Positions 1-64,000 of a stretch of DNA of 64,000 nt are shown here, piece by piece. This DNA is from Halolamina sp. CBA1230. GTDB taxonomy: Archaea > Halobacteriota > Halobacteria > Halobacteriales > Haloferacaceae. Every line of letters starts with the position of its first letter. Within the stretch, counting starts at the first letter, position 1. The DNA lies in NCBI RefSeq assembly GCF_002025255.2, contig NZ_CP054588.1, positions 1 through 64,000 of the forward strand, in the 5' to 3' direction. The notes beneath the pieces were generated by a model that saw only the letters and a program-made list of their open reading frames with translations, was not told the DNA's origin and searched no databases. Position numbers and translations under genes: made by a program.

Positions 1-2
1 AC

Positions 3-305
3 CAGCTCCCCTCGATGTACGAACTCGAGGCGCTGAACCCCAGCGTCAGCGACGCGACCGTCTACAAACACGTCCAGAAGCTGATCGACGCCGGGATCGT
101 CGAGGAGATCGCGCTGGACGACGGCCAGCGCCGCCAAGGCTACCCCTGGAAGTTCTACGGGCTCACCGACGAGGGACGAGAGTTCCTCGAGACCCACAAC
201 GTTCTCGCGGCCGAGGAGACGCTCCAACGGATCTACGAGAGTATCGGCGACAAGCCCGAGAAGATGGTCAAGTACGAGGACGCGCCCCGGCCCGATCGAG
301 CGTAG
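3..305 (+). CDS. Winged-helix transcriptional regulator, PadR/MarR-like (5' end outside window)
   Basis: The frame is open to the window edge, so the true start lies upstream and only about the last 100 residues are seen. The visible part has a winged-helix DNA-binding pattern: a recognition-helix segment (SDATVYKHVQKLIDAG) followed by a wing (DDGQRRQGYPWKFYGLTDEG) and a C-terminal helix. The wording TDEGREFLE is typical of PadR-like regulators. It precedes a par locus by 270 bases, but nothing links the two functionally. Family assignment is moderate and the target is unknown. Confidence 0.7.
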   Translation, partial: QLPSMYELEALNPSVSDATVYKHVQKLIDAGIVEEIALDDGQRRQGYPWKFYGLTDEGREFLETHNVLAAEETLQRIYESIGDKPEKMVKYEDAPRPDRA

Positions 306-367
306 TTCGGCGGCGACGGCAGCGAACGTCGGTCACGACCCCGTCGACGGCCGTCGATCGTACCCTA

Positions 368-554
368 AGGTAGCTGAGGTAGCTAAGGTACCTACCTCGG
401 CTCGGGTAGCTGCGATAGGCAGATTCAAGTCCCCGCAACCGCAGCGTGTACACGATATGGGGCCGACCACGCGGAGTAGTCTCCTGAGGTGGCTAAGGTA
501 CTGATCGTGACTTCGGCTTAGTTGCCTTAGCTACCTCAGGTGAGTTAGCTACCG
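368..554. repeat. Two clusters of a 9-bp repeat (AGGTAGCTA/G) upstream of parA, candidate parS
   Basis: At 368-412 the unit AGGTAGCTG is followed in 9-base phase by AGGTAGCTA, AGGTACCTA, a degenerate unit and GGGTAGCTG. Two further direct units lie at 487-504. At 519-554 the same unit appears in inverted orientation, again in 9-base phase (TAGTTGCCT, TAGCTACCT, CAGGTGAGT, TAGCTACCG), ending 20 bases before the parA start. Such iterated short repeats beside a ParA operon are the usual form of a plasmid-type centromere and operator for small ribbon-helix-helix partners. The assignment as parS is inference. The same unit builds the long array at 10267-10554. Confidence 0.75.
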
Positions 555-574
555 TCGCTGCCTCATCCACAGCC

Positions 575-1441
575 ATGACCGACACGGAACCGCGGGCGGT
601 CAGCGTCGGGGTGTTGAAGGGGGGGTTCGGGAAGACCACCACCGCGATCAACACCGCACGCGAGCTTGCCCACCGGAACGACAGCGCCCTCGTCGTCGAC
701 CTCGACGACAACGGGCACATGACCAGACAGCTCGGCTTCGAGGACGCGTACACGAGCGACACCAACCACGCCCAGCGCGTGCTGATCGACGGCGAGGAGC
801 CGACCCAGTACGCGGTGAACGTCGTCGACGGGCTGGACCTGTTCCCGGCCCACACCGAACTGGAGTCCGTCGAGAACGAGCTCCGGAACGCGACGATGGG
901 GAGCGCCCGGCTCCGGAAACATCTCGTCGACCCGCTGCTCGGCGGCGAGTACGAGTACGTCGTCGTCGACTGCCCGGCGAACCGCGGCAAACTCAACGAC
1001 AACGCGATGTACGCCACTCGCAACATCATCATCCCACTCAAACCCGAGAGCGGCTACGACTCCGGCCTCTCGAACACCATCCAGCGGCTGGTCGAGGACG
1101 CCCGCGAGTACTTCGAACTCGACATCCTCGCGGTGACGCCGACCGCGCTGAACGGCCGGATCGACCAGGACACCCGCGACCGCGGGCTGCTCGAACAGCT
1201 CAACTCGCTCGACATCGCCGACGACATCGTCCCTTCCTACGCCCGGATCACCGACGAGGAGTGGGACGCGATCGACGCCGGCGAGTACGAGGGTGAGCTC
1301 CCCGGGATCCGCTTCCGGGGTGCGATCGACGCCGCTCACGACGCCGCGCTCCCGGTCCGGGACTACGACGGGAGCTGTGACCAGTTGAAGAACTACGCGG
1401 AGCTGGCCCGCATCGTCGAACAGGGAGGGATCGACCGATGA
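575..1441 (+). CDS. parA: ParA/MinD-type partition ATPase
   Basis: The 288-residue protein carries the deviant Walker A motif KGGFGKTT (residues 15-22), a switch region LVVDLDDNGHMT (about 40-52) and a Walker B segment YVVVDCPAN (about 127-135). This is the architecture of ParA ATPases, which use ATP-driven cycling on nucleoid DNA to segregate replicons. The next gene overlaps by four bases (ATGA), so the two are co-translated and presumably form an ATPase-partner pair. Iterated 9-bp repeats directly upstream fit an autoregulated par operon. Chromosomal Soj-like or plasmid-type ParA cannot be separated by sequence alone, but the short-repeat context favours a plasmid-like system. Confidence 0.93.
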   Translation: MTDTEPRAVSVGVLKGGFGKTTTAINTARELAHRNDSALVVDLDDNGHMTRQLGFEDAYTSDTNHAQRVLIDGEEPTQYAVNVVDGLDLFPAHTELESVENELRNATMGSARLRKHLVDPLLGGEYEYVVVDCPANRGKLNDNAMYATRNIIIPLKPESGYDSGLSNTIQRLVEDAREYFELDILAVTPTALNGRIDQDTRDRGLLEQLNSLDIADDIVPSYARITDEEWDAIDAGEYEGELPGIRFRGAIDAAHDAALPVRDYDGSCDQLKNYAELARIVEQGGIDR

Positions 1442-1776
1442 CGGGGTTCGACGACCTGAACGAGGCCGGCAAGGAAGGGACAACGACGGACGAGCCCGAG
1501 GCGGACGACGAGTCGGACTCCGACGCGGCGTCGGCCGACGACGGCGTCGACGAGCCGGCGTTCCCGTTCGACGAGGCGGTCCAGGCCCAGATCTACCCCC
1601 GGAAGTCGACCCACGAGGCGTTCGAGGACTTCCTCGACATCGACGTTCGCCGCCACCTCCGCGAGCGGGAGATCCGCAACGAGACGGGCCGAGAGCTCCA
1701 CGAGGCGGTGCTGCGGGTCGCGATGGAGCATCCCGAGGAGATCGCCGAGCAGCTCGAAACCCAACGGCAGGAGTAA
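1438..1776 (+). CDS. Small acidic ParA-partner protein (candidate centromere-binding protein)
   Basis: This 112-residue protein starts inside the parA stop codon. Residues 1-45 are a disordered, extremely acidic tail (DEPEADDESDSDAASADD). Residues 45-112 are predicted mostly helical, with the pattern QIYPRKSTHEAFEDFLDIDVRRHL resembling a short strand followed by two helices as in ribbon-helix-helix or similar small DNA-binding folds. I do not recognise a named ParB family. Position and overlap with parA make it the likely CBP that binds the nearby 9-bp repeats. Function is inferred from context. Confidence 0.7.
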   Translation: MTGFDDLNEAGKEGTTTDEPEADDESDSDAASADDGVDEPAFPFDEAVQAQIYPRKSTHEAFEDFLDIDVRRHLREREIRNETGRELHEAVLRVAMEHPEEIAEQLETQRQE

Positions 1777-1963
1777 CCTACCGGCCGGGCGTTGTTGTGT
1801 ATCGCGATATACGATTTAACGAGGTTAACGTCGCGGCTCCGGCGCCACAGCGGAGAACACCTCGACCGAACGGCATCACGCCGATCGGAAACGTCCCTAA
1901 CAAACGTACGAGTGTTATGTATCGATCCGTAAGCCTATATCGGCGGGGGCGTACAGTGAGGTA

Positions 1964-2584
1964 GTGAGCGATTCCGGAACGTCGAACGGGGCAGGCCGAC
2001 GGGGCAAGGTAGTACAGCTGATCGAGGAGCACGAGCTCGACGGGATCGGCGACCGGCTCGAGCGTCGCTGGACGGCCGACGGCGACGAACGGATGAGTCT
2101 CCGCGATCTCGCCGACGAGTTCAACCGTGAACTGCTCCGAACCGCGATGGCCGAGGCGGGGATGCAGCTCCTCGACGGGGAGGTCGACAACACCTACCGG
2201 CTGTTGACGGGCGGCGACGTCAGCGGCGCCGACCGGACTCGGACCGAACGCCAGCTCCGGCGGGAGGGGGTCGACGTCGACCGACTCCAGGAGGAGTTCG
2301 TCACGTACCAGGCGATCCGGACGTTCCTCAAGGGCCACCGTGGCGCGTCGTACGACGCGGACGCGGGGGACCGCGCCGAGTCGGGGAAGGAGCAGATCGG
2401 ACGGCTCAAGGGGCGCGTCCGGACGGTCACCGACAGCAAACTGGAGCAGCTCCGGCGGAACGACGAGATCGAGCTGGGAGAGTTCCGCACGCTCGTCGAG
2501 GTGAACGCACTGTGTGAGGACTGTGGTTCGCAGTACGACGTCGAGACGCTGCTCGACCGCGGCGGCTGTGACTGCGACACGTGA
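1964..2584 (+). CDS. rdfA: Rod-determining factor RdfA family protein
   Basis: The 206-residue product starts at GTG. It has the family layout: a basic N-terminal segment (GRRGKVVQLIEEHELDGIG), the LADEFNRELLRTAM segment, a variable middle, and a C-terminal four-cysteine cluster (CEDCG at about 187-191 and CDC at the end) likely to bind zinc. RdfA is required for rod-shape formation in Haloferax volcanii, where it lies beside an SMC-like gene. The same neighbour, the archaea-specific SMC-related protein, follows here after 58 bases. DNA binding is plausible but not proven by sequence. A paralogue lies at 5214-5801. Confidence 0.88.
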   Translation: MSDSGTSNGAGRRGKVVQLIEEHELDGIGDRLERRWTADGDERMSLRDLADEFNRELLRTAMAEAGMQLLDGEVDNTYRLLTGGDVSGADRTRTERQLRREGVDVDRLQEEFVTYQAIRTFLKGHRGASYDADAGDRAESGKEQIGRLKGRVRTVTDSKLEQLRRNDEIELGEFRTLVEVNALCEDCGSQYDVETLLDRGGCDCDT

Positions 2585-2611
2585 ACGGCCGGCCCGGTTC
2601 GCCAGCCGACA

Positions 2612-2620
2612 TGTTTATAC
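2612..2620 (+). promoter_or_regulatory. TATA-like promoter element of the SMC-related gene
   Basis: ATGTTTATAC lies about 25 bases upstream of the start codon at 2643, the spacing expected for a haloarchaeal leaderless transcript. It indicates that the SMC-related gene can be transcribed separately from rdfA. Confidence 0.6.
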
Positions 2621-2642
2621 GAGCCGCGCTGACAGCACGCCT

Positions 2643-4583
2643 ATGCAACGACAACAGGCGTCGGCACCTGCCGCGACGATACACGCCAGAAACATCGGGG
2701 GGATCGGGGAGACCGAAGTCACGTTCGAGCCCGGCGTGACGATCCTCGTCGGGCGGAACGCGACGAACCGGACCTCGTTCCTCCAGGCGGTGATGGCGGC
2801 GCTCGGGAGCGGGAACGTCGCGATGAAGGGCGACGCCGACGAGGCCGAAGTCACGCTCGAACTGGGCGAGGAGACGTACACCCGAACGTTCAGCCGACGC
2901 GACGGCGGCGGCGAGCGCGGCGGCGACCCGTACCTCGACGAGCCGACGCTCGCGGAGCTGTTCGCGTTCCTGCTGGAGTCGAACGAGGCACGGCGCGCGG
3001 TCGCGACGAACGCGGATCTCCGGGAGCTGATCATGCGCCCGGTCGACACCGACGAGATCGAGTCCGAGATCGACCGGCTGCAGGACCGCCGGGAGACGCT
3101 CGAGGCGGAGCTCGACGCGATCGACGACCGGAAGGGGGAGCTCCGGGAGCTGGAGGACCGCCGCGAGACGCTCCGTGAGGAGATCGAGGCGACGAAAGCC
3201 GAACTCGAGGAGACCGAGGCCGAGCTCGACGCGGCCGACGGCGACGTCGCGGCGCGGCGCGAGGAGCAGTCCGAGCTCGAGGACCGGCTCGCCGAGCTCC
3301 GCGAGAAGCGGGCCGAGCTCGACGACGTTCGGTACGAGCTCGAAACCGAACAGGAGAGCCTCGCGGCGCTGGAGACCGAACGCCGGGAGTGTGAGTCCGA
3401 GCTCGAGGCGCTGTCGGACGACCCGGACGCGGACGCCGACGGGATCGACGCCCGGCTCCGTGAGCTCCGGGAACGGAAGGGGGAGCTCGAGTCCCAGGTG
3501 AACGAGCTCCAGAGCGTGATCCGGTTCAACGAGGGGATGCTCGACGACGACGGGGCGGCGGTCCCGGCGGAGCTGGCCGGCAGCGGGGACGAGAGCGTGA
3601 CGGACAAGCTGGTCGACGACAGCGTCACCTGCTGGACCTGCGGCACCGCGGTCGAGCCCGGGCAGATCGAGTCGACCGTCGAGCAGCTGCGCGAACACAG
3701 CCAGTCGAAAGTCGGCGAGGTCGACCGGCTGGAGGACGAGATCGAGGAGCTCCAGTCCGAGAAACGCGAGATCGAGCGCACGGAGCGCGAGCGCGAGCGG
3801 CTCGAGCGCCGGCTGGGCGAGCTCGACGACGAGATCGAGGCGACCGAGGCGACCGTCGAGGAGCTCCGGGACCGTCGGGAGTCACTGACCGGGGAGATCG
3901 AGCGCGTCGAGGCTGCGGTCGACGAGCTCGAGGAGGAGGAGTACGGCGACGTGCTCGAGCTCCACAAAACCGCGAACGAGCTGGAGTACGAGCTCGGCCG
4001 GCTCGAAACCGACCTCGAGGATGTCGAGGCCGAGATCGCCGACGCCGAGGAGCGCATCGGCGAGGAGGAGGAAGTTCGGGACGAACTCGACGACGTGGCC
4101 GACCGGATCGAGCGCCTCCGAACCCGGATCGAGCGCATCGAGCGCGAGGCCGTCGACTCGTTCAACGACCACATGGCGTCGGTGCTGGGGCTGCTCGACT
4201 ACGACAACCTCGACCGGATCTGGATCGAGCGCGTCGAGCAGGAGGTCCGGAAGGGCCGCCGGAAGGAGACGGAACGCGCCTTCGAGCTCCACGTCGTCCG
4301 CACCACCGACTCCGGCGCCGCCTACGAGGACACCGTCGACCACCTCTCGGAGAGCGAGCGGGAGGTGACGGGGCTGGTGTTCGCGCTCGCGGGCTATCTG
4401 GTCCACGACGTCTCGGAGACGGTGCCGTTCGTGCTGCTGGACTCGCTGGAGGCGATCGACTCCGTGCGCATCGCGGCGCTGGTCGACTACTTCGCGGATC
4501 ACGCACAGCACCTGCTGGTCGCGCTCCTGCCGGAGGACGCCGCCGAACTCGACGACGGCCACGAGCGAGTCACCGAGATCTGA
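2643..4583 (+). CDS. Archaea-specific SMC-related protein (Sph-type coiled-coil ATPase)
   Basis: The product is 646 residues, taking the start at 2643 because a TATA-like box sits about 25 bases upstream. An N-terminal ABC-type head half (GVTILVGRNATNRTSFLQ, about 33-50) is followed by long Glu/Arg-rich heptad coiled coil, a CWTC motif at the tip (about residue 335) resembling a Rad50 zinc hook, a return coiled coil, and a C-terminal half with LSESER (signature-like) and FVLLDSLEAID (Walker-B-like). The P-loop lysine of GxxGxGKS/T is replaced (GRNATNRTS), a hallmark of this family. SMC-like proteins of this type are implicated in haloarchaeal cell-shape or chromosome organisation. It sits between two RdfA-type genes. 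Confidence 0.9.
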   Translation: MQRQQASAPAATIHARNIGGIGETEVTFEPGVTILVGRNATNRTSFLQAVMAALGSGNVAMKGDADEAEVTLELGEETYTRTFSRRDGGGERGGDPYLDEPTLAELFAFLLESNEARRAVATNADLRELIMRPVDTDEIESEIDRLQDRRETLEAELDAIDDRKGELRELEDRRETLREEIEATKAELEETEAELDAADGDVAARREEQSELEDRLAELREKRAELDDVRYELETEQESLAALETERRECESELEALSDDPDADADGIDARLRELRERKGELESQVNELQSVIRFNEGMLDDDGAAVPAELAGSGDESVTDKLVDDSVTCWTCGTAVEPGQIESTVEQLREHSQSKVGEVDRLEDEIEELQSEKREIERTERERERLERRLGELDDEIEATEATVEELRDRRESLTGEIERVEAAVDELEEEEYGDVLELHKTANELEYELGRLETDLEDVEAEIADAEERIGEEEEVRDELDDVADRIERLRTRIERIEREAVDSFNDHMASVLGLLDYDNLDRIWIERVEQEVRKGRRKETERAFELHVVRTTDSGAAYEDTVDHLSESEREVTGLVFALAGYLVHDVSETVPFVLLDSLEAIDSVRIAALVDYFADHAQHLLVALLPEDAAELDDGHERVTEI

Positions 4584-4679
4584 ACGGGGCCGCCTTCCAC
4601 CCACCTCCGGCCTGACCCGCTATCTCCTGTACCTCCGGCCCGACGATACTGTTAACACGTCCCGGCGGGCAGGAGAGGT

Positions 4680-5174
4680 ATGAGCGAATCGCCGTTCGAC
4701 GCGTTCGACGCGATCGACACCCAGATCCTGGTGATCCTCTCGGAGGACCCGCGGATGTCCTACCAGAAGCTCTCCCGGCGGCTCGCCGATGAGGGGTACG
4801 AGATGAGCGCCGAGGGGGTCCGCCGGCGGGTGACGGATCTGATGGCGGCGACGACACCGTTCTTCCTGCTCGACCCCGAGCGGCTGGCGTGGGAGATCGT
4901 CCGGATCTCGGTCCGGGCGACCGACGGTCCGGGCGACAAGGCCGAGGCGTTCGACCGCATCGCGGACCTGCCGTTCTGGCACGTCACCAAGGGGATCGGC
5001 ACGTACGACATCTACGGCGTCGGGATGGCGCCCACGCTGGCCGACGTCGAGGAGATGGTGTCGGAGATCCGCGGGTACGACTGCGTGGCCCGGATCGACT
5101 TCATCGTCGTCACGGACCGCCGGAGCGACCTGGAGGACTACTACCGCCAGGGGCTCCGCGAGGGCGACGACTGA
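4680..5174 (+). CDS. Lrp/AsnC family transcriptional regulator
   Basis: The 164-residue protein opens with FDAIDTQILVILSEDPRMSYQKLSRRL, the classical Lrp/AsnC helix-turn-helix start. A ligand-binding RAM-like beta-alpha-beta region follows from about residue 68 (WEIVRISVRA...GTYDIYGVGMAPTLADVEEM). It belongs to the subset of haloarchaeal Lrp proteins with a slightly longer HTH. It lies 96 bases after the SMC-related gene and 39 bases before the second RdfA-like gene, all on the same strand, so it may be part of that expression unit. The effector is unknown. Confidence 0.85.
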   Translation: MSESPFDAFDAIDTQILVILSEDPRMSYQKLSRRLADEGYEMSAEGVRRRVTDLMAATTPFFLLDPERLAWEIVRISVRATDGPGDKAEAFDRIADLPFWHVTKGIGTYDIYGVGMAPTLADVEEMVSEIRGYDCVARIDFIVVTDRRSDLEDYYRQGLREGDD

Positions 5175-5213
5175 GCCGGGGGTATTTCTCCCTCCGGCCG
5201 GTAGCGGGAGGCG

Positions 5214-5801
5214 ATGACCGACCACGGCTGCAAGGTGTGTCGCGTACTCGACGAACGGGACGCTGCCCACCTCGACGACGAACTCGTCGCGCGCTGGCAC
5301 GGCGAGACAGGTGAGCGCATGGGGTATCGGCGGCTCGCCGACTGGCTGAACGTCACGCTGCTGCGCCGCGAGATGGAGCGTGTCGGCCTCCCGACCGGCG
5401 GCGGCGAGGCCCGCTCGCGCTACGAGCGACTGACGGGCGAGGCGACCGCCGACGCGGTCCGGCGGCTCCTCCGACAGGAGGGTGTCGCCGTCGACGCCCT
5501 CGCGGACGACTTCGTCTCCTACAGCGTGGTGCGGACCCATCTCCGTGATTGCCTCGACGAGGAGCGCGACCGCTCGCCCCCGTCCGACTGGGAGGCGGAC
5601 CGGCTGGCGGATCTGGAGGCGTACGCGGCGTCGGAGGCCGCCGACGCGATTCGATCGCTGGTGAACAAGGGGAAACTCTCTGCGGGCGGCGACGTCGAGC
5701 CCGCGGTGAGTATCCGCGTGCGCTGTGCGGCCTGCGGCACGACCACCCCGGTCGACGAGGCGCTCGCGGCCGGCGCGGTCTGTGACTGTCGCGACGCGTG
5801 A
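5214..5801 (+). CDS. Second RdfA-family protein
   Basis: The 195-residue protein aligns by eye to the RdfA at 1964-2584: LADWLNVTLLRREMERVGLP matches LADEFNRELLRTAMAEAGMQ, RYERLTG matches TYRLLTG, LRQEGVAVDALADDFVSYSVVRTHL matches LRREGVDVDRLQEEFVTYQAIRTFL. It ends in a cysteine cluster (CAACG ... CDC) and has an extra N-terminal CKVC pair that the first copy lacks. It is a diverged paralogue, probably binding zinc. Its role in morphology is inferred only from the family. Confidence 0.83.
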   Translation: MTDHGCKVCRVLDERDAAHLDDELVARWHGETGERMGYRRLADWLNVTLLRREMERVGLPTGGGEARSRYERLTGEATADAVRRLLRQEGVAVDALADDFVSYSVVRTHLRDCLDEERDRSPPSDWEADRLADLEAYAASEAADAIRSLVNKGKLSAGGDVEPAVSIRVRCAACGTTTPVDEALAAGAVCDCRDA

Positions 5802-6050
5802 CTGTGAGAACCAGTCACACGTTTTCCGCGTCGGCGATTGGCATTTTCCGGACGCCGCCGCCGTTCTACAACGGGCATGGGTGTTTCTATCATCGGACGG
5901 TGGGAGAACGATTATTCCCTTCAAATCTACAGATGGCGAATATTTATCGGCGGAGCGACGGGACCGCCGCTCGGGGGATCGACCGTCGGGCGGCGTCGAA
6001 CCCGGATCGCCGCTGGCGGAGGGAGACGGGAGAAACGGAACGGTGCGGCG

Positions 6051-7220
6051 TTACCAGACCTGTTCGAGCGCGCGGAGCACGTTGCCGCCGAGCACCTTCC
6101 GGATCTCCTCGTCGTCGTACCCGTTGGCGACCAGCCAGTGCGGGATGTTCTGCCAGGCCTCCGTGGGGTTCTCGAGCCCGTCGACGTACTCGCTCTGGAG
6201 CGTGGACTCGGGCAGCTCCATCCCGTGGTACGACGACAGCACGCGGAGCAGTTCGGTGTGGTCGCCGTACAGCACGTCCGGCCCGAACGCGACGTGGTCG
6301 ATCCCGATCAGGTCGACGACGTACTCGAAGTGCTCCATGTACGTCTCGATGTCGGGCAGGTGCGTCGAGGAGAGCAGGCCGACGACGCCGCCGGTGTCGG
6401 CGATCGCCTCGAACACCTCGTCGGAGGTGCCGCGGGCGCCCATCCCCGCACCCTGTGCGAGCGCGTGGGTGTCGAAAACGGGCTTCCCGCTGGCGTCACA
6501 GGTGTCGAGCGAGGTCTGCGGGCTGGCGTGGCTGACCGAGATCGCCATCCCCACGTCGTTCATCCGGCCGACCGCGCGGGCGCCGAACCCAGTGAGCCCG
6601 CCGTCGCGCTCGTGGATGTCGCCGCCGCCGGTGCCCAGCGCGTTCGAGCTGCTGTAGGTGATCCCCATCGAGCGCACGCCCATCCCGTACAGCTGCTCGA
6701 TCCGGTCGAGCTCGTTCTCGATCATCGCCGCCGACTCGACGCACTGGACGACTGCGAGTTTGCCCTCCTCCCGGGCGCGGTGGATGTCGTCGACGCTCCG
6801 GCACTGGAACGCGTAATCGGAGTGCATCAGGTCACAGGCCCGCATGCTGACCTCGTGGGTGATGTCGTCCCACTTCCAGCCGTGCAGCGAGTGGACCGAG
6901 GAGAGTCCGTCGAGCTGCATGTCGAAGACGGCGTCGAGGCTGGTCTCCGCGAGGAACTCGTAGGCCGTGTGGATGCGGCCCTCGCGGATGTAGTCGAACA
7001 GGTCGTCGTCGATATCCGCGGGGAACTGGAACGCGTGATCGTGCAGCGACAGCACGACGTCGTCGGTGAGTTCGTCGACGCGCGCTTTCTCCTCGTCGGT
7101 GAGTTCGATCTCCCGGGGCTCGAACTCGGTCTTCTCGGCGAGCTCGAACCCTCGGTAGTCCTCGCCGGCGTCGAGGTAGTCGTACGGCTGGTACCCGTCG
7201 AACTGCTTGTCTGCACCCAT
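6051..7220 (-). CDS. Membrane-dipeptidase family (M19) metallopeptidase
   Basis: This 389-residue protein matches the M19 (renal dipeptidase) family: SLHDHAFQFP (metal-binding His-x-His near residue 60), a glutamate/aspartate-containing central barrel, ISVSHASPQT and DTHAL (second metal-site histidines), and DHVAFGPDVLYGDH near the C-terminus. It would hydrolyse dipeptides, often D-residue containing, with a dinuclear zinc site. The start at 7220 (MGADKQFDGYQ) is preferred over upstream in-frame codons because the upstream extension is arginine-rich and non-homologous. No signal peptide is present. The neighbouring racemase and M28 peptidase on the same strand suggest a peptide or D-amino-acid catabolic locus. 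Confidence 0.87.
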   Translation of the reverse strand: MGADKQFDGYQPYDYLDAGEDYRGFELAEKTEFEPREIELTDEEKARVDELTDDVVLSLHDHAFQFPADIDDDLFDYIREGRIHTAYEFLAETSLDAVFDMQLDGLSSVHSLHGWKWDDITHEVSMRACDLMHSDYAFQCRSVDDIHRAREEGKLAVVQCVESAAMIENELDRIEQLYGMGVRSMGITYSSSNALGTGGGDIHERDGGLTGFGARAVGRMNDVGMAISVSHASPQTSLDTCDASGKPVFDTHALAQGAGMGARGTSDEVFEAIADTGGVVGLLSSTHLPDIETYMEHFEYVVDLIGIDHVAFGPDVLYGDHTELLRVLSSYHGMELPESTLQSEYVDGLENPTEAWQNIPHWLVANGYDDEEIRKVLGGNVLRALEQVW

Positions 7221-7281
7221 ACTCCGCACAGGGGCCGGACCGCTACTTAGCCATTTGAGTCGAGGGAACAATCCCCGGACG

Positions 7282-7465
7282 TCAGTCCTCCAGCCCCGTC
7301 CAGCACGCGCCGGCGGCGGCGAGGTCGTCGAGACGAGCCACGAGGTCGTCCTGTGCGTCGATCGCTTCCGCCTGCCCGTCCGGATTCGAAGCGGTCCGGA
7401 TCGAGACGCGCTCGCTCGGCGTACTGCGCGATGTCGTCGGCCGTAACGGATGGGTCGTTGTCCAT
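7282..7465 (-). pseudogene. Short frameshifted remnant, GatC/AtzG-like or amidase N-terminus
   Basis: Reading the minus strand from an ATG at 7465 gives MDNDPSVTADDIAQYAERAR and then LDPDRFES. A one-base shift near 7385 restores a coherent acidic reading (DGQAEAIDAQDDLVARLDDL) that ends at a TGA at 7282. The joined product of about 60 residues resembles the short helical AtzG/GatC-like segment found at or before the N-terminus of amidases. The length is not a multiple of three, so it is a broken or mis-sequenced small gene between the racemase and dipeptidase genes. Assignment is tentative. Confidence 0.45.
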
Positions 7466-7584
7466 GGGGGGTTCCACGTAACCGGGTCGCCAAATAGCTT
7501 CGTGGGCGTCGTGCCCGACCGTCACGCGGAGAGGTGTTTCCGAAAACCAGTCGTCCCGGAGGCGCAGCGACGGGCAGCCGCGCC

Positions 7585-8343
7585 TCAGTCGTCGTCCGCC
7601 ACGGCGGCGGGCTCCCCCAACAGGTCGCCGAGCTTCTCGAACTTCGGCTCGGGGTAGGTTTTCGGGCTCTGGGCGACGCCGTGGCGTGCCCACGCGGCCG
7701 CCTGTTCGAGCGCGATGCTCGCGGGGTCGAGGAACGGCACGCCGACGCGCTCCTCGATCTCGTCGTGGCGCTGGGCGAAGGAGAGGCTCATGCAGCCCGG
7801 GAACAGCGCCTCGGCGCCGTCCTCCTCGACTGCGGCCTTCCCCTCCCGCACCATGCGCTCGACGAGGTCGTCGTCGCCGTGGTCGATCGACTCGACGGGG
7901 GCGTCGACGGAGCGCACGCTCACGCACCGATCCGCGAGGTAGTGTTCGTGGGCCTGCTCGTGGCTCATCGGCGCCGTCGCCTCCAGGATGGTGAGCCAGG
8001 TGAACCGGTCGGCGACCATCGCGGCAGTGTGGATCGTCGCCTCCGCGGGCCCGACGACAGGGATCGAGAGCAGTTCCCGCAGCGCGCGGATCCCCGGGTC
8101 GCCGAAGCAGCCGATCACCAGCGCGTCGAACTCCGACTGGACGCGGTGGGCGGTCTTCATCGACCCGACCACACACCAGTACTCCTCGACGGCGCTCTCG
8201 ATGCTCGTCGGCCCGGGCCCCTCGGCTTCGAGCACGGTCACGTCGACGTGGTCGGGCGTGAGCTCGTTCGCCACGCGCTCGCGGCGTTGCTTCTCGTCGT
8301 CCGGCAGACCGACCCCGGGGACGAGGTAGCAGACGTCGACCAT
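7585..8343 (-). CDS. Asp/Glu/hydantoin racemase family protein
   Basis: The 252-residue protein has the two-cysteine layout of the Asp/Glu racemase superfamily: LVIGCFGDPGIRALRE (about 81-96) and ALFPGCMSLSF (about 180-190), with VVGPAEATIHTA between them. It would racemise an amino acid or hydantoin-like substrate through paired cysteines, or act as a related isomerase. The ATG overlaps the stop of the M28 peptidase by one base (TGATG), so the two are translationally coupled. With the downstream M19 dipeptidase this suggests processing of peptides containing unusual stereochemistry. Substrate is not determined. Confidence 0.85.
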   Translation of the reverse strand: MVDVCYLVPGVGLPDDEKQRRERVANELTPDHVDVTVLEAEGPGPTSIESAVEEYWCVVGSMKTAHRVQSEFDALVIGCFGDPGIRALRELLSIPVVGPAEATIHTAAMVADRFTWLTILEATAPMSHEQAHEHYLADRCVSVRSVDAPVESIDHGDDDLVERMVREGKAAVEEDGAEALFPGCMSLSFAQRHDEIEERVGVPFLDPASIALEQAAAWARHGVAQSPKTYPEPKFEKLGDLLGEPAAVADDD

Positions 8344-10136
8344 CAGACACCACCCTCCGTGGCGTCCGCAACGATCGAACGTGCCCGCTCGAGTTCGCCG
8401 ACGACGGTGTTCTGCTCGCGGGTGAGCTGTGTCCGGACGAACCCGACCTCGTCGCCGTCGACCACCTCGAACTTCCGGGCGACGGAGAACCGCGGGAACG
8501 GCTCGCGGCCGGTCGCGGGGTCCTGCTCGAACTGCCCGCGCTCGACCAGGTAGAGCCGGGTCAGTACGCGCGAGAGCGACGTGATCGCGTCGTTGGCCGT
8601 CTCGGCGTCGATATCGCCCGCCTCGGCGGCCTCGTTGAACGCCTCGATCTCCGCTTCCAGCGCGTCCAGTCGGTCGAGTGTCGGCGAGAAGTCGAAGCGA
8701 TCGCCAGCGGCCGCGTCGTAGCGCTCGACGGCCTCGCGGAGCTTCGCCGCGCTCCGGGCGTGGTCGAACGGCAGCACGTCCGCGTTCAGCACGCGGGCGA
8801 CCGAGACGACGTACAGCCGGATATCCCGCAGGAGTTCGTCCTCGCCGGCCTTCTCCAGCGTGTCGGTCGAGACGTGCCAGGCGTCGGAGTTGCCGCCACA
8901 GCCGCCGACGGGGTGGTACCCTCGCTCCTCCCGGATCTCGGCGGGGATGTTCGAGGAGAGCATGAAGAAGCCGGTGATGCCGAGGTTGTCGAAGGAGTAG
9001 TCGCCCGCACGGTACGGGAAGTGCTCCTCGTACGGCGCGCCGGTCACGTCGTCGATCGCGTCCCCGACCAGCTCGTGGGCCTCCGGCGTCCAGCAGGACA
9101 TGTCGGTGTACTCGGTGGCATCTTTCGCGCCCGGGCTGTCCATGTTCACCTGTGCGACGCAGTTCTCGGCGAGCTCCTGGGCGAACTCGTCGGCGTACCA
9201 CGTCGAGCCGGCGTACCGGCCCGTGGAGTGGCCCGGCCACCACGCGACGCGGAGGTTCCGGTCGAGTTCGTCGCTGTGCTCGTCGAACACGCGCGCGGCC
9301 TCCAGCAGGCCCGCGTCGCCGGTCGCGTTGTCGGTGATGCCGACGAACCACGAGTCGTAGTGGCCGTGCAGCAGCAGGAACTCGTCGTTCTCGGGGTCGG
9401 CCTCGCCCTCGATCTCGGCGACGACGACGGGACACTCCATCCAGTCGGTGGTGAGGTCGGTCGACAGTTCGAGCTCGAGCCCCTCGTCGCTCTCGGCCCA
9501 CTCCTTGAGCGTCTCGCCGTCGGGGTCGGTGACGTTCGCGATCGGGACGTCGGGGATCTTCTCCCGTTCGTCGTAGCGGGGCGCGCCACCCCAGATCGGC
9601 GTTGCGATCCCGTTGTGCGGCTCGCGGTCGTGTTCGTGGATGGCGATCACGCCGATCGCGCCTTTCTCCGAGAGCGTGCTGACCGCCCGGATCGAGAGGC
9701 TGCCGGCCCGCGTGAGCGCGATCTTGCCCGTGAGGTCGCCCACGTCGTGGTACGGCTCCCGCGGGTCGTCGTCCTCGTCGAGCAGGTCGCCACCCGCGCT
9801 GCCGACGTACTCGACGGGACCGGAGACGGTCGTCGACGCGGAGAACGAGACCGTTTTGACCGGACCCGGCTCGAACTCCCTGTCGATCGTTTCGATGGTC
9901 GCGTTGTGGGGTTGGCTGATGTACAGTTCGGGCTCGTGGCGCTTGTAGCTGATACCGTTGGCGTGGAGTCGGTCACAGATGTAGTCGGCGGCGGTGACCT
10001 CGTCGGCGCTGCCGGAGACACGCTCGAGTGTCGAGAACTCCTCCAGCAGGTCCCACGGTTCGTCGATCGATACCTCGTCGAAGAGTCGCCGCTCGAACTG
10101 GTCGAGGGCGTCCCTGTTGGTAGTCGGCTGGCTCAT
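8343..10136 (-). CDS. M28 family zinc aminopeptidase with PA domain
   Basis: The 597-residue protein has an N-terminal cap, a protease-associated insertion (DLTGKIALTRAGSLSIRAVSTLSEKGAIGVIAI, about 130-165), and an M28 catalytic core: LLHGHYDSWFVG (first zinc histidine and aspartate), NATGDAGLLEAARVF, LRVAWWPGHSTGRYAGSTWY, and a late histidine/aspartate segment. It would remove N-terminal residues from peptides. No export signal is evident, so it is probably cytoplasmic. It is the first gene of a minus-strand operon with the racemase and probably the dipeptidase. A promoter with a flanking inverted repeat lies directly upstream. Confidence 0.88.
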   Translation of the reverse strand: MSQPTTNRDALDQFERRLFDEVSIDEPWDLLEEFSTLERVSGSADEVTAADYICDRLHANGISYKRHEPELYISQPHNATIETIDREFEPGPVKTVSFSASTTVSGPVEYVGSAGGDLLDEDDDPREPYHDVGDLTGKIALTRAGSLSIRAVSTLSEKGAIGVIAIHEHDREPHNGIATPIWGGAPRYDEREKIPDVPIANVTDPDGETLKEWAESDEGLELELSTDLTTDWMECPVVVAEIEGEADPENDEFLLLHGHYDSWFVGITDNATGDAGLLEAARVFDEHSDELDRNLRVAWWPGHSTGRYAGSTWYADEFAQELAENCVAQVNMDSPGAKDATEYTDMSCWTPEAHELVGDAIDDVTGAPYEEHFPYRAGDYSFDNLGITGFFMLSSNIPAEIREERGYHPVGGCGGNSDAWHVSTDTLEKAGEDELLRDIRLYVVSVARVLNADVLPFDHARSAAKLREAVERYDAAAGDRFDFSPTLDRLDALEAEIEAFNEAAEAGDIDAETANDAITSLSRVLTRLYLVERGQFEQDPATGREPFPRFSVARKFEVVDGDEVGFVRTQLTREQNTVVGELERARSIVADATEGGV

Positions 10137-10167
10137 GTGGCTCGCGTTCGCGCGGAGGGCGGCGGTC

Positions 10168-10193
10168 GGTATAAACGTTGGTAACGACCAACA
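10168..10193 (-). promoter_or_regulatory. Promoter and candidate operator of the peptidase operon
   Basis: On the minus strand a TTTATA box occupies about 10170-10175, roughly 35 bases before the start at 10136. Just upstream of it, over the BRE position, is a perfect 6-bp inverted repeat GTTGGT-AACG-ACCAAC (10177-10192), a likely repressor or activator site. Confidence 0.55.
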
Positions 10194-10266
10194 AAGCCGG
10201 CCGTCGACGGCCGCCTCCAGCGCTGTCTGTGGCGGGTCGGATAGTGTCGACGACCGAGGCGGGGGC

Positions 10267-10554
10267 AGGTAGCTGAGTTACCGGAGTTGGCCGAGGTAGG
10301 TGAGCTAGCTGCGGCAACTTAGGTAGCTAATTCAGCTAAGGTAGCTGAGGTAGCTGGAGTACCTGAGTTTAGAGAGGTAGCTGAATCGACTGAGTTAGCT
10401 AAGGTGACTAAGGTAGCTGAATTGACTGAGGTAGCTAAGATAGATGGAGCACCTAAGGTAGCTAAGGCAGCTACGGTAGCCGAGGTAGCTACGCCAGGTG
10501 CGGGAGGGACGGTAGGTGCGGTAGCGAGGGTAGCTGAGGGCGCTGCGGTGACGA
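10267..10554. repeat. Perfectly phased 9-bp repeat array, 32 units, consensus AGGTAGCTA/G
   Basis: From 10267 the sequence can be cut every nine bases without a gap for 32 units: AGGTAGCTG recurs exactly at 10267, 10339, 10348, 10375 and 10411, AGGTAGCTA at 10321, 10429, 10456 and 10483, and the remaining units are variants at one to five positions. All units are in one orientation. Degeneracy increases toward both ends. The same unit flanks parA at 368-554. This is most simply a multi-site binding array for the ParA partner, but it could also serve the adjacent tyrosine recombinase. Any open frame through it merely translates the 9-mer as a three-residue repeat. Confidence 0.85.
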
Positions 10555-10584
10555 CCGTACTGCGGTTCGATCGTCGTCGATCGA

Positions 10585-11895
10585 TCAGTCACTCGTGTCG
10601 TCCCGAACCCGGCCGTCGGTGTTCGACAGCGCCTCCGTCGCCATGTCGGCGCGTTCGGCGGCCTCGATATGCTGGTAGGCCTGTCGGACCTGCTCCTCGC
10701 TGTTGTCGAGGTAGCGGGCGGCGGCCGCGTAGCCGAACTCCCGGACCATCACCTCGCCCATTCCGCGTCGGCCGCCGTGGGGAGCGAGATACTCGTGGCG
10801 GTCGTCGTCGACCGCGATCTCGGCAGCCTCGCAGAGCCGCTGCAGCATCCGGCGCGCGCCGTTGGGTTTCAGCGCCGGCGGCGCGTCGAGGCCGAACTCG
10901 GCGGCGACGAGGAGGTCGGGTTTCCCCTCGCGCTGGCGGTCGATCTCCGTCTCGGAGAGCCCCCGATCGCGGAGTCCCTCGGTCACGTGCCGGGCCAGCG
11001 ACGGACGGTGGAGCGTCGTGAACACCGGCCAGTCCTCGGGGGCGTCGAGTAGACGGCGGTAGCGCCGCAGCGGGCCGACGACCGGATCGGGGAGGGAGGC
11101 CTCGTCCCACTGCTGTTTCTTCCGGTAGACGGTGACGTTGTTGTCCGCGAGGGAGACGTCCGCCCAGCGGATCCCGTTCCGCCCCGGCCGGTCGTCGTCG
11201 GGCGCGTCGAGGAACTCGGCGGCGCGCAGCCCCGTGTAGCAGAGCACGTACGCGAGCGCGCGCTCGCGACAGCGCTTGTACGCGGTGAACCGTGCGTCAG
11301 CCTTCTCCCGGACGGCCTCGCTCTCGGGGTCGCCGCGCTCGTCGGCGGGCACCTCGATCTCGCCGAAGGCGTCGAGGGCCGCCGACGCTCGCTCGTCGAC
11401 GTACCGGGTGAGTCGGTCGCGCTGCTCGGGCGACCACGCCTGCTGGTCGCCGGGGCGTCGGCCGGTGCTCTCGGGCAGCGGGTCCTCGGCGTCGGACTCC
11501 CGGGCGTAGTGGCGCGGGACGTACCCCTGTGCGTCAGCCCAGCCACACCAGGAGGCGACGTAGGCGTAGTACGTGAGCACGGTCGCGTTCGCGAACCCCG
11601 AGACGACGAGGTAGCGGGCGTAATCCCCGAACACCGTCGAGTCGAGGTCGGTGAAGCGGACGTCTCGGCCCTCGCCCCCGGGGTTCGCGTCCCGAACGAC
11701 GCCCTCCCAGGACTCGGGCGGCGAGGCGTTCGCCGGATCAGGGGTGTTCCCCCGACACCAGCGCAGGAAGCGGTTCAGCTCCCGCTCGGCGTCGCGGCGG
11801 TAGGCGCCGTCGCTCCCGCCCTCGCCTTTCCCCTTGTCAGTGAGGAACGTCTGAAACGTCCGTTCGATCGGCGTCGAGGCCTCACGCCGGCTCAT
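10585..11895 (-). CDS. Tyrosine recombinase / integrase
   Basis: The 436-residue protein has a SAM-like N-terminal core-binding domain (about 1-150, FTDLDSTVFGDYARYLVVSG...TYYAYVASWCGW) and a C-terminal catalytic domain: a first arginine in YTGLRAAEFLDA, HGGRRGMGEVMVREFGY (box II His-x-x-Arg) and a nucleophilic tyrosine in VRQAYQHIEAAE. It should catalyse site-specific strand exchange, as in integration or dimer resolution. It is longer than Xer proteins (about 300). The start at 11895 (MSRREASTPIERTF) is chosen because upstream residues are not recombinase-like. The phased 9-bp array lies after its 3' end and a 13-6-13 inverted repeat lies 95 bases before its start. Confidence 0.87.
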   Translation of the reverse strand: MSRREASTPIERTFQTFLTDKGKGEGGSDGAYRRDAERELNRFLRWCRGNTPDPANASPPESWEGVVRDANPGGEGRDVRFTDLDSTVFGDYARYLVVSGFANATVLTYYAYVASWCGWADAQGYVPRHYARESDAEDPLPESTGRRPGDQQAWSPEQRDRLTRYVDERASAALDAFGEIEVPADERGDPESEAVREKADARFTAYKRCRERALAYVLCYTGLRAAEFLDAPDDDRPGRNGIRWADVSLADNNVTVYRKKQQWDEASLPDPVVGPLRRYRRLLDAPEDWPVFTTLHRPSLARHVTEGLRDRGLSETEIDRQREGKPDLLVAAEFGLDAPPALKPNGARRMLQRLCEAAEIAVDDDRHEYLAPHGGRRGMGEVMVREFGYAAAARYLDNSEEQVRQAYQHIEAAERADMATEALSNTDGRVRDDTSD

Positions 11896-11989
11896 CGGTG
11901 ATCTCGCAGCGATTCTCGGTGGTAGTAGCAGGAGCGCATGGGTCGGTGGGGTGGGTCGTTTCGGGGGACGGGGGCAGCCAGTAAAGAAC

Positions 11990-12021
11990 TTACGCACGCT
12001 TAGTGAGTTAAGCGTGCGTAA
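11990..12021. other. Perfect 13-bp inverted repeat with 6-bp centre, candidate recombination site
   Basis: TTACGCACGCTTA (11990-12002) and TAAGCGTGCGTAA (12009-12021) are exact reverse complements separated by six bases (GTGAGT). Two recombinase-binding arms around a 6-8 bp crossover region is the geometry of dif (11-6-11) and loxP (13-8-13). It is placed just upstream of the tyrosine recombinase gene. It has no T-run, so it is not an obvious terminator. An operator for the recombinase gene is the main alternative. Confidence 0.6.
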
Positions 12022-12342
12022 ACTGTCGCAGCGGCAGAGTGGCCCCGGTTCGGACGATTGTCACGGTTCAGGGCTCCTACTAACGTATTTCTGGATTCTC
12101 CCGAATTTATAAATCATATACTGCGATATCGATCTTCGACGAGGGGGAAGTTGAGACTACGGCGGGTTTAGCTTTGTACAACCACAGATCTTCACTCGGT
12201 TAATCACAAAAGAGATATGCGAGCTACGGTCGTACACCGAACCCAACACGCGGCTCGGAGCTTGTGTCCCAACCGCAGCCCGATGCGTGCCGGCCCCGGC
12301 CATCTTCGGTGGCTGGGTTTCCAGCTGACGGACCCCAGAACT
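12022..12342. other. AT-richer intergenic region before the TrmB-like gene
   Basis: The first part is ordinary. About 12080-12210 is clearly AT-richer than its surroundings and contains ATTTATAAATCATATACT, a possible promoter. An in-frame ATG at 12217 could extend the TrmB-like protein by 42 residues, but that extension is proline/arginine-rich and unlike the family. No gene seen. Confidence 0.5.
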
Positions 12343-13143
12343 ATGAACCCCGATTCGTTCGACGACCCCCACTCGGCCGCGATCGAGCAGCTCGAACAGT
12401 TCGGCCTCAGTGGGTACGCTGCGCGGACGTTCGTCGCCCTCGTGAGCCTGGGGACGGGCACGGCGAAAGACGTGAGCGGGGTGTCCGACGTTCCTCGAAC
12501 CCGAGTGTACGACGCGATCGAGGAGCTCCAGGAGCTCGGGTTGGTCGACGTTCAGCAGTCCTCGCCCAAGGAGTTCTGGGCGATCTCGGCCGACACCACG
12601 ACCCGGAAGTTCGAACAGGAGATGGGTCACCGGCTGTCGACCCTGACGACGGCGCTGGACGAGCTCGAACCCGCCCAACAGAGCGAGGAGCAACGCGGCG
12701 TCTGGACGGTCGATAGCCAGGAGGCGGTCACCGACCGCGTGATCGAGTTCATCAACGAGGCGGACGACGAGATCGTCTACATGACGGTCGAGGGGCTGCT
12801 CACAGACGACGTCATCGACGTGTTACGCGATGCATCGGAGCGCGGGGTGACGATCAGCCTCGGCGGCGTCTCGGCCGATGTCCAGGAGCAGATCCAGGAG
12901 GAGATCCCCAATGCTGAACTGTTCGAATCGCTGTGGGTCTGGTCGGACACGCCTGCGGGCCGGCTCATGATGGTCGACGGCACGCAGACGCTCGTGAGCG
13001 TGCTCGTCAACGGCGCCGATGCAGCCCCGACTGATCCACGGTCGGAGACGGCGATCTGGGGCGCCGGGGAGACGAACAGTCTCGTGGTCGTACTGAAAGC
13101 GATCTTCACGTGGCGGCTGGGGAACGATAAACCGCCCGAGTGA
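12343..13143 (+). CDS. TrmB-family transcriptional regulator
   Basis: The 266-residue protein begins with a TrmB-type HTH (AIEQLEQFGLSGYAARTFVALVSLGTGTAKDVSGVSDVPRTRVYDAIEELQELGLV in successive segments, residues about 13-70). A short coiled coil and a C-terminal effector-like domain follow, with a PLD-fold-like core: AVTDRVIEFINEADDEIVYMTVE, DVLRDASERGVTISLGGV, and a terminal strand-helix. Family members sense sugars or other metabolites. Here no transport operon is adjacent, so the ligand is unknown. The start at 12343 places the HTH at its usual distance from the N-terminus. Confidence 0.82.
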   Translation: MNPDSFDDPHSAAIEQLEQFGLSGYAARTFVALVSLGTGTAKDVSGVSDVPRTRVYDAIEELQELGLVDVQQSSPKEFWAISADTTTRKFEQEMGHRLSTLTTALDELEPAQQSEEQRGVWTVDSQEAVTDRVIEFINEADDEIVYMTVEGLLTDDVIDVLRDASERGVTISLGGVSADVQEQIQEEIPNAELFESLWVWSDTPAGRLMMVDGTQTLVSVLVNGADAAPTDPRSETAIWGAGETNSLVVVLKAIFTWRLGNDKPPE

Positions 13144-13190
13144 GGACGAACGGTACAGTGATCGCCTGCGTTAGCGGGGCGTCCCCCGGG

Positions 13191-13850
13191 TCACATCTGG
13201 CCGCCTTCCTCGAAGGGCTGGACGACGACGAACCCCTCCCTGCCGGTGAACTGCATCTGCATCATCTCGCCGGATTTCTGCCCGATCTCGATCGTTTTGT
13301 TCGTCCCGATCGAGGGGGAGAGGTTGGCGCTCCACGCGACGGTGGCGTCGGGGTCGGTCGTGACCGGCGGCTGGATCACCACAGGGTCGCCATGGGTCGT
13401 GATCGCGACATCCCCCGGGCCGGTGAGGAACACGTTGGTGAGCCCGCCAGCCGCCGCCTGGGAGAGGCCGCCGACGGTGTTGATCTCGTAGTCGACGCCG
13501 TCCTCGAACGCCAGCACGTCCATCCCGTTGACCGAGATCGACTCGCCGTCGTCGAGCGAGAGGATCTGAACCTTCTTCCCCTGATCGGCGACGTACAGCG
13601 TACCGCTCCCCTCGGCCTCCATGATGGGCGTCCCCTCGCCGCTGACGGCGTCCTTGACGAAGCCGGCGATACCGCCCTCGGCGGAGGATTTCCCGGAGAA
13701 CGTCACTTCGCCGGTGTACGCGATCATCGATCCGGCTTTCACCATCGCGACCCCGTCGAAGGGGATCTCCAGCAGCCGCTTGTTGACTTTTCGGAAGCCG
13801 CTACTACTCGGGTCCGGCGCGTTCGCGTCGACGAACTCGTCGAGTTCCAT
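13191..13850 (-). CDS. AIM24 family protein
   Basis: This 219-residue beta-rich protein has the AIM24/TIGR00266 pattern: VKAGSMIAYTGEVTFSGKS, EGSGTLYVADQGKKVQILSL, SISVNGMDVLAFEDGVDYEI, and AAGGLTNVFLTGPGDVAITTHG with the ending VVVQPFEEGGQM. The fold is a double-stranded beta-helix. The archaeal role is unknown, and the family name comes from yeast mitochondrial biogenesis. It is transcribed toward the TrmB-like gene and divergently from the kinase cluster. The start at 13850 gives MELDEFVDAN, a usual N-terminus. Confidence 0.85.
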   Translation of the reverse strand: MELDEFVDANAPDPSSSGFRKVNKRLLEIPFDGVAMVKAGSMIAYTGEVTFSGKSSAEGGIAGFVKDAVSGEGTPIMEAEGSGTLYVADQGKKVQILSLDDGESISVNGMDVLAFEDGVDYEINTVGGLSQAAAGGLTNVFLTGPGDVAITTHGDPVVIQPPVTTDPDATVAWSANLSPSIGTNKTIEIGQKSGEMMQMQFTGREGFVVVQPFEEGGQM

Positions 13851-14069
13851 GAACGACAGGGTGTTCGGCTTACCCGTAGAAGTAACCTCCCCCGTGTTTC
13901 TACGGCTGCAACACGGCCGGTACGGCTGGCTCACGACCCGTTCGCCACCCCGATCGGGGGAGTGTTGCAGGACGAGCAGCGGTGGGGAGACGTTAAACCG
14001 GATCGCGTCCACAGTCCGTACCGAGATGGCCGTTCGACCGACCACACGTCCGAGCCCGCGTGGGTGGCG

Positions 14070-15137
14070 ATGAGCGACCCCGACGCGATGGCGGTCCCGC
14101 TCGCCTCCCACCCCGAGCCAGTGTGCCAGTACGAGGTTCGAGACGGTGTCTCGACGGTGACGGCGACCAACGACGCGTTCGACGCGGCGATCGGCGTCGC
14201 CGAGGGCGAGCCGATCGCGGCCGTGTTCGAGCGGTTCGACACCGTCGAGTCGCCGGGGGAGGCGCCCCCGGCGGCACAGCTCCGTGCCGGCGAGGCGATC
14301 GAACTCGCGCTCGGATCGGACGGGGACGACCGGGGATACGTGGCTCACGTGCTCGCGCCGGACGCGGACGGCGGGACGATCGTGTTCGCCGATCGCGACG
14401 GGGCGGGGCCGCCCGCCGACGGCATCGAGGTGGAACGGGTCGCGAGCGCGATCGGTCACGACCTGCGGAACCCCCTCGACGTGGCGGGTGCCCACCTCGA
14501 GGCCGCACGCGAGACGGGGGAGAGCGAGCATTTCGACGCCGTCGAAGACGCACACGAGCGGATGGAGCAGATCATCCAGGACGTGCTGACGCTCGCCCGG
14601 GGCGAGGCGGCGCTGAACCCCGAGCCGGCGGTCCCCGTCCGCGACACCGCCGAACGCGCGTGGCAGTCCGTCGAGACCGGGGCGTGGACGCTCCAGCTCG
14701 ACGAGTCGCTGCCGACGGTGACGGCCGACGCCGACCGGCTCCGGCGGCTGTTCGAGAACCTCTTTCGGAACTGCGTGGAACACGGTTCCACGGGCAACCG
14801 GACGCCACAGGCGTCCGGTGACTGTGTCGAGCACGGCTCGACTGGCTCCCGTCCGGGGGACGGGAACAACGTGGAACACGCCGCCGACGGCGGAACCGTT
14901 CGCGTGGACACGCTGGCGGACGGCACCGGCGTGTCCGTCGCCGACGACGGCCCCGGCATCCCGGCCGACGAGCGGGCGGCCGTGTTCACGCCGGGGTACA
15001 CCGTCGACGGTGACGGGACAGGGCTCGGCCTCGCGATCGTCGATCGGATCGCCGAGGCCCACGGCTGGGCGGCCGCCGTCGCCGAGAGCGAGCAGGGCGG
15101 CACGCGAATCGAGATCCGGTTCGGCTCGGGAACGTGA
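14070..15137 (+). CDS. Sensor histidine kinase (PAS-like, HisKA, HATPase)
   Basis: The 355-residue protein has an N-terminal PAS-like region (about 10-115), an H-box IGHDLRNPLDVAGAHLEAA (about 130-148), an N-box FENLFRNCVEHGS (about 230-242), and G boxes DDGPGIPADE and GTGLGLAIVDRIAEAHG. It has no membrane segments, so it senses a cytoplasmic signal. The N-box is followed by a repeated stretch (CVEHGSTG twice, then NVEHAADGG) that arises from inserted DNA palindromes, described separately. It overlaps the Bat-like gene start region by a few bases and probably forms an operon with it. Confidence 0.87.
   Translation: MSDPDAMAVPLASHPEPVCQYEVRDGVSTVTATNDAFDAAIGVAEGEPIAAVFERFDTVESPGEAPPAAQLRAGEAIELALGSDGDDRGYVAHVLAPDADGGTIVFADRDGAGPPADGIEVERVASAIGHDLRNPLDVAGAHLEAARETGESEHFDAVEDAHERMEQIIQDVLTLARGEAALNPEPAVPVRDTAERAWQSVETGAWTLQLDESLPTVTADADRLRRLFENLFRNCVEHGSTGNRTPQASGDCVEHGSTGSRPGDGNNVEHAADGGTVRVDTLADGTGVSVADDGPGIPADERAAVFTPGYTVDGDGTGLGLAIVDRIAEAHGWAAAVAESEQGGTRIEIRFGSGT
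14775..14865. repeat. Four consecutive 3-base-loop palindromes inside the kinase gene
   Basis: In 91 bases there are four perfect palindromes, each with a 3-base loop: 14775-14791 (7-bp arms, GTGGAAC/GTTCCAC), 14797-14819 (10-bp arms, ACCGGACGCC/GGCGTCCGGT), 14826-14842 (7-bp arms, GTCGAGC/GCTCGAC) and 14847-14865 (8-bp arms, TCCCGTCC/GGACGGGA). They keep the reading frame and lengthen the loop after the N-box. A related palindrome occurs inside hutU at 35245-35265. Confidence 0.8.
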
Positions 15138-15139
15138 CG

Positions 15140-16672
15140 ATGGACGATCAACTCCGCCGGGCTCCGATCGGCGTGATCACGGTCCGGGACGGCGTCGTCG
15201 CGGCGGCCAACGACGCGGCGCGGAAGTTGCTGCCCGGCGAGGACCCCGACGGGAAGCCGATCGAGGGCGTGTTCCCCCAGTCGGTCGCGGACTCGCTGCC
15301 GGCGGCGTTCGAGGGGAGGGCCGTGGCCGAGGCGTCGTTCGAGGAGTACTACCCGACGGTCGATCGCTGGCTGTCGGTGTCGGTCGTCCCGGACGACGGC
15401 GGCGCGACCGTCTACGTCGACGACGTGACCGAGCGCAAGCGCCACGAGCAGGCGCGGGACCGCCTCCGTGCCGAGCGCGAGCGGGTCGCCGTGGTGGACC
15501 GCCTGATCGCCGACGTGCTCCGGGAGTTCGTGGACGCCGCCTCGCGGGCGGAGATCACCGAGACGATCCGGGAGCGGCTGGGCGCGTCCGACCGCTACCG
15601 GTTCGCGTGGACCGCCGAGCACGCCGGCGACGGGCCCGTCGTCGAGGGCGTCGCCGGCGAGGAGGGCGAGACGTTCCCGGCGGTCCGCGCGGCGATCGAG
15701 GACGGCGACACGACGCCCGAGGGGCGGGCCGTCGACCGAGGACGCGTGCAGGTCGTCGAGTCGATGAGCGACGCCTCGTCGGTGCCGGAACCGGTTCGAG
15801 TCGCCGGGTTCGCCGACGGGATCCAGTCGGTGCTGGCGGTGCCGCTCTCCTACGGGTCGAGCGTGTACGGCGTCGTGGGCGTCTACGCCGGGAGCGAGGA
15901 CGCCTTCACCGACCACGAGCGGTCGAGCTTCGAGGCGCTCGGCGAGCTCGCGGGGCTGGCGATCAACGCGACGCGGAACCGCCGGCTGCTGCTCTCGGAC
16001 ACGATCACCGAGGTGACGTTCGAGCTCGGAACGATCTCCCCGCTCGCTGCCGTCAGCGAGCGCTGCGGGGCGGCGCTCACGCTCGACGGGACGGTCCCCG
16101 AGGGCGACGACGGGCTCCACTGCTTCCTCACGGTGACGGGGGCGGACCCGGACGCGGTCGTCGACGCGGCGACGGCGACGCCGAACGTCGAAGCGGGTCG
16201 GGTCGTCCGGCGGGCCGAGGGGGAGCACGGGCGGATCGACCTCACGCTCGGCGGGGCGAGCCCGCTCGTCGAGGCCGTCTCCCAGGGGGCGACGATCCGG
16301 ACGGCGACGTTCGAGGGCGGGACCGGCGAGGTGGTCGTCGAGCTCTCCCCCGACGCCGACGTTCGGCGGCTGGCGGTCGCGCTCGGGGACGGCGAGCCGG
16401 CGACCGTGCGCTCCCGGCGCGACCGCACGCGGTCCCCGACGACGGCACGGGAGTTCCGGGACGAGCTGGGCGAGCGGCTGACCGAGCGACAGGCGACCGT
16501 GCTCCGGACGGCGTACCTCGCGGACTACTTCGAGTCGCCGCGGGGGAGCACCGCCGAGGAGGTCGCGGCGTCGCTCGGGATCACGGGGTCGACGCTGCTC
16601 CACCACCTGCGCGCGAGCCAGCGGAAGCTGCTCGACGCGTTCTACGACGAGTTCGACGACCGCAAGGAGTAG
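15140..16672 (+). CDS. Bacterio-opsin-activator-like PAS/GAF/HTH-10 regulator
   Basis: The 510-residue protein has a PAS domain (about 1-95), a GAF domain (about 120-270, LIADVLREFVDAASRAEITETIRERLG ... LAINATRNRR), a Bat-associated domain (about 275-420) and a C-terminal HTH-10 (LTERQATVLRTAYLADYFESP, STAEEVAASLGITGSTLLHHL). This is the architecture of haloarchaeal Bat-type activators. ATG at 15140 follows the upstream kinase stop by two bases; a GTG six bases earlier is possible. Coupling with the kinase suggests a shared sensory pathway. The regulon is unknown. Confidence 0.87.
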   Translation: MDDQLRRAPIGVITVRDGVVAAANDAARKLLPGEDPDGKPIEGVFPQSVADSLPAAFEGRAVAEASFEEYYPTVDRWLSVSVVPDDGGATVYVDDVTERKRHEQARDRLRAERERVAVVDRLIADVLREFVDAASRAEITETIRERLGASDRYRFAWTAEHAGDGPVVEGVAGEEGETFPAVRAAIEDGDTTPEGRAVDRGRVQVVESMSDASSVPEPVRVAGFADGIQSVLAVPLSYGSSVYGVVGVYAGSEDAFTDHERSSFEALGELAGLAINATRNRRLLLSDTITEVTFELGTISPLAAVSERCGAALTLDGTVPEGDDGLHCFLTVTGADPDAVVDAATATPNVEAGRVVRRAEGEHGRIDLTLGGASPLVEAVSQGATIRTATFEGGTGEVVVELSPDADVRRLAVALGDGEPATVRSRRDRTRSPTTAREFRDELGERLTERQATVLRTAYLADYFESPRGSTAEEVAASLGITGSTLLHHLRASQRKLLDAFYDEFDDRKE

Positions 16673-16676
16673 GCGT

Positions 16677-17240
16677 TCAGTGGCCGTCGCGGTCGACGCT
16701 CGCGAACTCCTCGAGGACCGTGTCGTCGTCGAGCAGCCGCCGCGCGCGTTCTTCGAGCCGATCCGCCCGCTCGCGGACCGCCTGGAACGCCTCGTGCTCC
16801 TCGCGCTGTTCGGGGGTCGTCTGTGCTTCTAACACCGTCCGGGTCGACTTCGCGCCGAAATACTCCCCGAGCGTCTCGTAGGCGAGGACCTGCCGCTGCT
16901 GGTCGACGACCGAGCGGACGTCCTCGCGGTCGACCGGCTTGCAGAGGTAGTCGTCGAAGGGAAGCTCCAGCACGTCGAACTCCGGGTCGATCGCGGTCAC
17001 CATCACGACGCGGCCCTCGAACCCGCGGTCGTCGAGCGTCGCGAGCACCTCGTCGCCGGAGATATCCGGCATATGCCGGTCGAGCAGGAGGATGTCCACC
17101 GGCCGCTCCTCGACGACCGAGAGCGCCTCCCGGCCGCCGTACGCCGTCTCCACGTCACACTCGCCGCGGAGCCGGAGCGCGTAGGCGTCGGCGACCTCCT
17201 TCTCGTCGTCGACGACGAGAACCCTCGGGGTGTCCGTCAT
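16677..17240 (-). CDS. Response regulator with HalX domain
   Basis: The 187-residue protein has a receiver domain (residues 1-118): acidic pair VVDDEKEVAD, phospho-acceptor aspartate in DILLLDRHMPD (about residue 54), threonine in VVMVTAID, and lysine in YLCKPVDRED. A C-terminal HalX domain (about 125-187, YFGAKSTRTVLEAQTTPE ... ERARRLLDD) is specific to haloarchaeal response regulators. It is convergent with the Bat-like gene and near two histidine kinases, either of which could be the cognate partner. Confidence 0.88.
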   Translation of the reverse strand: MTDTPRVLVVDDEKEVADAYALRLRGECDVETAYGGREALSVVEERPVDILLLDRHMPDISGDEVLATLDDRGFEGRVVMVTAIDPEFDVLELPFDDYLCKPVDREDVRSVVDQQRQVLAYETLGEYFGAKSTRTVLEAQTTPEQREEHEAFQAVRERADRLEERARRLLDDDTVLEEFASVDRDGH

Positions 17241-17401
17241 GGTGGGAGCCGTTAGCCGTGAGTGACCCCCGGAGCACCATAACTGGTTTCGTTCGCCGCG
17301 TCGGCGCCGCCCGCGGAGTCTGCATAGTTAGACATCGCCTGGACGGGTCGTCTGGATACTGAGCACGTCCGGCCAAGGGAGGTCCGTGCCATCGCAGTCG
17401 T

Positions 17402-17746
17402 ATGGCTGTGAGCCTCCAAGCGGATCACGAACGCGAAAGCGAGACCGAGTCGGCGCCGACGGCTGCGGAGCTGCTCGACTTGCTCGGCGACGAGTACACC
17501 CGGCGAGTGTTCGAAGCGGTCTCGGAGCGCCCACGCGGTGGGCGCGCGGTCGCCGAGGCGGCGGACGTCTCCCGGGCGACGGCGTACCGGCGCCTCAACG
17601 AGCTCCGTGACGCCGGCCTGGTCACCAGCGAGTACCAGCTCGCCCCCGACGGCCACCACCGCGAGCAGTTCGTCGCGACCGCCCGCCACGTCTCGATCTC
17701 GCTGGACGACGGCGGTATCGAGGCGACGGTGTCGCTCGACAGGTAG
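17402..17746 (+). CDS. Small winged-helix (ArsR-like) regulator
   Basis: The 114-residue protein contains AAELLDLLGDEYTRRVFEAVSE, a helix-turn-helix with recognition segment VSRATAYRRLNELRDAGLV, and a C-terminal two-stranded region ending HVSISLDDGGIEATVSLDR. It is the same small haloarchaeal wHTH type as the protein at 24958-25302 (LLSALDDEYARTILMETD ... LPTIYRRIDRLSELGLV). It is convergent with the membrane kinase gene, ending nine bases from it. The target is unknown. Confidence 0.8.
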   Translation: MAVSLQADHERESETESAPTAAELLDLLGDEYTRRVFEAVSERPRGGRAVAEAADVSRATAYRRLNELRDAGLVTSEYQLAPDGHHREQFVATARHVSISLDDGGIEATVSLDR

Positions 17747-17754
17747 TCGCGTTC

Positions 17755-19446
17755 TCACGTCTCGTTCGGGTCGTCGTCGCTCGCCGTCCCCTCCGGAGCG
17801 TCGTCGCCCGTGGGCAGTTCGGCTCCGTGGAACCGGACGACGACGACGGTCCCGTCGGCGTCGGCGCGCTCGAACGCGAGCTCGGCGCCGAGCTGGCTGA
17901 CCGCCCAGTTGACGAACCAGAGGCCGACGCCGAGCCCGTGTTCGAGCTGGGTCTCGCCCGTCCCGGTCAGCAGCTCGCGTTCGCGGTCCGGGATGCCGGG
18001 GCCGTCGTCGGCGACACGGAGCTGCGGGGTGCCGTCGTCGGTCGTGTCGAGCTCGATTTCGACCCGTGCGGAGCCGTCCGCGTGGACGATCGCGTTCTCG
18101 ACGAGTTCGCTCACGAGCCGGCGGACGACCGTCCCGTGGGAGCGGACCGGGAGGCTCCCGGGCGCCTCGACCGAAACGCCGCTCTCGGGGTGGTCCTCGC
18201 GGGCGCTCCGGGCGACTTCCCGGACGACGTCGGCGAGATCGACCGTCGAGGGGGCGCCGACGCTGTCGGTCATCACCGCCTCGGCGTCGCGGGCTTTCCG
18301 GCTGAGCGACGCCAGTTCGGTGGCGCTCTCCCGGATCGCCGCCCGGTGGGTCTCGTCCTCGACGTGCTCCGTGTGGGCGAGAATCACGTCCAGCTTGTTC
18401 CGGACGTTGTGTCTGAGCACGCGGTTGAGGACGGAGAGGCGCTGCTCGCGGGTGCGCTGGTCGGTCACGTCCCGGAGCAACACCGCCCTGGCGACCGGTT
18501 CGCCCCCGTCGTCGGCCCCCTCGACGGCGGAGACGGTGAACTGGAACTGACGGCGCCCCTTCGTCGTCCGGAGGGTGACGACGCCGGTTTCGCCGGGCGA
18601 GAGCGCCGCCTCGTCGATCCCGTCGGCGATCGACGCTACCGGCGAGCCGATCATCGCCCGCGTCGACCGATCGAACAGCGTCTCGGCGGCCGCGTTGGCG
18701 TCCAGCACGTGGCCGTCCCAGTCGACGACGATCACGGCCTCCTGGAGCGCCTCGACGACCCGCGACCGTGCGACGTAGTCGGCTTTGGGAAACCCCGTCA
18801 ACACGGGGTAGCGCCGGATCGCGACCGCAAGCAGTACCCCCGAGAGCAGGAGGCCGGCGGTCACGCCGTCGACGATCGGGGCCCCGTCGCGCCACGTGCC
18901 GACGACGTACGGCGCGGAGACGGCGCCGAGCTGTGCCGCCAGCTGCCCCTTCGAGATGCGGCCGTGGTTCCAGCCGTACCTGAGGAACACGAACGCCGCG
19001 TACGTGTACACGGCGAACAGCAGCATCAGTTCGGTCCCCACGAGCGACGCGAGCGAGCGCTGGATCTCCTGCATGGAGGGGTCGCCCTCGAACGTGACCG
19101 CCGCGCCGACCAGCGGGAGCGCGAGGAGAACGAACATCGCGATCCGCGGACGCGTCAGGCCGGTGCCGCGGCCGGTGTAGCCGAGCACGTACACCAGCCA
19201 GATCCCGGGAACGAACACGACCGGCACCATCTGCGCGAGCGCGGCCACCACCGCCCCGCCCGACCAGACCGGGGAGAGCTCCGAGAGCATCGACAGGACC
19301 GCCCACAGCGCCAGCCCGCCGGTCATCGCGGCGAAGGGGGTCGCGTTCGGCGGCGATCGGTCCTCGGCGGCCCGCCACGCCACCCACGCCAACAGCGCGA
19401 CGGCGACGGCGTCGGCGGCCAGCGAGGCCGCGAGCGAGAGGATCAT
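17755..19446 (-). CDS. Membrane sensor histidine kinase (7TM, PAS, HisKA, HATPase)
   Basis: The 563-residue protein begins with about seven hydrophobic segments (residues 1-215), the histidine-kinase N-terminal 7TM region. A PAS domain follows (about 225-325, VVEALQEAVIVVDWDGHVLDANAAAE), then an H-box LNRVLRHNVRNKLDVILAH (about 343-361), N-box LVSELVENAIVHADG, and G boxes DDGPGIPDRE and HGLGVGLWFVNWAV. The C-terminal tail is acidic. It is probably an envelope sensor. The nearest regulator is the HalX receiver, but the pair is not adjacent in one operon. Confidence 0.88.
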   Translation of the reverse strand: MILSLAASLAADAVAVALLAWVAWRAAEDRSPPNATPFAAMTGGLALWAVLSMLSELSPVWSGGAVVAALAQMVPVVFVPGIWLVYVLGYTGRGTGLTRPRIAMFVLLALPLVGAAVTFEGDPSMQEIQRSLASLVGTELMLLFAVYTYAAFVFLRYGWNHGRISKGQLAAQLGAVSAPYVVGTWRDGAPIVDGVTAGLLLSGVLLAVAIRRYPVLTGFPKADYVARSRVVEALQEAVIVVDWDGHVLDANAAAETLFDRSTRAMIGSPVASIADGIDEAALSPGETGVVTLRTTKGRRQFQFTVSAVEGADDGGEPVARAVLLRDVTDQRTREQRLSVLNRVLRHNVRNKLDVILAHTEHVEDETHRAAIRESATELASLSRKARDAEAVMTDSVGAPSTVDLADVVREVARSAREDHPESGVSVEAPGSLPVRSHGTVVRRLVSELVENAIVHADGSARVEIELDTTDDGTPQLRVADDGPGIPDRERELLTGTGETQLEHGLGVGLWFVNWAVSQLGAELAFERADADGTVVVVRFHGAELPTGDDAPEGTASDDDPNET

Positions 19447-20172
19447 GGGGACGTTCTCGTCGTGCGAAGCGTTCCGCGGCCCCGTAACGACACCGATAGT
19501 CGGTCGGCCTCAGCGTGACCGCTCACGGTCGGTGCTGTCGGACCGCGTCGCCGAGACGCTCCCCGATTTCCGGGCCGACCGATCGAACGCGCCATACCCG
19601 TTCGTCGGGTGACCCCGTAGTTAACTCCCGGCCACGCGTTGCAGTGCCGGAAACACGACTGCTGTTTCTCGCTCTGAGACGCTCCCCCCCGCTACTTCCC
19701 GTTCCCCCACCGAGTCGAACTCGCCCGTCGTGGCGAACGGCGGGCCCCGTGGTCAGACATCTCTCCCCACCCCCGCCGGCCCTCCAGCGTGCGGGTTCGG
19801 GGGGCCGGCCCGTTCCGCTCGGCCGTCCGAAAACGCTCTTGACACACCCCCACAGAACACCCACCATGCCCCCGACGATCGTTCTCGTCGCGCTCGACAG
19901 CCTCGACCTCACCGTTCGCGAGGGGGACGGTTCCTCGGGCCGGACGAGGCGGGACACGGTTTTCAGAACCAGAACATTCCTGTAGGATATACCCGTGCCG
20001 GCGACGACCGTTCGATCGCCTCCGCAGACGGAGGCCCGCTGACGCGTTCCCCTCCTTCAGTTCGTCGGGAGCGTCGAGGACCCCAACACGGGGAGACGGC
20101 GGACAGCCCGGTGTCCCGAACGCTGATCGCCGTCGGAAGTGGTTTCACAGTCGCACGCAACGCTCCGGGACG
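19447..20172. other. Intergenic region of about 720 bases without a recognised gene
   Basis: The stretch is GC-rich and holds only low-complexity or arginine/proline-rich reading frames. A 39-codon frame starts with ATG at 19866 (MPPTIVLVALDSLD) but has no family resemblance or codon signal strong enough to call. No RNA gene or repeat was recognised. Confidence 0.5.
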
Positions 20173-20463
20173 ATGGTCCCCGCACTGTTCGGTGTTCCCG
20201 ACCCGACGCTCGGCGCCGTGCTGGCGATCGCCTGGTTGTTCGTTCTCGCCGGGACTGTGTACCGGTACGTCCGCGGGAACCAGTCGCGCGAGCAGTTCTA
20301 CCTCGTCCTGTCGACGGGGGCGTGCTGGCTCGCGTACAGCCTGTTGCAGGTCTCCGGCGGCGTCACGGGGACGGCCGAGGTCGGCCTCGTCGCGCTTGCC
20401 GTCGGGATCCTGCTCGGCGGGTTCGGCGCCGGCGCGCTGTGGTGGCGGTCACGGCCGGCGTGA
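20173..20463 (+). CDS. Small three-TM membrane protein
   Basis: The 96-residue protein has three hydrophobic segments: VLAIAWLFVLAGTVYRYV, FYLVLSTGACWLAYSLLQV and VGLVALAVGILLGGFGAGALWW. It is followed after 60 bases by another membrane protein on the same strand. No family recognised; likely a conserved haloarchaeal hypothetical membrane protein. Confidence 0.68.
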   Translation: MVPALFGVPDPTLGAVLAIAWLFVLAGTVYRYVRGNQSREQFYLVLSTGACWLAYSLLQVSGGVTGTAEVGLVALAVGILLGGFGAGALWWRSRPA

Positions 20464-20526
20464 CTCGCGTTTCCCGTTCTGAAAACAGGGGCTCCTTATA
20501 TACCGATCCGGCGCCACGATCTCGGT

Positions 20527-21399
20527 ATGGTCGTCATCACAGCCCTCCGCGACGCAGTGTCGCTGCTCCGACGCCACCCGATCCTGTTCGTCCCGACGGC
20601 GGTGTTCGCCGTGTTGCAGGTGCCACAGCTGTTCCTGAACACGCTCGGGCCGCTCGTCTCGATCGCCGGGTCGCTGCTGTTCACCGCGGTGTTGGCGTTC
20701 GTGGCGCCGGCGTTCTACGCCGGGACGATCGGGATGACCGACGACGCCGCATCGGGCGACCGAACGTCGCTCGGCCGGTTCTGGACCCACGCGAAGGAGC
20801 ATTACGTCTCGATGCTCGGCGCGTACCTGCTGCTCCTCGGCGTCTCGCTCGTGTTCGGGTTCGTGCTCTCCTTCGGCGGGTTCTTCCTGATCGCCGCCGT
20901 CATCGGGATGCAGGCCGGGCTCGGCGTCACCGCCGCCCTCGGCGTGGTCGCGGCGATCGTTGTGCTGGCGTACCTGATCGGCCTGTTCGCCGTCCACTTC
21001 TACGGGCACGCGATCGTGATCGAGGACTACGGCGTGACCGACGGTCTCACTCGGAGCGTCGACGTCGTCCGTGACAACGTCACGTCGATGCTCGGGTACG
21101 GAGTCCTCTCGATCGTGTTCGGTGGCGTGGTCGGCGCGATCTACGGCGGCCTGATCGTCCTCCTGTTCCCCACGCCGGAGGCGCCGGGGCAGCCGATGCC
21201 GACGCCCGACCTGCTCCCGGCGCTGCTGGGGTCGGTGGGCGTCGTCGTGACGATGACGGTGTTCACGACGGTGTTCCTCGCATACTCGGTCACGTTCTAC
21301 CGCGCGCTGATCGACGCCGACGGGACGGCGCCCGACACGGACGCGACGGAGCCCAACGTCGACACGCGCCCCGGCGACGACGCGGAGCTCGCCGGGTGA
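20527..21399 (+). CDS. Six-TM membrane protein of a haloarchaeal domain family
   Basis: The 290-residue protein has about six membrane spans separated by short loops, a start MVVITALRDAVSLLRRHPILFVPT, and the motif GVTDGLTRSVDVVRDNVTSMLGYGVLS in the second half, resembling glycerophosphodiesterase-associated membrane domains. The C-terminus is a soluble acidic tail. A second protein of the same general type is encoded at 23923-24804 (DGVSLALSRNGAVFAILFF ... FRGSWDTVRGNRVRVAAL). The two flank an ABC transporter. The function is unknown. Confidence 0.72.
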   Translation: MVVITALRDAVSLLRRHPILFVPTAVFAVLQVPQLFLNTLGPLVSIAGSLLFTAVLAFVAPAFYAGTIGMTDDAASGDRTSLGRFWTHAKEHYVSMLGAYLLLLGVSLVFGFVLSFGGFFLIAAVIGMQAGLGVTAALGVVAAIVVLAYLIGLFAVHFYGHAIVIEDYGVTDGLTRSVDVVRDNVTSMLGYGVLSIVFGGVVGAIYGGLIVLLFPTPEAPGQPMPTPDLLPALLGSVGVVVTMTVFTTVFLAYSVTFYRALIDADGTAPDTDATEPNVDTRPGDDAELAG

Positions 21400-21478
21400 C
21401 TTAACACGACGGCGGTCACTCCTCCCACCCGAACGAGAACCGGCTTTCGACTACGACTGCGGCCCTCCGAGACAACTC

Positions 21479-22246
21479 ATGCGATCAGACACGGCGGCGA
21501 TCGAAGCACGGGATCTGACTAAACGGTTCGGCGACGACGTCGCCGTCGACGGGCTCGATCTCGCGGTCGAGCCCGGGACGGTGTACGGGTTCCTCGGCCC
21601 GAACGGCGCCGGGAAGTCGACGACGATGCGGATGCTCACGACGCTGACCCGACCCACCGGCGGCGAGGCGTGGATCGACGGCCACCCCGTCTCTGACCGC
21701 GACGCGGTCCGAGACGCGGTCGGCTACCTACCCGAGGAGCCGCCGGTGTTCGACGAGCTCACGGGGTACGAACAGCTCCGGTACTTCGCGCGGCTCCGTG
21801 GCCTCTCCGAGGGCGACGCCGACCGCCGGATCGACGACTGGCTGGAGCGGTTCGACCTCGCCGGCGACGCGAGCAAGCGGATCGACGACTACTCGAAGGG
21901 GATGCGCCAGAAGACGGGGGTGATCCAGGCGCTGCTGCACCAGCCCGACGTGGTGTTCCTCGACGAGCCGACGAGCGGGCTGGACCCCCGCGCCGCGCGG
22001 ACGGTGCTGGACGTGATCGGCGAACTGACCGACGAGGGACACACGGTGTTCCTCTCGACGCATATCCTCTCGGTCGTCGAGGAGCTCGCCGACGTCGTCG
22101 GCGTCCTCTACGAGGGTGACCTCGTGACGGAGGGGACGCCCGACGAGCTCACGGCCCGAATGGAAGCCGAGGAGGGGACGACCCTGGAGGACGTGTTCCT
22201 CTCGGTGACGGCCGACCGATCGCACGGAGTGGCCAGCAACGAATGA
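21479..22246 (+). CDS. ABC transporter ATP-binding protein
   Basis: The 255-residue ATPase has Walker A GPNGAGKSTT (about 41-50), a Q-loop region YLPEEPPVFDELTG, the ABC signature YSKGMRQKT (about 138-146), Walker B VVFLDEPTSGLDP and switch histidine STHILS. It is of the drug/lipid-exporter (DrrA/CcmA-like) type. It overlaps the permease gene by four bases (ATGA), so the two make one transporter. The substrate is unknown. Confidence 0.92.
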   Translation: MRSDTAAIEARDLTKRFGDDVAVDGLDLAVEPGTVYGFLGPNGAGKSTTMRMLTTLTRPTGGEAWIDGHPVSDRDAVRDAVGYLPEEPPVFDELTGYEQLRYFARLRGLSEGDADRRIDDWLERFDLAGDASKRIDDYSKGMRQKTGVIQALLHQPDVVFLDEPTSGLDPRAARTVLDVIGELTDEGHTVFLSTHILSVVEELADVVGVLYEGDLVTEGTPDELTARMEAEEGTTLEDVFLSVTADRSHGVASNE

Positions 22247-23844
22247 CGACGAGTACGCGCCTCCGGCTGATCGCCCGCACGGAGATCCGGCGTCGTTGGC
22301 GGGTGATGCGGGAGAACGACGCCCAGCTGGTGGCGCTCGCGATCGCCGCGCTGTTCGTGGTCCCGATGGCGCTTGCGGGGGTCGCCGGGGCGTACTTCGC
22401 GGGCCGGATGGTGGCCAACGGCGAGGTCGGCGCGCCGCTGGAGTTCGCCCGGCTCGGGTTCGTGTACGCGTGGATCGGCGTGACGGGGTTCGGCGCCTAC
22501 CGGGCGTACGCCGTCTCGCTCGACCCCGACAACCTCGACGGGCTGCTCACGACCGTCTCCCACCGCGATCTCGTCGGCGGGATCCTCCTGGCCGAGTTCG
22601 CGCTGTGGACCGTGTTCGCCCTCTCGGCCGCGGGCGCGGCTGCGGTCACGTTCGGGATCGGCGCGGGGTCGGTGCTCTCGATCGTGGCCCTGTTGCTCGC
22701 CGAGACGCTCACGCTCGCGACCGGGCTCGTCGCCGGGTTCGTGCTCGCGCTCGGGATCCGGAACACGGGCGTCCGGTCGGTGTTGTTGACGCGGCTCCGG
22801 ACGGTGTTCGTCGGCGTGCTCGCGGTCGCGTACTTCTGGGTGATCGTCACGAGCTCGTTCGCCTCGGTGTTCGACCCCCTGTACAGCCTCCTCGCGGGGA
22901 CGCCGGTCGCGTGGCTCGGCGATCTCGCCGCCGTGGCGCTGGGCGTCGGCGCCTCGCCGGGACGGGCCGCGGGCGCCGTGCTGGTCGCCGTCGCCTTCCT
23001 CGGCGTGACGCTGCCGGCGACGAGTCGGCTCGCCGAGTGGCTCTGGTACGCCGACGGCGTCCACGTCTCCCACGACGTCGAGGACGCCGGCGAGTCGTCC
23101 CGGCTGTCGGGACTGCTGCCGGCGCCCGTCCTCGGCGTCGTGTCGAGCGACTGGGCACGGGCCCGGCGCTCCCCGCTCTCGCTGTCGTTCGCGCTCTACC
23201 CGCTGTTCGTGCTGTTCGATCCGGTCCTCACTGCCGTCCAGACGGGGAGCGTCGGCCGCGGGCTCCCCGTCGTGATCCTGTTCTGTGGGACGTGGATCAC
23301 GGGGTCGCTGTTCGCGCTGAACGTGCTGGGCCACGAGGGGGCAGCGCTCCCCGCGACGCTGCTCTCGCCGAACCCCGACCGGTCGCTCGTCGCCGGGCAC
23401 GTCCTCGCCGGCGCGCTGCTGCTGACGCCGGCCACGGTCGTGGCCACGGCGGTGACGGGGCTGCTCAGCCCGCGGCCGCTGGGGGTCGTCGCCAGCCTCA
23501 CGGCCGCCGCGCTGCTGTTGACGGTCGGCGCCGGCGCCATCGCGTCGGGGATCGGGGTCGCCTTCCCGCGGTTCGAGGCGGTCAAGATCTCCCGGAAGAC
23601 GAAGGCGGTCGTGCCGAGCGTGCTCGGGATCGTCGTCTACTCGGTCGTCGTGATCGGCGTCGCCGCTCCGGCCCTGATCGGCCACTCCGCGCTGTTCGGC
23701 CACGCGGTCACGTCGCTGCTCGGCGCCAGTCGGCTCGGCGTCGCGGTCGGCGGAACCGTCGTCTCGGGCGTGCTCGCGCTCTGTGTCGGCGCCGTCTCGG
23801 TGTACTACGCGCTCGACCGTGTCGACGACTACCGGATCGCCTAG
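22243..23844 (+). CDS. ABC-2-like transporter permease
   Basis: The 533-residue protein is almost entirely hydrophobic with more than ten predicted spans, starting with a cytoplasmic TRLRLIARTEIRRRWRVMRENDAQ segment typical of export permeases that pair with DrrA-type ATPases. It is cotranscribed with the ATPase through a 4-base overlap. The double-length permease suggests that a single polypeptide supplies the whole membrane channel. Confidence 0.85.
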   Translation: MTTSTRLRLIARTEIRRRWRVMRENDAQLVALAIAALFVVPMALAGVAGAYFAGRMVANGEVGAPLEFARLGFVYAWIGVTGFGAYRAYAVSLDPDNLDGLLTTVSHRDLVGGILLAEFALWTVFALSAAGAAAVTFGIGAGSVLSIVALLLAETLTLATGLVAGFVLALGIRNTGVRSVLLTRLRTVFVGVLAVAYFWVIVTSSFASVFDPLYSLLAGTPVAWLGDLAAVALGVGASPGRAAGAVLVAVAFLGVTLPATSRLAEWLWYADGVHVSHDVEDAGESSRLSGLLPAPVLGVVSSDWARARRSPLSLSFALYPLFVLFDPVLTAVQTGSVGRGLPVVILFCGTWITGSLFALNVLGHEGAALPATLLSPNPDRSLVAGHVLAGALLLTPATVVATAVTGLLSPRPLGVVASLTAAALLLTVGAGAIASGIGVAFPRFEAVKISRKTKAVVPSVLGIVVYSVVVIGVAAPALIGHSALFGHAVTSLLGASRLGVAVGGTVVSGVLALCVGAVSVYYALDRVDDYRIA

Positions 23845-23922
23845 CTCCGGCCGGACGTACGAACGTCGCGCGGGGACGGCGGGCGCGTGCGGCCCTGTTC
23901 GTGCCGGCGACGCGGTCGCGCC

Positions 23923-24804
23923 TCACTCCTCGGAAGCCGCCGCGAACTCCGCCGGGAGGTCCGACCGGAGCTCCCGGTACGTCCGGGCGAAGATCGCGGT
24001 GACGACGACGCCGACGATCGCGGCGAACGCCATCGCGAACGGCGTCGTGAGGAGGTGGAACGTCGTCCACGGCGCCTCGATCGGTGGTGCGGCCACCGAG
24101 CTGACGCTCGACCGGACGGCGATCAGCAGGACGGCGAGAGCGGCGACACGGACACGGTTCCCGCGGACGGTGTCCCAGCTCCCGCGGAACGCGCCGAGGA
24201 CGCCGCGGTGCCGGACGCTGATCTCGTGGAGCAGGAAGAGGAAATGTACGGCTACGGTGACGAGCAGCGCGATCGCGAGGAGGATCCCGACGCCAGCGAG
24301 GAGCAGCATCGCGGGGCCCGCGACTGCGTCCGGGAGCAGATCGAGTCTGCCCACCCCCAGCACCGCGGCGACCAGGGCCAGACCGATCCCGAACGTGACG
24401 ACGAACACCAGCGCGGCGTAGAGGAAGTTCGCGGCCACGCCCGAGACCGTCGCCCGGCCGATACGGTCGAAGAGGTAGCGGTCGGGGATCCCGTCGGTCT
24501 CTCCCCCGACGAACGTCCGGATCGCGACGATCGAGATCGGCGTCGTGACCACGGACGTGAACCCGCCGGCGAGCAGCGAGGCGACGGCGGCAGTGAACTG
24601 CGGGAGGTCGCCGCCGGCAGCGATATCGCCGCCGGCAGCGACGCCCGTTCCCACGTCGACCGGCACGTACGTCGTCCCGACGCCGACGACCAACACTACG
24701 CCGAGGGACTCCGCGAGGAAGAACAGGATTGCGAAGACGGCACCGTTCCGCGAGAGCGCGAGCGAGACGCCGTCGGAGACGACACGCTGGATCTGAAACG
24801 CCAT
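23923..24804 (-). CDS. Six-TM membrane protein
   Basis: The 293-residue protein begins MAFQIQRVVSDGVSLALSRN and has six hydrophobic stretches, with RGSWDTVRGNRVRVAALAVLL in the second half. It resembles the membrane protein at 20527-21399 in layout. A TGGDIAAGGDL-type glycine repeat lies in the first external loop. The start at 24804 is preferred because upstream in-frame sequence is not membrane-like. The function is unknown. It is convergent with the ABC permease gene. Confidence 0.72.
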   Translation of the reverse strand: MAFQIQRVVSDGVSLALSRNGAVFAILFFLAESLGVVLVVGVGTTYVPVDVGTGVAAGGDIAAGGDLPQFTAAVASLLAGGFTSVVTTPISIVAIRTFVGGETDGIPDRYLFDRIGRATVSGVAANFLYAALVFVVTFGIGLALVAAVLGVGRLDLLPDAVAGPAMLLLAGVGILLAIALLVTVAVHFLFLLHEISVRHRGVLGAFRGSWDTVRGNRVRVAALAVLLIAVRSSVSSVAAPPIEAPWTTFHLLTTPFAMAFAAIVGVVVTAIFARTYRELRSDLPAEFAAASEE

Positions 24805-24924
24805 CGGTGGCCCGTTGCGGTGCCGGCGAGTTAATACCGCCCCCCGGTTTCCGCCAGTGAAAGGAGCGGGCGCCTTTATCAGGGCTGGCGGGGTGGGAGT
24901 TTCTCGGGGTGAAAACACCGGCCG

Positions 24925-24930
24925 TTTATA
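24925..24930 (+). promoter_or_regulatory. TATA-like promoter element
   Basis: TTTATA at 24925-24930 precedes the GTG start at 24958 by 28 bases, consistent with a leaderless transcript for the small winged-helix gene. Confidence 0.6.
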
Positions 24931-24957
24931 CGGGATTGGCCCCCCTTTGCCCGTACT

Positions 24958-25302
24958 GTGAGTGAGGATCCCAGCGTCGAGACACTGCTGTCCGCTCTCG
25001 ACGACGAGTACGCCCGGACGATCCTCATGGAGACGGACCAACGACCGATGTCAGCAAAAAACCTCGCGGAGGCGTGTGACGCATCGCTTCCCACGATCTA
25101 CCGGCGTATCGACCGCCTCTCCGAACTCGGGCTCGTCACGGAGCGGCCGGAGTTCAGCGACGAGGGACGCCACTACAGCGTCTACGAGGCGACGCTCGAC
25201 CAGGTCGTGATCGATCTCGACGACGGGGACCTGAGCGTCACGATGACCGCCGAACGGACCGACGCGGCGGACCGCTTCACCGAGATGTGGGAGGATATCT
25301 GA
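24958..25302 (+). CDS. Small winged-helix (ArsR-like) regulator
   Basis: This 114-residue protein starts with GTG, placed by the TATA box 28 bases upstream. It has SALDDEYARTILMETDQRPMSAKNLAEACDASLPTIYRRIDRLSELGLV as consecutive HTH elements and a beta wing ending DQVVIDLDDGDLSVTM. It is paralogous to the protein at 17402-17746. The next gene starts two bases after its stop and encodes a small membrane protein, a common haloarchaeal two-gene arrangement of a wHTH with a membrane partner. Confidence 0.83.
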   Translation: MSEDPSVETLLSALDDEYARTILMETDQRPMSAKNLAEACDASLPTIYRRIDRLSELGLVTERPEFSDEGRHYSVYEATLDQVVIDLDDGDLSVTMTAERTDAADRFTEMWEDI

Positions 25303-25304
25303 CG

Positions 25305-25616
25305 ATGCCGACGACCAGTTCGGTGCTGTACCTCGCCCTGCTGGCCGCGACGCTGCTCGCCGCGACACTCGGGCTGATCATCGTGTTCCAGGCGTACCGC
25401 GGCTACCGCCGGAACGACAGCCGGCGGATGCTGTATCTCGCGGCCGGCCTCGCGCTGATCACGGTCGCGCCGTTTTTCCTCTCGATCGTGTTCACCGTCG
25501 TGGCCCCGGCGCTCGACTCGGGCGACCTGCTCCTGTCGTTCGTGCTCCCGCTTGCGAGCCGCGTCCTGGAGATCTCCGGCCTCCTGCTGATCCTCTACTC
25601 GCTGTACCGGTCGTGA
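25305..25616 (+). CDS. Small membrane protein partner of the winged-helix regulator
   Basis: The 103-residue protein has three hydrophobic segments (LYLALLAATLLAATLGLIIV, MLYLAAGLALITVAPFFLSI and FVLPLASRVLEISGLLLILY) with a basic loop YRGYRRNDSRR between the first two. This is the usual form of haloarchaeal membrane proteins encoded after ArsR-like regulators, perhaps acting as a membrane signal input. The start at 25305 follows the regulator stop by two bases. Confidence 0.75.
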   Translation: MPTTSSVLYLALLAATLLAATLGLIIVFQAYRGYRRNDSRRMLYLAAGLALITVAPFFLSIVFTVVAPALDSGDLLLSFVLPLASRVLEISGLLLILYSLYRS

Positions 25617-25697
25617 CCACGCTTCCCGGCACGATCGAATCGCCGCCCCGACCGCTGCCGGTACTGTTTCAAACCATCCTTCCGAACCGGTGGGACG

Positions 25698-26732
25698 ATG
25701 CCCCGCTCGCTCCCCTCCATCCGGACCGTCGCGGTCCTCCTACTGCTCGTCGTCGGCGTGGTGCTCAGCTTCGCCTTCCACGCGACCGCCGGCGGCGCGA
25801 GCGTCACCTACACGGCGACCGCCGTCGAGCCGGGCGAGAACCCCGACCTCGTCGCTCGCGCCGCGGGGAACGTGACCGACCTCGACGAACGGCTCGCGGG
25901 CACGCCGACGCGACACCGACAGCCGATCCGGGAGGCTGCGGCGAACGGGTCCTACACGGGGAGTCTCGACCCGGAGCTCGACATCGTCGTCGACGACATC
26001 GAGTCGCCGTACGTCCGGTACGACGGCCGCTACTACTCGTGGACGGTTTCGACGGCGGCCGAGACGACGAACGCGACGATCCGGATGGAACCGACCGATC
26101 CCGAGACGGTGTTCGACGCCGTCGCGCGTCCGGTCGCCGACGCGCCGCCGGAGGTCAGGACCGCGATCGCGGAGGGGTCGGCGACCGGGTTCACCGTCGA
26201 CGCCGGCCTGTACGAAGGGGACGGGACGTACTACGCCGTCGCGGCCGAGAACGAGGGCGCGGTCCTCACCCAGTTCGCGACACTCATCGCCGGGTTCGCG
26301 CTCACGCCGGTGGGGCGGGGGTACACCGCGGTCGCGCTCGGGCTGCTCGCGTTCCGCCACCGCGATCCGAACCGTGATCGGCCGCTAACCCCCCGCCGAG
26401 CGGCTGCGAGCGCCGCGCTCGCCGTCCCGATCGCGCTCGCCGGCGCCGCCCTGTTCGAGAGCGGCGCGGCCAGTTGGTTCCTGACCGGCCCCGCGAGCGC
26501 GTTCGTCGTCGCCGCCGGGGTCGTCGCGGGCGTGTTCGCGGCCCGGGGGCAGTGGCTCCGGCTCCTCGGCGTCTCGGTCGGCACCGCGCTGCTCGCGGGG
26601 ACGGCGTTCGCCGTCGCGCTCGGCGTCCTCGGCGTCGTGTTCGGCACGCTCGCCGTCCTGTTCGGGTTCGTCACCGGCGTCGTCCCGTTCGGGTACGGCT
26701 ACTGGTTCGCCCGGCCGCTACCGGAGGACTGA
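25698..26732 (+). CDS. Membrane protein with large external domain
   Basis: The 344-residue protein has an N-terminal span (VAVLLLLVVGVVLSFAFHA), an external domain of about 150 residues with YVRYDGRYYSWTVST and DGTYYAVAAENEG, then about five spans in the C-terminal half (TLIAGFALTPVG, ASAALAVPIALAGAALF and three more). Repeated PVRYDGRYY-like wording suggests a beta-rich external fold. No family recognised. It stands alone between a regulator pair and the lipoprotein cluster. Confidence 0.72.
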   Translation: MPRSLPSIRTVAVLLLLVVGVVLSFAFHATAGGASVTYTATAVEPGENPDLVARAAGNVTDLDERLAGTPTRHRQPIREAAANGSYTGSLDPELDIVVDDIESPYVRYDGRYYSWTVSTAAETTNATIRMEPTDPETVFDAVARPVADAPPEVRTAIAEGSATGFTVDAGLYEGDGTYYAVAAENEGAVLTQFATLIAGFALTPVGRGYTAVALGLLAFRHRDPNRDRPLTPRRAAASAALAVPIALAGAALFESGAASWFLTGPASAFVVAAGVVAGVFAARGQWLRLLGVSVGTALLAGTAFAVALGVLGVVFGTLAVLFGFVTGVVPFGYGYWFARPLPED

Positions 26733-26817
26733 GTTCCGTCACGGTGGCCGACGAACGGCCGCAGCGGGGCCGACGACCACCGGTTTCTTGTCGGTTTGGC
26801 TGCATCGTCGAGTCGCG

Positions 26818-27447
26818 ATGGTCCCCACTGGAGCCTCCGAAACCCCGAGGCGGCGCTTCCTCGGGGGGTTGGGTGTCGGTATCGCCTCGCTGCTCGCCGG
26901 CTGTAGCGGCTCCGAAACAGGCGAGGCAACCGAACCGGACGACGGCACGCTCGTGACGGAGTACACGGTCGAAACGACCCGCTCATCGGGCGACGAGCCG
27001 CCGATCGTCGCCCCGCGGGCGAACGCTGGTGACGACGACACGTCGGCGACGGCCGAGCCACTCACCACCCACACAGTCGGGAGCGAGCAGGACGCCGAGG
27101 AGCTCCGGTTCGACGAGGACGCGACGAACGTCGCGGCCGTCCGCCGACTCGTCGCGGAGACGGCGTACGCGAACGAGTCCGTGTTGATCTTCCAGGCGTC
27201 GATCGGCGAGTGCTACCGGCGGGAGTTGAACGCCGTCCGGCGGGACGCCGACGGCGATCCGGACGTCGACTTCTGCCGGGTGGTTCGCGACGCCGACGTC
27301 GACTGCGAGCGCCGCGCCCGCGAGTACGCCGCCAGCGTCGTCCGGCTGCCGTTCCCCGGCGACGAGTACGGCGGCCTCACCGTCGGCAGCGGCGGGAGCT
27401 GTGACCCGGTTCCCGAACGCGACCGGAACGGGGGTGGGTCGGCGTGA
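26818..27447 (+). CDS. Tat lipoprotein, short type
   Basis: The 209-residue protein starts with a twin-arginine signal and lipobox (PRRRFLGGLGVGIASLLAGC, Cys about residue 27), so it should be exported folded and lipid-anchored. The mature part has an acidic Thr/Asp-rich linker, then a conserved-looking core with four cysteines (IGECYRRELNA, DFCRVV, VDCERR, GSCDPVP). It overlaps the next lipoprotein gene by four bases. Its core is paralogous to that encoded at 30044-30745 (VRACFELALCRIG ... TGVCDPQP). No known function. Confidence 0.8.
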   Translation: MVPTGASETPRRRFLGGLGVGIASLLAGCSGSETGEATEPDDGTLVTEYTVETTRSSGDEPPIVAPRANAGDDDTSATAEPLTTHTVGSEQDAEELRFDEDATNVAAVRRLVAETAYANESVLIFQASIGECYRRELNAVRRDADGDPDVDFCRVVRDADVDCERRAREYAASVVRLPFPGDEYGGLTVGSGGSCDPVPERDRNGGGSA

Positions 27448-28727
27448 GCCGGCGAACCAGACGGTCGACGCTCGCGGCTGTCGGCGCCGCAGTCGCCGGC
27501 GGGCTCGCGGGCTGTAGCGCCCTGCGGTCGTCGGACGAGCCGGCCGTCGAGTACGACGAGTCGGCGCTGGGCGCGCTCCCCGGCGACCTCCCCGAGATCC
27601 CGCCCACGCTGCCCGTACAGCCGACCGACGCACACGTCGCGGCCGCCCGCGATCGGGTTCGGTCGCTGCTCGAGGGCGTCGACCCCTCGCGGATCCCGAA
27701 CGAGGTGGTCCGGCGCAGGCTCACCGCCGAGGCCGAGTCCGCACGGGCTGCGCTGGACGAGGACGACGACGGGCCACGCGCCGACGCGCTCACCGGCCTC
27801 ACACACCCGCGCTCGGAGGCGATGTTCGCCAGCGCCGGGTTCGCCGCCTTCGAGGGGGAGCTCACCCCGGCGGACGTCGAAACGCGCCGCGAACGTCACC
27901 ACCGCGCCGCCGCGTCGTTCCTCGACGACCACTCGCCCGTCGGTCCGCCCGACGACCCCGTGGGTGCGCTCGCCCAACACCTCCGGATCACCGAGTGGGG
28001 CCAGACCGGCGCTCGGCTCACCGAACCGCAGGAGCACTACGAGTACGAGAACACCGTCCTGCACGCCGCCGAACTCGCGCAGGGCACCGAGTGGGGGCGT
28101 GCGTACGCCGCGGACGCGCGTCGCCTTTACGACCACTACACGTCGATGCTCGACGATCCGCGCGACTACGAGGACCGCTTCGCGGACGTCGCCGCGACGC
28201 TCGTCGACGACGTGGCGGAGCACACGACCCCGCCCGACTGGGGGGCGCTGGGCAGCGATCTCGACCGTGACGTGACGGACACCGCCGGCGAGGATCTCCT
28301 CCAGGAACTCGCGCGGAGGCGGTTGACGGACGCGGAGCAGGCCGTCGAGCGACACGACGGCGGCCACGACGCCGGCGCCGTCGTCTTCGCGATGCGCACG
28401 CTCGCCGCGGACCGCGCGTTCGAGGCCGCGCGGACGGCCATCGAGGACGGCGAGTACGGCGTGCCCGAGTCGGTCGACCCCATCGCCGCCGAGCGCGCTG
28501 CCGCCGTCGACGGGCTCGGAACGCTCCTCGACACCTCGCCAGCGATGCTCGCACGACTGCTCGCGCTCCTCGTCGCGAACCCGATCCGGAACGCCGACCG
28601 ACGCGTCCGCGAGGACGACGTCTACGACGTCGGTCGCTCCCTGTACGCGCGGTACGCCGTCGCGAACCGGTTCGCGGCCGCCGCGCCGGCCGTCGTTCGA
28701 CGCGTCGGGGACGCGGTCGACGGGTGA
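27444..28727 (+). CDS. Tat lipoprotein, long type
   Basis: The 427-residue protein starts at GTG overlapping the short lipoprotein stop. RRTRRSTLAAVGAAVAGGLAGC is its signal and lipobox. The mature protein is almost all alpha-helical and acidic, starting with a region ARDRVRSLLEGVDPSRIPNE that is paralogous to ARNRVTSLLAELPTPLGPEE in the protein at 28740-30044. HEXXH or other catalytic motifs are not seen. It probably forms an extracellular helical scaffold with its short partner. Unknown function. Confidence 0.8.
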   Translation: MSRRTRRSTLAAVGAAVAGGLAGCSALRSSDEPAVEYDESALGALPGDLPEIPPTLPVQPTDAHVAAARDRVRSLLEGVDPSRIPNEVVRRRLTAEAESARAALDEDDDGPRADALTGLTHPRSEAMFASAGFAAFEGELTPADVETRRERHHRAAASFLDDHSPVGPPDDPVGALAQHLRITEWGQTGARLTEPQEHYEYENTVLHAAELAQGTEWGRAYAADARRLYDHYTSMLDDPRDYEDRFADVAATLVDDVAEHTTPPDWGALGSDLDRDVTDTAGEDLLQELARRRLTDAEQAVERHDGGHDAGAVVFAMRTLAADRAFEAARTAIEDGEYGVPESVDPIAAERAAAVDGLGTLLDTSPAMLARLLALLVANPIRNADRRVREDDVYDVGRSLYARYAVANRFAAAAPAVVRRVGDAVDG

Positions 28728-28739
28728 CTCCGGCGCTCG

Positions 28740-30044
28740 TCAGACACCCTCCAGCGCCTCGACGGTCCGTTCGGTGACGGCCGGCGCCGCCCGGCCGACC
28801 GCCGTCGCGACGACGTAGTCGGTGACGTCCAAGTCGAGTTGCGAGGGGCTGATCTCCCCCTCGTGCTGGGAGATCGCCCAGTCGGCGTTCGCGACGCGCC
28901 AGGCGACCCCAGTGATGGCCGTCCGCGTCAGCTCCGGCGTCGAACTCTCCGCGAGCGCCGCCTCCAGCGCGTCGTAGGCGGTCCCCCGGATCTCCCGGAC
29001 TGCCTCGGCGCTCTCCGGGTCGGGCACGTCGCCGGCGTCGACGCGTTCCTGCAGGCGCTCCAGCGCGCGGAACCGCGTGCGCTGGCGGTTCGCGTCGACG
29101 ACGGCGCTGGCTGGCCCCGCCGCGTCCGATAGCCGCGTGATTCCGTAGGCCGCGTCCCGACGGAGATCGGCGATCGCGCGCTCGGGGATCCCCCACTCCT
29201 CGGCGGTCGGCTCCGGCGGGAGCGCGGACGTGCGCGACCGGATATCCGCGAGCAGCGTCTCGGCAGCCTCGGTGAGCGTCGCCTCGACGCTCCCGGGGTT
29301 CGCCGGGAGCGAGTCAGTGAACTGCGCGTCGAGGTGACGAGCGTCGTCGAGATGCGCCCGGACGGATTCGGTCGTCTCGCCCCACTCGGCGACGGAGAGG
29401 AGGTGACTCCCGTCGCCCCGGACCTCCTCGCTCTCGGCAGCTCGATCCAGCATGGCTTCGATCCGACTGTGGACCAGCGCCGCTCGAACGGGGTCGGTCC
29501 CGACGTACTCGTGGGCGTCACCAGCGGACTGGGCCGCCGCGACCAGCTCCTCGTACTCCTGTTCGAGAGGGTCGGCCGATAGATCCCGGTCGGCGACTGC
29601 CCAGCCGGCGGCGGCGTACCGCGCCTCGGACCGGGCCCGCCGGAGCGACGTGAGCGCCGCGAACGCAGTCGGCGCGTCGCGTGCGTCGTCGAGCCCGTTC
29701 GTGGCGGCCGTCGCCGCGTCGAGGAGGTGCCGGCGAACGTGACCGTTCGGGATCTCCTCGGGGCCGAGCGGCGTCGGAAGCTCCGCGAGGAGCGAGGTGA
29801 CTCTGTTCCGGGCAGCGTCGAAGTACGCGGGGGCGATATCGACGGGCACCGACTCGGGGATCACCGGCTCCGGATCGTCGCCGGGGTCGATCTCCCGGAG
29901 GTCGTACGCGCTGATCGTCGGGTCGGGGCTCCCGAACTCGGTGAGGCCGGTACAGCCGGCGAGTGCAGTCGCGCCGGCCACCGCCAGGAGCCCGCGACGG
30001 GTCGTCCGACGCCGGCCTGTCGTGGCGTCGCGCTCCCCCGCCAT
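28740..30044 (-). CDS. Tat lipoprotein, long type (paralogue)
   Basis: The 434-residue protein has RRTTRRGLLAVAGATALAGC as twin-arginine signal and lipobox and a long helical mature part. It matches the long lipoprotein at 27444-28727 along its length: VPVDIAPAYFDAARNRV against LPVQPTDAHVAAARDRV, RSEARYAAAGWAV against RSEAMFASAGFAA, LSVAEWGET against LRITEWGQT. The ATG overlaps the stop of the upstream short lipoprotein by one base. The two long genes are convergent, 12 bases apart at their 3' ends. Confidence 0.8.
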   Translation of the reverse strand: MAGERDATTGRRRTTRRGLLAVAGATALAGCTGLTEFGSPDPTISAYDLREIDPGDDPEPVIPESVPVDIAPAYFDAARNRVTSLLAELPTPLGPEEIPNGHVRRHLLDAATAATNGLDDARDAPTAFAALTSLRRARSEARYAAAGWAVADRDLSADPLEQEYEELVAAAQSAGDAHEYVGTDPVRAALVHSRIEAMLDRAAESEEVRGDGSHLLSVAEWGETTESVRAHLDDARHLDAQFTDSLPANPGSVEATLTEAAETLLADIRSRTSALPPEPTAEEWGIPERAIADLRRDAAYGITRLSDAAGPASAVVDANRQRTRFRALERLQERVDAGDVPDPESAEAVREIRGTAYDALEAALAESSTPELTRTAITGVAWRVANADWAISQHEGEISPSQLDLDVTDYVVATAVGRAAPAVTERTVEALEGV

Positions 30045-30745
30045 CACTGCTCACCCCCGGAACCGCTCGTGGGCGTCCCGGTTCCGGCAGCGGTGGCGGT
30101 CGACTGATCGTCGCCCACCGCGGCGTGATCGGGCTGCGGGTCGCAGACGCCGGTGCCGATCGAGGAGGAGTAGCTGTGCACGTCGTCGGCGTCGAGCGCG
30201 TCGGGGATCCGGACGAACCGGGCCTCGATCACCCACTCGTCGACCTCGCAGTGCTCCGTGTACGGGCGGCTCCGGCGGGCGTAATCCGTCGAGATTTCTG
30301 TCGCCGACCAGCCGATCCGGCAGAGGGCAAGCTCGAAACACGCCCGCACCTCCCCCAGGTCGACGAACACCGTCTCGGCGTCGAAATCCGTCGCCGCGAG
30401 GAACGACGCCACGCGGTCACCGTCGACGGCGTCGGCGACGCTGATCCGGTCGGCGCGGGCGTCGCCGTCGACGACGATGGAGTCGCGCCAGCGCTCGAAC
30501 TGGGCTTCCGTCGGTCGGTCGTCGCTGTCCGACTCCGCGAGCCAGATCGGCGGCCGATCGGCGTCCACGCGGACGAGGAGCGTCGCCGGGTCGGCCGTCG
30601 ATCCCGACGCCGGGCCGTCGGTGTCGCCGTCGCGTGGGGCTGTCCGCGTCGATCCGCCGGAGCCGCCACTACCACTGCAGCCGGCGAGTGCGGCGGTGAG
30701 CCCTGCGGCTCCGGCGAGGAGGGCGCGCCGTGTCAGGGGGGCCAT
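30044..30745 (-). CDS. Tat lipoprotein, short type (paralogue)
   Basis: The 233-residue protein starts MAPLTRRALLAGAAGLTAA and has lipobox LAGC. After a Ser/Gly/Asp-rich linker it has a core with cysteines in VRACFELALC, YTEHCEVDEW and GTGVCDPQP, matching the short lipoprotein at 26818-27447. A minus-strand AT-rich box (TTATTTAC) about 30 bases upstream at 30772-30780 is a likely promoter. It is the first gene of the second short-long lipoprotein pair. Confidence 0.8.
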   Translation of the reverse strand: MAPLTRRALLAGAAGLTAALAGCSGSGGSGGSTRTAPRDGDTDGPASGSTADPATLLVRVDADRPPIWLAESDSDDRPTEAQFERWRDSIVVDGDARADRISVADAVDGDRVASFLAATDFDAETVFVDLGEVRACFELALCRIGWSATEISTDYARRSRPYTEHCEVDEWVIEARFVRIPDALDADDVHSYSSSIGTGVCDPQPDHAAVGDDQSTATAAGTGTPTSGSGGEQ

Positions 30746-30984
30746 TGTCACTGAGTGTTCGGACGACCGCGCGTAAATAATCCGTGTGAACGGGACGAGT
30801 GGGTCGCGGACAGTGAAACAGCCATCCAACCCATCGTAACTCCCAAATATCCGTCACCCGAACGACCATTCGTCAGCGGTTTCCCGCTGACTGGGTACGC
30901 GACCCACCCCCGGAAAGCCGCTGCGTGTGGATCGAGTTCCCTCTCACCGTGGCAGCGGTTTTCCCTCCCCTCCTTCATCCTACA

Positions 30985-31077
30985 CCGTCGAGAGCGGCGC
31001 GACACCCATCCGTGAGTGCTCACCGCCCGCTTGACATCCTCCCGCCCCTGAATGGGTGGGCTTCCGCTCGCTACGTG
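30985..31077. mobile_element. Solo end of a tnpB-type insertion element after hutH
   Basis: TTGACATCCTCCCGCCCCTG begins at 31031 and is followed by a hairpin (31041-31060, CCCGCCC/GGGTGGG with one G-T pair) and CTTCCGC. The same TTGACATCCTCC start and hairpin-CTTCCGC layout occur at the ends of the intact tnpB elements in this window. The flanking GGCGCGACACCC at about 30995 also recurs at 59434. No transposase gene is attached, so this is a remnant or a non-autonomous copy. It lies about 20 bases past the hutH stop on the operon strand and could act as its terminator. The rest of 30746-30984 shows nothing further. Confidence 0.65.
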
Positions 31078-32643
31078 TCACTCCGTGGGGTACTCCCCGG
31101 CGAGGTGGTCGGCGAGATCGCCGAACCGAACGAGATCCGCCACCACCTCGATATCGTCGTCGAGCGGTCGGTCGCCGTCCCACGACCGCACGGCGGCGCT
31201 GAGGAGGTCGCACGCGGCCCCCGTCCCGGCGCCGTGGGCCAGCGAGTCGTCGACGAACGCGCTGGCCCGGTTGCCCGCGAGGAGTTCGACCGCGACGACC
31301 GACGCCGCATCCTCGACGGCCGTCGTCGCGTGGTGGGCGCTCTGGGCACTCATGCTGACGTGGTCCTCCTGCCCGCCGCTGACGGGCGTGTTGTCGGTCG
31401 CCGGCGACCCCATCGACCGGAGCTCGTTCACCAGCGACGCGGCGGTGTACTGCGCGATCATGAACCCGGACTCATGTCCCGGATCGTCCGCCAGATACGG
31501 CGTCAGGTGATCCTCCTGGAGGTTCGGGTCGAGCATCCGGTTCGTCCGCCGCTCGGAGATGGCCGCGAGTTCGGTCAGCGCGTTGACGGCGTAGTCGAGC
31601 CGCAGCGCCAGCGGCTCGCCGTGGAAGTTGCCGCCCGACAGGATCGCCGCCGACTCCCCGCCGCTGGATCGGCTGTCGACCCGGTCGGCGTCGAACACGA
31701 GCGGGTTGTCGGTCGCGCTGTTCAGCTCCGTCTCCACGGCGGACCGGAGGTGGTCGACCGCGTCGCGGACGGCGCCGTGGACCTGGGGGATACACCGGAC
31801 GGCGTAGGCGTCCTGCACGCGGTCACAGTTGCGGTGGGACTCGACGATCTCGGAGTCGGCCGTAAGCCGTTTGATCCGCTTCGCCGTCTCGCGCTGCCCG
31901 TCGTGGGGGCGGACCTCCTGGATCGCGGCGTCACAGCTCGCGGTCGTCCCCATCGTCACCTCGGTGGTCAGCGCCCCGGCCACGTCGGCCGCCTCGAGGA
32001 CGCGTTCGGCATCGACGACGACCAACGCCGCGAGGCCCGCGGTCAGCTGCGTGCCGTTGATCAGCGCCAGCCCCTCCTTGGGTTCGAGTTCGAGCGGCTC
32101 CAGCCCCACGCGCTCCAGCGCCGTCGCGCCGTCGACGTGGCCGTCGTCGCCGAGCACGCTGCCCTCACCGAGCAGGACGAGCGACATGTGCGCGAGCGGT
32201 GCGAGGTCGCCGCTCGCGCCGAGGCTCCCCCGCGAACGGACGGCGGGGTGGACCCCCTCGTTCAGCATCGTCACCAGGTGGTCGACGACGACCTCCCGGA
32301 CGCCCGAGTACCCCTTGACGAGCGAGTTCACGCGCGCCACCATCATCGCGCGGACCTCCTCGGGCGAGAGATACCGACCCGCGCCGGAGGCGTGGCTGCG
32401 GAGGAGGTTCGTCTGGAGGGAGCGGATCTCCTCGTCCGGGATGCGCTCGTTGACGAGCGAGCCGAATCCCGTGTTCAGCCCGTACACCGCCTCGTCGGTC
32501 GCCATCACGTCCTCGACGCGGGCACGCGACTCGCGAAGGCGCTCGCGGGCCGACTCGGCGATATCGACGTCCGCACCGTCCCGCGCGACAGCTTCCACCG
32601 CGGCCGGCGTCAGCGACGCGCCGTCGAGCACGATCTCACTCAT
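31078..32643 (-). CDS. hutH: Histidine ammonia-lyase
   Basis: The 521-residue enzyme converts L-histidine to urocanate and ammonia, the first step of histidine degradation. The Ala-Ser-Gly triad that cyclises to the MIO electrophile is at residues 143-145 (SLGASGDLAPLAHMSL), and the conserved YGLNTGFGS lies at 54-62. Length is normal. It starts eight bases inside the end of hutI and is the last gene of hutUGIH. A hairpin-bearing transposon end follows its stop. Confidence 0.95.
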   Translation of the reverse strand: MSEIVLDGASLTPAAVEAVARDGADVDIAESARERLRESRARVEDVMATDEAVYGLNTGFGSLVNERIPDEEIRSLQTNLLRSHASGAGRYLSPEEVRAMMVARVNSLVKGYSGVREVVVDHLVTMLNEGVHPAVRSRGSLGASGDLAPLAHMSLVLLGEGSVLGDDGHVDGATALERVGLEPLELEPKEGLALINGTQLTAGLAALVVVDAERVLEAADVAGALTTEVTMGTTASCDAAIQEVRPHDGQRETAKRIKRLTADSEIVESHRNCDRVQDAYAVRCIPQVHGAVRDAVDHLRSAVETELNSATDNPLVFDADRVDSRSSGGESAAILSGGNFHGEPLALRLDYAVNALTELAAISERRTNRMLDPNLQEDHLTPYLADDPGHESGFMIAQYTAASLVNELRSMGSPATDNTPVSGGQEDHVSMSAQSAHHATTAVEDAASVVAVELLAGNRASAFVDDSLAHGAGTGAACDLLSAAVRSWDGDRPLDDDIEVVADLVRFGDLADHLAGEYPTE

Positions 32644-33862
32644 GGACGACTTGCCCTCCCTTGATCACCGTGTCGACGGTGTTGACGCCGAAGTTGTACG
32701 GTACGTGCACCGCGGTCGGCGCGTCGACGACCGCGAGATCCGCTGGCGCGCCCTCCCGTAAGGTGCCGAGCCCGTCCGAGCGGTTCAGCGCGCGGGCCCC
32801 GCCCGCGGTCGCGCCGACCAGCGCCTCACGCGGCGCCAGCTTCATCCCGACGCAGGCGAGCGTGCTCGCAAAGCCCATGCTCTGTGAGTAGCAGTTGGGG
32901 TTGAGGTCCGACGCGATCGCGATCGACGGCGCGTCGACGCCCATCTCGTCGGCGACCGCGAGGAACTCTTCTGCGTCGGCGTACTCGGTGTCCAGCCCGA
33001 ACGCCGTTCCCGGGAGGAACACGGGTGTGACACCCGCCTCGTAGAGGGCTTCGGCGTCCTCCCGCGTCGCCATGAGCAGGTGGTCCGCGCTCGCGGCGCC
33101 GACGTCAGCGGCCAGTTGTGCCGCACCGGTTCGGGCGAGCTCCTCGGCGTGGATCTTCGGCGTCAGCCCGTACTCCGCGCCGGCTTCGAGGACGCGCCGG
33201 GACTGCTCGACGGTGAACGCCCCCTCGTCGCAGAACACGTCGTTGAACGACGCGATCCCCTGCTCGGCCACGGCCGGCAGGAACTCGTCGACAACGCGAT
33301 CCACGTACTCGTCCGCGTCGACCTCGCGTGGGACCGCGTGGGCGCCCATGAACGTCGCGACCACGTCGACCGGGTGGCGGTCGTCGGCCTCGTCGATCAC
33401 GTCGAGCATCAGTAGCTCGGTGTCGAGGTCGAGCCCGTAGCCGGACTTCACCTCGACCGTCGTGGTCCCGTGAGCCAGCAGCACGTCGAGTTCGGCGAGG
33501 AGGTTGTCGAGCAGCGTCTCCCGCGAGGCCTCGCGGACCGCCTCGACGGTCCGGTGGATACCGCCACCCTCGGCCAGGATCTCCTGGTACGTCTTCCCGC
33601 GCAGTTTCGCCGCGAACTCGTCGGACCGATCGCCGGCGAACAGCGCGTGGGTGTGCGAGTCCACGAACCCCGGGATCACGGCCCGTCCCGAGGCGTCCAC
33701 CGTCCGTGCCGCGTTCTCGCGCGGGTAGCGCCGCTCGATCTCCGCCGCCGGTCCGGTCGCCACCACCTCGCCGTCGTCGACGACCACGCTCGCATCCTCG
33801 AGTTGTTGGTCGGGGCCGACGAGGACCTCACCCGCGTCGTGGAGCAGGAGGTCGACCGTCAT
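32636..33862 (-). CDS. hutI: Imidazolonepropionase
   Basis: The 408-residue amidohydrolase performs the third step, opening imidazolone propionate to formiminoglutamate. It has the metal motif [17 protein letters not shown] (about 67-83), KSGYGLD, the histidine in PKIHAEELA, and [13 protein letters not shown] near the C-terminus, all typical of HutI. It overlaps hutG by four bases upstream and hutH by eight downstream, indicating translational coupling. Confidence 0.95.
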
Positions 33863-34779
33863 CGGTCCACCCCCGCGAGGAACTGCGCGATCGCTCGGGC
33901 GGCCGTCGTCACCGTCCGGCCGTCGCTATCCAGTGGCGGGGCACACTCGACGACCTCGAACCCGGCGACCCGGTCGTCGGCCGCGAGTCGCCCCAGGGCG
34001 TCGAACAGCTCCCGCGAGGTGAGTCCGCCGGGCGTCGGCGCGCTCACGCCGGGGGCCGCCGCCGCGTCCAGCACGTCCATATCGAGGCTCACGTACACGG
34101 TGTCGACGTCGGCCAGCTCCGAAAGCGCTGCTGCCGCGACGCCGCCGGGGTCGACGCCGACTTCCGAGGCCGGGTGGATCTGCCCGCCCTGCTCGCGGAG
34201 GTACTCGTGGTAGCGCGTGCTCGTCTCGAAGTGGCGGGCGCCGAGGACGGCCAACGAGTCGAGGCCGCGGTCGAACAGCTGTCGGTACGGCGTCCCGCTC
34301 GTCGGCCCGTCCCGGAGCTCCCGGCAGTCGAGATGGGCGTCCAGACTGACGACGCCGACCGAGCCACTCGACAGCAGCGACGCGACGTTCGGCACCGTCG
34401 TCGAGTTGTCGCCGCCGAGGAACACCGGAAGGGTGTCGGCGTCGTGCAGCGGTGCGACTGCCGTCTCGACCGCCCGCTGCACGTCCGAAACGGAGTCCGT
34501 CCAGTCCACGTCGACGTTGCCGACGTCGCCGACGCTGTCGATCGGGCCCGCCGTAAAGTGGTGGGTCTTCGTCGCGGCGAGGGCGTCACGGATCGCGGCG
34601 GGGCCGTCACGAGCCCCCGTCCGACCGATGACGGCGCCGTCGTACGGTTCGCCGACGAGCACGGCATCATACTCGCCGGCGGCGTCGACGGTGGTCTCGG
34701 CCACGATGTCGCCGAACTGCTCGTCGTTCGGGTCCGACGACGGACCCTGCCAGGGGGCGGGTTCGGTGAATCCGGTCAT
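33859..34779 (-). CDS. hutG: Formimidoylglutamase (arginase/agmatinase family)
   Basis: The 306-residue ureohydrolase-fold enzyme would hydrolyse formiminoglutamate to glutamate and formamide. Manganese-ligand motifs are [10 protein letters not shown] and [22 protein letters not shown]. The first motif reads FLGGDNSTT, with Asn where arginases have His (GGDHS). This substitution is worth noting but may be normal for this branch. It overlaps both neighbours by four bases. Confidence 0.92.
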
Positions 34780-36575
34780 GAGTCGGAGAGGGGGACGTGA
34801 ACGTTCGATCGGTCGGCCTCGTCCATCGCTTCCTCGTACCCGGCGTCGGCGTGGCGGATCACGCCCATCCCCGGGTCCGTCGTGAACACGCGTTCGGCCT
34901 TCTCGGCGGCCAGGTCCGTGCCGTCCAGCACGACATGGTTGTTGGCGTGGATGGCGTTGCCGATGCCGACGCCGCCGCCGTCGTGGACGCTGACGATGTC
35001 CGCGCCCGCGGCGGTGTTCAACAGCGCGTTCAGGATCGGCCAGTCCGCGACGGCGTCGGTGCCGTCCTTCATCGCCTCGGTCTCGCGGTTGGGGCTGGCG
35101 ACGCTGCCGGCGTCGAGGTGGTCCCGGGTCACGACGATCGGTCCCTCGATCTCCCCCTCCCGCACGAGTTCGTTGATCCGCAGCGCGAACCGTGCCCGCT
35201 CGGTCAGGCCGTCCTCGTCGCTGGCGGTTTCACCGCCTCCGTTTCGAGACGCCTCCGGCGTCTCGCTCGTCTCGTAGCCGAGCCAGCACACCCGACTGGG
35301 GAGCCCTTGAAACTGGACGCGCTCCTGTGCGAGGTCGATCCAGCGGTGGAGCGCCTCCTTCTCCGGGAACAGCTCTTTGACCGCCTCGTCGGTCCGGTAG
35401 ATGTCGGCCTCCTCGCCCGACAGCGCGAGCCAGCGGAACGGCCCCTTCCCCCGGCAGAACAGCGGCCGGATGTACTCCGGCACGAACCCCGGGAAGTCGA
35501 ACGGGTCGTGCTCGGTTCCGGTTGGCGTCGTCACCGACCCGCGGTGGTCCGCGACCTGCCCGCGGATGTTGTTGCCGTACTCGAACGCGACGGCGCCGCG
35601 GTCCTGGAGCTCCAGGATGGCGGCGACGTGGCGGGCCATGGTGTCGACGCTCTCCTCGACGTATGCGTCGGGGTCGGATTGCCGGAGTTCGTCGGCCTCC
35701 TCGACCGTGTAGCCGGACGGGTAGTAGCCCTCGAGCTCGTCGTGGGCCGACGTCTGGTCCGTGACGATGTCGGGGACGAACCCGCGTTCGAGCATCCCTT
35801 CGAGCATGTCCGCGGCGTTCATGTGGACGCCGACGCTGTACGTCTCGCCGCGTTCGGCGGCCGCCGTCGCTGCCTCGATGGCCTCGTCCAGGTCGTCGGT
35901 CTTCTCCTGAACGTAGCCCGTGTCGAGCCGGCGGTCGATCCGGGCCTCGTCGACCTCGGCGGCGATACACACCCCGTGGTTCATCGTCACGGCGAGCGGC
36001 TGTGCGCCACCCATCCCGCCGAGCCCGCCCGTCACGACGATCTCCCCTTCGAGCGAGCCGTCGAACTGTTCGCGGCCCGCGGCGGCCAGCGTCTCGTACG
36101 TCCCCTGGATGATCCCCTGGGTCCCGATGTACGCCCACGAGCCGGCGGTCATCTGGCCGTACATGATCTTCCCCTCGGCCTCCAGTTCGTGGAAGTGATC
36201 CCAGTTGTCCCACTTCCCGACCAGGTTCGAGTTCGCGATCAGCACCCGCGGCGCGCGCTCGTGGGTGGTGAACTTCCCGACCGGTTTGCCCGACTGGACG
36301 AGCAGCGTCTCCTCGTCGCCGAGCTCGCGGAGCTCGTCGAGGATCGCGTCGTACGCGTCCCAGGAGCGCGCTGCGCGGCCGGTTCCGCCGTACACCACGA
36401 GGTTCTCCGGGTCCTCGGCCACCTCCGGGTCGAGGTTGTTGTTCAGCAGGCGCAGCGCCGCCTCCTGTCGCCACCCCTCACACTCGATGTCGGTGCCGGT
36501 CGGCGCGCCCTGGTACGACCGCCACTGGTCGCTCGGTTCGCCGATCCGATCCTCGCCGTCGGCAGAATCGTCCAT
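34776..36575 (-). CDS. hutU: Urocanate hydratase
   Basis: The 599-residue NAD-dependent enzyme converts urocanate to imidazolone propionate. Motifs: [28 protein letters not shown] for NAD binding, and [10 protein letters not shown] containing the active-site cysteine. The loop after this cysteine is lengthened by about 18 residues ([20 protein letters not shown]) compared with the usual CWLGxGERA; the extra DNA consists of palindromes, listed separately. The start at 36575 ([15 protein letters not shown]) is chosen over an upstream ATG because it matches haloarchaeal N-termini. First gene of the hut operon, divergent from its probable regulator. Confidence 0.95.
35223..35265. repeat. In-frame 3-base-loop palindromes inside hutU
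   Basis: GGCGGT-TTC-ACCGCC (35223-35237) is followed by CGAGACGCC-TCC-GGCGTCTCG (35245-35265, 9-bp arms). Both have a 3-base loop. They encode the inserted loop after the active-site cysteine of urocanate hydratase. The core GACGCC-NNN-GGCGTC is shared with the palindrome at 14797-14819 in the histidine kinase. Confidence 0.75.
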
Positions 36576-36631
36576 GAGTAGCGACAGTTTGGGGCGCTGT
36601 CGCAATGGGCCTACGGCCACCGTACGGAGGT

Positions 36632-36660
36632 GTCTTTAAGTGAATCGGCGCGGGAGGTGG
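36632..36660 (+). promoter_or_regulatory. Promoter and ribosome-binding region of the hut-linked regulator
   Basis: TCTTTAAG at about 36631-36638 lies 26-33 bases before the ATG at 36664. A GGGAGGTGG stretch just before the start could also act as Shine-Dalgarno. The intergenic region of 88 bases is shared with the divergent hutU promoter, so one bound regulator could control both. Confidence 0.5.
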
Positions 36661-36663
36661 GGT

Positions 36664-37308
36664 ATGTACGAGGCGACCCTCCGCATCGAGAGTTCGGCCC
36701 CGTTCGCGGCGGTGACCGCGAACACCGACGCCTATCTCGAGCTGTACTGCTCGGACCACAGCGACCTCCTCGTCGTCCGCGGCGGCGACCCTGACCGGAT
36801 GCTCGAACGCGTCCGCGAGCACGTTCCCGTCCGGGACTCGCTCCGAGGGCCCGAGGAGCTGGTCGTGATCACTGAACGGTGTCTCCAGCCCGTCGACGTG
36901 CCCACGATCGAACGGTATCTCGACGAGACCGACAGCCTCCTCCTCCCGCCGATCCGGTACGAGAGCGGCCGGAAGATCGGACGGGTGCTCGCCCTCGACC
37001 CCGAGAACCTCGCCCAGCTCTACGCCGATCTCTCGGAGGAGTACGACGTCACCGTCGAGGCGAAACGCGAGCTCACGAGCCTGCAGGGGTCGGTCCCGTT
37101 CGTCTCGCTCGTCGACGCGCTCCCGACGCTCACCGCCCGCCAGCGGGAGGTCCTCCTCGCCGCCCACCGGAACGGCTACTTCGAGATCCCCCGGGGCGTC
37201 ACGCTGGAAGCGATCGGGGACGAGCTCGGAATCGGGAGACGGGCGACGGAGGAACATTTCCGTCGTGCGGTCAACAAGCTCATGGACGCGTTCGTCGAGT
37301 ATCTCTAG
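36664..37308 (+). CDS. HTH-10 (Bat-type) regulator, probable hut regulator
   Basis: The 214-residue protein has an N-terminal ligand/association domain (about 1-150) and a C-terminal HTH-10: LPTLTARQREVLLAAHRNGYF, EIPRGVTLEAIGDELGIG and a final helix. It lacks PAS or GAF input modules. Divergent placement 88 bases from hutU suggests that it activates or represses histidine utilisation. That role is inferred from position. ATG at 36664 is preferred to an upstream in-frame codon because of the promoter spacing. Confidence 0.85.
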   Translation: MYEATLRIESSAPFAAVTANTDAYLELYCSDHSDLLVVRGGDPDRMLERVREHVPVRDSLRGPEELVVITERCLQPVDVPTIERYLDETDSLLLPPIRYESGRKIGRVLALDPENLAQLYADLSEEYDVTVEAKRELTSLQGSVPFVSLVDALPTLTARQREVLLAAHRNGYFEIPRGVTLEAIGDELGIGRRATEEHFRRAVNKLMDAFVEYL

Positions 37309-37745
37309 AGGTTCGCGAACGCCTCGTCGACGAGTTCGCCGGTGTCGGCGACGATGTCGGCCATCGCCTCGTCGTCGGGCGCCATCCCGATCAGTCGCGC
37401 GATGCGCATGATCGAAACGTGATAGACGCGCTGTCGCCCGGGTTCTTCCTCCCAGACGACGACGTTACACGGCATGAGGGCGCCGAGTTCGTTGTCGGTA
37501 ACGTCGAGCGCGCGGTCGGCCATCTCCGGGTTGCAGGCGCCGAGCACGTAGTACGGGTCGCGGTCGGCGTCGATCTTCTCGTTGAGCATCGCCGAGGGCG
37601 AGAACTCGACCGGGATCCCGAACCCGGCGTCGGTGAACACCTCACGGACGTGTTCGATCGCCTCCTCGTGGCCCATCTCGAGAGTCGTCTCTGCTTCGCC
37701 GACGGCGTCCGGGTCGATCCGGCTCGGGTCGATCGGGAGAGTCAT
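37305..37745 (-). CDS. DUF302 family protein
   Basis: The 146-residue protein shows the DUF302 pattern: a helix-strand unit HEEAIEHVREVFTDAGFGIP, VLGACNPEMADRALDVTDNELGALMPCNVVVWE and VSIMRIARLIGM. Cysteines are at CNPEMA and PCNVVVW. These small proteins are often linked to sulfur or redox metabolism but have no defined reaction. Its 3' end overlaps that of the HTH-10 gene by four bases. Confidence 0.87.
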   Translation of the reverse strand: MTLPIDPSRIDPDAVGEAETTLEMGHEEAIEHVREVFTDAGFGIPVEFSPSAMLNEKIDADRDPYYVLGACNPEMADRALDVTDNELGALMPCNVVVWEEEPGRQRVYHVSIMRIARLIGMAPDDEAMADIVADTGELVDEAFANL

Positions 37746-37897
37746 CGGTGTGCGGGGTTGGGAGCGTCGACACGAAATCCCTTCGGGTATCCGGGGACGC
37801 GCCGGCGCCCGGCCGTCCACCGGGTTCGAGCGGCGCGAGCCCCGGTCGTCCCGGCCGGGGGCGAGCCCCGCTTATCCTGGCCGTAGGCGGGGCCTGC

Positions 37898-38920
37898 TCA
37901 TCCCGGCCGTTCGGGCATCGTCCCCGTCCGCTCGCGCTCGTAGGCGCGCCGCGTCGGTTCGTCCAGCTCCACGAGATGGATCAGCGGGTTCCCGGGGTAG
38001 ACGACGGGGTTCTCCAGTTTCCCGACGAGCAGGCCCGTAAAGGGGGCGTCGACGTCGACGACGTCGGTTTTGAACGGGCTCGAGATGCTACAGACGGCGT
38101 CGCCCTCGTGAACCAGCTCGCCGCGGTCGTAATGCATCTCCACGAGGCCGCCGTCGTCGGCCCGGATCCACGTCTTCTGGTCGCTCGTGACGATCGTCCG
38201 CCAGCCCGGCCGGTTCACGGGCTCGGCCGGGTAGACGCCGTACTCCGCGAGCACGCTCGCGACGCCGTCCAGCGCCCGATCGATGAGCCGCCGCTGGAAC
38301 CGGTGGGCCTCCCCCATCTCGACGGTGACCGTGGGAACGCCGGCGGCCGTCGCCTCGTGGCGCAGCGTCCCCGACGCCCCCTCGCCGTCGATGATCACGT
38401 TCGAGCCGAACGCCCGCGCGAGCCGCGGGACGTCGTCGGCGGCCATGTCCGCGCGGACGTGGAGCATGTTCGTGCGGCCGCGGGTGGAGGTGTGGAAGTC
38501 GAGCCCGAGATCGCAGGGCGCGACGAAGTTCCGGAATATCTCGTCGGCCATCCGCTTCGAGCTCGTCGAGTCGGCGTTCCCGGGGAACGACCGGTTGAGG
38601 TCGCGGTCGTAGACGGGGAGGTAGCGCTGCTGGGTGACGAACCCGGGAACGTTCAGCACGGGCAGACAGACCAGCGTTCCGTGGAGGTTCGTGTGGTCCC
38701 ACTCGTGGGCGACCTCGCGCACGACCTCGATCCCGTTCAGCTCGTCGCCGTGAGAGGCTGCGGAGAGGAACACCGTCGGCCCCTCGTGCTCCCCGTTGAC
38801 GATGGAGACGGGGATACGGACGGGGTCGCCGAGATACGTCTCGCTGATGCTGTACCGGACGTCCGCGCGCTCCCCCGGATCGACCCGACCGCCGTTGTAC
38901 GTGAACGCCCCGTCGGTCAT
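37898..38920 (-). CDS. Succinylglutamate desuccinylase/aspartoacylase family zinc hydrolase
   Basis: The 340-residue protein has the M14-like zinc motifs of this family: SAASHGDELNGIE (His and Glu ligands, about 54-66), NRSFPGN with the substrate arginine, LDFHTSTRG (third ligand), and VEMGEAHRFQ with the catalytic glutamate. The C-terminal domain is a beta barrel. It is divergent from the RimK fusion gene and has the same partner in many archaea, suggesting action on the glutamate-type product of that ligase. This link is inferred. Confidence 0.88.
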   Translation of the reverse strand: MTDGAFTYNGGRVDPGERADVRYSISETYLGDPVRIPVSIVNGEHEGPTVFLSAASHGDELNGIEVVREVAHEWDHTNLHGTLVCLPVLNVPGFVTQQRYLPVYDRDLNRSFPGNADSTSSKRMADEIFRNFVAPCDLGLDFHTSTRGRTNMLHVRADMAADDVPRLARAFGSNVIIDGEGASGTLRHEATAAGVPTVTVEMGEAHRFQRRLIDRALDGVASVLAEYGVYPAEPVNRPGWRTIVTSDQKTWIRADDGGLVEMHYDRGELVHEGDAVCSISSPFKTDVVDVDAPFTGLLVGKLENPVVYPGNPLIHLVELDEPTRRAYERERTGTMPERPG

Positions 38921-39052
38921 TGCTGCCCGCTTGGCGGGGGGCGTATAAATCAGGGCCGCCCGAGAGAGTGGGTGAGCGACCCGTGCGACCGACGTGTCAC
39001 GCTGCCGGCCTCATCGGCACGGTTTAGTCGCTATCGGCCGAAAACCACGCCA

Positions 39053-40375
39053 ATGGACGACTCTGTCTCGGTGGGCGTACTCAGCCTCCACAACAGCAAG
39101 GAGACGAAAGCGATCCTGAACGCGGTGGAGGCGCTCGGCCACACGGGCGTCTGGCTGCGGGAGGAGAACCTCTGTGTGGAGATCGAGGACGGGACGGCGA
39201 CGCTCGACCCGAACGTCGACGTGATCGCGAACCGGCTCCTGCTCTCGAAAACCGAACACCCCGCGGAGCTGCTCGGGCTGGCGCTGTCGCTGAGCCGCCT
39301 TCGGCCGATGCTGAACCGGCCGCGGAACGTTCTCACCGCGTTTCACAAGTTCGCGACCGCGACCGCGCTCGTGGACACCGAGGTCAGCCTGCCGGACGCG
39401 ACGCTCGCGCTCGACGCCGACCGGCTGAACCGGGAGAAAGGGAAGTTCGGCGACGAAGTCGTCTACAAGACCGCGATCGGTACCCACGGCGGCGGCACGT
39501 GGAAGATCGGCGCCGGCGAGCAGGTCAACCCCCGGATCGGCGAGCGGTACGCGTTCCTCCAGCAGCTGATCGAACGGGACAGCGACCGCCACCAGGACAT
39601 CCGCGTGTACGTCGTCGACGGCGAGATCGTCGGGACGATGCGGCGGTTCGCGCCGGAGAACGACTGGCGGACGAACGTCGCGCTCGGCGGCTCCGTCGAG
39701 GCCGTCGACGACCTTCCCGATGCGGCGGCGGGGATGGCGCTGGAAGCGGCCGACATCGTCGGGCTGGACTACGCGGGCATCGATCTCGTGGAGGGCGAGG
39801 AGGGGTGGCACCTCCTCGAAGTCAACCCGACTGCCGGATTCAAGGGGCTGTTCAAGGCGACCGGCGTGAGCCCGGCGCCACGCATCGCGAAGCTCGCCAT
39901 CGAGACCGCGGGCGGCGAGGTGGACGACGACCACGTCGCGGAACTCGCGACGGCGCTCGACGACTCGACGCCGGAGACCGTGGGCACCGAACCCGAGCGA
40001 CAGCCCGAGGAAACCACGACGATCGGCTACACGGAGGACGTGCTCGTCTCCGGCACCAGCGGCACCGAGCGCGTCGTCGCGAAATCCGACACGGGCGCCG
40101 CGCGGACGAGCATCGACACGCGGCTGGCGGCGGAGATCGGCGCCGGCCCGATCAAGTCGATGACGAAAGTCCGCTCCGGGAGCGTGAAATCCGGGAAGGC
40201 GCGGCCGGTCGTCGACATCGTCGTCGGCGTCGGCGGGGACCGCCACACCGTCGCCGCGTCGCTGGAGGACCGCGGCCACATGGACTACCAGCTGCTGCTC
40301 GGTCGGGACATCCTCCAGCACTACCGGGTGGACGTCCGGCGGCGGTCGGACGTCGATCAGTCGAGCGAGGAGTAG
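39053..40375 (+). CDS. rimK: RimK-type ATP-grasp ligase fused to an ATP-dependent zinc-protease domain
   Basis: The 440-residue protein joins an ATP-grasp ligase (about 1-290; LNRPRNVLTAFHKFATATAL, KTAIGTHGGGTWKIG, and metal site LLEVNPTAGFKGLFKATG) with a C-terminal retropepsin-like domain of the RimB/Zn_protease type (about 315-440; KSDTGAARTSIDTRLAAEIG, ... YQLLLGRDILQHYRVDV). RimK adds glutamate-type residues to a substrate by forming peptide bonds. The domains are split by an acidic linker rich in Glu/Thr. Fusion with the protease domain is seen in other haloarchaea. The substrate is unknown. Confidence 0.9.
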   Translation: MDDSVSVGVLSLHNSKETKAILNAVEALGHTGVWLREENLCVEIEDGTATLDPNVDVIANRLLLSKTEHPAELLGLALSLSRLRPMLNRPRNVLTAFHKFATATALVDTEVSLPDATLALDADRLNREKGKFGDEVVYKTAIGTHGGGTWKIGAGEQVNPRIGERYAFLQQLIERDSDRHQDIRVYVVDGEIVGTMRRFAPENDWRTNVALGGSVEAVDDLPDAAAGMALEAADIVGLDYAGIDLVEGEEGWHLLEVNPTAGFKGLFKATGVSPAPRIAKLAIETAGGEVDDDHVAELATALDDSTPETVGTEPERQPEETTTIGYTEDVLVSGTSGTERVVAKSDTGAARTSIDTRLAAEIGAGPIKSMTKVRSGSVKSGKARPVVDIVVGVGGDRHTVAASLEDRGHMDYQLLLGRDILQHYRVDVRRRSDVDQSSEE

Positions 40376-40386
40376 CGCGGGACGAG

Positions 40387-41442
40387 TTAGTCCAGGATGG
40401 CATCCACGTCGGCGTGGGCGTGGAGCAGCTCCTGCATCCGCTCGACGGTCGCCGCGTCGCGCACGCGCCCGCCGTGGATCAGGGACTCGATCCGCTCGAT
40501 CGTCGTGATCGTGTCCGTCTGGACGGTCACCACCGGCATCCCCTGCTGTTCGGCCTCGCCGAGGATCGCCCCCGAGGGCCGATGTCCGCCGGTGAGGACG
40601 AGACAGTTGACGCCGGGGGCGTCAAGCGCCGCAGCTTGCACGTCCGCCCGGTCGCCGCCGGTGATGACGGCGGCGTCCTTCGTCCGGCGGAAGTGGCTGA
40701 GCGCGCTCTCGCCGCTCATCGCCCCGACGAGCACGCGCTCGATCAGGGCGTCGGTCGCGGCGTCGGTGAGCGACTCCGCGCCGAGTTCGTTCGTGAGATC
40801 CGCCACCGTGACGCCGGCCATCTCGCGCGCCCACGGGACGACGCCCAGCACGGGGACGCCGCGGGACTCGAGGAACGGGACCACCTCGGTTTCGACCTCG
40901 TCGTACGCCGCACTGGAGACGGCGTTGAACACGACGCCGAGACAGCGGTCACCGAGGTTCTCGGCGGCCGTGAGGATCCGGTCGACGTCGCGGGGCTCCT
41001 CGTACCGGGCGACGAGCAGCGCGCGGGCGTCCAGTAGCTCGGCGATGTCGGCGTCCGTGAGGTCGATGGCCGCGCCCGTGTCGGGGTCGCCAGCGCCCTC
41101 GAGGATCATCGTGTCCGTCCCCTCGGCGAGCCCGTCGAACGCCTCCCGGACGCGCTCGCGGAGCGCGGCCGTGTCCTCCTCGCCCCGGATGGCGCCCTTG
41201 ACGAACGTCGGGGAGTAGACGACGGGTTCCATCTCGTGCATCTCCGCGTCGAGATCCAGCAGCTCCCGCGCGAGCATCGGGTCGGCGTCGAGCGTCTTCC
41301 CGACGTTGCTCTGCAGGCGGGTACCCTTCGGTTTCATGTAGCCGACCGCCGCGCCGCGGTCGGCGGCCAGCCGCGCGAGCGCGAGCGCGACGGCGGTTTT
41401 GCCGGTGCCTTCGTCGGTCGAGGTTACGAGTAGCGAGGTCAT
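40387..41442 (-). CDS. P-loop and DRTGG domain protein (BioD/phosphotransacetylase-N-like)
   Basis: The 351-residue protein has an N-terminal dethiobiotin-synthetase-like P-loop (TSTDEGTGKTAVALALA, residues about 7-23) and KPKGTRLQ, then a C-terminal DRTGG domain (about 210-330; AVITGGDRADVQAAALD, CLVLTGGHRPSGAIL). The same pair forms the N-terminal region of bacterial phosphotransacetylase, but no catalytic Pta domain follows. The start overlaps the stop of the ADP-forming acyl-CoA synthetase by four bases, so a regulatory role in acetyl-CoA/acetate interconversion is likely. This is a known haloarchaeal pairing. Confidence 0.87.
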   Translation of the reverse strand: MTSLLVTSTDEGTGKTAVALALARLAADRGAAVGYMKPKGTRLQSNVGKTLDADPMLARELLDLDAEMHEMEPVVYSPTFVKGAIRGEEDTAALRERVREAFDGLAEGTDTMILEGAGDPDTGAAIDLTDADIAELLDARALLVARYEEPRDVDRILTAAENLGDRCLGVVFNAVSSAAYDEVETEVVPFLESRGVPVLGVVPWAREMAGVTVADLTNELGAESLTDAATDALIERVLVGAMSGESALSHFRRTKDAAVITGGDRADVQAAALDAPGVNCLVLTGGHRPSGAILGEAEQQGMPVVTVQTDTITTIERIESLIHGGRVRDAATVERMQELLHAHADVDAILD

Positions 41443-43544
41443 AGCTGGTCTGGGTCGATGGTCAGTCGCACGTCGAGGGCTTGCACGCCGTCGGCGGTGG
41501 CGAGCAGCGGGTTCACGTCGAGTTCGAGGATGGCGTCGAAGTCGGTCACCAGTTGGCTCAGCCGCCCGATCGCCTCCCGGATCGCCGCCTCGTCGGCCGA
41601 CTGCCGGCCGCGAGCCCCGCGGAGCAGCGGTGCCGAGTCGAGTTCGTCCACCATCTCGCCGGCCTCCCGGTCGGAGACGGGCGCGATGCGGACGCTGGTG
41701 TCCTCCAGCACTTCCACGAAGATACCGCCGAGGCCGAACAACAGCAGCGGGCCGAACTGCGGGTCGCGGTTCATCCCGAGGATGGTCTCCGTGCCCGCCT
41801 CGGTGTCGACCATCTCCTGCACCTGCACGCCGAGCAGCGTCGCGTCCGGCTGGTAGTTGCGGGCCCGCGTGACGAGCGTCTCGTAGGTGTCCGCGACGTC
41901 CGCCTGGGCGACGCCGACGGCCACGCCGCCGATGTCGGACTTGTGGAGGATGTCCGGGCTGACGATCTTCATCACTACGTCGCCCGCGATGGATTCGGCC
42001 GCCGACTCGGCGGCCGCGGGGTCGTCGACGATCGCCGAGTCGGGCGTGGGCAGCCCGTACGCGTCGAGCAGGTCCATCGCCTCCACGCCGAGCCGCGTCG
42101 CCCCCCGGTCGGCGGCGTCGGTGAGGATCTCGCGGGCGCGCTCCTCGTCGACGTCGAACGACGCCGGCGCCTCGTACGTCCGCGACTCCACGTCCCGCTG
42201 GACCGCGAGCGCGTCGAGACTGTCCACGGCCCGGGCCGGATCGAAGTAGTTCGGGATGCCCGCCTCGCCGAGGATCTCCGCCGCGGGCTCGGCGCGCTGC
42301 CCGCCCATCAAGCACGCGACGATGGGCTTGTCGTGGTCGGCCTGTCGCTCGGCGATCGCCGCCGCCAGTTCCTCGTAGTCAACGACCGCCGTGGGCGCGG
42401 AGATGACGATCGCACAGCCGACGTTCTCGTCGGCGAGTACGGCGTCGAGTGCGGTCTCGAACCGCTCGATGTCGGCGTCGCCGATCACGTCGACGGGGTT
42501 GTAGATGTTCGCCTCCTCCGGCATCGTTTCCTCCAGCGTTGAGAGCGTCCCGTCGGTGAACGACGCCATCCCGAGCCGCGAGTCGCCGACGGCGTCGGTC
42601 GCCATCACGCCCGGGCCGCCCGCGTTCGTGACGACGCCGACCCGATCGGACTCGGGCATCGGCAGGCCGTCGAGCGAGCGCGCGTAGTCGAACAGCTCCT
42701 GGACGTTCTCCGCGCGGACGACGCCCGCCTGCTCGAACGCCGCCTCGTAGGCCGCCTCGCTCCCGGCGATCGTGCCCGTGTGTGAGGACGCGGCCTCCGC
42801 GCCCGCCTCGGTCCGGCCGGACTTGACGACCACGACGGGCGTGTCCCGTGTCACCTCGCGGGCCGTGTCGATGAACTCGCGGCCGTCCTCGACGCCCTCG
42901 AGGTAGCCGAGGATCACGTTCGTCGCCGGATCGTCCTGCCAGTGGGCGAGGAAGTCCGACTCGTCCAGCACGGCCTTGTTGCCCAGCGAGACGACGTCCT
43001 TGAACCCGATCCCCTGATCGTTCGCCCAGTCCAGCACGGCCGTGATGAACGCGCCGGACTGGCTCATAAAGGACAGCGACCCCGGGAGCGCGTTCGACGG
43101 GCCGAACGTGGCGTTGAGGTTCGCCGGCGTCGAGAGCACGCCCAGCGAGTTCGGCCCGACCAGCGCGAGGTCGTACTCCGCGGCGACGGCGCGGAGCTCC
43201 TGTTCGCGCTGTGCGCCCTCGGGCCCGGTCTCGCTGAACCCCGCCGTGACGACGACGACGTTCGTCACCCCCGCCTCGCCGGCCTCCCGGACGGCGTCGA
43301 CCGCGATCGACGGCGGTACCACGACCACCGCGAGGTCGACCTCCCCCGGGACCGAGGCGACGTCCGGGTAGCACTGCCGCCCGAACACGGTGTCGCGACT
43401 CGGGTTCACGGGGACGACCTCGCCCGTGAAGTCGTCGAGGTTCCGGACGATGGCGGCCCCGATCGAGCCCGAGCGCTCCGTCGCGCCGATCACGGCGACG
43501 CGCTCGGGCGCGAACAGGCCACCAGTGTCTGCCTCCGAGTTCAC
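41439..43544 (-). CDS. acd: Acetate-CoA ligase (ADP-forming), fused alpha and beta subunits
   Basis: The 701-residue enzyme has the CoA-binding domain (VAVIGATERSGSIG, about 15-28), succinyl-CoA ligase-like domain (FMSQSGAFITAVLDWA; catalytic His in SSHTGTIAGSE), and a C-terminal ATP-grasp domain (VVMKIVSPDILHKSDIGGV, DPQFGPLLLFGLGG, DVNPLL). It makes ATP from acyl-CoA plus ADP and phosphate, the main acetate-forming enzyme in haloarchaea. Fused length is normal. Minus-strand operon with the DRTGG protein. Confidence 0.92.
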   Translation of the reverse strand: MNSEADTGGLFAPERVAVIGATERSGSIGAAIVRNLDDFTGEVVPVNPSRDTVFGRQCYPDVASVPGEVDLAVVVVPPSIAVDAVREAGEAGVTNVVVVTAGFSETGPEGAQREQELRAVAAEYDLALVGPNSLGVLSTPANLNATFGPSNALPGSLSFMSQSGAFITAVLDWANDQGIGFKDVVSLGNKAVLDESDFLAHWQDDPATNVILGYLEGVEDGREFIDTAREVTRDTPVVVVKSGRTEAGAEAASSHTGTIAGSEAAYEAAFEQAGVVRAENVQELFDYARSLDGLPMPESDRVGVVTNAGGPGVMATDAVGDSRLGMASFTDGTLSTLEETMPEEANIYNPVDVIGDADIERFETALDAVLADENVGCAIVISAPTAVVDYEELAAAIAERQADHDKPIVACLMGGQRAEPAAEILGEAGIPNYFDPARAVDSLDALAVQRDVESRTYEAPASFDVDEERAREILTDAADRGATRLGVEAMDLLDAYGLPTPDSAIVDDPAAAESAAESIAGDVVMKIVSPDILHKSDIGGVAVGVAQADVADTYETLVTRARNYQPDATLLGVQVQEMVDTEAGTETILGMNRDPQFGPLLLFGLGGIFVEVLEDTSVRIAPVSDREAGEMVDELDSAPLLRGARGRQSADEAAIREAIGRLSQLVTDFDAILELDVNPLLATADGVQALDVRLTIDPDQL

Positions 43545-43681
43545 GTCGTCCCCTCACACACCGTCAGCGCTTAAAACCGAGGCCGGGATCCCGGTGTAGT
43601 GTTTAGACAAACTGCATTATAGTCACCACCTCAGCTGGCGTTCGATCATCTAGTGATTGATGCGGCCGGTGGCGATATAAA

Positions 43682-43864
43682 TCATATATTTATATATTCA
43701 TAACCCCAGAATATAATTTGACCAATGCTAAATGGGATGACCACTCTCCCCGACGTTTGATTTCCAGCCATAGCATCATAAAGAAGAATTGCGCCTAATA
43801 TGAGTGACATCGCTACAAATGCATATCCTGCCGCAAAAACCTGCTCATCAGTGGTATTCTCCAT
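43682..43864 (-). CDS. Small AT-rich two-TM membrane protein
   Basis: Sixty residues starting MENTTDEQVFAAGYAFVAM with two membrane spans (AGYAFVAMSLILGAILLYDA, VVIPFSIGQIIFWGY). The ATG at 43864 is chosen because AAATATAT lies about 22-29 bases upstream on the minus strand; upstream in-frame ATGs at 43879 and 43942 are possible. The local GC is far below the flanking operons (many A/T third positions), so the gene is probably foreign. No family recognised. Confidence 0.5.
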   Translation of the reverse strand: MENTTDEQVFAAGYAFVAMSLILGAILLYDAMAGNQTSGRVVIPFSIGQIIFWGYEYINI

Positions 43865-43938
43865 ATGTGTGAATGACATTATTAACACATATATTTTCTC
43901 TTCTATCTGCTCTATTGAATCCGCGGAAGGCGTAGCGA

Positions 43939-44142
43939 TCACTCCTTGGTGGCTTGTTCAAGGTTGTAGACGACGGCGGTAAGTACCAATTCGCGGAACT
44001 GGCGGTACCAGACGCCCGGCCCGACAGCGGACCCGTATCGGCGCTTGATGACCGAAGACGCTGTCTCTGAGCGCGCCGTGGTCGCCGTGATCGCAGGCGG
44101 TCGCAGATCGGTCAAACAGTTGGCGCCAGACACGGGTGGCAA
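43939..44142 (-). pseudogene. C-terminal fragment of an insertion-sequence transposase
   Basis: The minus-strand frame ends SSVIKRRYGSAVGPGVWYRQ then FRELVLTAVVYNLEQATKE and stop. Conserved WxxQFRELVL...YNLEQA wording is the C-terminal signature of DDE transposases of the haloarchaeal IS5/IS4-like groups. Upstream of this piece the reading is not transposase-like, so only the last 40-60 residues remain. On the plus strand at about 44140-44208 a different scrap ends WLRAFAFAWNQLI, also of mobile-element character. The region 43545-44335 otherwise holds no intact gene except the small membrane protein. Confidence 0.65.
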
Positions 44143-44335
44143 CGCAAGTCGAGAAACTGCCGACGGGTGGTTACGAGCGTTCGCCTTCGCATGGAATCAG
44201 CTTATCTGAACACTACCGGATCCTGGCGCTCGGGAGTCGGCCGGCGCCGAGGTCGTGCGTGAGTACGGCGAGGGAGCACGCGGGGCAGTCGACCGACGAA
44301 CGATATCGCGGAGCAGCTGGTACGGTTTCGGCGGC

Positions 44336-44653
44336 TCAGTCGGTCCGACAGCGCCCGTCCCGTCCGGCCTGACTCTGGACGAGCCAGCCCCCCTCCATCG
44401 CAGCCTCGCGGGTGGTGTAGACGACCTTCGTTTCCTCGCCGATCTCGTCGCCGTCGACCGACTCCACCCTGAACGGGATATCCATCGAGTCGCCACAGCA
44501 GCCGACGTCGACGAACTCCTCGAACTCCGCCCCCTCGACGGGGTCGACGACCTTGCGCAGGTAGTTCCGGTAGCGGTCGGTCTCGATCTGGTCGCGGCCC
44601 CACTCCGACAGCTCCTCGGGGTACGAGAGGACGATTCGGCTGGCGACAGTCAT
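44336..44653 (-). CDS. Conserved small haloarchaeal protein with CC motif
   Basis: The 105-residue protein begins MTVASRIVLSYPEELSEWGR and contains VDPVEGAEFEEFVDVGCCGD, SMDIPFRVESVDGDE and VVYTTREAAMEGGWLVQ. The adjacent cysteines in VGCCGDS suggest a metal or redox site. I recognise it as a widespread haloarchaeal hypothetical, without known function. The start at 44653 is used because upstream in-frame sequence is not conserved-looking. Downstream, 44142-44335 shows nothing. Confidence 0.72.
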   Translation of the reverse strand: MTVASRIVLSYPEELSEWGRDQIETDRYRNYLRKVVDPVEGAEFEEFVDVGCCGDSMDIPFRVESVDGDEIGEETKVVYTTREAAMEGGWLVQSQAGRDGRCRTD

Positions 44654-44699
44654 GGGTGGACGTAGCAGGTCGAGCGGCAAAGACGTTCGGCCGACCACG

Positions 44700-44743
44700 G
44701 TTAACCAACAGCACCGCGTTTTTCGTGGAAAGTGTTGGTTAAC
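44700..44743. promoter_or_regulatory. 11-bp inverted repeat upstream of the CC-motif gene
   Basis: GTTAACCAACA (44700-44710) and TGTTGGTTAAC (44733-44743) are exact reverse complements 22 bases apart, nested within CCACGG/CCGTGG (44695-44700 and 44751-44756). It lies 47 bases upstream of the minus-strand start at 44653 and may be its operator. Confidence 0.5.
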
Positions 44744-44793
44744 GTCTCCACCGTGGATCCTGAGGACGGGAGTAGTGCTCAGGCAATCCGGTG

Positions 44794-44865
44794 ACACCCC
44801 TCTATCGATGTGTATCAGGATACGTGACCGGAGACAGAACACACCCCTATCGATGTGTTTTCAGG
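44794..44865. repeat. Two ORB-like repeats without a neighbouring orc gene
   Basis: ACACCCCTCTATCGATGTGT (44794-44813) and ACACCCCTATCGATGTGTTT (44841-44860) repeat with a 47-base spacing. Read on the minus strand each ends in a G-run plus TGTG (AGGGGTGT), the same layout as the origin repeats at 52.3-54.4 kb (ACGGGGTGTG) but with a different core. Candidate Orc-binding or other initiator sites. No orc gene adjoins them. Confidence 0.45.
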
Positions 44866-44947
44866 GATTGTCTTCACGTCAATAGGCGGATTCAGGAGCT
44901 TGTTCAGGTGTAGGGGATGATCCGTGGGTGAAGACCGCGGCCTGGCC

Positions 44948-45811
44948 TTACAACGCTTCAAGTTCGTCGATCGTTCGATCGGTACACATCCCTTCGATAG
45001 TCAGTCGGAGGAGCGATCCGAGCCGACCGGTTTCCGTATACCGCGGAGTGTTCAGATTACCGGCCCTTCGCGGTGAGCCGATATCCCGGATTGCGCGTTG
45101 TTTCGCCGATCCCTCCGCACCCTCTTCATCACGATCAACGACGCCAAAGACTCTGCCCCCTCTCTCTTTTACAAGGGAAAAACAGGGGATGTCCGAAATC
45201 CCGTCCCCGATGTAAATCATGTTCTCGAACGGGATTCGTCTGTCCTCAGTGTTCACCTTCGCATTTGGCGCGTACGGGTTTTCTCTGGTCTCGTCCGGGG
45301 TGATACCCTTATTGATCTCGTAGAGGTATCGGGTTTTGTCTGTAAATGAGATCGGTCGTTGGATGTCTTGGATAACGTCCGAAGAGTCTGTTCCTACCCG
45401 TGAGGCGTATACTGCTTCACACCGATCTGCGATGTCCATCCCTTTGATTATCGACTCGAGACCTTCCGAGAGGACGTAGTACTCAATCGAGATGTCGTCG
45501 TATTCGTTTGCGATTGCATCGATGTCATCAAAGAATCCTGGCAGACCAGGATAGAGGCTCTCCGTGAGGCCACCTCCAAATGTTTCGAGGTCTCCTTTCG
45601 TAAGTTCGCCAAGCGGTTGGTCTGGCCCGACCTTTTCGAGCAAAAGCGAGAGGTATGCGACCGTTGGGTCATACCCCTCCGAGATACGGGATTGAAACTC
45701 TGTGAACCAGAATTCCTCTGGGTCTACTCCGTGTTCCTCAAGCAGTTGTGTTGTTGAATCAGGAGCGAGTGTGTCGTCGAAGTCGAATATGAGTCCGATG
45801 GTGGTAGTCAT
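44948..45811 (-). CDS. HAD-superfamily hydrolase
   Basis: The 287-residue protein has HAD motif I FDFDDTLAPDS (residues 8-18, nucleophile DxD), a helical cap region, and motif IV IYIGDGISDIPCFSLV (about 219-234). Motif III lysine is probably K in FTDKTRYLYE. It should dephosphorylate a small substrate. Codon use is AT-richer than the metabolic operons. It follows the winged-helix gene by nine bases on the same strand, so the two form an operon, divergent from the gene at 46527. The substrate is unknown. Confidence 0.85.
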   Translation of the reverse strand: MTTTIGLIFDFDDTLAPDSTTQLLEEHGVDPEEFWFTEFQSRISEGYDPTVAYLSLLLEKVGPDQPLGELTKGDLETFGGGLTESLYPGLPGFFDDIDAIANEYDDISIEYYVLSEGLESIIKGMDIADRCEAVYASRVGTDSSDVIQDIQRPISFTDKTRYLYEINKGITPDETRENPYAPNAKVNTEDRRIPFENMIYIGDGISDIPCFSLVKERGGRVFGVVDRDEEGAEGSAKQRAIRDIGSPRRAGNLNTPRYTETGRLGSLLRLTIEGMCTDRTIDELEAL

Positions 45812-45820
45812 CGCTTCAAG

Positions 45821-46381
45821 TCACTCCTGACCAGCTATTCGCTGGAACTCCCGCCGTTTTTCCCGCAATCCATTCCGATGTTCATCGAGTGATTCGACAT
45901 CCTCTCCACTTACGACAATTACCCGTCGTCGATCTCCACTTTCCGGCATCGTCTCGTTTAGTTCGGGATCAGCGAGCATCTCGAAACGGTTCTCATGTTC
46001 TTGACCACCGACCACATGCTCGATATCGCTCGCGATTTCCTGTTTCCCGAGGGTCGTGATACGGTAGTAGGTTTTTCGACCGTCGGCATCTTCCGGGGCT
46101 GGGATTTTGGCGATAAGATTCGTCTCAAGCAGATCGTTCAGATGGTGCTGCAAGTCGTTACTGTCTCGCCCGGTTTCCGTGGCAAGACGTGCTCTCGATA
46201 CCTGCCCGTATTCATACAGCAAGTACAGAATACTGTATCGCGTCGGCTCTGCGAGCGCCTTTTTTCGATCGATATGTGCCTTTAGCGAGTCAATTTTCCC
46301 ACCGAATACTCGCTTCTCAACATATTGGACCACATCACCATCATCCAATTCACTGAATAGATTTGATTCTCTTGCGCTCAT
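45821..46381 (-). CDS. Winged-helix transcriptional regulator
   Basis: The 186-residue protein has an ArsR/MarR-like HTH at about residues 38-110 (ALAEPTRYSILYLLYEYG, SRARLATETGRDSNDLQHHL, wing GRKTYYRITTLGKQE). A C-terminal tail of about 60 charged residues ends EKRREFQRIAGQE. First gene of a two-gene operon with the HAD hydrolase, with a 145-base divergent region to the next gene that includes several AT-rich boxes. It probably regulates the cassette. Confidence 0.82.
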   Translation of the reverse strand: MSARESNLFSELDDGDVVQYVEKRVFGGKIDSLKAHIDRKKALAEPTRYSILYLLYEYGQVSRARLATETGRDSNDLQHHLNDLLETNLIAKIPAPEDADGRKTYYRITTLGKQEIASDIEHVVGGQEHENRFEMLADPELNETMPESGDRRRVIVVSGEDVESLDEHRNGLREKRREFQRIAGQE

Positions 46382-46526
46382 GCGAACAGGTGAGGGTTTG
46401 TCGGCCTGCCTGATTAGGTTAACGGTTGTTCACAGAGTTAGCTAATGAATTACTTTCGGCATCTCTGCGGGTTCTGGTGCTTTTTTCTGTCACCATCTGT
46501 TTGGATTCTCACAAGGAGAGACTCGT

Positions 46527-47246
46527 ATGACTGAACGCGACTATGGATTCACCTATGCTGGGGAGCCCGTCTTCTCACATGTCAGGCGAGATATCCCCGA
46601 ACCACCTGAACCAGTGCTTGATGATGAGTTCTACGTATTCGTGATGGGACCCTATACCGCATTTGACGCAGAATACGCCTATCCCGACGGAGATGAGCTT
46701 CAGTCAGCGTTTATGGATGATCCGCTGTTTGATCAATCAAAGCACGTCACGGCAGATGGCCGTGGGAGCTTTCAAATGGCGCTTGAAGACTTCTGTGAAT
46801 CACTTCGTAAGGAGCTCGGTGTTCACGCGTTTCTTGCCACTGACGTCGATATCCCGACCGACACGGAGGCAGATGATGGGGAAGAGTCGATGTCTGTTCT
46901 CGATCAATCGATCGCCTTCGCTGCAGTAAGTGATGCGGTTATGTTTATCTTTTCAGATGCAGGTCTGACAACGGGTGTCGGCTCAGAGATCGGTGCCATA
47001 CTCGGGGAATTCCATCTCCGAAAAGGGAACGATGAGCCCATCCGAAAGCCGCGGGAGCGCTTCAGGGTTTTTGATACAGAGTCATTTTCCAGCGCGAGCA
47101 TCGATGAAGTCCCGTTCACATACGGAATCGATGCAGTAGGTTTCGAGACCAAAGCTGACCTGGTCGACAAGACTCAGGACTTCCTCACCAACCTCGAGCG
47201 GGATGATCCCGACCGAGTGCTCCGGATCTTCAATCCCTATTCCTGA
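46527..47246 (+). CDS. Nucleoside-deoxyribosyltransferase/TIR-like fold protein, unknown function
   Basis: The 239-residue protein has a Rossmann-like pattern reminiscent of nucleoside 2-deoxyribosyltransferase and related nucleotide-processing folds: FYVFVMGPYTAFDAEYAYPD (about 32-51), DQSIAFAAVSDAVMFIFSDAG (126-146) and GVGSEIGAILGEF (150-162), where a conserved Glu follows an Asp-containing strand. The rest is not familiar. A clear Shine-Dalgarno AAGGAGAG lies before the ATG at 46527. It is divergent from a wHTH-HAD pair in an accessory, AT-richer region. A defence or signalling role is possible but unproven. Confidence 0.6.
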   Translation: MTERDYGFTYAGEPVFSHVRRDIPEPPEPVLDDEFYVFVMGPYTAFDAEYAYPDGDELQSAFMDDPLFDQSKHVTADGRGSFQMALEDFCESLRKELGVHAFLATDVDIPTDTEADDGEESMSVLDQSIAFAAVSDAVMFIFSDAGLTTGVGSEIGAILGEFHLRKGNDEPIRKPRERFRVFDTESFSSASIDEVPFTYGIDAVGFETKADLVDKTQDFLTNLERDDPDRVLRIFNPYS

Positions 47247-47982
47247 CGCGTCGGTGGCCTCCTGAGTATCGGCTCTCCGGTCAACCCACGGCACTCAGCT
47301 GAAACCGCTCTCGCGCTCACGGAAATTCGGCAGTTGCGGCAGTTCCTGGCGACGAAAATGCTTTCGACCCTCTATCTGGCCGTGCCGGCGGGGCTCGTCG
47401 ATGAGGCGGCCGAATCTCCTCGAAGAGTAGGCGCGTGTAATGCGATACCGCCAGAAGCTCTGAGCTAACGATGCACAACCGATATTCCGACTTGAGTACC
47501 TACCGCCGACCGGCAAGGCCGTTCTCGACGAGATCGCCAATCGGCTCGACGAGTTGGCCCTCAGAAGCGAGCGTTCCGCGACGATGTGAGTGATCTGTTA
47601 ACTAATAATAAGAGCGATGATCAGATGAGTTGGTTAAAACCGGTGTTGCTTCTCGCAGCGGTGCCGCCAGCGTGGCGTCGACGACCTGCCAGTCAGCATC
47701 GACCTGTTCGATCAGGTTGGACTGGGCTAGTTCGTCACGGGGTCGACACATCATCTGTCGACTCAAGGGGTCCGCGCATGCTGCATCATCGTTCGGAGGT
47801 CTGTTACGGGAGGCCTGTTACGGACGGAGGGGCCCGTGGGTCCGCTGAGGGACTCTGGAGTTGCTGTTCACGGATCCGTTTGTCGGCGCTCGAAACAGTC
47901 GTCGATCCGCGTTGTCGGATGGCTGATCTCACAGACCGAACAGTAGCACATCGAGTTGTCCGGGGGACGGGGGTACGTCCAA
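47247..47982. other. Degenerate region with decayed coding fragments
   Basis: No intact gene. About 47470-47585 on the plus strand reads FRLEYLPPTGKAVLDEIANR and LDELALRSERSATM before a stop, and 47300-47400 reads TEIRQLRQFLATKMLSTLYL, both resembling fragments of lost genes. On the minus strand near 47870-47950 a CYCSVCEISHPTTRIDDCF stretch could be a broken zinc-finger protein. The region ends at the tnpB element. Confidence 0.5.
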
Positions 47983-48130
47983 TTTGACATCCTCCCCGCG
48001 CTGAAGCGCGAGGATTCCCGACCGCCGTTGGGATATTGTGGTTTACGACGTGACCTGTTCTTGAGGTGCGAACGCACCAGTTTCCTTGTCAAACAAGAAC
48101 GTCGATGGCTGTGCCAACCAGCCGTTACTC
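47983..48130 (-). ncRNA. Predicted omega-RNA (sotRNA) from the tnpB 3' end
   Basis: Haloarchaeal IS1341-type tnpB genes give sense overlapping transcripts from the tnpB 3' end through the right-end hairpin, shown in Halobacterium, and such RNAs are the guide scaffolds of TnpB. Here the scaffold would span the last codons of tnpB and the right-end stem. The guide would be copied from the sequence just below 47983. The 5' limit is an estimate. Confidence 0.5.
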
Positions 48131-49314
48131 CTATCCTGTGACGGACTCGGAGATACTTTCTGCCGAATGTTCTCAGCACCGTTCACATCCGCGTTCGCCA
48201 CCGTCCCACACTCATCACAGACGTACAACCCGCGTTCAACACGGTTCGATTTCTGCTTGCGCCCACAGCACGAACACGACTTCGATGTATCCCGTTCGGA
48301 TACCTGTTCGACTGTGATGCCCTCCATCTCAGCCTTGTATTCGAGGAGGTCAGTGAAGCGGTCGAACGCCCACGAGTGCAGGTCGAGGTTTCCGTGCTTA
48401 CCCCAGTTCTTCGACTCGCTGTTCTCCTCGTCTTCGCGGATACCGGAGAGGTCGCCAACCACAATCGTCCCAACTTCTTCGTCAACACACCGCCGGATGA
48501 TGTGTTTTGAGAGGGTGTGGAAGTAGTGGGTGCGGCGGGCCGATTTCTTCTGGTTCAACCGTGTGGCCTGCTCGGAGTCCGAGTCATCACAGCGAGCGAT
48601 GCGTTTGCTGAAGTAGTAGTCGTCCTGCTTCAGGCAGTTGAGCGGATACAGTTCGCTGTGGCCATCTTCGTAGGCGAGTGCGGCGAAGTTGTTGATGCCG
48701 AGATCAACACCCACCGTCTTCTCACCCGGTGCTTCAGAAACCTCGATTTCGACCTTGCACACGAAGTGCAACTCCCACTCGTCACCAGCCCAGACCGCTC
48801 GAACCTGTTGGACGCTCTCCACGGTGGAGAAGTCAACGTCGGGCCGAGTCTGATACTCACAGAGGATGAAGTCCGACCAATACTCCTTGAGGTTCGAGCC
48901 TTTGCTGAGTCGGACGCGGTTGTACTCGGTGTCGAGTTTGAAGCCAGCAGCTTTGAACGTAACCGTGCTTCGGGGGTGGTCGTCGCCGTGTTTGCGGTAC
49001 TTCGGTGGGTTTGCTCTCGTGTCTCCGTTGCGTCGTTTACCGTACCAGCCGGTGAACGCCTCAGCGAGTTCTTGAAGGACTCGCTGACTTGACTGAGAAT
49101 GCAGGTCATCATAGCGTTCGTGTGACTTGAGGTACGCGGTGAGTTCGTTGTGACTGGGGATGTGGCCGATTTCGCTCCACACGCGGTCGCAGACCCACCG
49201 TCCGACGTTCCAGAGTTTCGATGCGGCGAACCCAAGCGAATCGAGGTCGTCTGACACTTGTGGCTGATTCCGAATGGAAGCAGTGTAGGTGCGTGTGACG
49301 ACCTGTTTCGCCAT
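48043..49314 (-). CDS. tnpB: TnpB RNA-guided nuclease, RuvC-II glutamate replaced
   Basis: The 423-residue protein has the full TnpB layout: an N-terminal WED/REC region, RuvC-I GVDLGINNFAAL (Asp 204), a bridge-helix region, zinc finger SCSCCGRKQKSNR ... YVCDECG, and RuvC-III NADVNGAENI. The RuvC-II strand reads TIVVGDLSGIRED, with Gly 287 where canonical TnpB has Glu (xxEDL). Acidic residues follow at 294-297. The frame is intact, so the protein may use a relocated glutamate or be a non-cleaving variant. TnpB is guided by omega-RNA and favours element retention. Start MAKQVVTRTY at 49314. Confidence 0.9.
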   Translation of the reverse strand: MAKQVVTRTYTASIRNQPQVSDDLDSLGFAASKLWNVGRWVCDRVWSEIGHIPSHNELTAYLKSHERYDDLHSQSSQRVLQELAEAFTGWYGKRRNGDTRANPPKYRKHGDDHPRSTVTFKAAGFKLDTEYNRVRLSKGSNLKEYWSDFILCEYQTRPDVDFSTVESVQQVRAVWAGDEWELHFVCKVEIEVSEAPGEKTVGVDLGINNFAALAYEDGHSELYPLNCLKQDDYYFSKRIARCDDSDSEQATRLNQKKSARRTHYFHTLSKHIIRRCVDEEVGTIVVGDLSGIREDEENSESKNWGKHGNLDLHSWAFDRFTDLLEYKAEMEGITVEQVSERDTSKSCSCCGRKQKSNRVERGLYVCDECGTVANADVNGAENIRQKVSPSPSQDRSNGWLAQPSTFLFDKETGAFAPQEQVTS

Positions 49315-49547
49315 ACATAATCTATGTAGGCAAATATACATGAAAGTACGGAATACTCAGCGTGGAAGATCCTGCCGTTCCATCGAACGGTGGACTGTGA
49401 AGGGTAGTGTCGGATTCATCCCCGCCCTGATGGGCGGAGCTTTCTCCTCGTTCTTCCGTAAGCTGCCGTTCTCCCAACGGCGCCGCTAGCGGGGCGGGAC
49501 GATGTATGACCCACACACTTTCCTCGCGGCCGGCTAACGAGACAGCC

Positions 49548-50456
49548 ATGGATCCGGATCGGGCGAGCGGCGTGCTGTTGGGGCTGGCGTGTGGCGACGC
49601 GCTCGGGCGACCGGTCGAGTTCTCCGCCGCCGACGAGATCACTGCTGCACACGGTCGACTCACCGAGATGGTCGGGCACGGAACGTGGAACCAGCCGGCG
49701 GGGACGATCACCGACGACACGGCGCAAGCGCTGTGTATCGCCCGAAGCGTCGTCGACGAGCAGGCGTTCGATCCCGCGGACGTCGCCGACCGGTTCGTGG
49801 CGTGGTACAACACCAACCCGTTCGACATCGGCGTGATGACGCGGCGGGCGCTCAGCCGCCTCGAGAGCGGTGAGCCGTGGGACGAGGCAGGGCGGGCGGT
49901 CTGGGAGTCGAGTCCTGAGGGGCAGAACGCCGGGAACGGGAGCGTGATGCGGTGTCCGCCGCTCGCCGTCGCGTTCGCGGAGAGCCCCGAAGAACTGGCC
50001 GCAGTGAGCCGGGACTCCTCGCGGATCACGCACGCCGACCCGCGCTGTACGGAGGGGTGTGCAGTGCTGAACCTCACGATCGCCGGTCTGCTCCAGGATG
50101 TCGATCGACCGCTACAGAACGCGCTGGAAACTCTCCGCCCGGCCGTCCCCGACGAACTCGACGGCGCGCTCCGGCCCATCGCGCGCGGTGAGCCGTCGGG
50201 GTCGCTGAAAACCTCCGGCTACGTCGTGCACTCGCTGCAGACGGCACTCCACGACGGGCTGCGTGCGGAGTCGGCCGAGGAGGCGATCGCGACGGCCGTC
50301 AACCGCGGCGGCGACACGGACACCATCGGGGCGATCGCCGGCGCCGTCGCGGGTGCGCGGTTCGGGGCGGACGAACTCCCCGACCGCTGGCTGGCCGCGA
50401 TCGAGGAGACGGCGGAGCTATGGTCGCTCGCCGACCGGCTCGTCGAGGTGGCCTGA
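49548..50456 (+). CDS. ADP-ribosylglycohydrolase family protein
   Basis: The 302-residue protein has the ADP-ribosylhydrolase (DraG/ARH) metal motifs: GLACGDALGRPVEF (about 11-24), TITDDTAQAL (about 54-63), GNGSVMRCPPLAVAF, and AVNRGGDTDTIGAIAGAVAG with the Asp-x-Asp-Thr pair. All magnesium ligands appear present. It should remove ADP-ribose from proteins or small molecules. It is coupled to the next gene through TGATG. The start at 49548 is preferred over an ATG 42 bases upstream on motif spacing. Confidence 0.9.
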   Translation: MDPDRASGVLLGLACGDALGRPVEFSAADEITAAHGRLTEMVGHGTWNQPAGTITDDTAQALCIARSVVDEQAFDPADVADRFVAWYNTNPFDIGVMTRRALSRLESGEPWDEAGRAVWESSPEGQNAGNGSVMRCPPLAVAFAESPEELAAVSRDSSRITHADPRCTEGCAVLNLTIAGLLQDVDRPLQNALETLRPAVPDELDGALRPIARGEPSGSLKTSGYVVHSLQTALHDGLRAESAEEAIATAVNRGGDTDTIGAIAGAVAGARFGADELPDRWLAAIEETAELWSLADRLVEVA

Positions 50457-52264
50457 TGCTGGTGTTCGCGTTCGACCGCGACTGGACCGTCGACGTCAAC
50501 CCCCACCCCAACCGCGAGGCGGTGCCGCTGGAGTGGGTCCGCCACCTCGCTCACGAGACGCCACACGCCGTGTACGCGATCGGGAACCAGTCGCTCGCCG
50601 AGGAGGCGGCGATCCCGGGTGTCGTCGACGTCGTCGGGCGACATTCGGACGAATGGGACGAGTGGCTGGGGGAGAAACAGCCGGACGGTCGGTACGAACG
50701 GTTCCCCGAGCGCCGTGAACGGCTCGCGTTGATCGCCGACCTCCACCCCGACGCCGAGGGGTACGTCGTCGTCGACGATCTCGACCTGAGCGACGTCGAT
50801 AGCTGGGAACACTACCACGCGTGGGAGTTCGTCCCCGCCGTCGAAGCCGGCGACGTCCACCCGGAGCTCCCGTGGGCGCGAGAGCCGCGGCCCGACGGTG
50901 GTCGATCGCAGGGGCCCGACGAGAGCCGACCGTCGAGTGCAGGGATCATGCCCACCGACGCGTCGCACCTCTCGTCGTTCCTGGAGGAGCACTCGGACGC
51001 GCCGGGGTTCGAACTGACGTACGCCGAGGACGGAACGGAACGGACCGAACTCCTCCACGATCTGTCGGTCGTTCAGCGGTCGGTCGACCGCCCGTCGGCT
51101 GCCCCCGCCGCCGAGTGTACGCCGGTCTCGCCGGCGCAGGACGCCTTCACGGTCCGGATCGACGACATCGGGATGCTCTCGATCGCGGAGCCACCCGTCG
51201 AACTGTACACGGGGAGTGCGGAAACGCCCGAGGAGACCGCCGTCGGGCTCCGTCGGCTGGCGAGTGTGAACCCCGAGGCAGTGCGCGTTCCTTCGATCCT
51301 CGCGCTGCTCGATACTGCCCACGACGACACGAGCGCTGGCGGCGACACACGGGACCGTGCCGCACTCGACGCGCTCCGGCAGGTCGCGAGGGTTCGACCC
51401 GCGGACTGCATGCCGGCGATCCCGATCCTCCGCTCGCTGCTCGGCGACGCTGATCCGCAGGTACAGGTCGGGGTGCTGGCGACGCTGTACCACCTCGGCC
51501 GGCACGACGCGGCGGCGATCGCCCCCCTGACCGACGAGATCAGCACCGCGCTGGCGTCGTCGAACGATCGGGTTCGCGGGCGAGCGGCGCGCTGCATGGC
51601 CGAGATCGCGGCCGACCACCCCGCGGACGCTGTCGACGCCGTCCCGTCGCTCGCAGCGGTTATCGGGGACGACCTCGACGACGCACGGTACGCGGTGTTC
51701 GCGCTGTCCCGCGTCGCGGACGCCTACCCGGACGAGGTGAAACCCGTGGTGTCGACGCTGGCCGAGACGGCGGTCGACGACGCGGTCGCCGATCAGATCC
51801 GGCTGAACGCCACTGCGGGCCTCGGGCGTGTCGTCGGGGAATACCCCAGCGTGGGGGTGGATCTCGTCGACGAGCTGATCGCACTCCTCGACACGGAGAA
51901 CGGGAAACTCCGCAACAACGCGATCGGCGTGATCGGTGACGTCGCCCTCGTCCACACCGACGTCGTCGAGCCGTACACCGAGAAGATCGCACCGCTGCTG
52001 TCCGAAGACGACGAGTTCGCCCGCGTCAACGCCAGCGGCGCACTCAGCCGGGTCGCGGAGGACTTCCCCGATTCGGTTGCCCACCTGACGCCGACGTTCG
52101 TGGCCCTGCTCGACGCGGAGAGCGCACTCGTCCGGGAGAACGCCTGCTGGGCGCTCGGCCACCTCGGCGCCGCGGAAGCGAGATCGGCGCTCGCGGCGCG
52201 CGCGGCTGAAGACGACGATCCGGCCGTCAGGGAGCGCGCCTCGTGGGCGCTGGATCAGATTTGA
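50456..52264 (+). CDS. HEAT-repeat protein with an N-terminal haloarchaeal domain
   Basis: The 602-residue protein starts MLVFAFDRDWTVDVNPHPNR with an alpha/beta region of about 150 residues that resembles a HAD-like or nucleotidase fold (DRDWTVD, YVVVDDLDLSDVDSWEHYHA), then a long series of HEAT-like helical repeats from about residue 270 to the end (RDRAALDALRQVARVRPADC, VRGRAARCMAEIAADHPADA, RNNAIGVIGDVAL, VRENACWALGHLGAAEARSA). It is translationally coupled to the ADP-ribosylglycohydrolase. Such repeats mediate protein contacts. The coupling suggests a partner or target-recognition role. Confidence 0.82.
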   Translation: MLVFAFDRDWTVDVNPHPNREAVPLEWVRHLAHETPHAVYAIGNQSLAEEAAIPGVVDVVGRHSDEWDEWLGEKQPDGRYERFPERRERLALIADLHPDAEGYVVVDDLDLSDVDSWEHYHAWEFVPAVEAGDVHPELPWAREPRPDGGRSQGPDESRPSSAGIMPTDASHLSSFLEEHSDAPGFELTYAEDGTERTELLHDLSVVQRSVDRPSAAPAAECTPVSPAQDAFTVRIDDIGMLSIAEPPVELYTGSAETPEETAVGLRRLASVNPEAVRVPSILALLDTAHDDTSAGGDTRDRAALDALRQVARVRPADCMPAIPILRSLLGDADPQVQVGVLATLYHLGRHDAAAIAPLTDEISTALASSNDRVRGRAARCMAEIAADHPADAVDAVPSLAAVIGDDLDDARYAVFALSRVADAYPDEVKPVVSTLAETAVDDAVADQIRLNATAGLGRVVGEYPSVGVDLVDELIALLDTENGKLRNNAIGVIGDVALVHTDVVEPYTEKIAPLLSEDDEFARVNASGALSRVAEDFPDSVAHLTPTFVALLDAESALVRENACWALGHLGAAEARSALAARAAEDDDPAVRERASWALDQI

Positions 52265-52315
52265 TCGCTCGCCGTGGCGGCCGACTGCTTGTCGTGGTGG
52301 GTGGACGAGAACCCC

Positions 52316-52916
52316 CACACCCCGTGTGCGAAATGAAATCGGGAAGAAGGTGGGAGGGGTGTGCGGCGGGACTGACGGTTAGCAGCCGAAAACACTCGAT
52401 ATCGGAGGAAAATCGGGATGAAAGGCCGGAATCCCGATATGTACTGTCCGAAAGGAAGTTTTATCTGAGTGGTATGGTAACTGTGTCCGTAGCCTCTCCA
52501 CAGTCGATCGAAACGAAACAGTCTGTTTCGTAACACGATCGACTCAGTCAGCCAGCCTCCAGTTCGTGTAGTGACGCTGTTCGACCCAGTATCGTCGTCC
52601 CCAGCCGTTCGATCGACTGTTCTCGGGTCCATTTCCCTATCTTCGAGCCTCCACCTTCTCGCTGATTTCATATCGCACACGGGGTGTGAGGGTCACCGCC
52701 CTTCGACTGTGGCGTATCGAGCACGGCGCACGAACGATTTCGTCGACGATCGCGTACGTTCACTCGCTGACGGCCACTCGGTGATTTCATATCGCACACG
52801 GGGAGGGTGGGTCGCCCAATTGATCTCGCCCACGGTGTTCGAAAATTCCTCATCTCCCCACTCAATATGGCCTGTACCTCCTGAATTACCCGGATTTAAC
52901 CTCGCACACGGTAACC
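52316..52916. other. Replication origin region upstream of orc1/cdc6 with four ORB repeats
   Basis: Repeats with core TCGCACACGGGG occur at 52316-52340 (inverted), 52664-52691, 52783-52810 and 52893-52916 (direct). The best copies read GATTTCATATCGCACACGGG. The inverted repeat and the first direct repeats enclose an AT-richer stretch (about 52390-52560) with palindromes ATCGGGAT/ATCCCGAT (52412-52438) and GAAACAGTCTGTTTC, a candidate unwinding element. This layout beside an orc gene is that of haloarchaeal origins. Confidence 0.8.
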
Positions 52917-52921
52917 ATACC

Positions 52922-52929
52922 TATTTATA
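52922..52929 (+). promoter_or_regulatory. TATA-like promoter of orc1/cdc6
   Basis: TATTTATA at 52922-52929 lies 23-30 bases before the ATG at 52952. The last upstream ORB ends six bases before it, so Orc binding could autoregulate the gene. Confidence 0.65.
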
Positions 52930-52951
52930 GCTCCGACGTTTGGCCGCTACC

Positions 52952-54298
52952 ATGCCCGACGGCGACGATCAACAGACCCTCTCCCAGTCGATCAAAGGCC
53001 GCCTACAGGAGGGGGGGCAGAACTCCGTGTTTCGAGACAAGGGGCTTCTCGATCCCGACGCCGTCATCGACGAAGATCGCATCGTCGGCCGTGACGAACA
53101 GCTCGAGGACATCATCACCTACCTTCGTCCGGCACTCCAGGGGAACCGCCCACCGAACATGCTGCTGTACGGGCCGTCCGGAACGGGGAAGTCGCTGATT
53201 ATCAACGCCGTCTGTCAGCAGGTGCTGGAGCTCGCGAAGTCCCAAGGCGACCGTTACGGCGTGATCAAGATCAACTGCCAGACGATCAAGTCCCACGACC
53301 GTGCCGTCTACCGGCTCGCGAGAAACGCCGCCGACGAGGCCGGCGTCGATGTCGGCGTTCCCCAGAGCGGGGTGTCCACCGATCAGAAGCTCAACCGCTT
53401 CTACGAGATCCTGAACGACGACTTCGACTCGGTCATCGTCATCCTCGACGAAGTCGACCTTCTGGTGGGGCGGCAGCGAGATCCGAACGACGAGCCGGCG
53501 TACTCGAAACTCCTCTATCAGCTCTCGCGTGCCTCACAGCTCGGCCGTATCGACGTGCAGATCTCCGTCGCTGCACTCACGAACGACCCGCGATTCATGG
53601 AGGAGCTCGACGGCCGAGCGGAGAGTTCGTTCAACCCGCAGGACGTGGTGTTCCCCGACTACGACGCGAACCAGCTCCAGTCGATCCTCGATCGCCGACG
53701 CGACGCCTACCAGGACGGCGTGCTCGAGGACGGCATCATCCCGCTCAGCTCGGCGTTCGCTGCACAGGACCATGGCGACGCGCGGAAAGCGATCGACCTG
53801 TTCCGGAAAGCGGGCGAGATCGCGGATCGGCGGGGTGAGGACACTGTGTGCGAAGCACACGTTCGGGATGCACAGGAGGAGGCCGAACGCGACCGCACGC
53901 TGACGCAGATGCAGGGGCTCTCGACGCAGAAGAAGCTCTCACTGTACGCGACCGCGATCGTCCCGGTGTACGCGAAACGAAGTTTGAACGCCGTCCCCAG
54001 CACTGTCGCGTATCGCGTCTACCAGTACCTGACCGACGTGCTGGATGCCGACGAGAAGTCACGGGACTCCTACCTGCGGTATATGAGCGAGGCCGAGACC
54101 TACAACTTCGTGACGTCGGAGAAACGGGGCCGCGGCTACGGGAGCGGCGTCCACAAGGAGTACACGTTCGTCGACGACCCCGAGGTCGTCGCCGGGACGC
54201 TCCGGACCGACATTCGGCTCGACGAAGCCGATCACGAGGAGGATCTCCTCGAGTCCGTGGTCAACACACAGGTCGACGATTTCCTCGCTGGCAAGTGA
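52952..54298 (+). CDS. orc: Orc1/Cdc6 replication initiator
   Basis: The 448-residue AAA+ protein has Walker A GPSGTGKS (74-81), Walker B VIVILDEVDLLVG, sensor motifs (VAALTNDPRFMEELDGR) with the box VII region FPDYDANQLQSIL, and a C-terminal winged-helix domain (about 310-420, LTQMQGLSTQKKLSLYATAI ... GVHKEYTFVDDPEV). It binds origin repeats and loads MCM. Start codon at 52952 is set by the TATA box. Origin boxes flank the gene on both sides. Haloarchaea have many Orc paralogues and this one probably serves this origin. Confidence 0.95.
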   Translation: MPDGDDQQTLSQSIKGRLQEGGQNSVFRDKGLLDPDAVIDEDRIVGRDEQLEDIITYLRPALQGNRPPNMLLYGPSGTGKSLIINAVCQQVLELAKSQGDRYGVIKINCQTIKSHDRAVYRLARNAADEAGVDVGVPQSGVSTDQKLNRFYEILNDDFDSVIVILDEVDLLVGRQRDPNDEPAYSKLLYQLSRASQLGRIDVQISVAALTNDPRFMEELDGRAESSFNPQDVVFPDYDANQLQSILDRRRDAYQDGVLEDGIIPLSSAFAAQDHGDARKAIDLFRKAGEIADRRGEDTVCEAHVRDAQEEAERDRTLTQMQGLSTQKKLSLYATAIVPVYAKRSLNAVPSTVAYRVYQYLTDVLDADEKSRDSYLRYMSEAETYNFVTSEKRGRGYGSGVHKEYTFVDDPEVVAGTLRTDIRLDEADHEEDLLESVVNTQVDDFLAGK

Positions 54299-54338
54299 TC
54301 GGCGGAGCCGTCTTCGGAGGCGGTGGTCTCCGACGGCA

Positions 54339-54445
54339 GTTTCATTTCGCACACGGGGTGTCGCCCCCAAACCTATCACCTGATTCACCTCTCACACGGG
54401 GTTGTCCCCCGATCACGGAAATCATCTCGCACACGGGGGGTGGCC
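54339..54445. repeat. Three ORB repeats downstream of orc1/cdc6
   Basis: Repeats at 54339-54367 (TTTCATTTCGCACACGGGG), 54382-54410 (GATTCACCTCTCACACGGGG) and 54418-54445 (ATCATCTCGCACACGGGG) are in the same orientation and match the boxes upstream of the gene. The rest of the gap to 54728 holds no gene; near 54680-54710 there are AT-rich promoter-like boxes for the next gene. Confidence 0.8.
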
Positions 54446-54728
54446 GACACCGACGTCATCCCGTTCCGTCGGGACGGCGCCGTCAGCGGTTGCTTCCCAC
54501 TCCAGGACGCGACCGTCGTCGATAAGCTATGGCGTGTTGTCTCCGAATTTCACCGTATGAGTCTCACGGATGCCTTCTGGCATTTTTTGGCCTCTTGTTT
54601 GTCTTCTCTTACTTCAGGAACGATTTCGGAGCTCGCCCGACTGGTTCTGCCGGTGGTCTTCCCTCTCCTGATAGAGGGATATAGAACTTTACCAAAGAAC
54701 TATACTACTCTAAACCGTGCGTTTCCAC

Positions 54729-55319
54729 ATGAACGACCAAAGCCCACCAGAGGAGTTTGCAGATGTCAATGAGGCGGTCGGAGAGGAATGGGAATCTGAA
54801 ACGACGCCCTACGAACGCATTCGACACGTCGTTTCACATACGTACAGTCCTGTTTCAGCCGATGCGGTAGCTGACGATGCACGGACCACTCCGAAGACCG
54901 CTCGAAAGCACCTGAACACACTCGCGGATGAAGGATTTGTCGAGACGACTCCTGGCGAGCACGGTAGCACACTCTATCACCGCTCGCCCGAATCGCTCGT
55001 CGTCGAACAGGCTGCCGACATCCTTGACAACGTCTCGACTGACGAACTCGTCGCGCGAATCCAGGAGATGCGTGAGCAGCTCACCGAGTACCGGTCCGAA
55101 TTCGGGGTCGACTCACCCGAAGAGTTGGCTGTCAACCAGACGAATCAGGCTCTCGCCGAGTCCGGATCCCCACAGGACGAGATTGATCCAGCGACGATTC
55201 GTGAGTGGAAGACGCTCCGTCGGAATCTCGCATTCGCGAACGCTGCCCTCTCGATCGGCAACGCCGAGAAGTTCGTCGACAGCGACCATCGCTCGACCGA
55301 CGACAGCGTCCCTGCCTGA
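54729..55319 (+). CDS. Haloarchaeal HTH protein, putative transcriptional regulator
   Basis: The 196-residue protein has an acidic N-terminus, then a winged-helix segment (YERIRHVVSHTYSPVSADAV, DDARTTPKTARKHLNTLADE, GFVETTPGEHGSTLYHRSPE) and a C-terminal helical half with a coiled-coil stretch (LVARIQEMREQLTEYRSEFG). It belongs to a common haloarchaeal family of plasmid- and island-linked regulators. The following gene starts four bases after its stop and is probably its operon partner. The start at 54729 is preferred to an ATG 12 bases upstream. Confidence 0.8.
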   Translation: MNDQSPPEEFADVNEAVGEEWESETTPYERIRHVVSHTYSPVSADAVADDARTTPKTARKHLNTLADEGFVETTPGEHGSTLYHRSPESLVVEQAADILDNVSTDELVARIQEMREQLTEYRSEFGVDSPEELAVNQTNQALAESGSPQDEIDPATIREWKTLRRNLAFANAALSIGNAEKFVDSDHRSTDDSVPA

Positions 55320-55322
55320 GCA

Positions 55323-55682
55323 ATGCAGGATTCTCCTGCCCAAGCGGAACCCCATACTCTTCGTGGGGCTACGGATCGTCCGGCGCTGCTGACGATTCGT
55401 GATGTCGTTGAGGAGATGGAACCCCTTGCGACAGCCGAACTCGACGACTATCTCCATCCATCCGTCCTTGAAGTCACGCTTGCCGATGGGCTATGTGCGG
55501 CCGACGAGGCCCGGATTGACATCCAGTGGACGACCCAAGATGATTACAAGTTCCATTACACGGATAGGAACGCGGTGAATCTTCGCTGGGGAAAGCACCC
55601 ACACGCAGGAGACTACACTGGATCGACTTGTTCACTGCCGTCGGGAGATCACAGACCGCGCCGTAGTGCTGGTACGCGGTAA
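55323..55682 (+). pseudogene. Truncated partner gene of the HTH protein
   Basis: The frame gives 119 residues, and the first 95 look genuine: LLTIRDVVEEMEPLATAELD, IDIQWTTQDDYKFHYTD and RNAVNLRWGKHPHAGDY. The remaining residues ([18 protein letters not shown]) are read from unrelated sequence. The native gene probably continued past about 55610, where it is joined to a fragment of another gene on the opposite strand. Similar small proteins follow this type of HTH gene in other haloarchaea. The function is unknown. Confidence 0.6.
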
Positions 55683-55827
55683 ATCCGCGTGCGACGTGGA
55701 TTCGATCGAGCAATCGTTGACTGGGCGCGATCTGAGCGAGTGTCGTCGTCGTCGCGTGTCCGTTTGCGTCGACCCAGAAGGCGGGCCCGTCGTGCAGGAG
55801 GAGATGGTCGAGCACGAGCGACTGCAG
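55630..55827 (-). pseudogene. Internal fragment of a haloarchaeal RecA-fold-like protein
   Basis: On the minus strand the frame reads [40 protein letters not shown] and [20 protein letters not shown], followed by [10 protein letters not shown]. This is coherent coding sequence resembling the strand-order and Asp-ANG-loop of small RecA/P-loop proteins common in haloarchaea. It lacks its start and end, being bounded by the truncated HTH partner gene on one side and an accC fragment on the other. Family naming is tentative. Confidence 0.5.
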
Positions 55828-56222
55828 GATCGGGACGCCGCGGCCTCCTGCATGACGGTGCGGGCTTTCGTCTTCTCTCCCAGAGTCTCCATCGCATCGC
55901 TGGGCGGGCCGACCCACGTGATACCGTCGGCGGCGTTGACCCGCGCAGCGAACTCAGCGTTTTCCGCGAGGAAGCCGTAGCCGGGGTGGATTGCGTCGGC
56001 TTCGGCCCGCTGGGCGACGTCGACAATCTCTGCCTGATCGAGGTACGACTCGCTCGCGGGTGCCGGGCCGACGTTGTACGCCTCGTCGGCGTAGTCAACG
56101 TGACCGGCCGACCGGTCGGCGTCGCTGTAGACGGCGACCGTCTCGATACCTAACTCTTCGCATGCCGCCATCACGCGGACCGCGATTTCGCCGCGATTGG
56201 CGACAAGAACTTTCTCGAACAT
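55828..56222 (-). pseudogene. accC: 5' fragment of biotin carboxylase (acyl-CoA carboxylase alpha subunit)
   Basis: The first 124 codons encode a typical biotin-carboxylase N-terminus: [56 protein letters not shown] and [20 protein letters not shown]. After VMQEA a 2-base insertion shifts the frame in GVPI, and homology stops at about 55828. Roughly 80 percent of the gene is missing. Its ATG overlaps the stop of the acyl-CoA dehydrogenase gene, so it was once in that operon. It cannot make an active carboxylase. Confidence 0.8.
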
Positions 56223-57384
56223 TAGTAGGACTTGGGGAAGCCGAGTTGCTGACTGATGTGGTTGTACGCCATCTGCTGGGAGACCGGGGCCAGACGCGTG
56301 AGGTTAATCTCGCGCCACCACCGCTCAACGTCGTACTCCTTGGCGTACCCCCAGCCACCGAAAGCCTGCATCGACTGCCCGCCTCGATGCCGGCGCTGAC
56401 GGCTGTGGCCTTCGCCACGTTGGTCCCGTAGCCACACTCCTCGCCCTGGTCGTAGAGCCAGGACGCCTTTTCACGCATCAGCGCCGCCGTCTCCATGCGC
56501 GCGTAGGCCTGCGTGATCGGGAACGATACGGCCTGGTGGCTGCCGATCGGTGCGTCGAACACCTCCCGGTCGTTGGCGTACTCGATGGCGGTGTCCGCGG
56601 CCAGTTTGCCGATGCCAGTTCCTGCGGCCGAGAAGCCGATTCGTTCCGGGTTCAGCATGTCAACCAGTGCCCACCACCCCTCGTCTGCCTCGCCCAGTAG
56701 GTTCTCCTCGGGGACGCGGACGTCCTCGATGAAGACCTCACAGGACTTCGAGTAGTTGATGCCGTGTTTGTCGATGGGCGCGACGTCGATCCCGGGGTCG
56801 TCTATGTCGACGATGAACAAGCTGATCCCGTCGGTGCCGCGGTCCACGTCCTCACGTGGCGTCGTGCGCGTGACGAGGATCATGTTGTCGGCCCGGTCCG
56901 AGAACGTGGTCCACGCTTTCTGTCCGTTGAGAACGTACTCGTCGCCATCCTTCTCGGCGCGGGTCGCGACGTTCAGTGTGTTCGTCCCGGCCTCAGGTTC
57001 AGTGATGCCGATCGAGAAGTTGCGCTCGCCGTTGGCGATGTCGGGCAGGTAGGTCTCCTTCTGTTCCTCGGTGCCGTTCTCGCGAATGCCGACGGCAGCC
57101 ATCCCCGCGGTCAGCACCAAGTACCAGGTGCCGGCCATGCCACAGCCCTCGGCACAGAGGGTCTCCATGGCCAGTCCCATCTCCTGCATTCCCATGCCGG
57201 CCCCCTCGTACTCCTCGGGGACCAGCAGGCCGTGGAAGCCGGCCTCCGCCAGTTCGTCCCAGAACCCCTGGGCGAACTCCCCGGCCTCCTCTTTCTCGCG
57301 CCAGTACTCCGGTCCGTACTCGGCCGCCACGTCCGCCGCGGTCGACCGAATCATCGAACGTTCTACCGTGGAATCGAAGTTCAT
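56222..57384 (-). pseudogene. Acyl-CoA dehydrogenase with a frameshift near its 3' end
   Basis: Residues 1-330 are a normal acyl-CoA dehydrogenase: IGITEPEAGTNTLNVATRAE, GQKAWTTFSDRADNMILVTR, NPERIGFSAAGTGIGKLAAD. At about 56380 (after SAGIEAG) the frame is lost; shifting it restores QSMQAFGGWGYAKEYDVERW and the normal C-terminus to a stop at 56222. The missing two bases (or one extra) separate the flavin-binding and C-terminal helices, so the gene is broken unless this is a sequencing error. It is upstream of the accC fragment and downstream of an acyl-CoA synthetase gene. Confidence 0.8.
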
Positions 57385-57411
57385 TGGTGAATGGTCCCTC
57401 GCCGCCGCTCG

Positions 57412-59094
57412 TCAGGCCTCGACGTCCGCTTCTTCCTCGGCCTCGTCCTGGAGTTCCGTCCGGCGGATCTTGCCCGTGACCGTTTTGGGCAACTCCTCGC
57501 GGAATTCGATTTCGCGCGGGTACTCGTGGGCCGAGAGCTCCTCTTTCACGTAGGTCTGGATGTCCTCCCTGAGACTCTCGGACGGCTCAGCGCTCTCGCT
57601 CGGCACGACGTAGGCCTTGACGATGTTCCCTCGTTCATCGTGGGGTTTGGGGACGACAGCTGCCTCCGCGACGGCGTCGTGTTCGCCCAGCGAACTCTCG
57701 ACCTCGAAGGGGCCGATCCGGTAGCCCGACGAGAGGATCACGTCGTCGGCCCGCCCCTCGAACCAGAAGTAGCCGTCCTCGTCCTTGTGTGCGAGGTCCC
57801 CTGAAAGGTACCACTCGCCGTCGGGCCCGTCAACGAAGGCTTTCATGGTCTTCTCGGGTTTGTTCCAGAATTCGGCGAAGAAACACGGGTAGTCGCCACG
57901 CTGGGCGATCTCGCCGGTCTCGCCGGGCTCCATGACCTCGCCCGTCTCGGGGTCGACGATGTCGGCCTCGATGCCGGGCAGTGGTTTGCCCATCGAGCCG
58001 GGCCGGAGTTCCATCGTCGGGTAGTTGTTGATGATCATGTTGCCGGTCTCGGTCTGCCCGTACGTATCGAGGATGGTGACGCCGAGTTCGTCTTCACCCC
58101 ACTCGACGACGCCGGCACTGAGCGGTTCGCCGATCGAGAGCGCGTGTCGGAGGTCCAGATCAACGTCGTCGAGGACCGCCTCGTTTTCTCGGAGCATCCG
58201 GTAGGCCGTCGGGACTGAGAACAGAACGTTGATCGGGTACTCGTCAAGCAGGTCGGCCCACTCCTCGGGATCGAACTCGCCCTCGTAAGTGAAAAGCGAG
58301 GTACCCCAGAACCATGCTCCGAGCGTGTTGATCGCACCCGTTAGCCAGCCCAGGTCGCCGGTCGACCAGTAGAGGTCACCGCCTTGGAGGTCGACGGCGT
58401 ACTTCTGAGTTGCCGCAACGCCGGCCACCCAGCGTTGTTTGTGAAGGACACCCTTTGCGAGCCCGGTCGTCCCGGACGTGTAGTACAGCAAGGCGTCGTC
58501 TTCGCCGGCAGTCTCGGCTACCTCGTACTCTGTACTTGCCTCGTCCAGCGCGGTGTTGAAGACCACGTCGTCGGTGGGTGCGCCACCGCCACGGTCGACG
58601 GTGATCACATGTTCGACCGACGGCGCGTCGTCCAGTGCGTCTTCGACCGTATCACGATTGTCCGTCGTAGTGACGAGGACCTTGGCGTCGCAGTCGTCCA
58701 GGCGGTAAGAGATTCCGTCGGGACCGAACCGTTCGTTGACGCTTCCCCAGACGGCGCCGTGTTTGAGCGTCCCGACTAGCGCCACGTAGTGTTCGGGGAT
58801 CCGGGGCATGTACGAGAAGACCCGGTCGCCCTGCTCGACGCCGAGATCCTCAAGGACGTGGGCGAACTGGCTCGACCGGTCGGCGAGTTCCCAGAAGGTC
58901 ATCGTCGTCAGTTCCCCGTCGGTCCCGACCTGATAGAGCGCGACCTGTCCTCGGTCGGTCGCGTGGCGGTCGGCGACCTCGTGTCCGATGTTCAGTTCGG
59001 ACGGTGCGTCCCAGTCCGCCTCAGCGTAGATGTCGTCCCACGAGAACTCGTCGCGCGCCGTGTCGTAATCAGCAAGGTTGTGGCTAGTTACCAT
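57412..59094 (-). CDS. AMP-forming acyl-CoA synthetase
   Basis: The 560-residue enzyme has the adenylation motifs LLYYTSGTTGLAKGVLH (about 215-231), TYGQTETGNMI (about 335-345), GRADDVILSSGYRIGPFEVE (about 430-449) and the catalytic lysine in LPKTVTGKIRRTEL. It activates a short-chain or related carboxylic acid to acyl-CoA. Length and all motifs are intact. The start at 59094 (MVTSHNLADYD) follows an AT-rich minus-strand promoter region (ATATAATAGTATTG near 59112-59130). The rest of its operon is damaged, so its pathway may be incomplete here. Confidence 0.9.
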   Translation of the reverse strand: MVTSHNLADYDTARDEFSWDDIYAEADWDAPSELNIGHEVADRHATDRGQVALYQVGTDGELTTMTFWELADRSSQFAHVLEDLGVEQGDRVFSYMPRIPEHYVALVGTLKHGAVWGSVNERFGPDGISYRLDDCDAKVLVTTTDNRDTVEDALDDAPSVEHVITVDRGGGAPTDDVVFNTALDEASTEYEVAETAGEDDALLYYTSGTTGLAKGVLHKQRWVAGVAATQKYAVDLQGGDLYWSTGDLGWLTGAINTLGAWFWGTSLFTYEGEFDPEEWADLLDEYPINVLFSVPTAYRMLRENEAVLDDVDLDLRHALSIGEPLSAGVVEWGEDELGVTILDTYGQTETGNMIINNYPTMELRPGSMGKPLPGIEADIVDPETGEVMEPGETGEIAQRGDYPCFFAEFWNKPEKTMKAFVDGPDGEWYLSGDLAHKDEDGYFWFEGRADDVILSSGYRIGPFEVESSLGEHDAVAEAAVVPKPHDERGNIVKAYVVPSESAEPSESLREDIQTYVKEELSAHEYPREIEFREELPKTVTGKIRRTELQDEAEEEADVEA

Positions 59095-59218
59095 ACACCG
59101 TTTTATCACAGGTTCCCCATATAATAGTATTGTTTATTCTATTCAACTAAATATAATTTATTTATATAATATGTATAATAATTAGATCATTAAACTCCAG
59201 TATCGCGTAAACAGAGAT

Positions 59219-59388
59219 CATGTCGCGCGCGTTGATTTGAGCGCGGGCGACGTACAATACGAGGGTATCGACGAGGAGGGCGCGAAGAAGTACATCGGCG
59301 CGCGCGGACTCGGCGTCAAGTACGTCTTCGACCAGGGCCCCGACGTGGATCCCCTGGGCGAGGACAACTTGCCCGCGTTCGTCAGCGA
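59219..59388 (+). pseudogene. N-terminal fragment of aldehyde ferredoxin oxidoreductase
   Basis: The plus-strand frame reads ARVDLSAGDVQYEGIDEEGA, KKYIGARGLGVKYVFDQGPD and VDPLGEDNLPAFVSD. The GARGLGVKYxFDxGPxVDPLxxDN wording is the N-terminal domain of tungsten-containing aldehyde ferredoxin oxidoreductases. The protein is cut after about 60 residues by a transposon-end hairpin at 59389-59408. No further homology follows, so it is a dead fragment. Confidence 0.72.
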
Positions 59389-59470
59389 CCCACCCCTGAA
59401 GGGGTGGGCTTCCGCGCTGCTCCGCTGTGAACGACGGCGCGACACCCGTCGCGCACGAACCAGCGCAGTT
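59389..59470. mobile_element. Solo end of a tnpB-type element
   Basis: CCCACCCC-TGAA-GGGGTGGG (59389-59408) followed by CTTCCGC is the right-end hairpin form seen at 60642-60660 and 31041-31060. The downstream motif GGCGCGACACCC recurs near 30995. It interrupts an aldehyde ferredoxin oxidoreductase fragment. No transposase gene is attached. The remaining sequence up to 59768 has no gene. Confidence 0.6.
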
Positions 59471-59768
59471 CATCGACTCACATCCGCTAGATGTCGTCGA
59501 GCGGAGACTCAGTTCGCTTCGAGATGCGGTCCTCGCAGTCACGTGGGCACAGGGATGACCTGCCGGACTTGATTCCGCTGCCACAGGAAGTGCGTAGGAC
59601 CGGATGCTGGTGAGTTCAAAACGACACTAGAAGTCAGATAGTCACTCGTGCACCGGGGTATGTACACGGGTACGTACCGATAGTCTCGAAGTTCGAAGGC
59701 GATCTCGTCCTTACGCCACGACGGAGAGCAGCCGACGGCGATAGTTCCGGACTGTTTTCGACCGTCAC

Positions 59769-60209
59769 TTACCGCATATCCCGGAGATCATCCGCGTCTA
59801 ACGCATTCTGTTCTTCCAGATACTCCTCAACATCAGAGATTGTTCTGAGCGATGTAACGCGCTCTGCTTTTGCCTCCGCCCGCGGACTGTATGTCGCTAG
59901 TGTCTTGTTCTCATAATCGTGGTCGTCATCGATATAGAAGAGGTAGATGACGTGGTACTCGGAATTCCCCTGAGGAATTTCATCAACAACCTTCGTATAT
60001 AGCCTGATTTGGTCACCGACAGTGTAGATATCAAGGTTACCGATCCACTCGTAAACCAAGGAGCTCGGAATCACATCGCTCTCAAGGATATTTACCAGTC
60101 GGTTAAGAACATCTCTCTGTTCACTCCCCTCAAGCGCCCCGAAATTCTCGGCTGCCTCGCCAGCAAAAATCACACGAGTTTCTTCGTCCGTTAGCGGTAC
60201 TCGACTCAC
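59769..60209 (-). CDS. Putative toxin-like small protein (RelE/HigB-like pattern)
   Basis: The 146-residue protein starts at GTG. The middle has an alternating strand pattern LDIYTVGDQIRLYTKVVDEI then YHVIYLFYIDDDHDYENKTL and a helix ATYSPRAEAKAERV, which resembles the core of RelE/ParE-fold toxins without a confident family match. It follows an acidic 50-residue gene by 18 bases in the same orientation, the order antitoxin-toxin. The assignment is inferred from size, pattern and context. Confidence 0.55.
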   Translation of the reverse strand: MSRVPLTDEETRVIFAGEAAENFGALEGSEQRDVLNRLVNILESDVIPSSLVYEWIGNLDIYTVGDQIRLYTKVVDEIPQGNSEYHVIYLFYIDDDHDYENKTLATYSPRAEAKAERVTSLRTISDVEEYLEEQNALDADDLRDMR

Positions 60210-60227
60210 GACGACGAACGGGGCGGG

Positions 60228-60380
60228 TTAGAACTTTAGAAGAGATTCAATATCTTCCTTACTCGCCGTATTCCCCCCCTCAATGTCGTCAATGCCTCGG
60301 AGAACACCTTCGGGCACGAGGGGCTCATCACCGTCATCCGAGCGTTCCTCAGTGCCGTCGTCAGTGGGTGTGAGGCTCAT
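60228..60380 (-). CDS. Putative antitoxin, 50 residues
   Basis: An acidic 50-residue protein from ATG at 60380 to TAA at 60228: an N-terminal part rich in Asp/Glu/Thr, then VPEGVLRGIDDIEGGNTASK and EDIESLLKF. The ending DI-x-GG-x-TAS-x-EDIESLLKF is similar to the toxin-binding C-terminus of many haloarchaeal antitoxins. It is immediately upstream of the toxin-like gene. The upstream stretch to 60640 shows no other gene. Confidence 0.58.
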   Translation of the reverse strand: MSLTPTDDGTEERSDDGDEPLVPEGVLRGIDDIEGGNTASKEDIESLLKF

Positions 60381-60639
60381 CAATAGCAATCAGAATCGCC
60401 AAGGGTATAAAACCTCGTCTAGAAGGATTGGTGTTCACATATTCTTGTTGAACACGCCGTAGTCATGCGTTTTGAAGCTGAAATTCTCTAAGTGCATATT
60501 GTCGACGGGGGACGTTCTACAGGAAACAAGAAGTCATGCATTACGAGTAGGGAAAGGGAATCAGAACCGTAACTCAGAATTCTTGAACAGCCTCTACTGG
60601 CCGCAACGCGGCCCGAACCACATCGTATAGACCGTCACC

Positions 60640-60800
60640 AACCCACCCCTAAAGGGTGGGCTTGTCGGTGGACTCCCGATCTGGCCGACCCTACTGGTCG
60701 GCAGGCGAATACTCGCCGTTCACGTTCAACGTCCCCGACTTCAGGGCGAGGTGACGTGTCGCCCCTCCGTGCGGAGACTTTTGCCCCGCACGGAGCATCT
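60640..60800 (-). ncRNA. Predicted omega-RNA (sotRNA) of the second tnpB
   Basis: By analogy with characterised haloarchaeal sotRNAs, a transcript from the 3' part of tnpB through the hairpin at 60642-60660 would form the TnpB guide scaffold. The guide would be read from the flank just below 60640. The 5' limit is an estimate. Confidence 0.5.
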
Positions 60801-61905
60801 TCATCCCGATGTTCTTCGCCGCGTTGTAGTCCGGGTTGACCTCGTACCCGCACTTCTGGCAGCAGAACTTCGCTTGCGACGGACGATTCTCACGGAGTGT
60901 CGTTCCACACCGTGAACATCGTTGGGACGTGTACGCCGGATCGACCTGCGTGGTTTCGATACCCTCCACTTCCGCCTTGTACGCCACGTAGTCGTACAGT
61001 TGCCGGAACGCCCACGCATGGAACTTCTTCGCATTCGGCATCCGATCTCGGATGTCCGTCAACTCCTCGAACGCGATTATATCGCACCCGTGTGCAACGG
61101 CTTCCTGAACGATGGCTTTCGAGATTCGATGCAGGTAGTCCTCAACCCATCGCGTCTCTCGGTCGCCCATCTGCTTGATCGTTCGATGGGCCGACTCCGT
61201 TCCCGTCTGTTGCAGGTCGCCGCGCACGCGTTCGTACTCCTGGCGACGGTGATTGAGGTAGCCCCCGCTCCAGAACTGTCCGGTTGACGTGACGGCAATC
61301 TGTTCGATACCGAGGTCAACGCCGAGGACTGTACTGTTCCCGGCGTCGCCGTCGTTCGGTATCTCGGACTCCACCTCAGCCTTTGTGCCGATGTGGAGGT
61401 AGAAGGTGTCCGTCTCGTCACGGTACTGAAGCGTCGCACCCGTCACCTCGTAGTCATCGTTTCGGAGGTACTCAGTCTGCGGATTGTCGCCCTCCGGTGG
61501 GAGGACGTACCCGGCTTCGACACGCCCGTCAACCGTGGAAAGGGAGACGCGGTCATCGTGGAACGTCGCACTCCGTTTGTCGTAGCGAACCGAGGGTGTC
61601 GTGAAGTTCGGCTGCGACGCCATCTTTCCGTTCTGCCAGCGAGCGACGACGCCTTTGATAGCTTCGGCGGCCTTGTTGCGTGCGGATTGCACGAGGTTCG
61701 CTTGAAGCCGTGTTTGTTCACGCACGTCGGAGTACGTCCGGTCGTGCAGTTCGGTTTTCGATGTGGGCTTGTAGTCGTCTTTCCACGCGTCTTGGACGAC
61801 GTAGTTGCACGCCCACAGATACTCCTCAATGGTTTCGTGGAGGAGAGTCGCGTCGCTGTCGCCGATGTCGAGTTTGACGACGGCCGTGCGACGCACCTCC
61901 ACCAT
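60691..61905 (-). CDS. tnpB: TnpB RNA-guided nuclease, canonical catalytic residues
   Basis: The 404-residue protein has RuvC-I GVDLGIEQIAVT (Asp 197), RuvC-II CDIIAFEELTDIRDR (Glu 280), a CxxC zinc ribbon (C330, C333 in QRCSRCG and C348-C352 in KFCCQKCG) and RuvC-III VNPDYNAAKNIG (Asp 359). All three catalytic acids are present, unlike the other TnpB in this window. The frame is intact. A TATA-like region ATAGTGGTAGATTTATAACG lies just upstream of the start (61915-61935). Confidence 0.92.
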   Translation of the reverse strand: MVEVRRTAVVKLDIGDSDATLLHETIEEYLWACNYVVQDAWKDDYKPTSKTELHDRTYSDVREQTRLQANLVQSARNKAAEAIKGVVARWQNGKMASQPNFTTPSVRYDKRSATFHDDRVSLSTVDGRVEAGYVLPPEGDNPQTEYLRNDDYEVTGATLQYRDETDTFYLHIGTKAEVESEIPNDGDAGNSTVLGVDLGIEQIAVTSTGQFWSGGYLNHRRQEYERVRGDLQQTGTESAHRTIKQMGDRETRWVEDYLHRISKAIVQEAVAHGCDIIAFEELTDIRDRMPNAKKFHAWAFRQLYDYVAYKAEVEGIETTQVDPAYTSQRCSRCGTTLRENRPSQAKFCCQKCGYEVNPDYNAAKNIGMKMLRAGQKSPHGGATRHLALKSGTLNVNGEYSPADQ

Positions 61906-62192
61906 ACATCATCTGTATAGTGGTAGATTTATAACGTTCATGTTGACGTTGGGGAGTCAGACAGTCGTCGTCCGGTGGTTTGATTCCCAGTATGTCGGCT
62001 TCCTCCCATGGATAAAGCCATGGGTTTCCGCCTCGAAATTCGTATGAACCCCCCGATTTGAGCGGTCAGCTAAAGAGTCGAGTTGTGGGTTTTCACGACT
62101 CCAGCCGTTTTATTGGTGAATTTCGAGGGAGGGGCACACGTATTCTTCATCCGTGGAATGCATTTATTCGAGTCAAGCTACTGTACTGTCTC

Positions 62193-64000
62193 ATGGATGA
62201 ATTGACGGCAACCATCTCGTTCGACGAATTCGTCGACATGCCGGAGTTCTATGGATCCGGTGCAGCGGGATATCGCCTCGCGATGGTGAAAGACCGGGCG
62301 GACTTTCTCGACTTGTTCGAGGGCGCTCGGCATGTGGATGCAGTGACGTACGCTGAGACCCCGGAGCTGATGGTGCAGATGCTGACAGAGTACGATATCG
62401 GCTCGTTGGACGTGCTCATCGGGAATGCCGAGGATTATGCCGACCAGGTCAACGAGGTTTCGACGGCGAAGTCACTCGTCCAGCTGCGTGAAGCCGACCG
62501 GCTCACGATCCGGTTGAAAAATCAGAAAACGGTCCACTCGAAGATCTATCGGATCGTTATGCCGGACGATACGGTCAAACTCGTCCATGGCTCGGCAAAC
62601 CTTTCGCGGAACTCCTGGGAGTACCATACGAACCAGATCTCGGTCTTGACGACTGATGTCGGGACGGAATTGGATACGGAGTTCGAACGGTTCATCGACC
62701 AGTACCGCGATGGCTACAGCGACCAAACGCTTCTTGAGGGGCTAGTCGAAGCCCTGGAAGAAGCCGACTCCGCAGGAACGAGAAAATCGAATCGAATACT
62801 GGGTCGGCGCTGGCGATCTGGATGTGAGTGATCGGCCGCACTCAATCAGGACGCCGTCGAGGATCTGAAAGACGTCGCTGATGAAGTGCGGGCCGTCGTC
62901 GAAGACCCGGAAGAGGCCGACGGGACAGTGGCGTTCGTCGAGGAGCCAGAAAACGCTGATCGAGCAGTCATCGAATCGACCGACGACATGATCGACGACG
63001 ATGATGCACCGGCCGCCGAGGAGTCGGGCGAAAATGAGGAGTCACCGGACGTGGGCCTTGTCGAATCTGACCACGAGACTGAACTCACAGACACGTTGGA
63101 CCGCCCCCGTGTGCGGGCGCCCGACGAAAAGATCCGGATGGGTACGAGCAAAGTAGACAAGGATACAGCCGACGAGTTCGGTACAACCCTTCGCGATCGC
63201 GGTGCGACTGTCGAGGACCACAGCATCACGGCGCCACTCGATGCGTACACAAAGCAGGTCAAGGAATCCACGTCGATTCCGACGATGTCGGTCCTGCCGG
63301 AGGCTGAACAGGTGGTGATCGGCGAGGACGACGAGATGATTCTCGTTGCCACCGACGAACCGACGCCCGACGTCCTCGATCACTGTCTCGGAACGATTGA
63401 AGACTACATTGAGACCGTCGAGAATCACGGGCATACACAGTCCGAGACGGCCGTGATGGCGCAGATGTATGAGGCGTTCCTGTACGGCTTCTGGGCGCCG
63501 TTTGCCGACCAGTACGCCGAAGCTCTCTCGTCGCCATCACGGACGCTTGACAACGTCCTGCAGCACCTCTATATCGAGGATCTTGTTTTTGTCGTTATCC
63601 CAGAGCGTATTGTGGAGTATTGTTCTGACCCAGATACGGATACGAACGAAATCAGGACTGAAGACGGGAATTTCCGAAGCCGAATCAAGATCGTTGGGAT
63701 GCAGGAGAAACCCACGCAACTGATGACACCGAGGGCACTTCGGGGTGGAAACGACGTTCAGGAGCGCTCAGAAATGGCGTGGAATATCGCTGTCGGAATG
63801 CTGTACAAGGCGCGTGAAGGCAGACCTTGGAAATTAGCGGATCTCCGGAGTAGAACGTGCTATGCGGGCATCTCGTTTTATCAAGAACGCTCTGATGACC
63901 CGGACACTCGGGCTGCAATTGCCCAAGTCTTCATTGACGACGGAAGGAACTTCGTGATCGAAGGAGGTGCTGTGGAAGATGTCGCTACTGAAGAGCGCCA
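62193..64000 (+). CDS. PLD-family nuclease frame running into a MID-PIWI Argonaute region (3' end outside window)
   Basis: From ATG 62193 the first part has one PLD-type HKD motif, TVHSKIYRI ... KLVHGSANLSRNSWEYHTNQ (about residues 112-150). A stop at 62829 follows, but the true frame appears shifted only between about 62785 and 62831; after that the same frame is open to the window end. The continuation has an acidic linker, a domain I cannot name, then YIEDLVFVVIPERIVEYCSD (about 63568-63627) and RIKIVGMQEKPTQLM, EMAWNIAVGMLYKAREGRPW, CYAGISFYQERS and AQVFIDDGRNFVIEGG. These match the MID end and PIWI domain of prokaryotic Argonautes. The first catalytic Asp position is Ser (AGIS), so PIWI is inactive. 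The GC content falls at about 63570, hinting at a junction. Confidence 0.7.

Follow-up and report, generated by a model that had tools for sequence, protein, structure and literature searches.

The plasmid sites cer of ColE1 and psi of pSC101 are recombined by the host XerCD together with ArgR, PepA or ArcA. For the integrase of Tn916 and Tn1549, a variable overlap ('coupling') sequence lies between constant arms, and its variability comes from each insertion site. In archaea, dif is an 11-6-11 site that is chromosomal and not located beside xerA, and XerA recombines it without partners (Cortez et al., PMC2958812). A review of archaeal tyrosine recombinases (PMC8371274) treats the haloarchaeal pR1SE1 integrase family as unconnected to other families and does not name it among the groups with demonstrated activity; its passages on this family give no recombination site. 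In the freely accessible literature searched, we found no description of the site reported here.

The stretch analyzed here (64 kb, hereafter the window) forms the first part of C2, a 254-kb secondary contig in a genome of four contigs. It contains a 32-base inverted repeat that, to judge from a comparison of about 250 haloarchaeal sites, is very probably the core recombination site of the adjacent plasmid recombinase. We consider it likely that the whole arrangement, that is, the core together with a helically phased accessory element, serves this recombinase in the resolution of replicon dimers.

The repeat and the adjacent recombinase

An earlier note on this DNA had pointed out a perfect 13-6-13 inverted repeat beside a tyrosine recombinase, and both its coordinates and its complementarity were confirmed. 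Positions 11990-12021 read TTACGCACGCTTA-GTGAGT-TAAGCGTGCGTAA, and the arms are fully complementary. Taken on the minus strand, as for the recombinase gene, the site consists of the arm on the recombinase side (11990..12002; TTACGCACGCTTA on the plus strand), the asymmetric 6-bp centre (12003..12008; GTGAGT, or ACTCAC towards the recombinase) and the second arm, on the side of the accessory element (12009..12021; TAAGCGTGCGTAA). Both arms are perfect and are the same in four congeneric genomes. The centre, the predicted overlap for strand exchange, is invariant in length, and in a sister family it is a hypervariable 6-mer. The near edge of the repeat lies 94 bp upstream of the recombinase ATG (11895, minus strand). 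No other perfect repeat in the 64-kb window has arms of 13 bases or longer separated by 0-12 bases; a random window generated by a Markov-1 model would be expected to contain 0.06. As to the dif/loxP geometry suggested previously, the 6-bp centre agrees with dif and not with loxP, which has an 8-bp centre. The search for a second copy in the replicon, proposed as a check, gave none: the 32-mer does not recur in the 254-kb replicon or in the 3.47-Mb genome, even with 3 mismatches allowed. A resolution site predicts one copy per monomer and does not need a second.

The recombinase gene (10585..11895, minus strand) encodes 436 amino acids. The mechanical open reading frame extends to a GTG at 11997, but a start at the ATG (11895) is in line with the orthologues. 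Alone, the window recombinase gave no significant sequence match in Pfam, NCBIfam or PDB (PF00589, E=0.012). Members of its family match Phage_integrase (PF00589, 2e-9) and the integrase SAM-like N-domain (5e-9), and the family profile searched against PDB gave XerA (1.6e-4) and XerD (0.004). The top folds for an AlphaFold2 model (pLDDT 78) are Cre-loxP, XerA and Tn1549 Int (Foldseek, 6.7e-6 for Cre and 7e-5 for XerA). The catalytic residues R224, K259, H373, R376 and Y407 do not vary among 35 homologues; the position usually occupied by His or Trp is Asn (N398) in more than 90% of them, an atypical feature that counts against an active recombinase, although the other catalytic residues are intact. 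As judged from the catalytic residues and from the predicted fold and profile matches, the protein is a member of the tyrosine recombinases (DNA breaking-rejoining superfamily). Homologues occur in 260 PLSDB plasmid records, including pNRC100/200 and pR1SE2, and the one on pR1SE2 is 66% identical to the window recombinase.

A short leader open reading frame read from the sequence, MRSCYYHRESLRDHR (11892..11939, minus strand), overlaps the recombinase start by ATGA, which suggests that the two may be translationally coupled. A similar leader of 15-25 codons was seen in three congeners (L006-L008). The same genome carries a 39%-identical recombinase paralogue on C4 (L002, G000:C4:31225-34251), with an insertion-sequence relic upstream; no canonical core repeat was recognizable at this paralogue, a point against the recombination-site reading.

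The par operon that the earlier note placed close by does exist, and 'close by' was generous. A ParA-type ATPase (575..1441, plus strand; PF13614, E=1e-26) and a small partner occupy 575-1776 of the same replicon, 10.5 kb from the repeat, consistent with a stability region. After ParA, at 1904-4583, are genes for RdfA (PF21811) and an SMC/Rad50-like coiled-coil ATPase.

Conservation of the core and divergence of its centre

In a comparison set of about 250 haloarchaeal sites, all 32 bases of the repeat, including the centre, are identical in four congeneric genomes with an intact recombinase (86-88% identity), and the 32-mer is absent from three congeners without the recombinase. One locus of the set (L040) is from Halolamina pelagica, a congener in the same genus group. 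In the congeners, the DNA outside the core and the accessory element is mostly unalignable, and the distance from site to gene is 94-118 bp. Farther out, homologues down to about 35-40% identity have their own repeat 5' of the gene or operon, which keeps the TTA-N6-TAA geometry with a different spelling of the arms. This spelling varies by recombinase clade, and the 6-bp centre and the inner TTA...TAA are constant; the arms are TTACTTTGTCTTA-N6-TAAGACAGAGTAA at a homologue of 65% identity, TGGTCNTGATTA-N6-TAATCACGACCA at one of 50% and GTTTACGTTTA-N6-TAAACGTAAAC at one of 43%. A 6-bp centre was scored in 54 of the 76 top matches; where the gap seemed to be 4 bp, it was mostly a 6-bp centre whose outermost bases happen to be complementary. 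Counting against a cognate site, about one third of the loci have other genes between the core and the recombinase, at a distance of about 1.0-1.5 kb; the insert in one subclass consists of two genes (about 1.2 kb).

The earlier note had also named, as a finding that would speak against a recombination site, an operator bound by the adjacent TrmB-like protein. This is excluded, as relatives carry the identical site without trmB beside it; upstream of the identical site are an insertion sequence in L007 and the end of an AIM24-like gene in L008. A broader form of this idea is that the repeat and the upstream element bind some regulator, possibly the recombinase itself as a repressor, and control the operon by looping without any recombination. 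The core does lie just upstream of a TATA-like stretch and the first reading frame of the operon, also where two genes precede the recombinase, and repressors with a recombinase fold exist (YopR and SroF are among the weaker fold matches). This reading is unlikely in our judgement, as a mere operator would explain neither the invariant catalytic residues nor the arms that vary with the recombinase clade, and the behaviour of the centre, described below, also argues against it. Far less probable still is that the leader of the recombinase mRNA contains an RNA hairpin, such as a terminator or attenuator. When transcribed, the repeat would fold into a 13-bp stem; however, many plasmids of the sister family keep the same uncompensated mismatch between the arms (left TGGTCCTGATTA, right TAATCACGACCA), there is no U run, and helical phasing with an upstream DNA element would make no sense for RNA.

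The divergence of the centre was measured in the sister TGATTA-N6-TAATCA family; for the arm type of the window, the centre is constant in the four genomes. In nine independent near-identical pairs (flank mismatch of 3% or less), the flanks differ by 1.9% and the 6-bp centre by 31.5%, about 17-fold more, and the most divergent 6-bp window of these sister-family pairs begins exactly at offset 0. This also holds when the 6-mer under test was left out of the choice of pairs: the value for the centre was 0.315, and the other 6-mers had a mean of 0.035 and a maximum of 0.238 (at +70). For example, L175 and L312 are 99% identical in the left flank and 100% in the right flank, and have the centres CACTGG and TGCCCG. 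On a recombinase tree of 67 tips, the centre changed at least 50 times. A dispensable operator spacer would drift like the neutral flanks, and the centre changes much faster; no operator requires a complete change of its centre while neutral-looking flanks stay 97-100% identical. None of the 55 centre types is palindromic, a weak argument against an operator since about 0.9 are expected by chance. In tyrosine recombinases, the sequence of the strand-exchange overlap is free as long as the partners match; loxP spacers are treated in PMC1479339. The fast evolution of the centre, as seen in these alignments, fits such an overlap and is unlike an operator.

It is possible, although we hold it with some doubt, that the 6-bp centre is an identity tag of the replicon under diversifying selection, so that differing centres avert the fusion of co-resident relatives. 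If true, the set of centres would form a natural incompatibility code for a multi-replicon genome in which arms, recombinase and accessory element are common. Of 85 pairs of co-resident replicons, 1 has a common centre, where 4.9 would be expected (P=0.036), a figure that follows post hoc cleaning and is suggestive only. The cleaned test left out the one-sided family GCGCRA/CGGCGA and split sites, both of which had been taken in by the first within-genome test with all matches (6 of 106, P=0.62); two-sided sites alone gave P=0.065, and other cuts gave P=0.065-0.15. Among the cases set aside, the same centre on two contigs in G429 and in G439 was a single site split at contig ends.

The accessory element and the phasing of the site

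The full site extends beyond the repeat and includes an accessory element, which lies about 100 bp away from the core on the side opposite the recombinase. Its motif is TATNGCRNTATA-N3-TTTAT, with the 22-bp form TATNGCRNTATAYRMTTTATAA, and in the window it is TATCGCAGTATATGATTTATAA (12107..12128, minus strand; PWM score 29.2, null maximum 12.8), at a phased spacing; the sequence TATNGCRNTATANNNTTTAT is a candidate target for a binding protein. The element was found in 69 of 73 loci, with a median PWM score of 24.2 in the 62 non-seed loci against a shuffle null maximum of 12.8. It was also present in 171 of 180 further sites fetched by the core alone, ignoring the gene, and there only at distances of 98-100 or 107-111. 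Overall, the distances from accessory element to centre are 98-100, 108-111, 117-120 and 130 bp, with single cases of 79 and 123; from start to start the distance in the window is 120 bp, and three congeners of the same clade have 130 bp. These are steps of one helical turn (best period 10.3-10.4; phase concentration R=0.86 at 10.5 bp), and the phasing holds when only distinct distances are used (Monte Carlo p=0.0004). Core-to-gene distances showed no phasing (p=0.60). A quick recombinase tree calls for at least 18 changes between distance classes.

Such spacing is what a stereospecific protein-DNA complex over the core and the accessory element would predict, and we note that looping repressors show helical phasing as well, which is a point for purely regulatory binding. 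The arms change by clade and the accessory sequence is common to all clades; thus, the recombinase would bind the arms, and another, conserved protein the element. Because the element sequence is common to all recombinase clades, this protein, which would sit 120 bp from the core and face the same side of the helix, is probably a common haloarchaeal host factor. The window has one more accessory-like element, TATCGCGATATACGATTTAACG (1800-1821, PWM score 22), directly behind the par operon, and in L050 and L095 such elements directly follow the recombinase gene. The accessory-binding protein may serve several plasmid-maintenance loci.

Next to the accessory element in the window, 17 bp outside it, is a 27-bp relic of an insertion-sequence end, GGAAGTTGAGACTACGGCGGGTTTAGC (12146..12172, plus strand), shared with C3 and C4. 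Of 73 loci, 22 have an end of this kind, GTAGTCTCAACTTCC, at 15-17 bp beyond the accessory element and always in the same orientation; these loci include the window, L003, L007, L009, L013, L024, L085, L086, L088 and L102. This end is not part of the recombination system and marks the site as an insertion hot spot. It looks like the trace of targeted insertion beside a recombination site, comparable to that of the res-site-hunter transposons.

Role of the site and comparison with known systems

Two mosaic junctions bear on whether the site is used. Between L043 and L068 there is no difference from the accessory element through the final base of the left arm, whereas centre and right side are not the same. 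L121 and L122, both on a plasmid of Halorientalis marina, share a 6.4-kb stretch that ends with the right arm and is 99.9% identical; beyond it, the similarity is lost at once. Both junctions fall where a tyrosine recombinase would exchange strands, which suggests exchange at the site; these are two examples, and other origins are conceivable.

The copy number per contig points to resolution as the likeliest role: exactly one family site occurs on 220 of 224 contigs, in three of the other four all centres differ from one another, and recombinase homologues are found in 260 plasmid records. On the plasmid G489 C4, two direct copies (L121 and L122) have a common centre and lie 113 kb apart, and these count against activity because an active resolvase should delete the DNA between them. 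In G490, the same centre occurs on two distinct contigs with distinct recombinases, which counts against resolution. Other apparent duplications with identical centres in one contig were rejected, as most such contigs repeat more than 10 kb at 99.9% and were read as untrimmed circular overlaps (CP132293.1, G492 C2, G307 C2, G129 C2 and G204 C2); in G305 C4, the overlap was judged from two sites near the contig ends alone.

In the mechanism we propose, each 13-bp arm would bind one recombinase monomer, and two sites, as in a plasmid dimer, would pair. Predicted cuts at the edges of the 6-bp centre and the exchange of strands would then turn the dimer into two monomers. The accessory protein would build the synaptic complex and, by analogy with cer and psi, could favour resolution over fusion. 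As the core adjoins the promoter region of the recombinase, it is plausible that binding of the recombinase at the core also represses its own gene, alongside recombination. The earlier note had proposed a recombinase site with a function in multimer resolution. Such a site is strongly supported by conservation, clade-specific arms, centre, phasing and mosaics, and resolution is our best guess at what it does.

The same recombinase might instead join replicons, and the repeat would then be where a plasmid attaches for integration or fusion. The plasmid pR1SE integrates into host replicons (PMC10818511), and the 66% identical recombinase is on pR1SE2; moreover, the mosaic sites hint at occasional exchange between plasmids, and about a dozen sites are on contigs larger than 2.8 Mb. 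We nevertheless regard this reading, too, as quite unlikely, since a single copy in the genome leaves no second attachment site, nearly every site is the only one on its contig and belongs to a secondary replicon, and the rarity of shared centres among co-resident replicons is suggestive in the same direction. Furthermore, the integrases of pR1SE-like elements may come from the host, and integration may not be their work (PMC10818511). Dimer resolution is judged the most likely role, and fusion or integration and pure gene control are less likely.

How haloarchaea keep many large circular replicons monomeric and separate is not established. The evidence assigns a cognate site, a phased accessory element and a fast-changing centre to a widespread family of haloarchaeal plasmid recombinases, so that culturable haloarchaea now allow a direct test of whether replicon dimers are resolved in this way and possibly of whether site identity underlies incompatibility. 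The many mutually distinct sites may also provide genetic tools at high salt.

Compared with XerA/dif (PMC2958812, PMC3646895), the window site shares a single tyrosine recombinase, near-perfect arms, a 6-bp centre and one copy per replicon. However, dif is chromosomal, has 11-bp arms and lies away from xerA, whereas the arms here are 13 bp and the site, which has a phased accessory element, is on a secondary replicon beside its recombinase; the relation of this protein to XerA is remote (profile E=1.6e-4). The locus has the two arms around a 6-bp centre and lacks the position, near the chromosomal terminus and away from the gene, of the site of a XerA orthologue. Like the pR1SE1 family (PMC8371274), the window family is limited to haloarchaea and their plasmids, and the 66% identical recombinase is on pR1SE2. 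With Cre/loxP of phage P1, which is the best fold match, the locus shares a recombinase and site on the same plasmid, 13-bp symmetric arms and an asymmetric centre, but the loxP centre is 8 bp rather than 6, Cre needs no accessory element, and there is no detectable sequence relation. Variable overlaps between constant arms are also found with Tn916/Tn1549; unlike those, the sites here are resident, single and not transposon ends. As in cer and psi, which resolve multimers, a plasmid core is combined with an accessory sequence about 100 bp away, here at a fixed helical phase; the difference is that the obvious partner of the present site is a single recombinase encoded by the plasmid itself, with a putative accessory protein.

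Follow-up and report, generated by a model that had tools for sequence, protein, structure and literature searches.

A probable recombination scar joins truncated PLD nuclease and short Argonaute genes on a plasmid-sized replicon of Halolamina sp. CBA1230

The APAP systems of haloarchaea combine a long-A, catalytically active prokaryotic Argonaute (pAgo) with a separate gene for a PLD protein, AgaP (PMC11442185). NbaAgo acts as a heterodimer with DREN-APAZ; residues N181, F182, R183 and K187 are part of its guide pocket, and the MID-MID and MID-PIWI contacts of its filament use residues 97-142 (PMC12205087). The locus described here lies at the end of a 64,000-nt window, the whole stretch of DNA that was analysed, which covers positions 1-64000 of a 254,488-bp contig of Halolamina sp. 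CBA1230, that is, of a 254-kb, plasmid-sized replicon. The original prediction read one open frame from a PLD nuclease domain into an inactive PIWI domain, with PLD as the built-in effector of the Argonaute. Like the distantly related AgaP, the PLD part of the window is haloarchaeal and contains the HxK...GSxN signature, and this resemblance to AgaP and APAP made the fusion reading attractive. In APAP, however, the pAgo is long and active and the PLD protein has its own gene, whereas the window holds a fragment of a short, inactive pAgo that belongs to another system. This fragment shares GIS, NFRxxxK and residues 154-477 with the SPARDA-like short pAgo plus REase-APAZ systems (PADLOC pAgo_I / Aga_REase_Archaea), but it lacks the N-terminal 153 aa, the REase-APAZ partner and the C2/PIN genes found with them. 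The window fusion is neither an APAP member nor a working short-pAgo system.

The forward-strand stretch 62193-63578 corresponds to the N-terminal PLD domain and the middle region of a haloarchaeal PLD protein of ~757 aa. Compared with that protein, the window copy has two indels and a premature stop, and the C-terminal ~300 aa are missing past 63578. The truncated ORF 1 (62193-62831, forward strand) runs from ATG 62193 to TGA 62829-62831 and encodes 212 aa, of which ~193 are genuine PLD sequence and the remainder an out-of-frame tail. Its VHSKIYRI...GSANLSRNSW motif (62532-62624) includes the active-site elements HxK (HSK, 62535-62543) and GSxN (GSAN, 62589-62600), and the PLD domain first recognised from this motif is confirmed by matches to RE_NgoFVII (E=1.9e-05) and to PLDc_2 (E=9e-06, which falls slightly short of the curated cut-off). 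The 5' flank (62162-62192, forward strand), aligned with four relatives, carries an A/T-rich ATTTATTC box which is conserved in them and is a candidate archaeal TATA-like promoter element.

DNA alignments with relatives place two indels at 62769-62833 (forward strand), a loss of 2 nt after 62769 and of 1 nt after 62832, which occur in none of the aligned PLD relatives. The two deletions cancel and leave a shifted stretch of ~60 nt containing TGA 62829-62831; only because they cancel do ORF 1 and ORF 2 share a reading frame. That stop codon splits ORF 1 from ORF 2, so the uninterrupted frame from PLD to PIWI does not exist. The indels sit outside homopolymers and are therefore probably not typical base-calling errors. 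A programmed frameshift was considered for this gene and rejected, since the deletion in Salinibaculum litoreum lies at a different base and the frame is open in the other full-length relatives. The ~757-aa gene of S. litoreum (L094:7299-9578) carries an independent 1-nt deletion, ~30 nt upstream of the window's indels.

ORF 2 extends from GTG 62886, its earliest possible start, to 64553, beyond the end of the window, and encodes 555 aa. Its first 231 codons (62886-63578, forward strand) are the middle region of the same PLD protein. The original prediction had called for an extension past 64000, and the frame does close there, at contig position 64553. The last 324 aa (63579-64553) correspond to residues 154-477 of a short MID-PIWI pAgo, so that the forward-strand sequence from 63579 to 64000, continuing to the stop, encodes the C-terminal half of MID followed by PIWI. 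It ends in ...HYYYYM, the normal ending of this pAgo family. All the PIWI-type segments, LVFVVIPERIVEYC, AWNIAVGMLYKAREGR, CYAGISFYQE and AQVFIDDGRNFVIEGG, are present downstream of PLD. ORF 2 matched PADLOC pAgo_I with E=1.5e-98, the alignment starting only at model position 139, and PDB 9om4 with E=2.2e-38, over residues 148-470 of chain 9om4_B, which has 471 aa. These matches bear out the predicted inactive MID-PIWI identity, as does GIS in place of the catalytic GID, by which the first catalytic Asp is replaced. Such a replacement is usual in short pAgos. The prediction had left the type as long-B or short; the best matches are short pAgos, and by its sequence the window's PIWI is of the catalytically dead short-pAgo type and not long-B. 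At 63669-63689 an NFRxxxK guide-pocket motif matches N181, F182, R183 and K187 of NbaAgo by sequence comparison.

A functional short pAgo has MID and PIWI domains with an inactive tetrad; here PIWI and half of MID are kept, and the N-terminal 153 aa are missing. In alignments with solved short pAgos the lost residues correspond to the N-terminal part, and the region of the NbaAgo filament contacts falls within the lost part. These domain limits were drawn from sequence matches to solved short pAgos and not from predicted structures, which were poor (mean pLDDT 42 for the PLD protein from a 26-sequence alignment, and 30 for the intact Halosimplex pAgo from a single sequence). A functional short pAgo also has an APAZ partner, in its operon or fused to it, and none of the REase-APAZ type was found genome-wide. 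A concatenated query of REase-APAZ, C2, PIN, the pAgo N-terminus and the PLD C-terminus gave no match in the Halolamina genome and strong matches in three control genomes. The missing REase-APAZ leaves the pAgo fragment without a partner, at least of this type.

In relatives, each part is a gene of its own. At least 27 haloarchaea with a readable full ORF encode the PLD protein as a single ORF of ~757 aa running through the breakpoint; Halapricum desulfuricans WP_229123117.1 is an example. The window's PLD part shows 82-89% protein identity to its closest relatives, and a sequence search of the PDB gave no match to the family. The family occurs as a single gene whose neighbours vary; in the class sample it adjoined a PIWI gene in none of 39 places, the nearest lying ~9.5 kb away. 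A long pAgo gene is found ~10 kb from the ~757-aa PLD gene in two genomes (L060, G120:C1:42001-62000; and G172:C1:442714-452193). Among the intervening genes in G120 there appear to be Mre11- and Rad50-like ORFs, named by sequence appearance only.

Each pAgo relative is encoded by one ORF of ~472-480 aa, whose start codon precedes the breakpoint position by 153 codons. The closest is a 477-aa ORF on the Halosimplex aquaticum chromosome with 99% protein identity; over its residues 154-477 the window differs at 3 of 324 amino acids. A 472-aa relative on plasmid CP050017 of Haloarcula sp. JP-L23 has 84% DNA identity. As a rule the pAgo gene stands directly downstream of REase-APAZ (PADLOC Aga_REase_Archaea, E=1e-112 to 1e-168). 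In both H. aquaticum and strain JP-L23 the locus has four genes: the REase-APAZ effector, the pAgo and a divergent pair including a PIN-like nuclease. Short fragments of the same pAgo gene were seen elsewhere (G102:C3:29797-29994, G333:C1:1950109-1950375, G356:C10:73843-74037 and G165:C2:434825-434902), and these fragments in other haloarchaeal genomes suggest repeated loss of the gene.

The junction lies at 63578-63580 (forward strand), with PLD-type sequence up to 63578/63579 and short-pAgo sequence from 63579. It falls inside the predicted interval 63500-63650. Homology to PLD relatives covers 62163 to 63577/63579 of the window, after which these genes go on in their own ~757-aa ORF, and homology to short-pAgo relatives begins at 63579 and ends just beyond the stop; the switch in homology was at 63577-63579 in every comparison. 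At most 1 nt (G63579) is common to both sides, and both frames are kept. No repeat of at least 16 nt able to drive homologous recombination was found within 62000-64000, and GC content does not change abruptly at 63579. No match spanning the junction was found in 391 Halobacteria genomes, in a plasmid collection, or by a peptide-pattern scan of a contig collection of 84,980 species that includes 32 relatives, and a 33-nt string across the junction had no exact counterpart in viral contigs. Thus the same domain order, which the original prediction proposed to look for in haloarchaeal relatives, was absent from both the 391 class genomes and the 32 relatives. Of the two outcomes named in advance as fatal to the fusion reading, separate genes with a junction unique to one strain is what we observed; the other, a lack of PIWI in 63600-64000, did not occur, as PIWI was found there.

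We therefore favour the other possibility raised in the original prediction, the joining of two unrelated genes by recombination; the parts are separate genes in every relative examined. The PLD/pAgo join is, with a probability of about 0.88, a recombination scar that left two broken genes, a double pseudogene. An illegitimate (non-homologous) rearrangement or deletion on the 254-kb replicon, which is rich in gene turnover, would have joined the middle of the PLD gene to the middle of the pAgo gene. The C-terminal ~300 aa of PLD, the first ~153 aa of pAgo, the REase-APAZ gene and the two-gene PIN module would have been lost or never brought in. Two small deletions, before or after the join, would explain the stop codon that ends the PLD part. 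The PLD fragment without its C-terminal region should not work, nor should the pAgo fragment without half of MID and its APAZ partner. Truncated neighbours, the biotin carboxylase and acyl-CoA dehydrogenase remnants described below, also count in favour of a scar. Against it, both frames are kept at the join, for which the chance is 1 in 3, ORF 2 is open for 555 codons, PIWI is undecayed and the promoter-like box is kept. With ORF 2 open and PIWI undecayed, a residual product could be made.

The PLD part retains the constraint of its relatives. Its N-terminal part has a dN/dS of 0.044 vs. 0.043 among intact relatives, and its middle part 0.067 vs. 0.067. Changes at positions invariant among 27 relatives number 0 of 118 in the N-terminal part, and 4 of 129 invariant positions are changed in the middle. 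Since the split from Halosimplex, the pAgo part has acquired 28 synonymous and 3 non-synonymous changes in the window lineage vs. 18 and 0 in the Halosimplex lineage. The relative-like dN/dS values and the few pAgo changes suggest that both genes were probably functional until recently and that the break is recent. This pattern of recent constraint dates the break and is not evidence that the present product works.

The main rival to a scar is mis-assembly, in which 63579 would be a false link between two unrelated loci and the PLD indels would be errors of base calling. The junction would fit this, having at most 1 nt of homology, no repeat and no counterpart in any other record searched. However, the 3.47-Mb host genome is assembled into 4 contigs, is 99.92% complete and has low contamination, and the indels are outside homopolymers. 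A mis-join of intact loci should moreover have left the PLD C-terminus and the pAgo N-terminus elsewhere in the assembly, where neither is present. We regard such an artefact as improbable. It is less probable again that the 555-aa ORF is a new functional chimera, such as a regulator or decoy that binds guides but has no nuclease domain. The 555-codon frame, the intact PIWI and NFRxxxK guide-pocket motif and the strong recent constraint on the PIWI part speak for a chimera, but intact ancestors account for the constraint, half of MID and the REase-APAZ partner are lost, and the junction exists in one genome only. In particular, we think it very doubtful that the ORF is a stable newborn chimera whose half-MID/PIWI still binds guides as a decoy or regulator.

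The reading that we find hardest to credit is a true PLD-pAgo fusion effector, a one-protein version of APAP uniting the AgaP PLD with pAgo. APAP systems are established in haloarchaea (PMC11442185), and AgaP-type PLD proteins, distant relatives at ~33% identity, adjoin a long pAgo in 18 of 19 places checked. The window's PLD, in contrast, comes from the ~757-aa family, which is 30-35% identical to AgaP-like proteins, and this close family never adjoins a pAgo in the class sample. An APAP pAgo is long with an intact DEDX tetrad; the window has GIS for GID and matches short pAgos, and the own partner of its pAgo type is a REase-APAZ protein. The PLD domain is cut off from the PIWI part by TGA 62829-62831. 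With this stop, both genes truncated and REase-APAZ missing, the proposal of PLD as a built-in effector is not supported, and the PLD-Argonaute fusion should not be recorded as a new immune architecture; a tempting false lead is thereby closed. The scar also documents the loss of a haloarchaeal defence locus on a plasmid-sized replicon, with its partners gone and two genes fused.

A TnpB/OrfB gene of the IS200/IS605 family (60691-61905, reverse strand) lies ~290 bp upstream of the PLD ORF; we mention it as context. The replicon neighbourhood also contains an integrase gene. At 55635-57384 of the window (reverse strand) are a biotin carboxylase remnant, consisting of the N-terminal domain only followed by an out-of-frame tail, and an acyl-CoA dehydrogenase remnant with its C-terminal domain broken off, adjoined by an apparently intact AMP-binding enzyme gene. 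This is another decaying stretch on the same replicon as the PLD/pAgo scar. A candidate defence gene is still present in the region: an intact PDC-S11 gene (DUF4268; contig position 67011-67973, PADLOC E=1.9e-98) lies ~2.5 kb downstream of the scar.

At intact pAgo loci, conserved genes for C2 and a PIN-like nuclease almost always stand divergently, immediately upstream of REase-APAZ (for example L087:4387-6013, L077:6392-8018 and L063:10280-11907, among others); the module is not in the window's genome. C2 has ~287 aa and no Pfam family. Our literature searches found no report of short pAgo with PIN or toxin-antitoxin genes, or of a C2/PIN link. The pair is possibly an undescribed component of REase-APAZ short pAgo systems, or a toxin-antitoxin-like pair linked with them, and we rate this module as more interesting than the PLD-pAgo join. 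C2 was located within 6 kb in 32 of 38 pAgo places among the 391 Halobacteria genomes; the other six places include the window, a full-length pAgo, three short fragments of pAgo and a locus whose C2 is 89 kb off on the same contig. The PIN-like nuclease has ~257 aa with invariant D7, E44, D196, D202 and D219.
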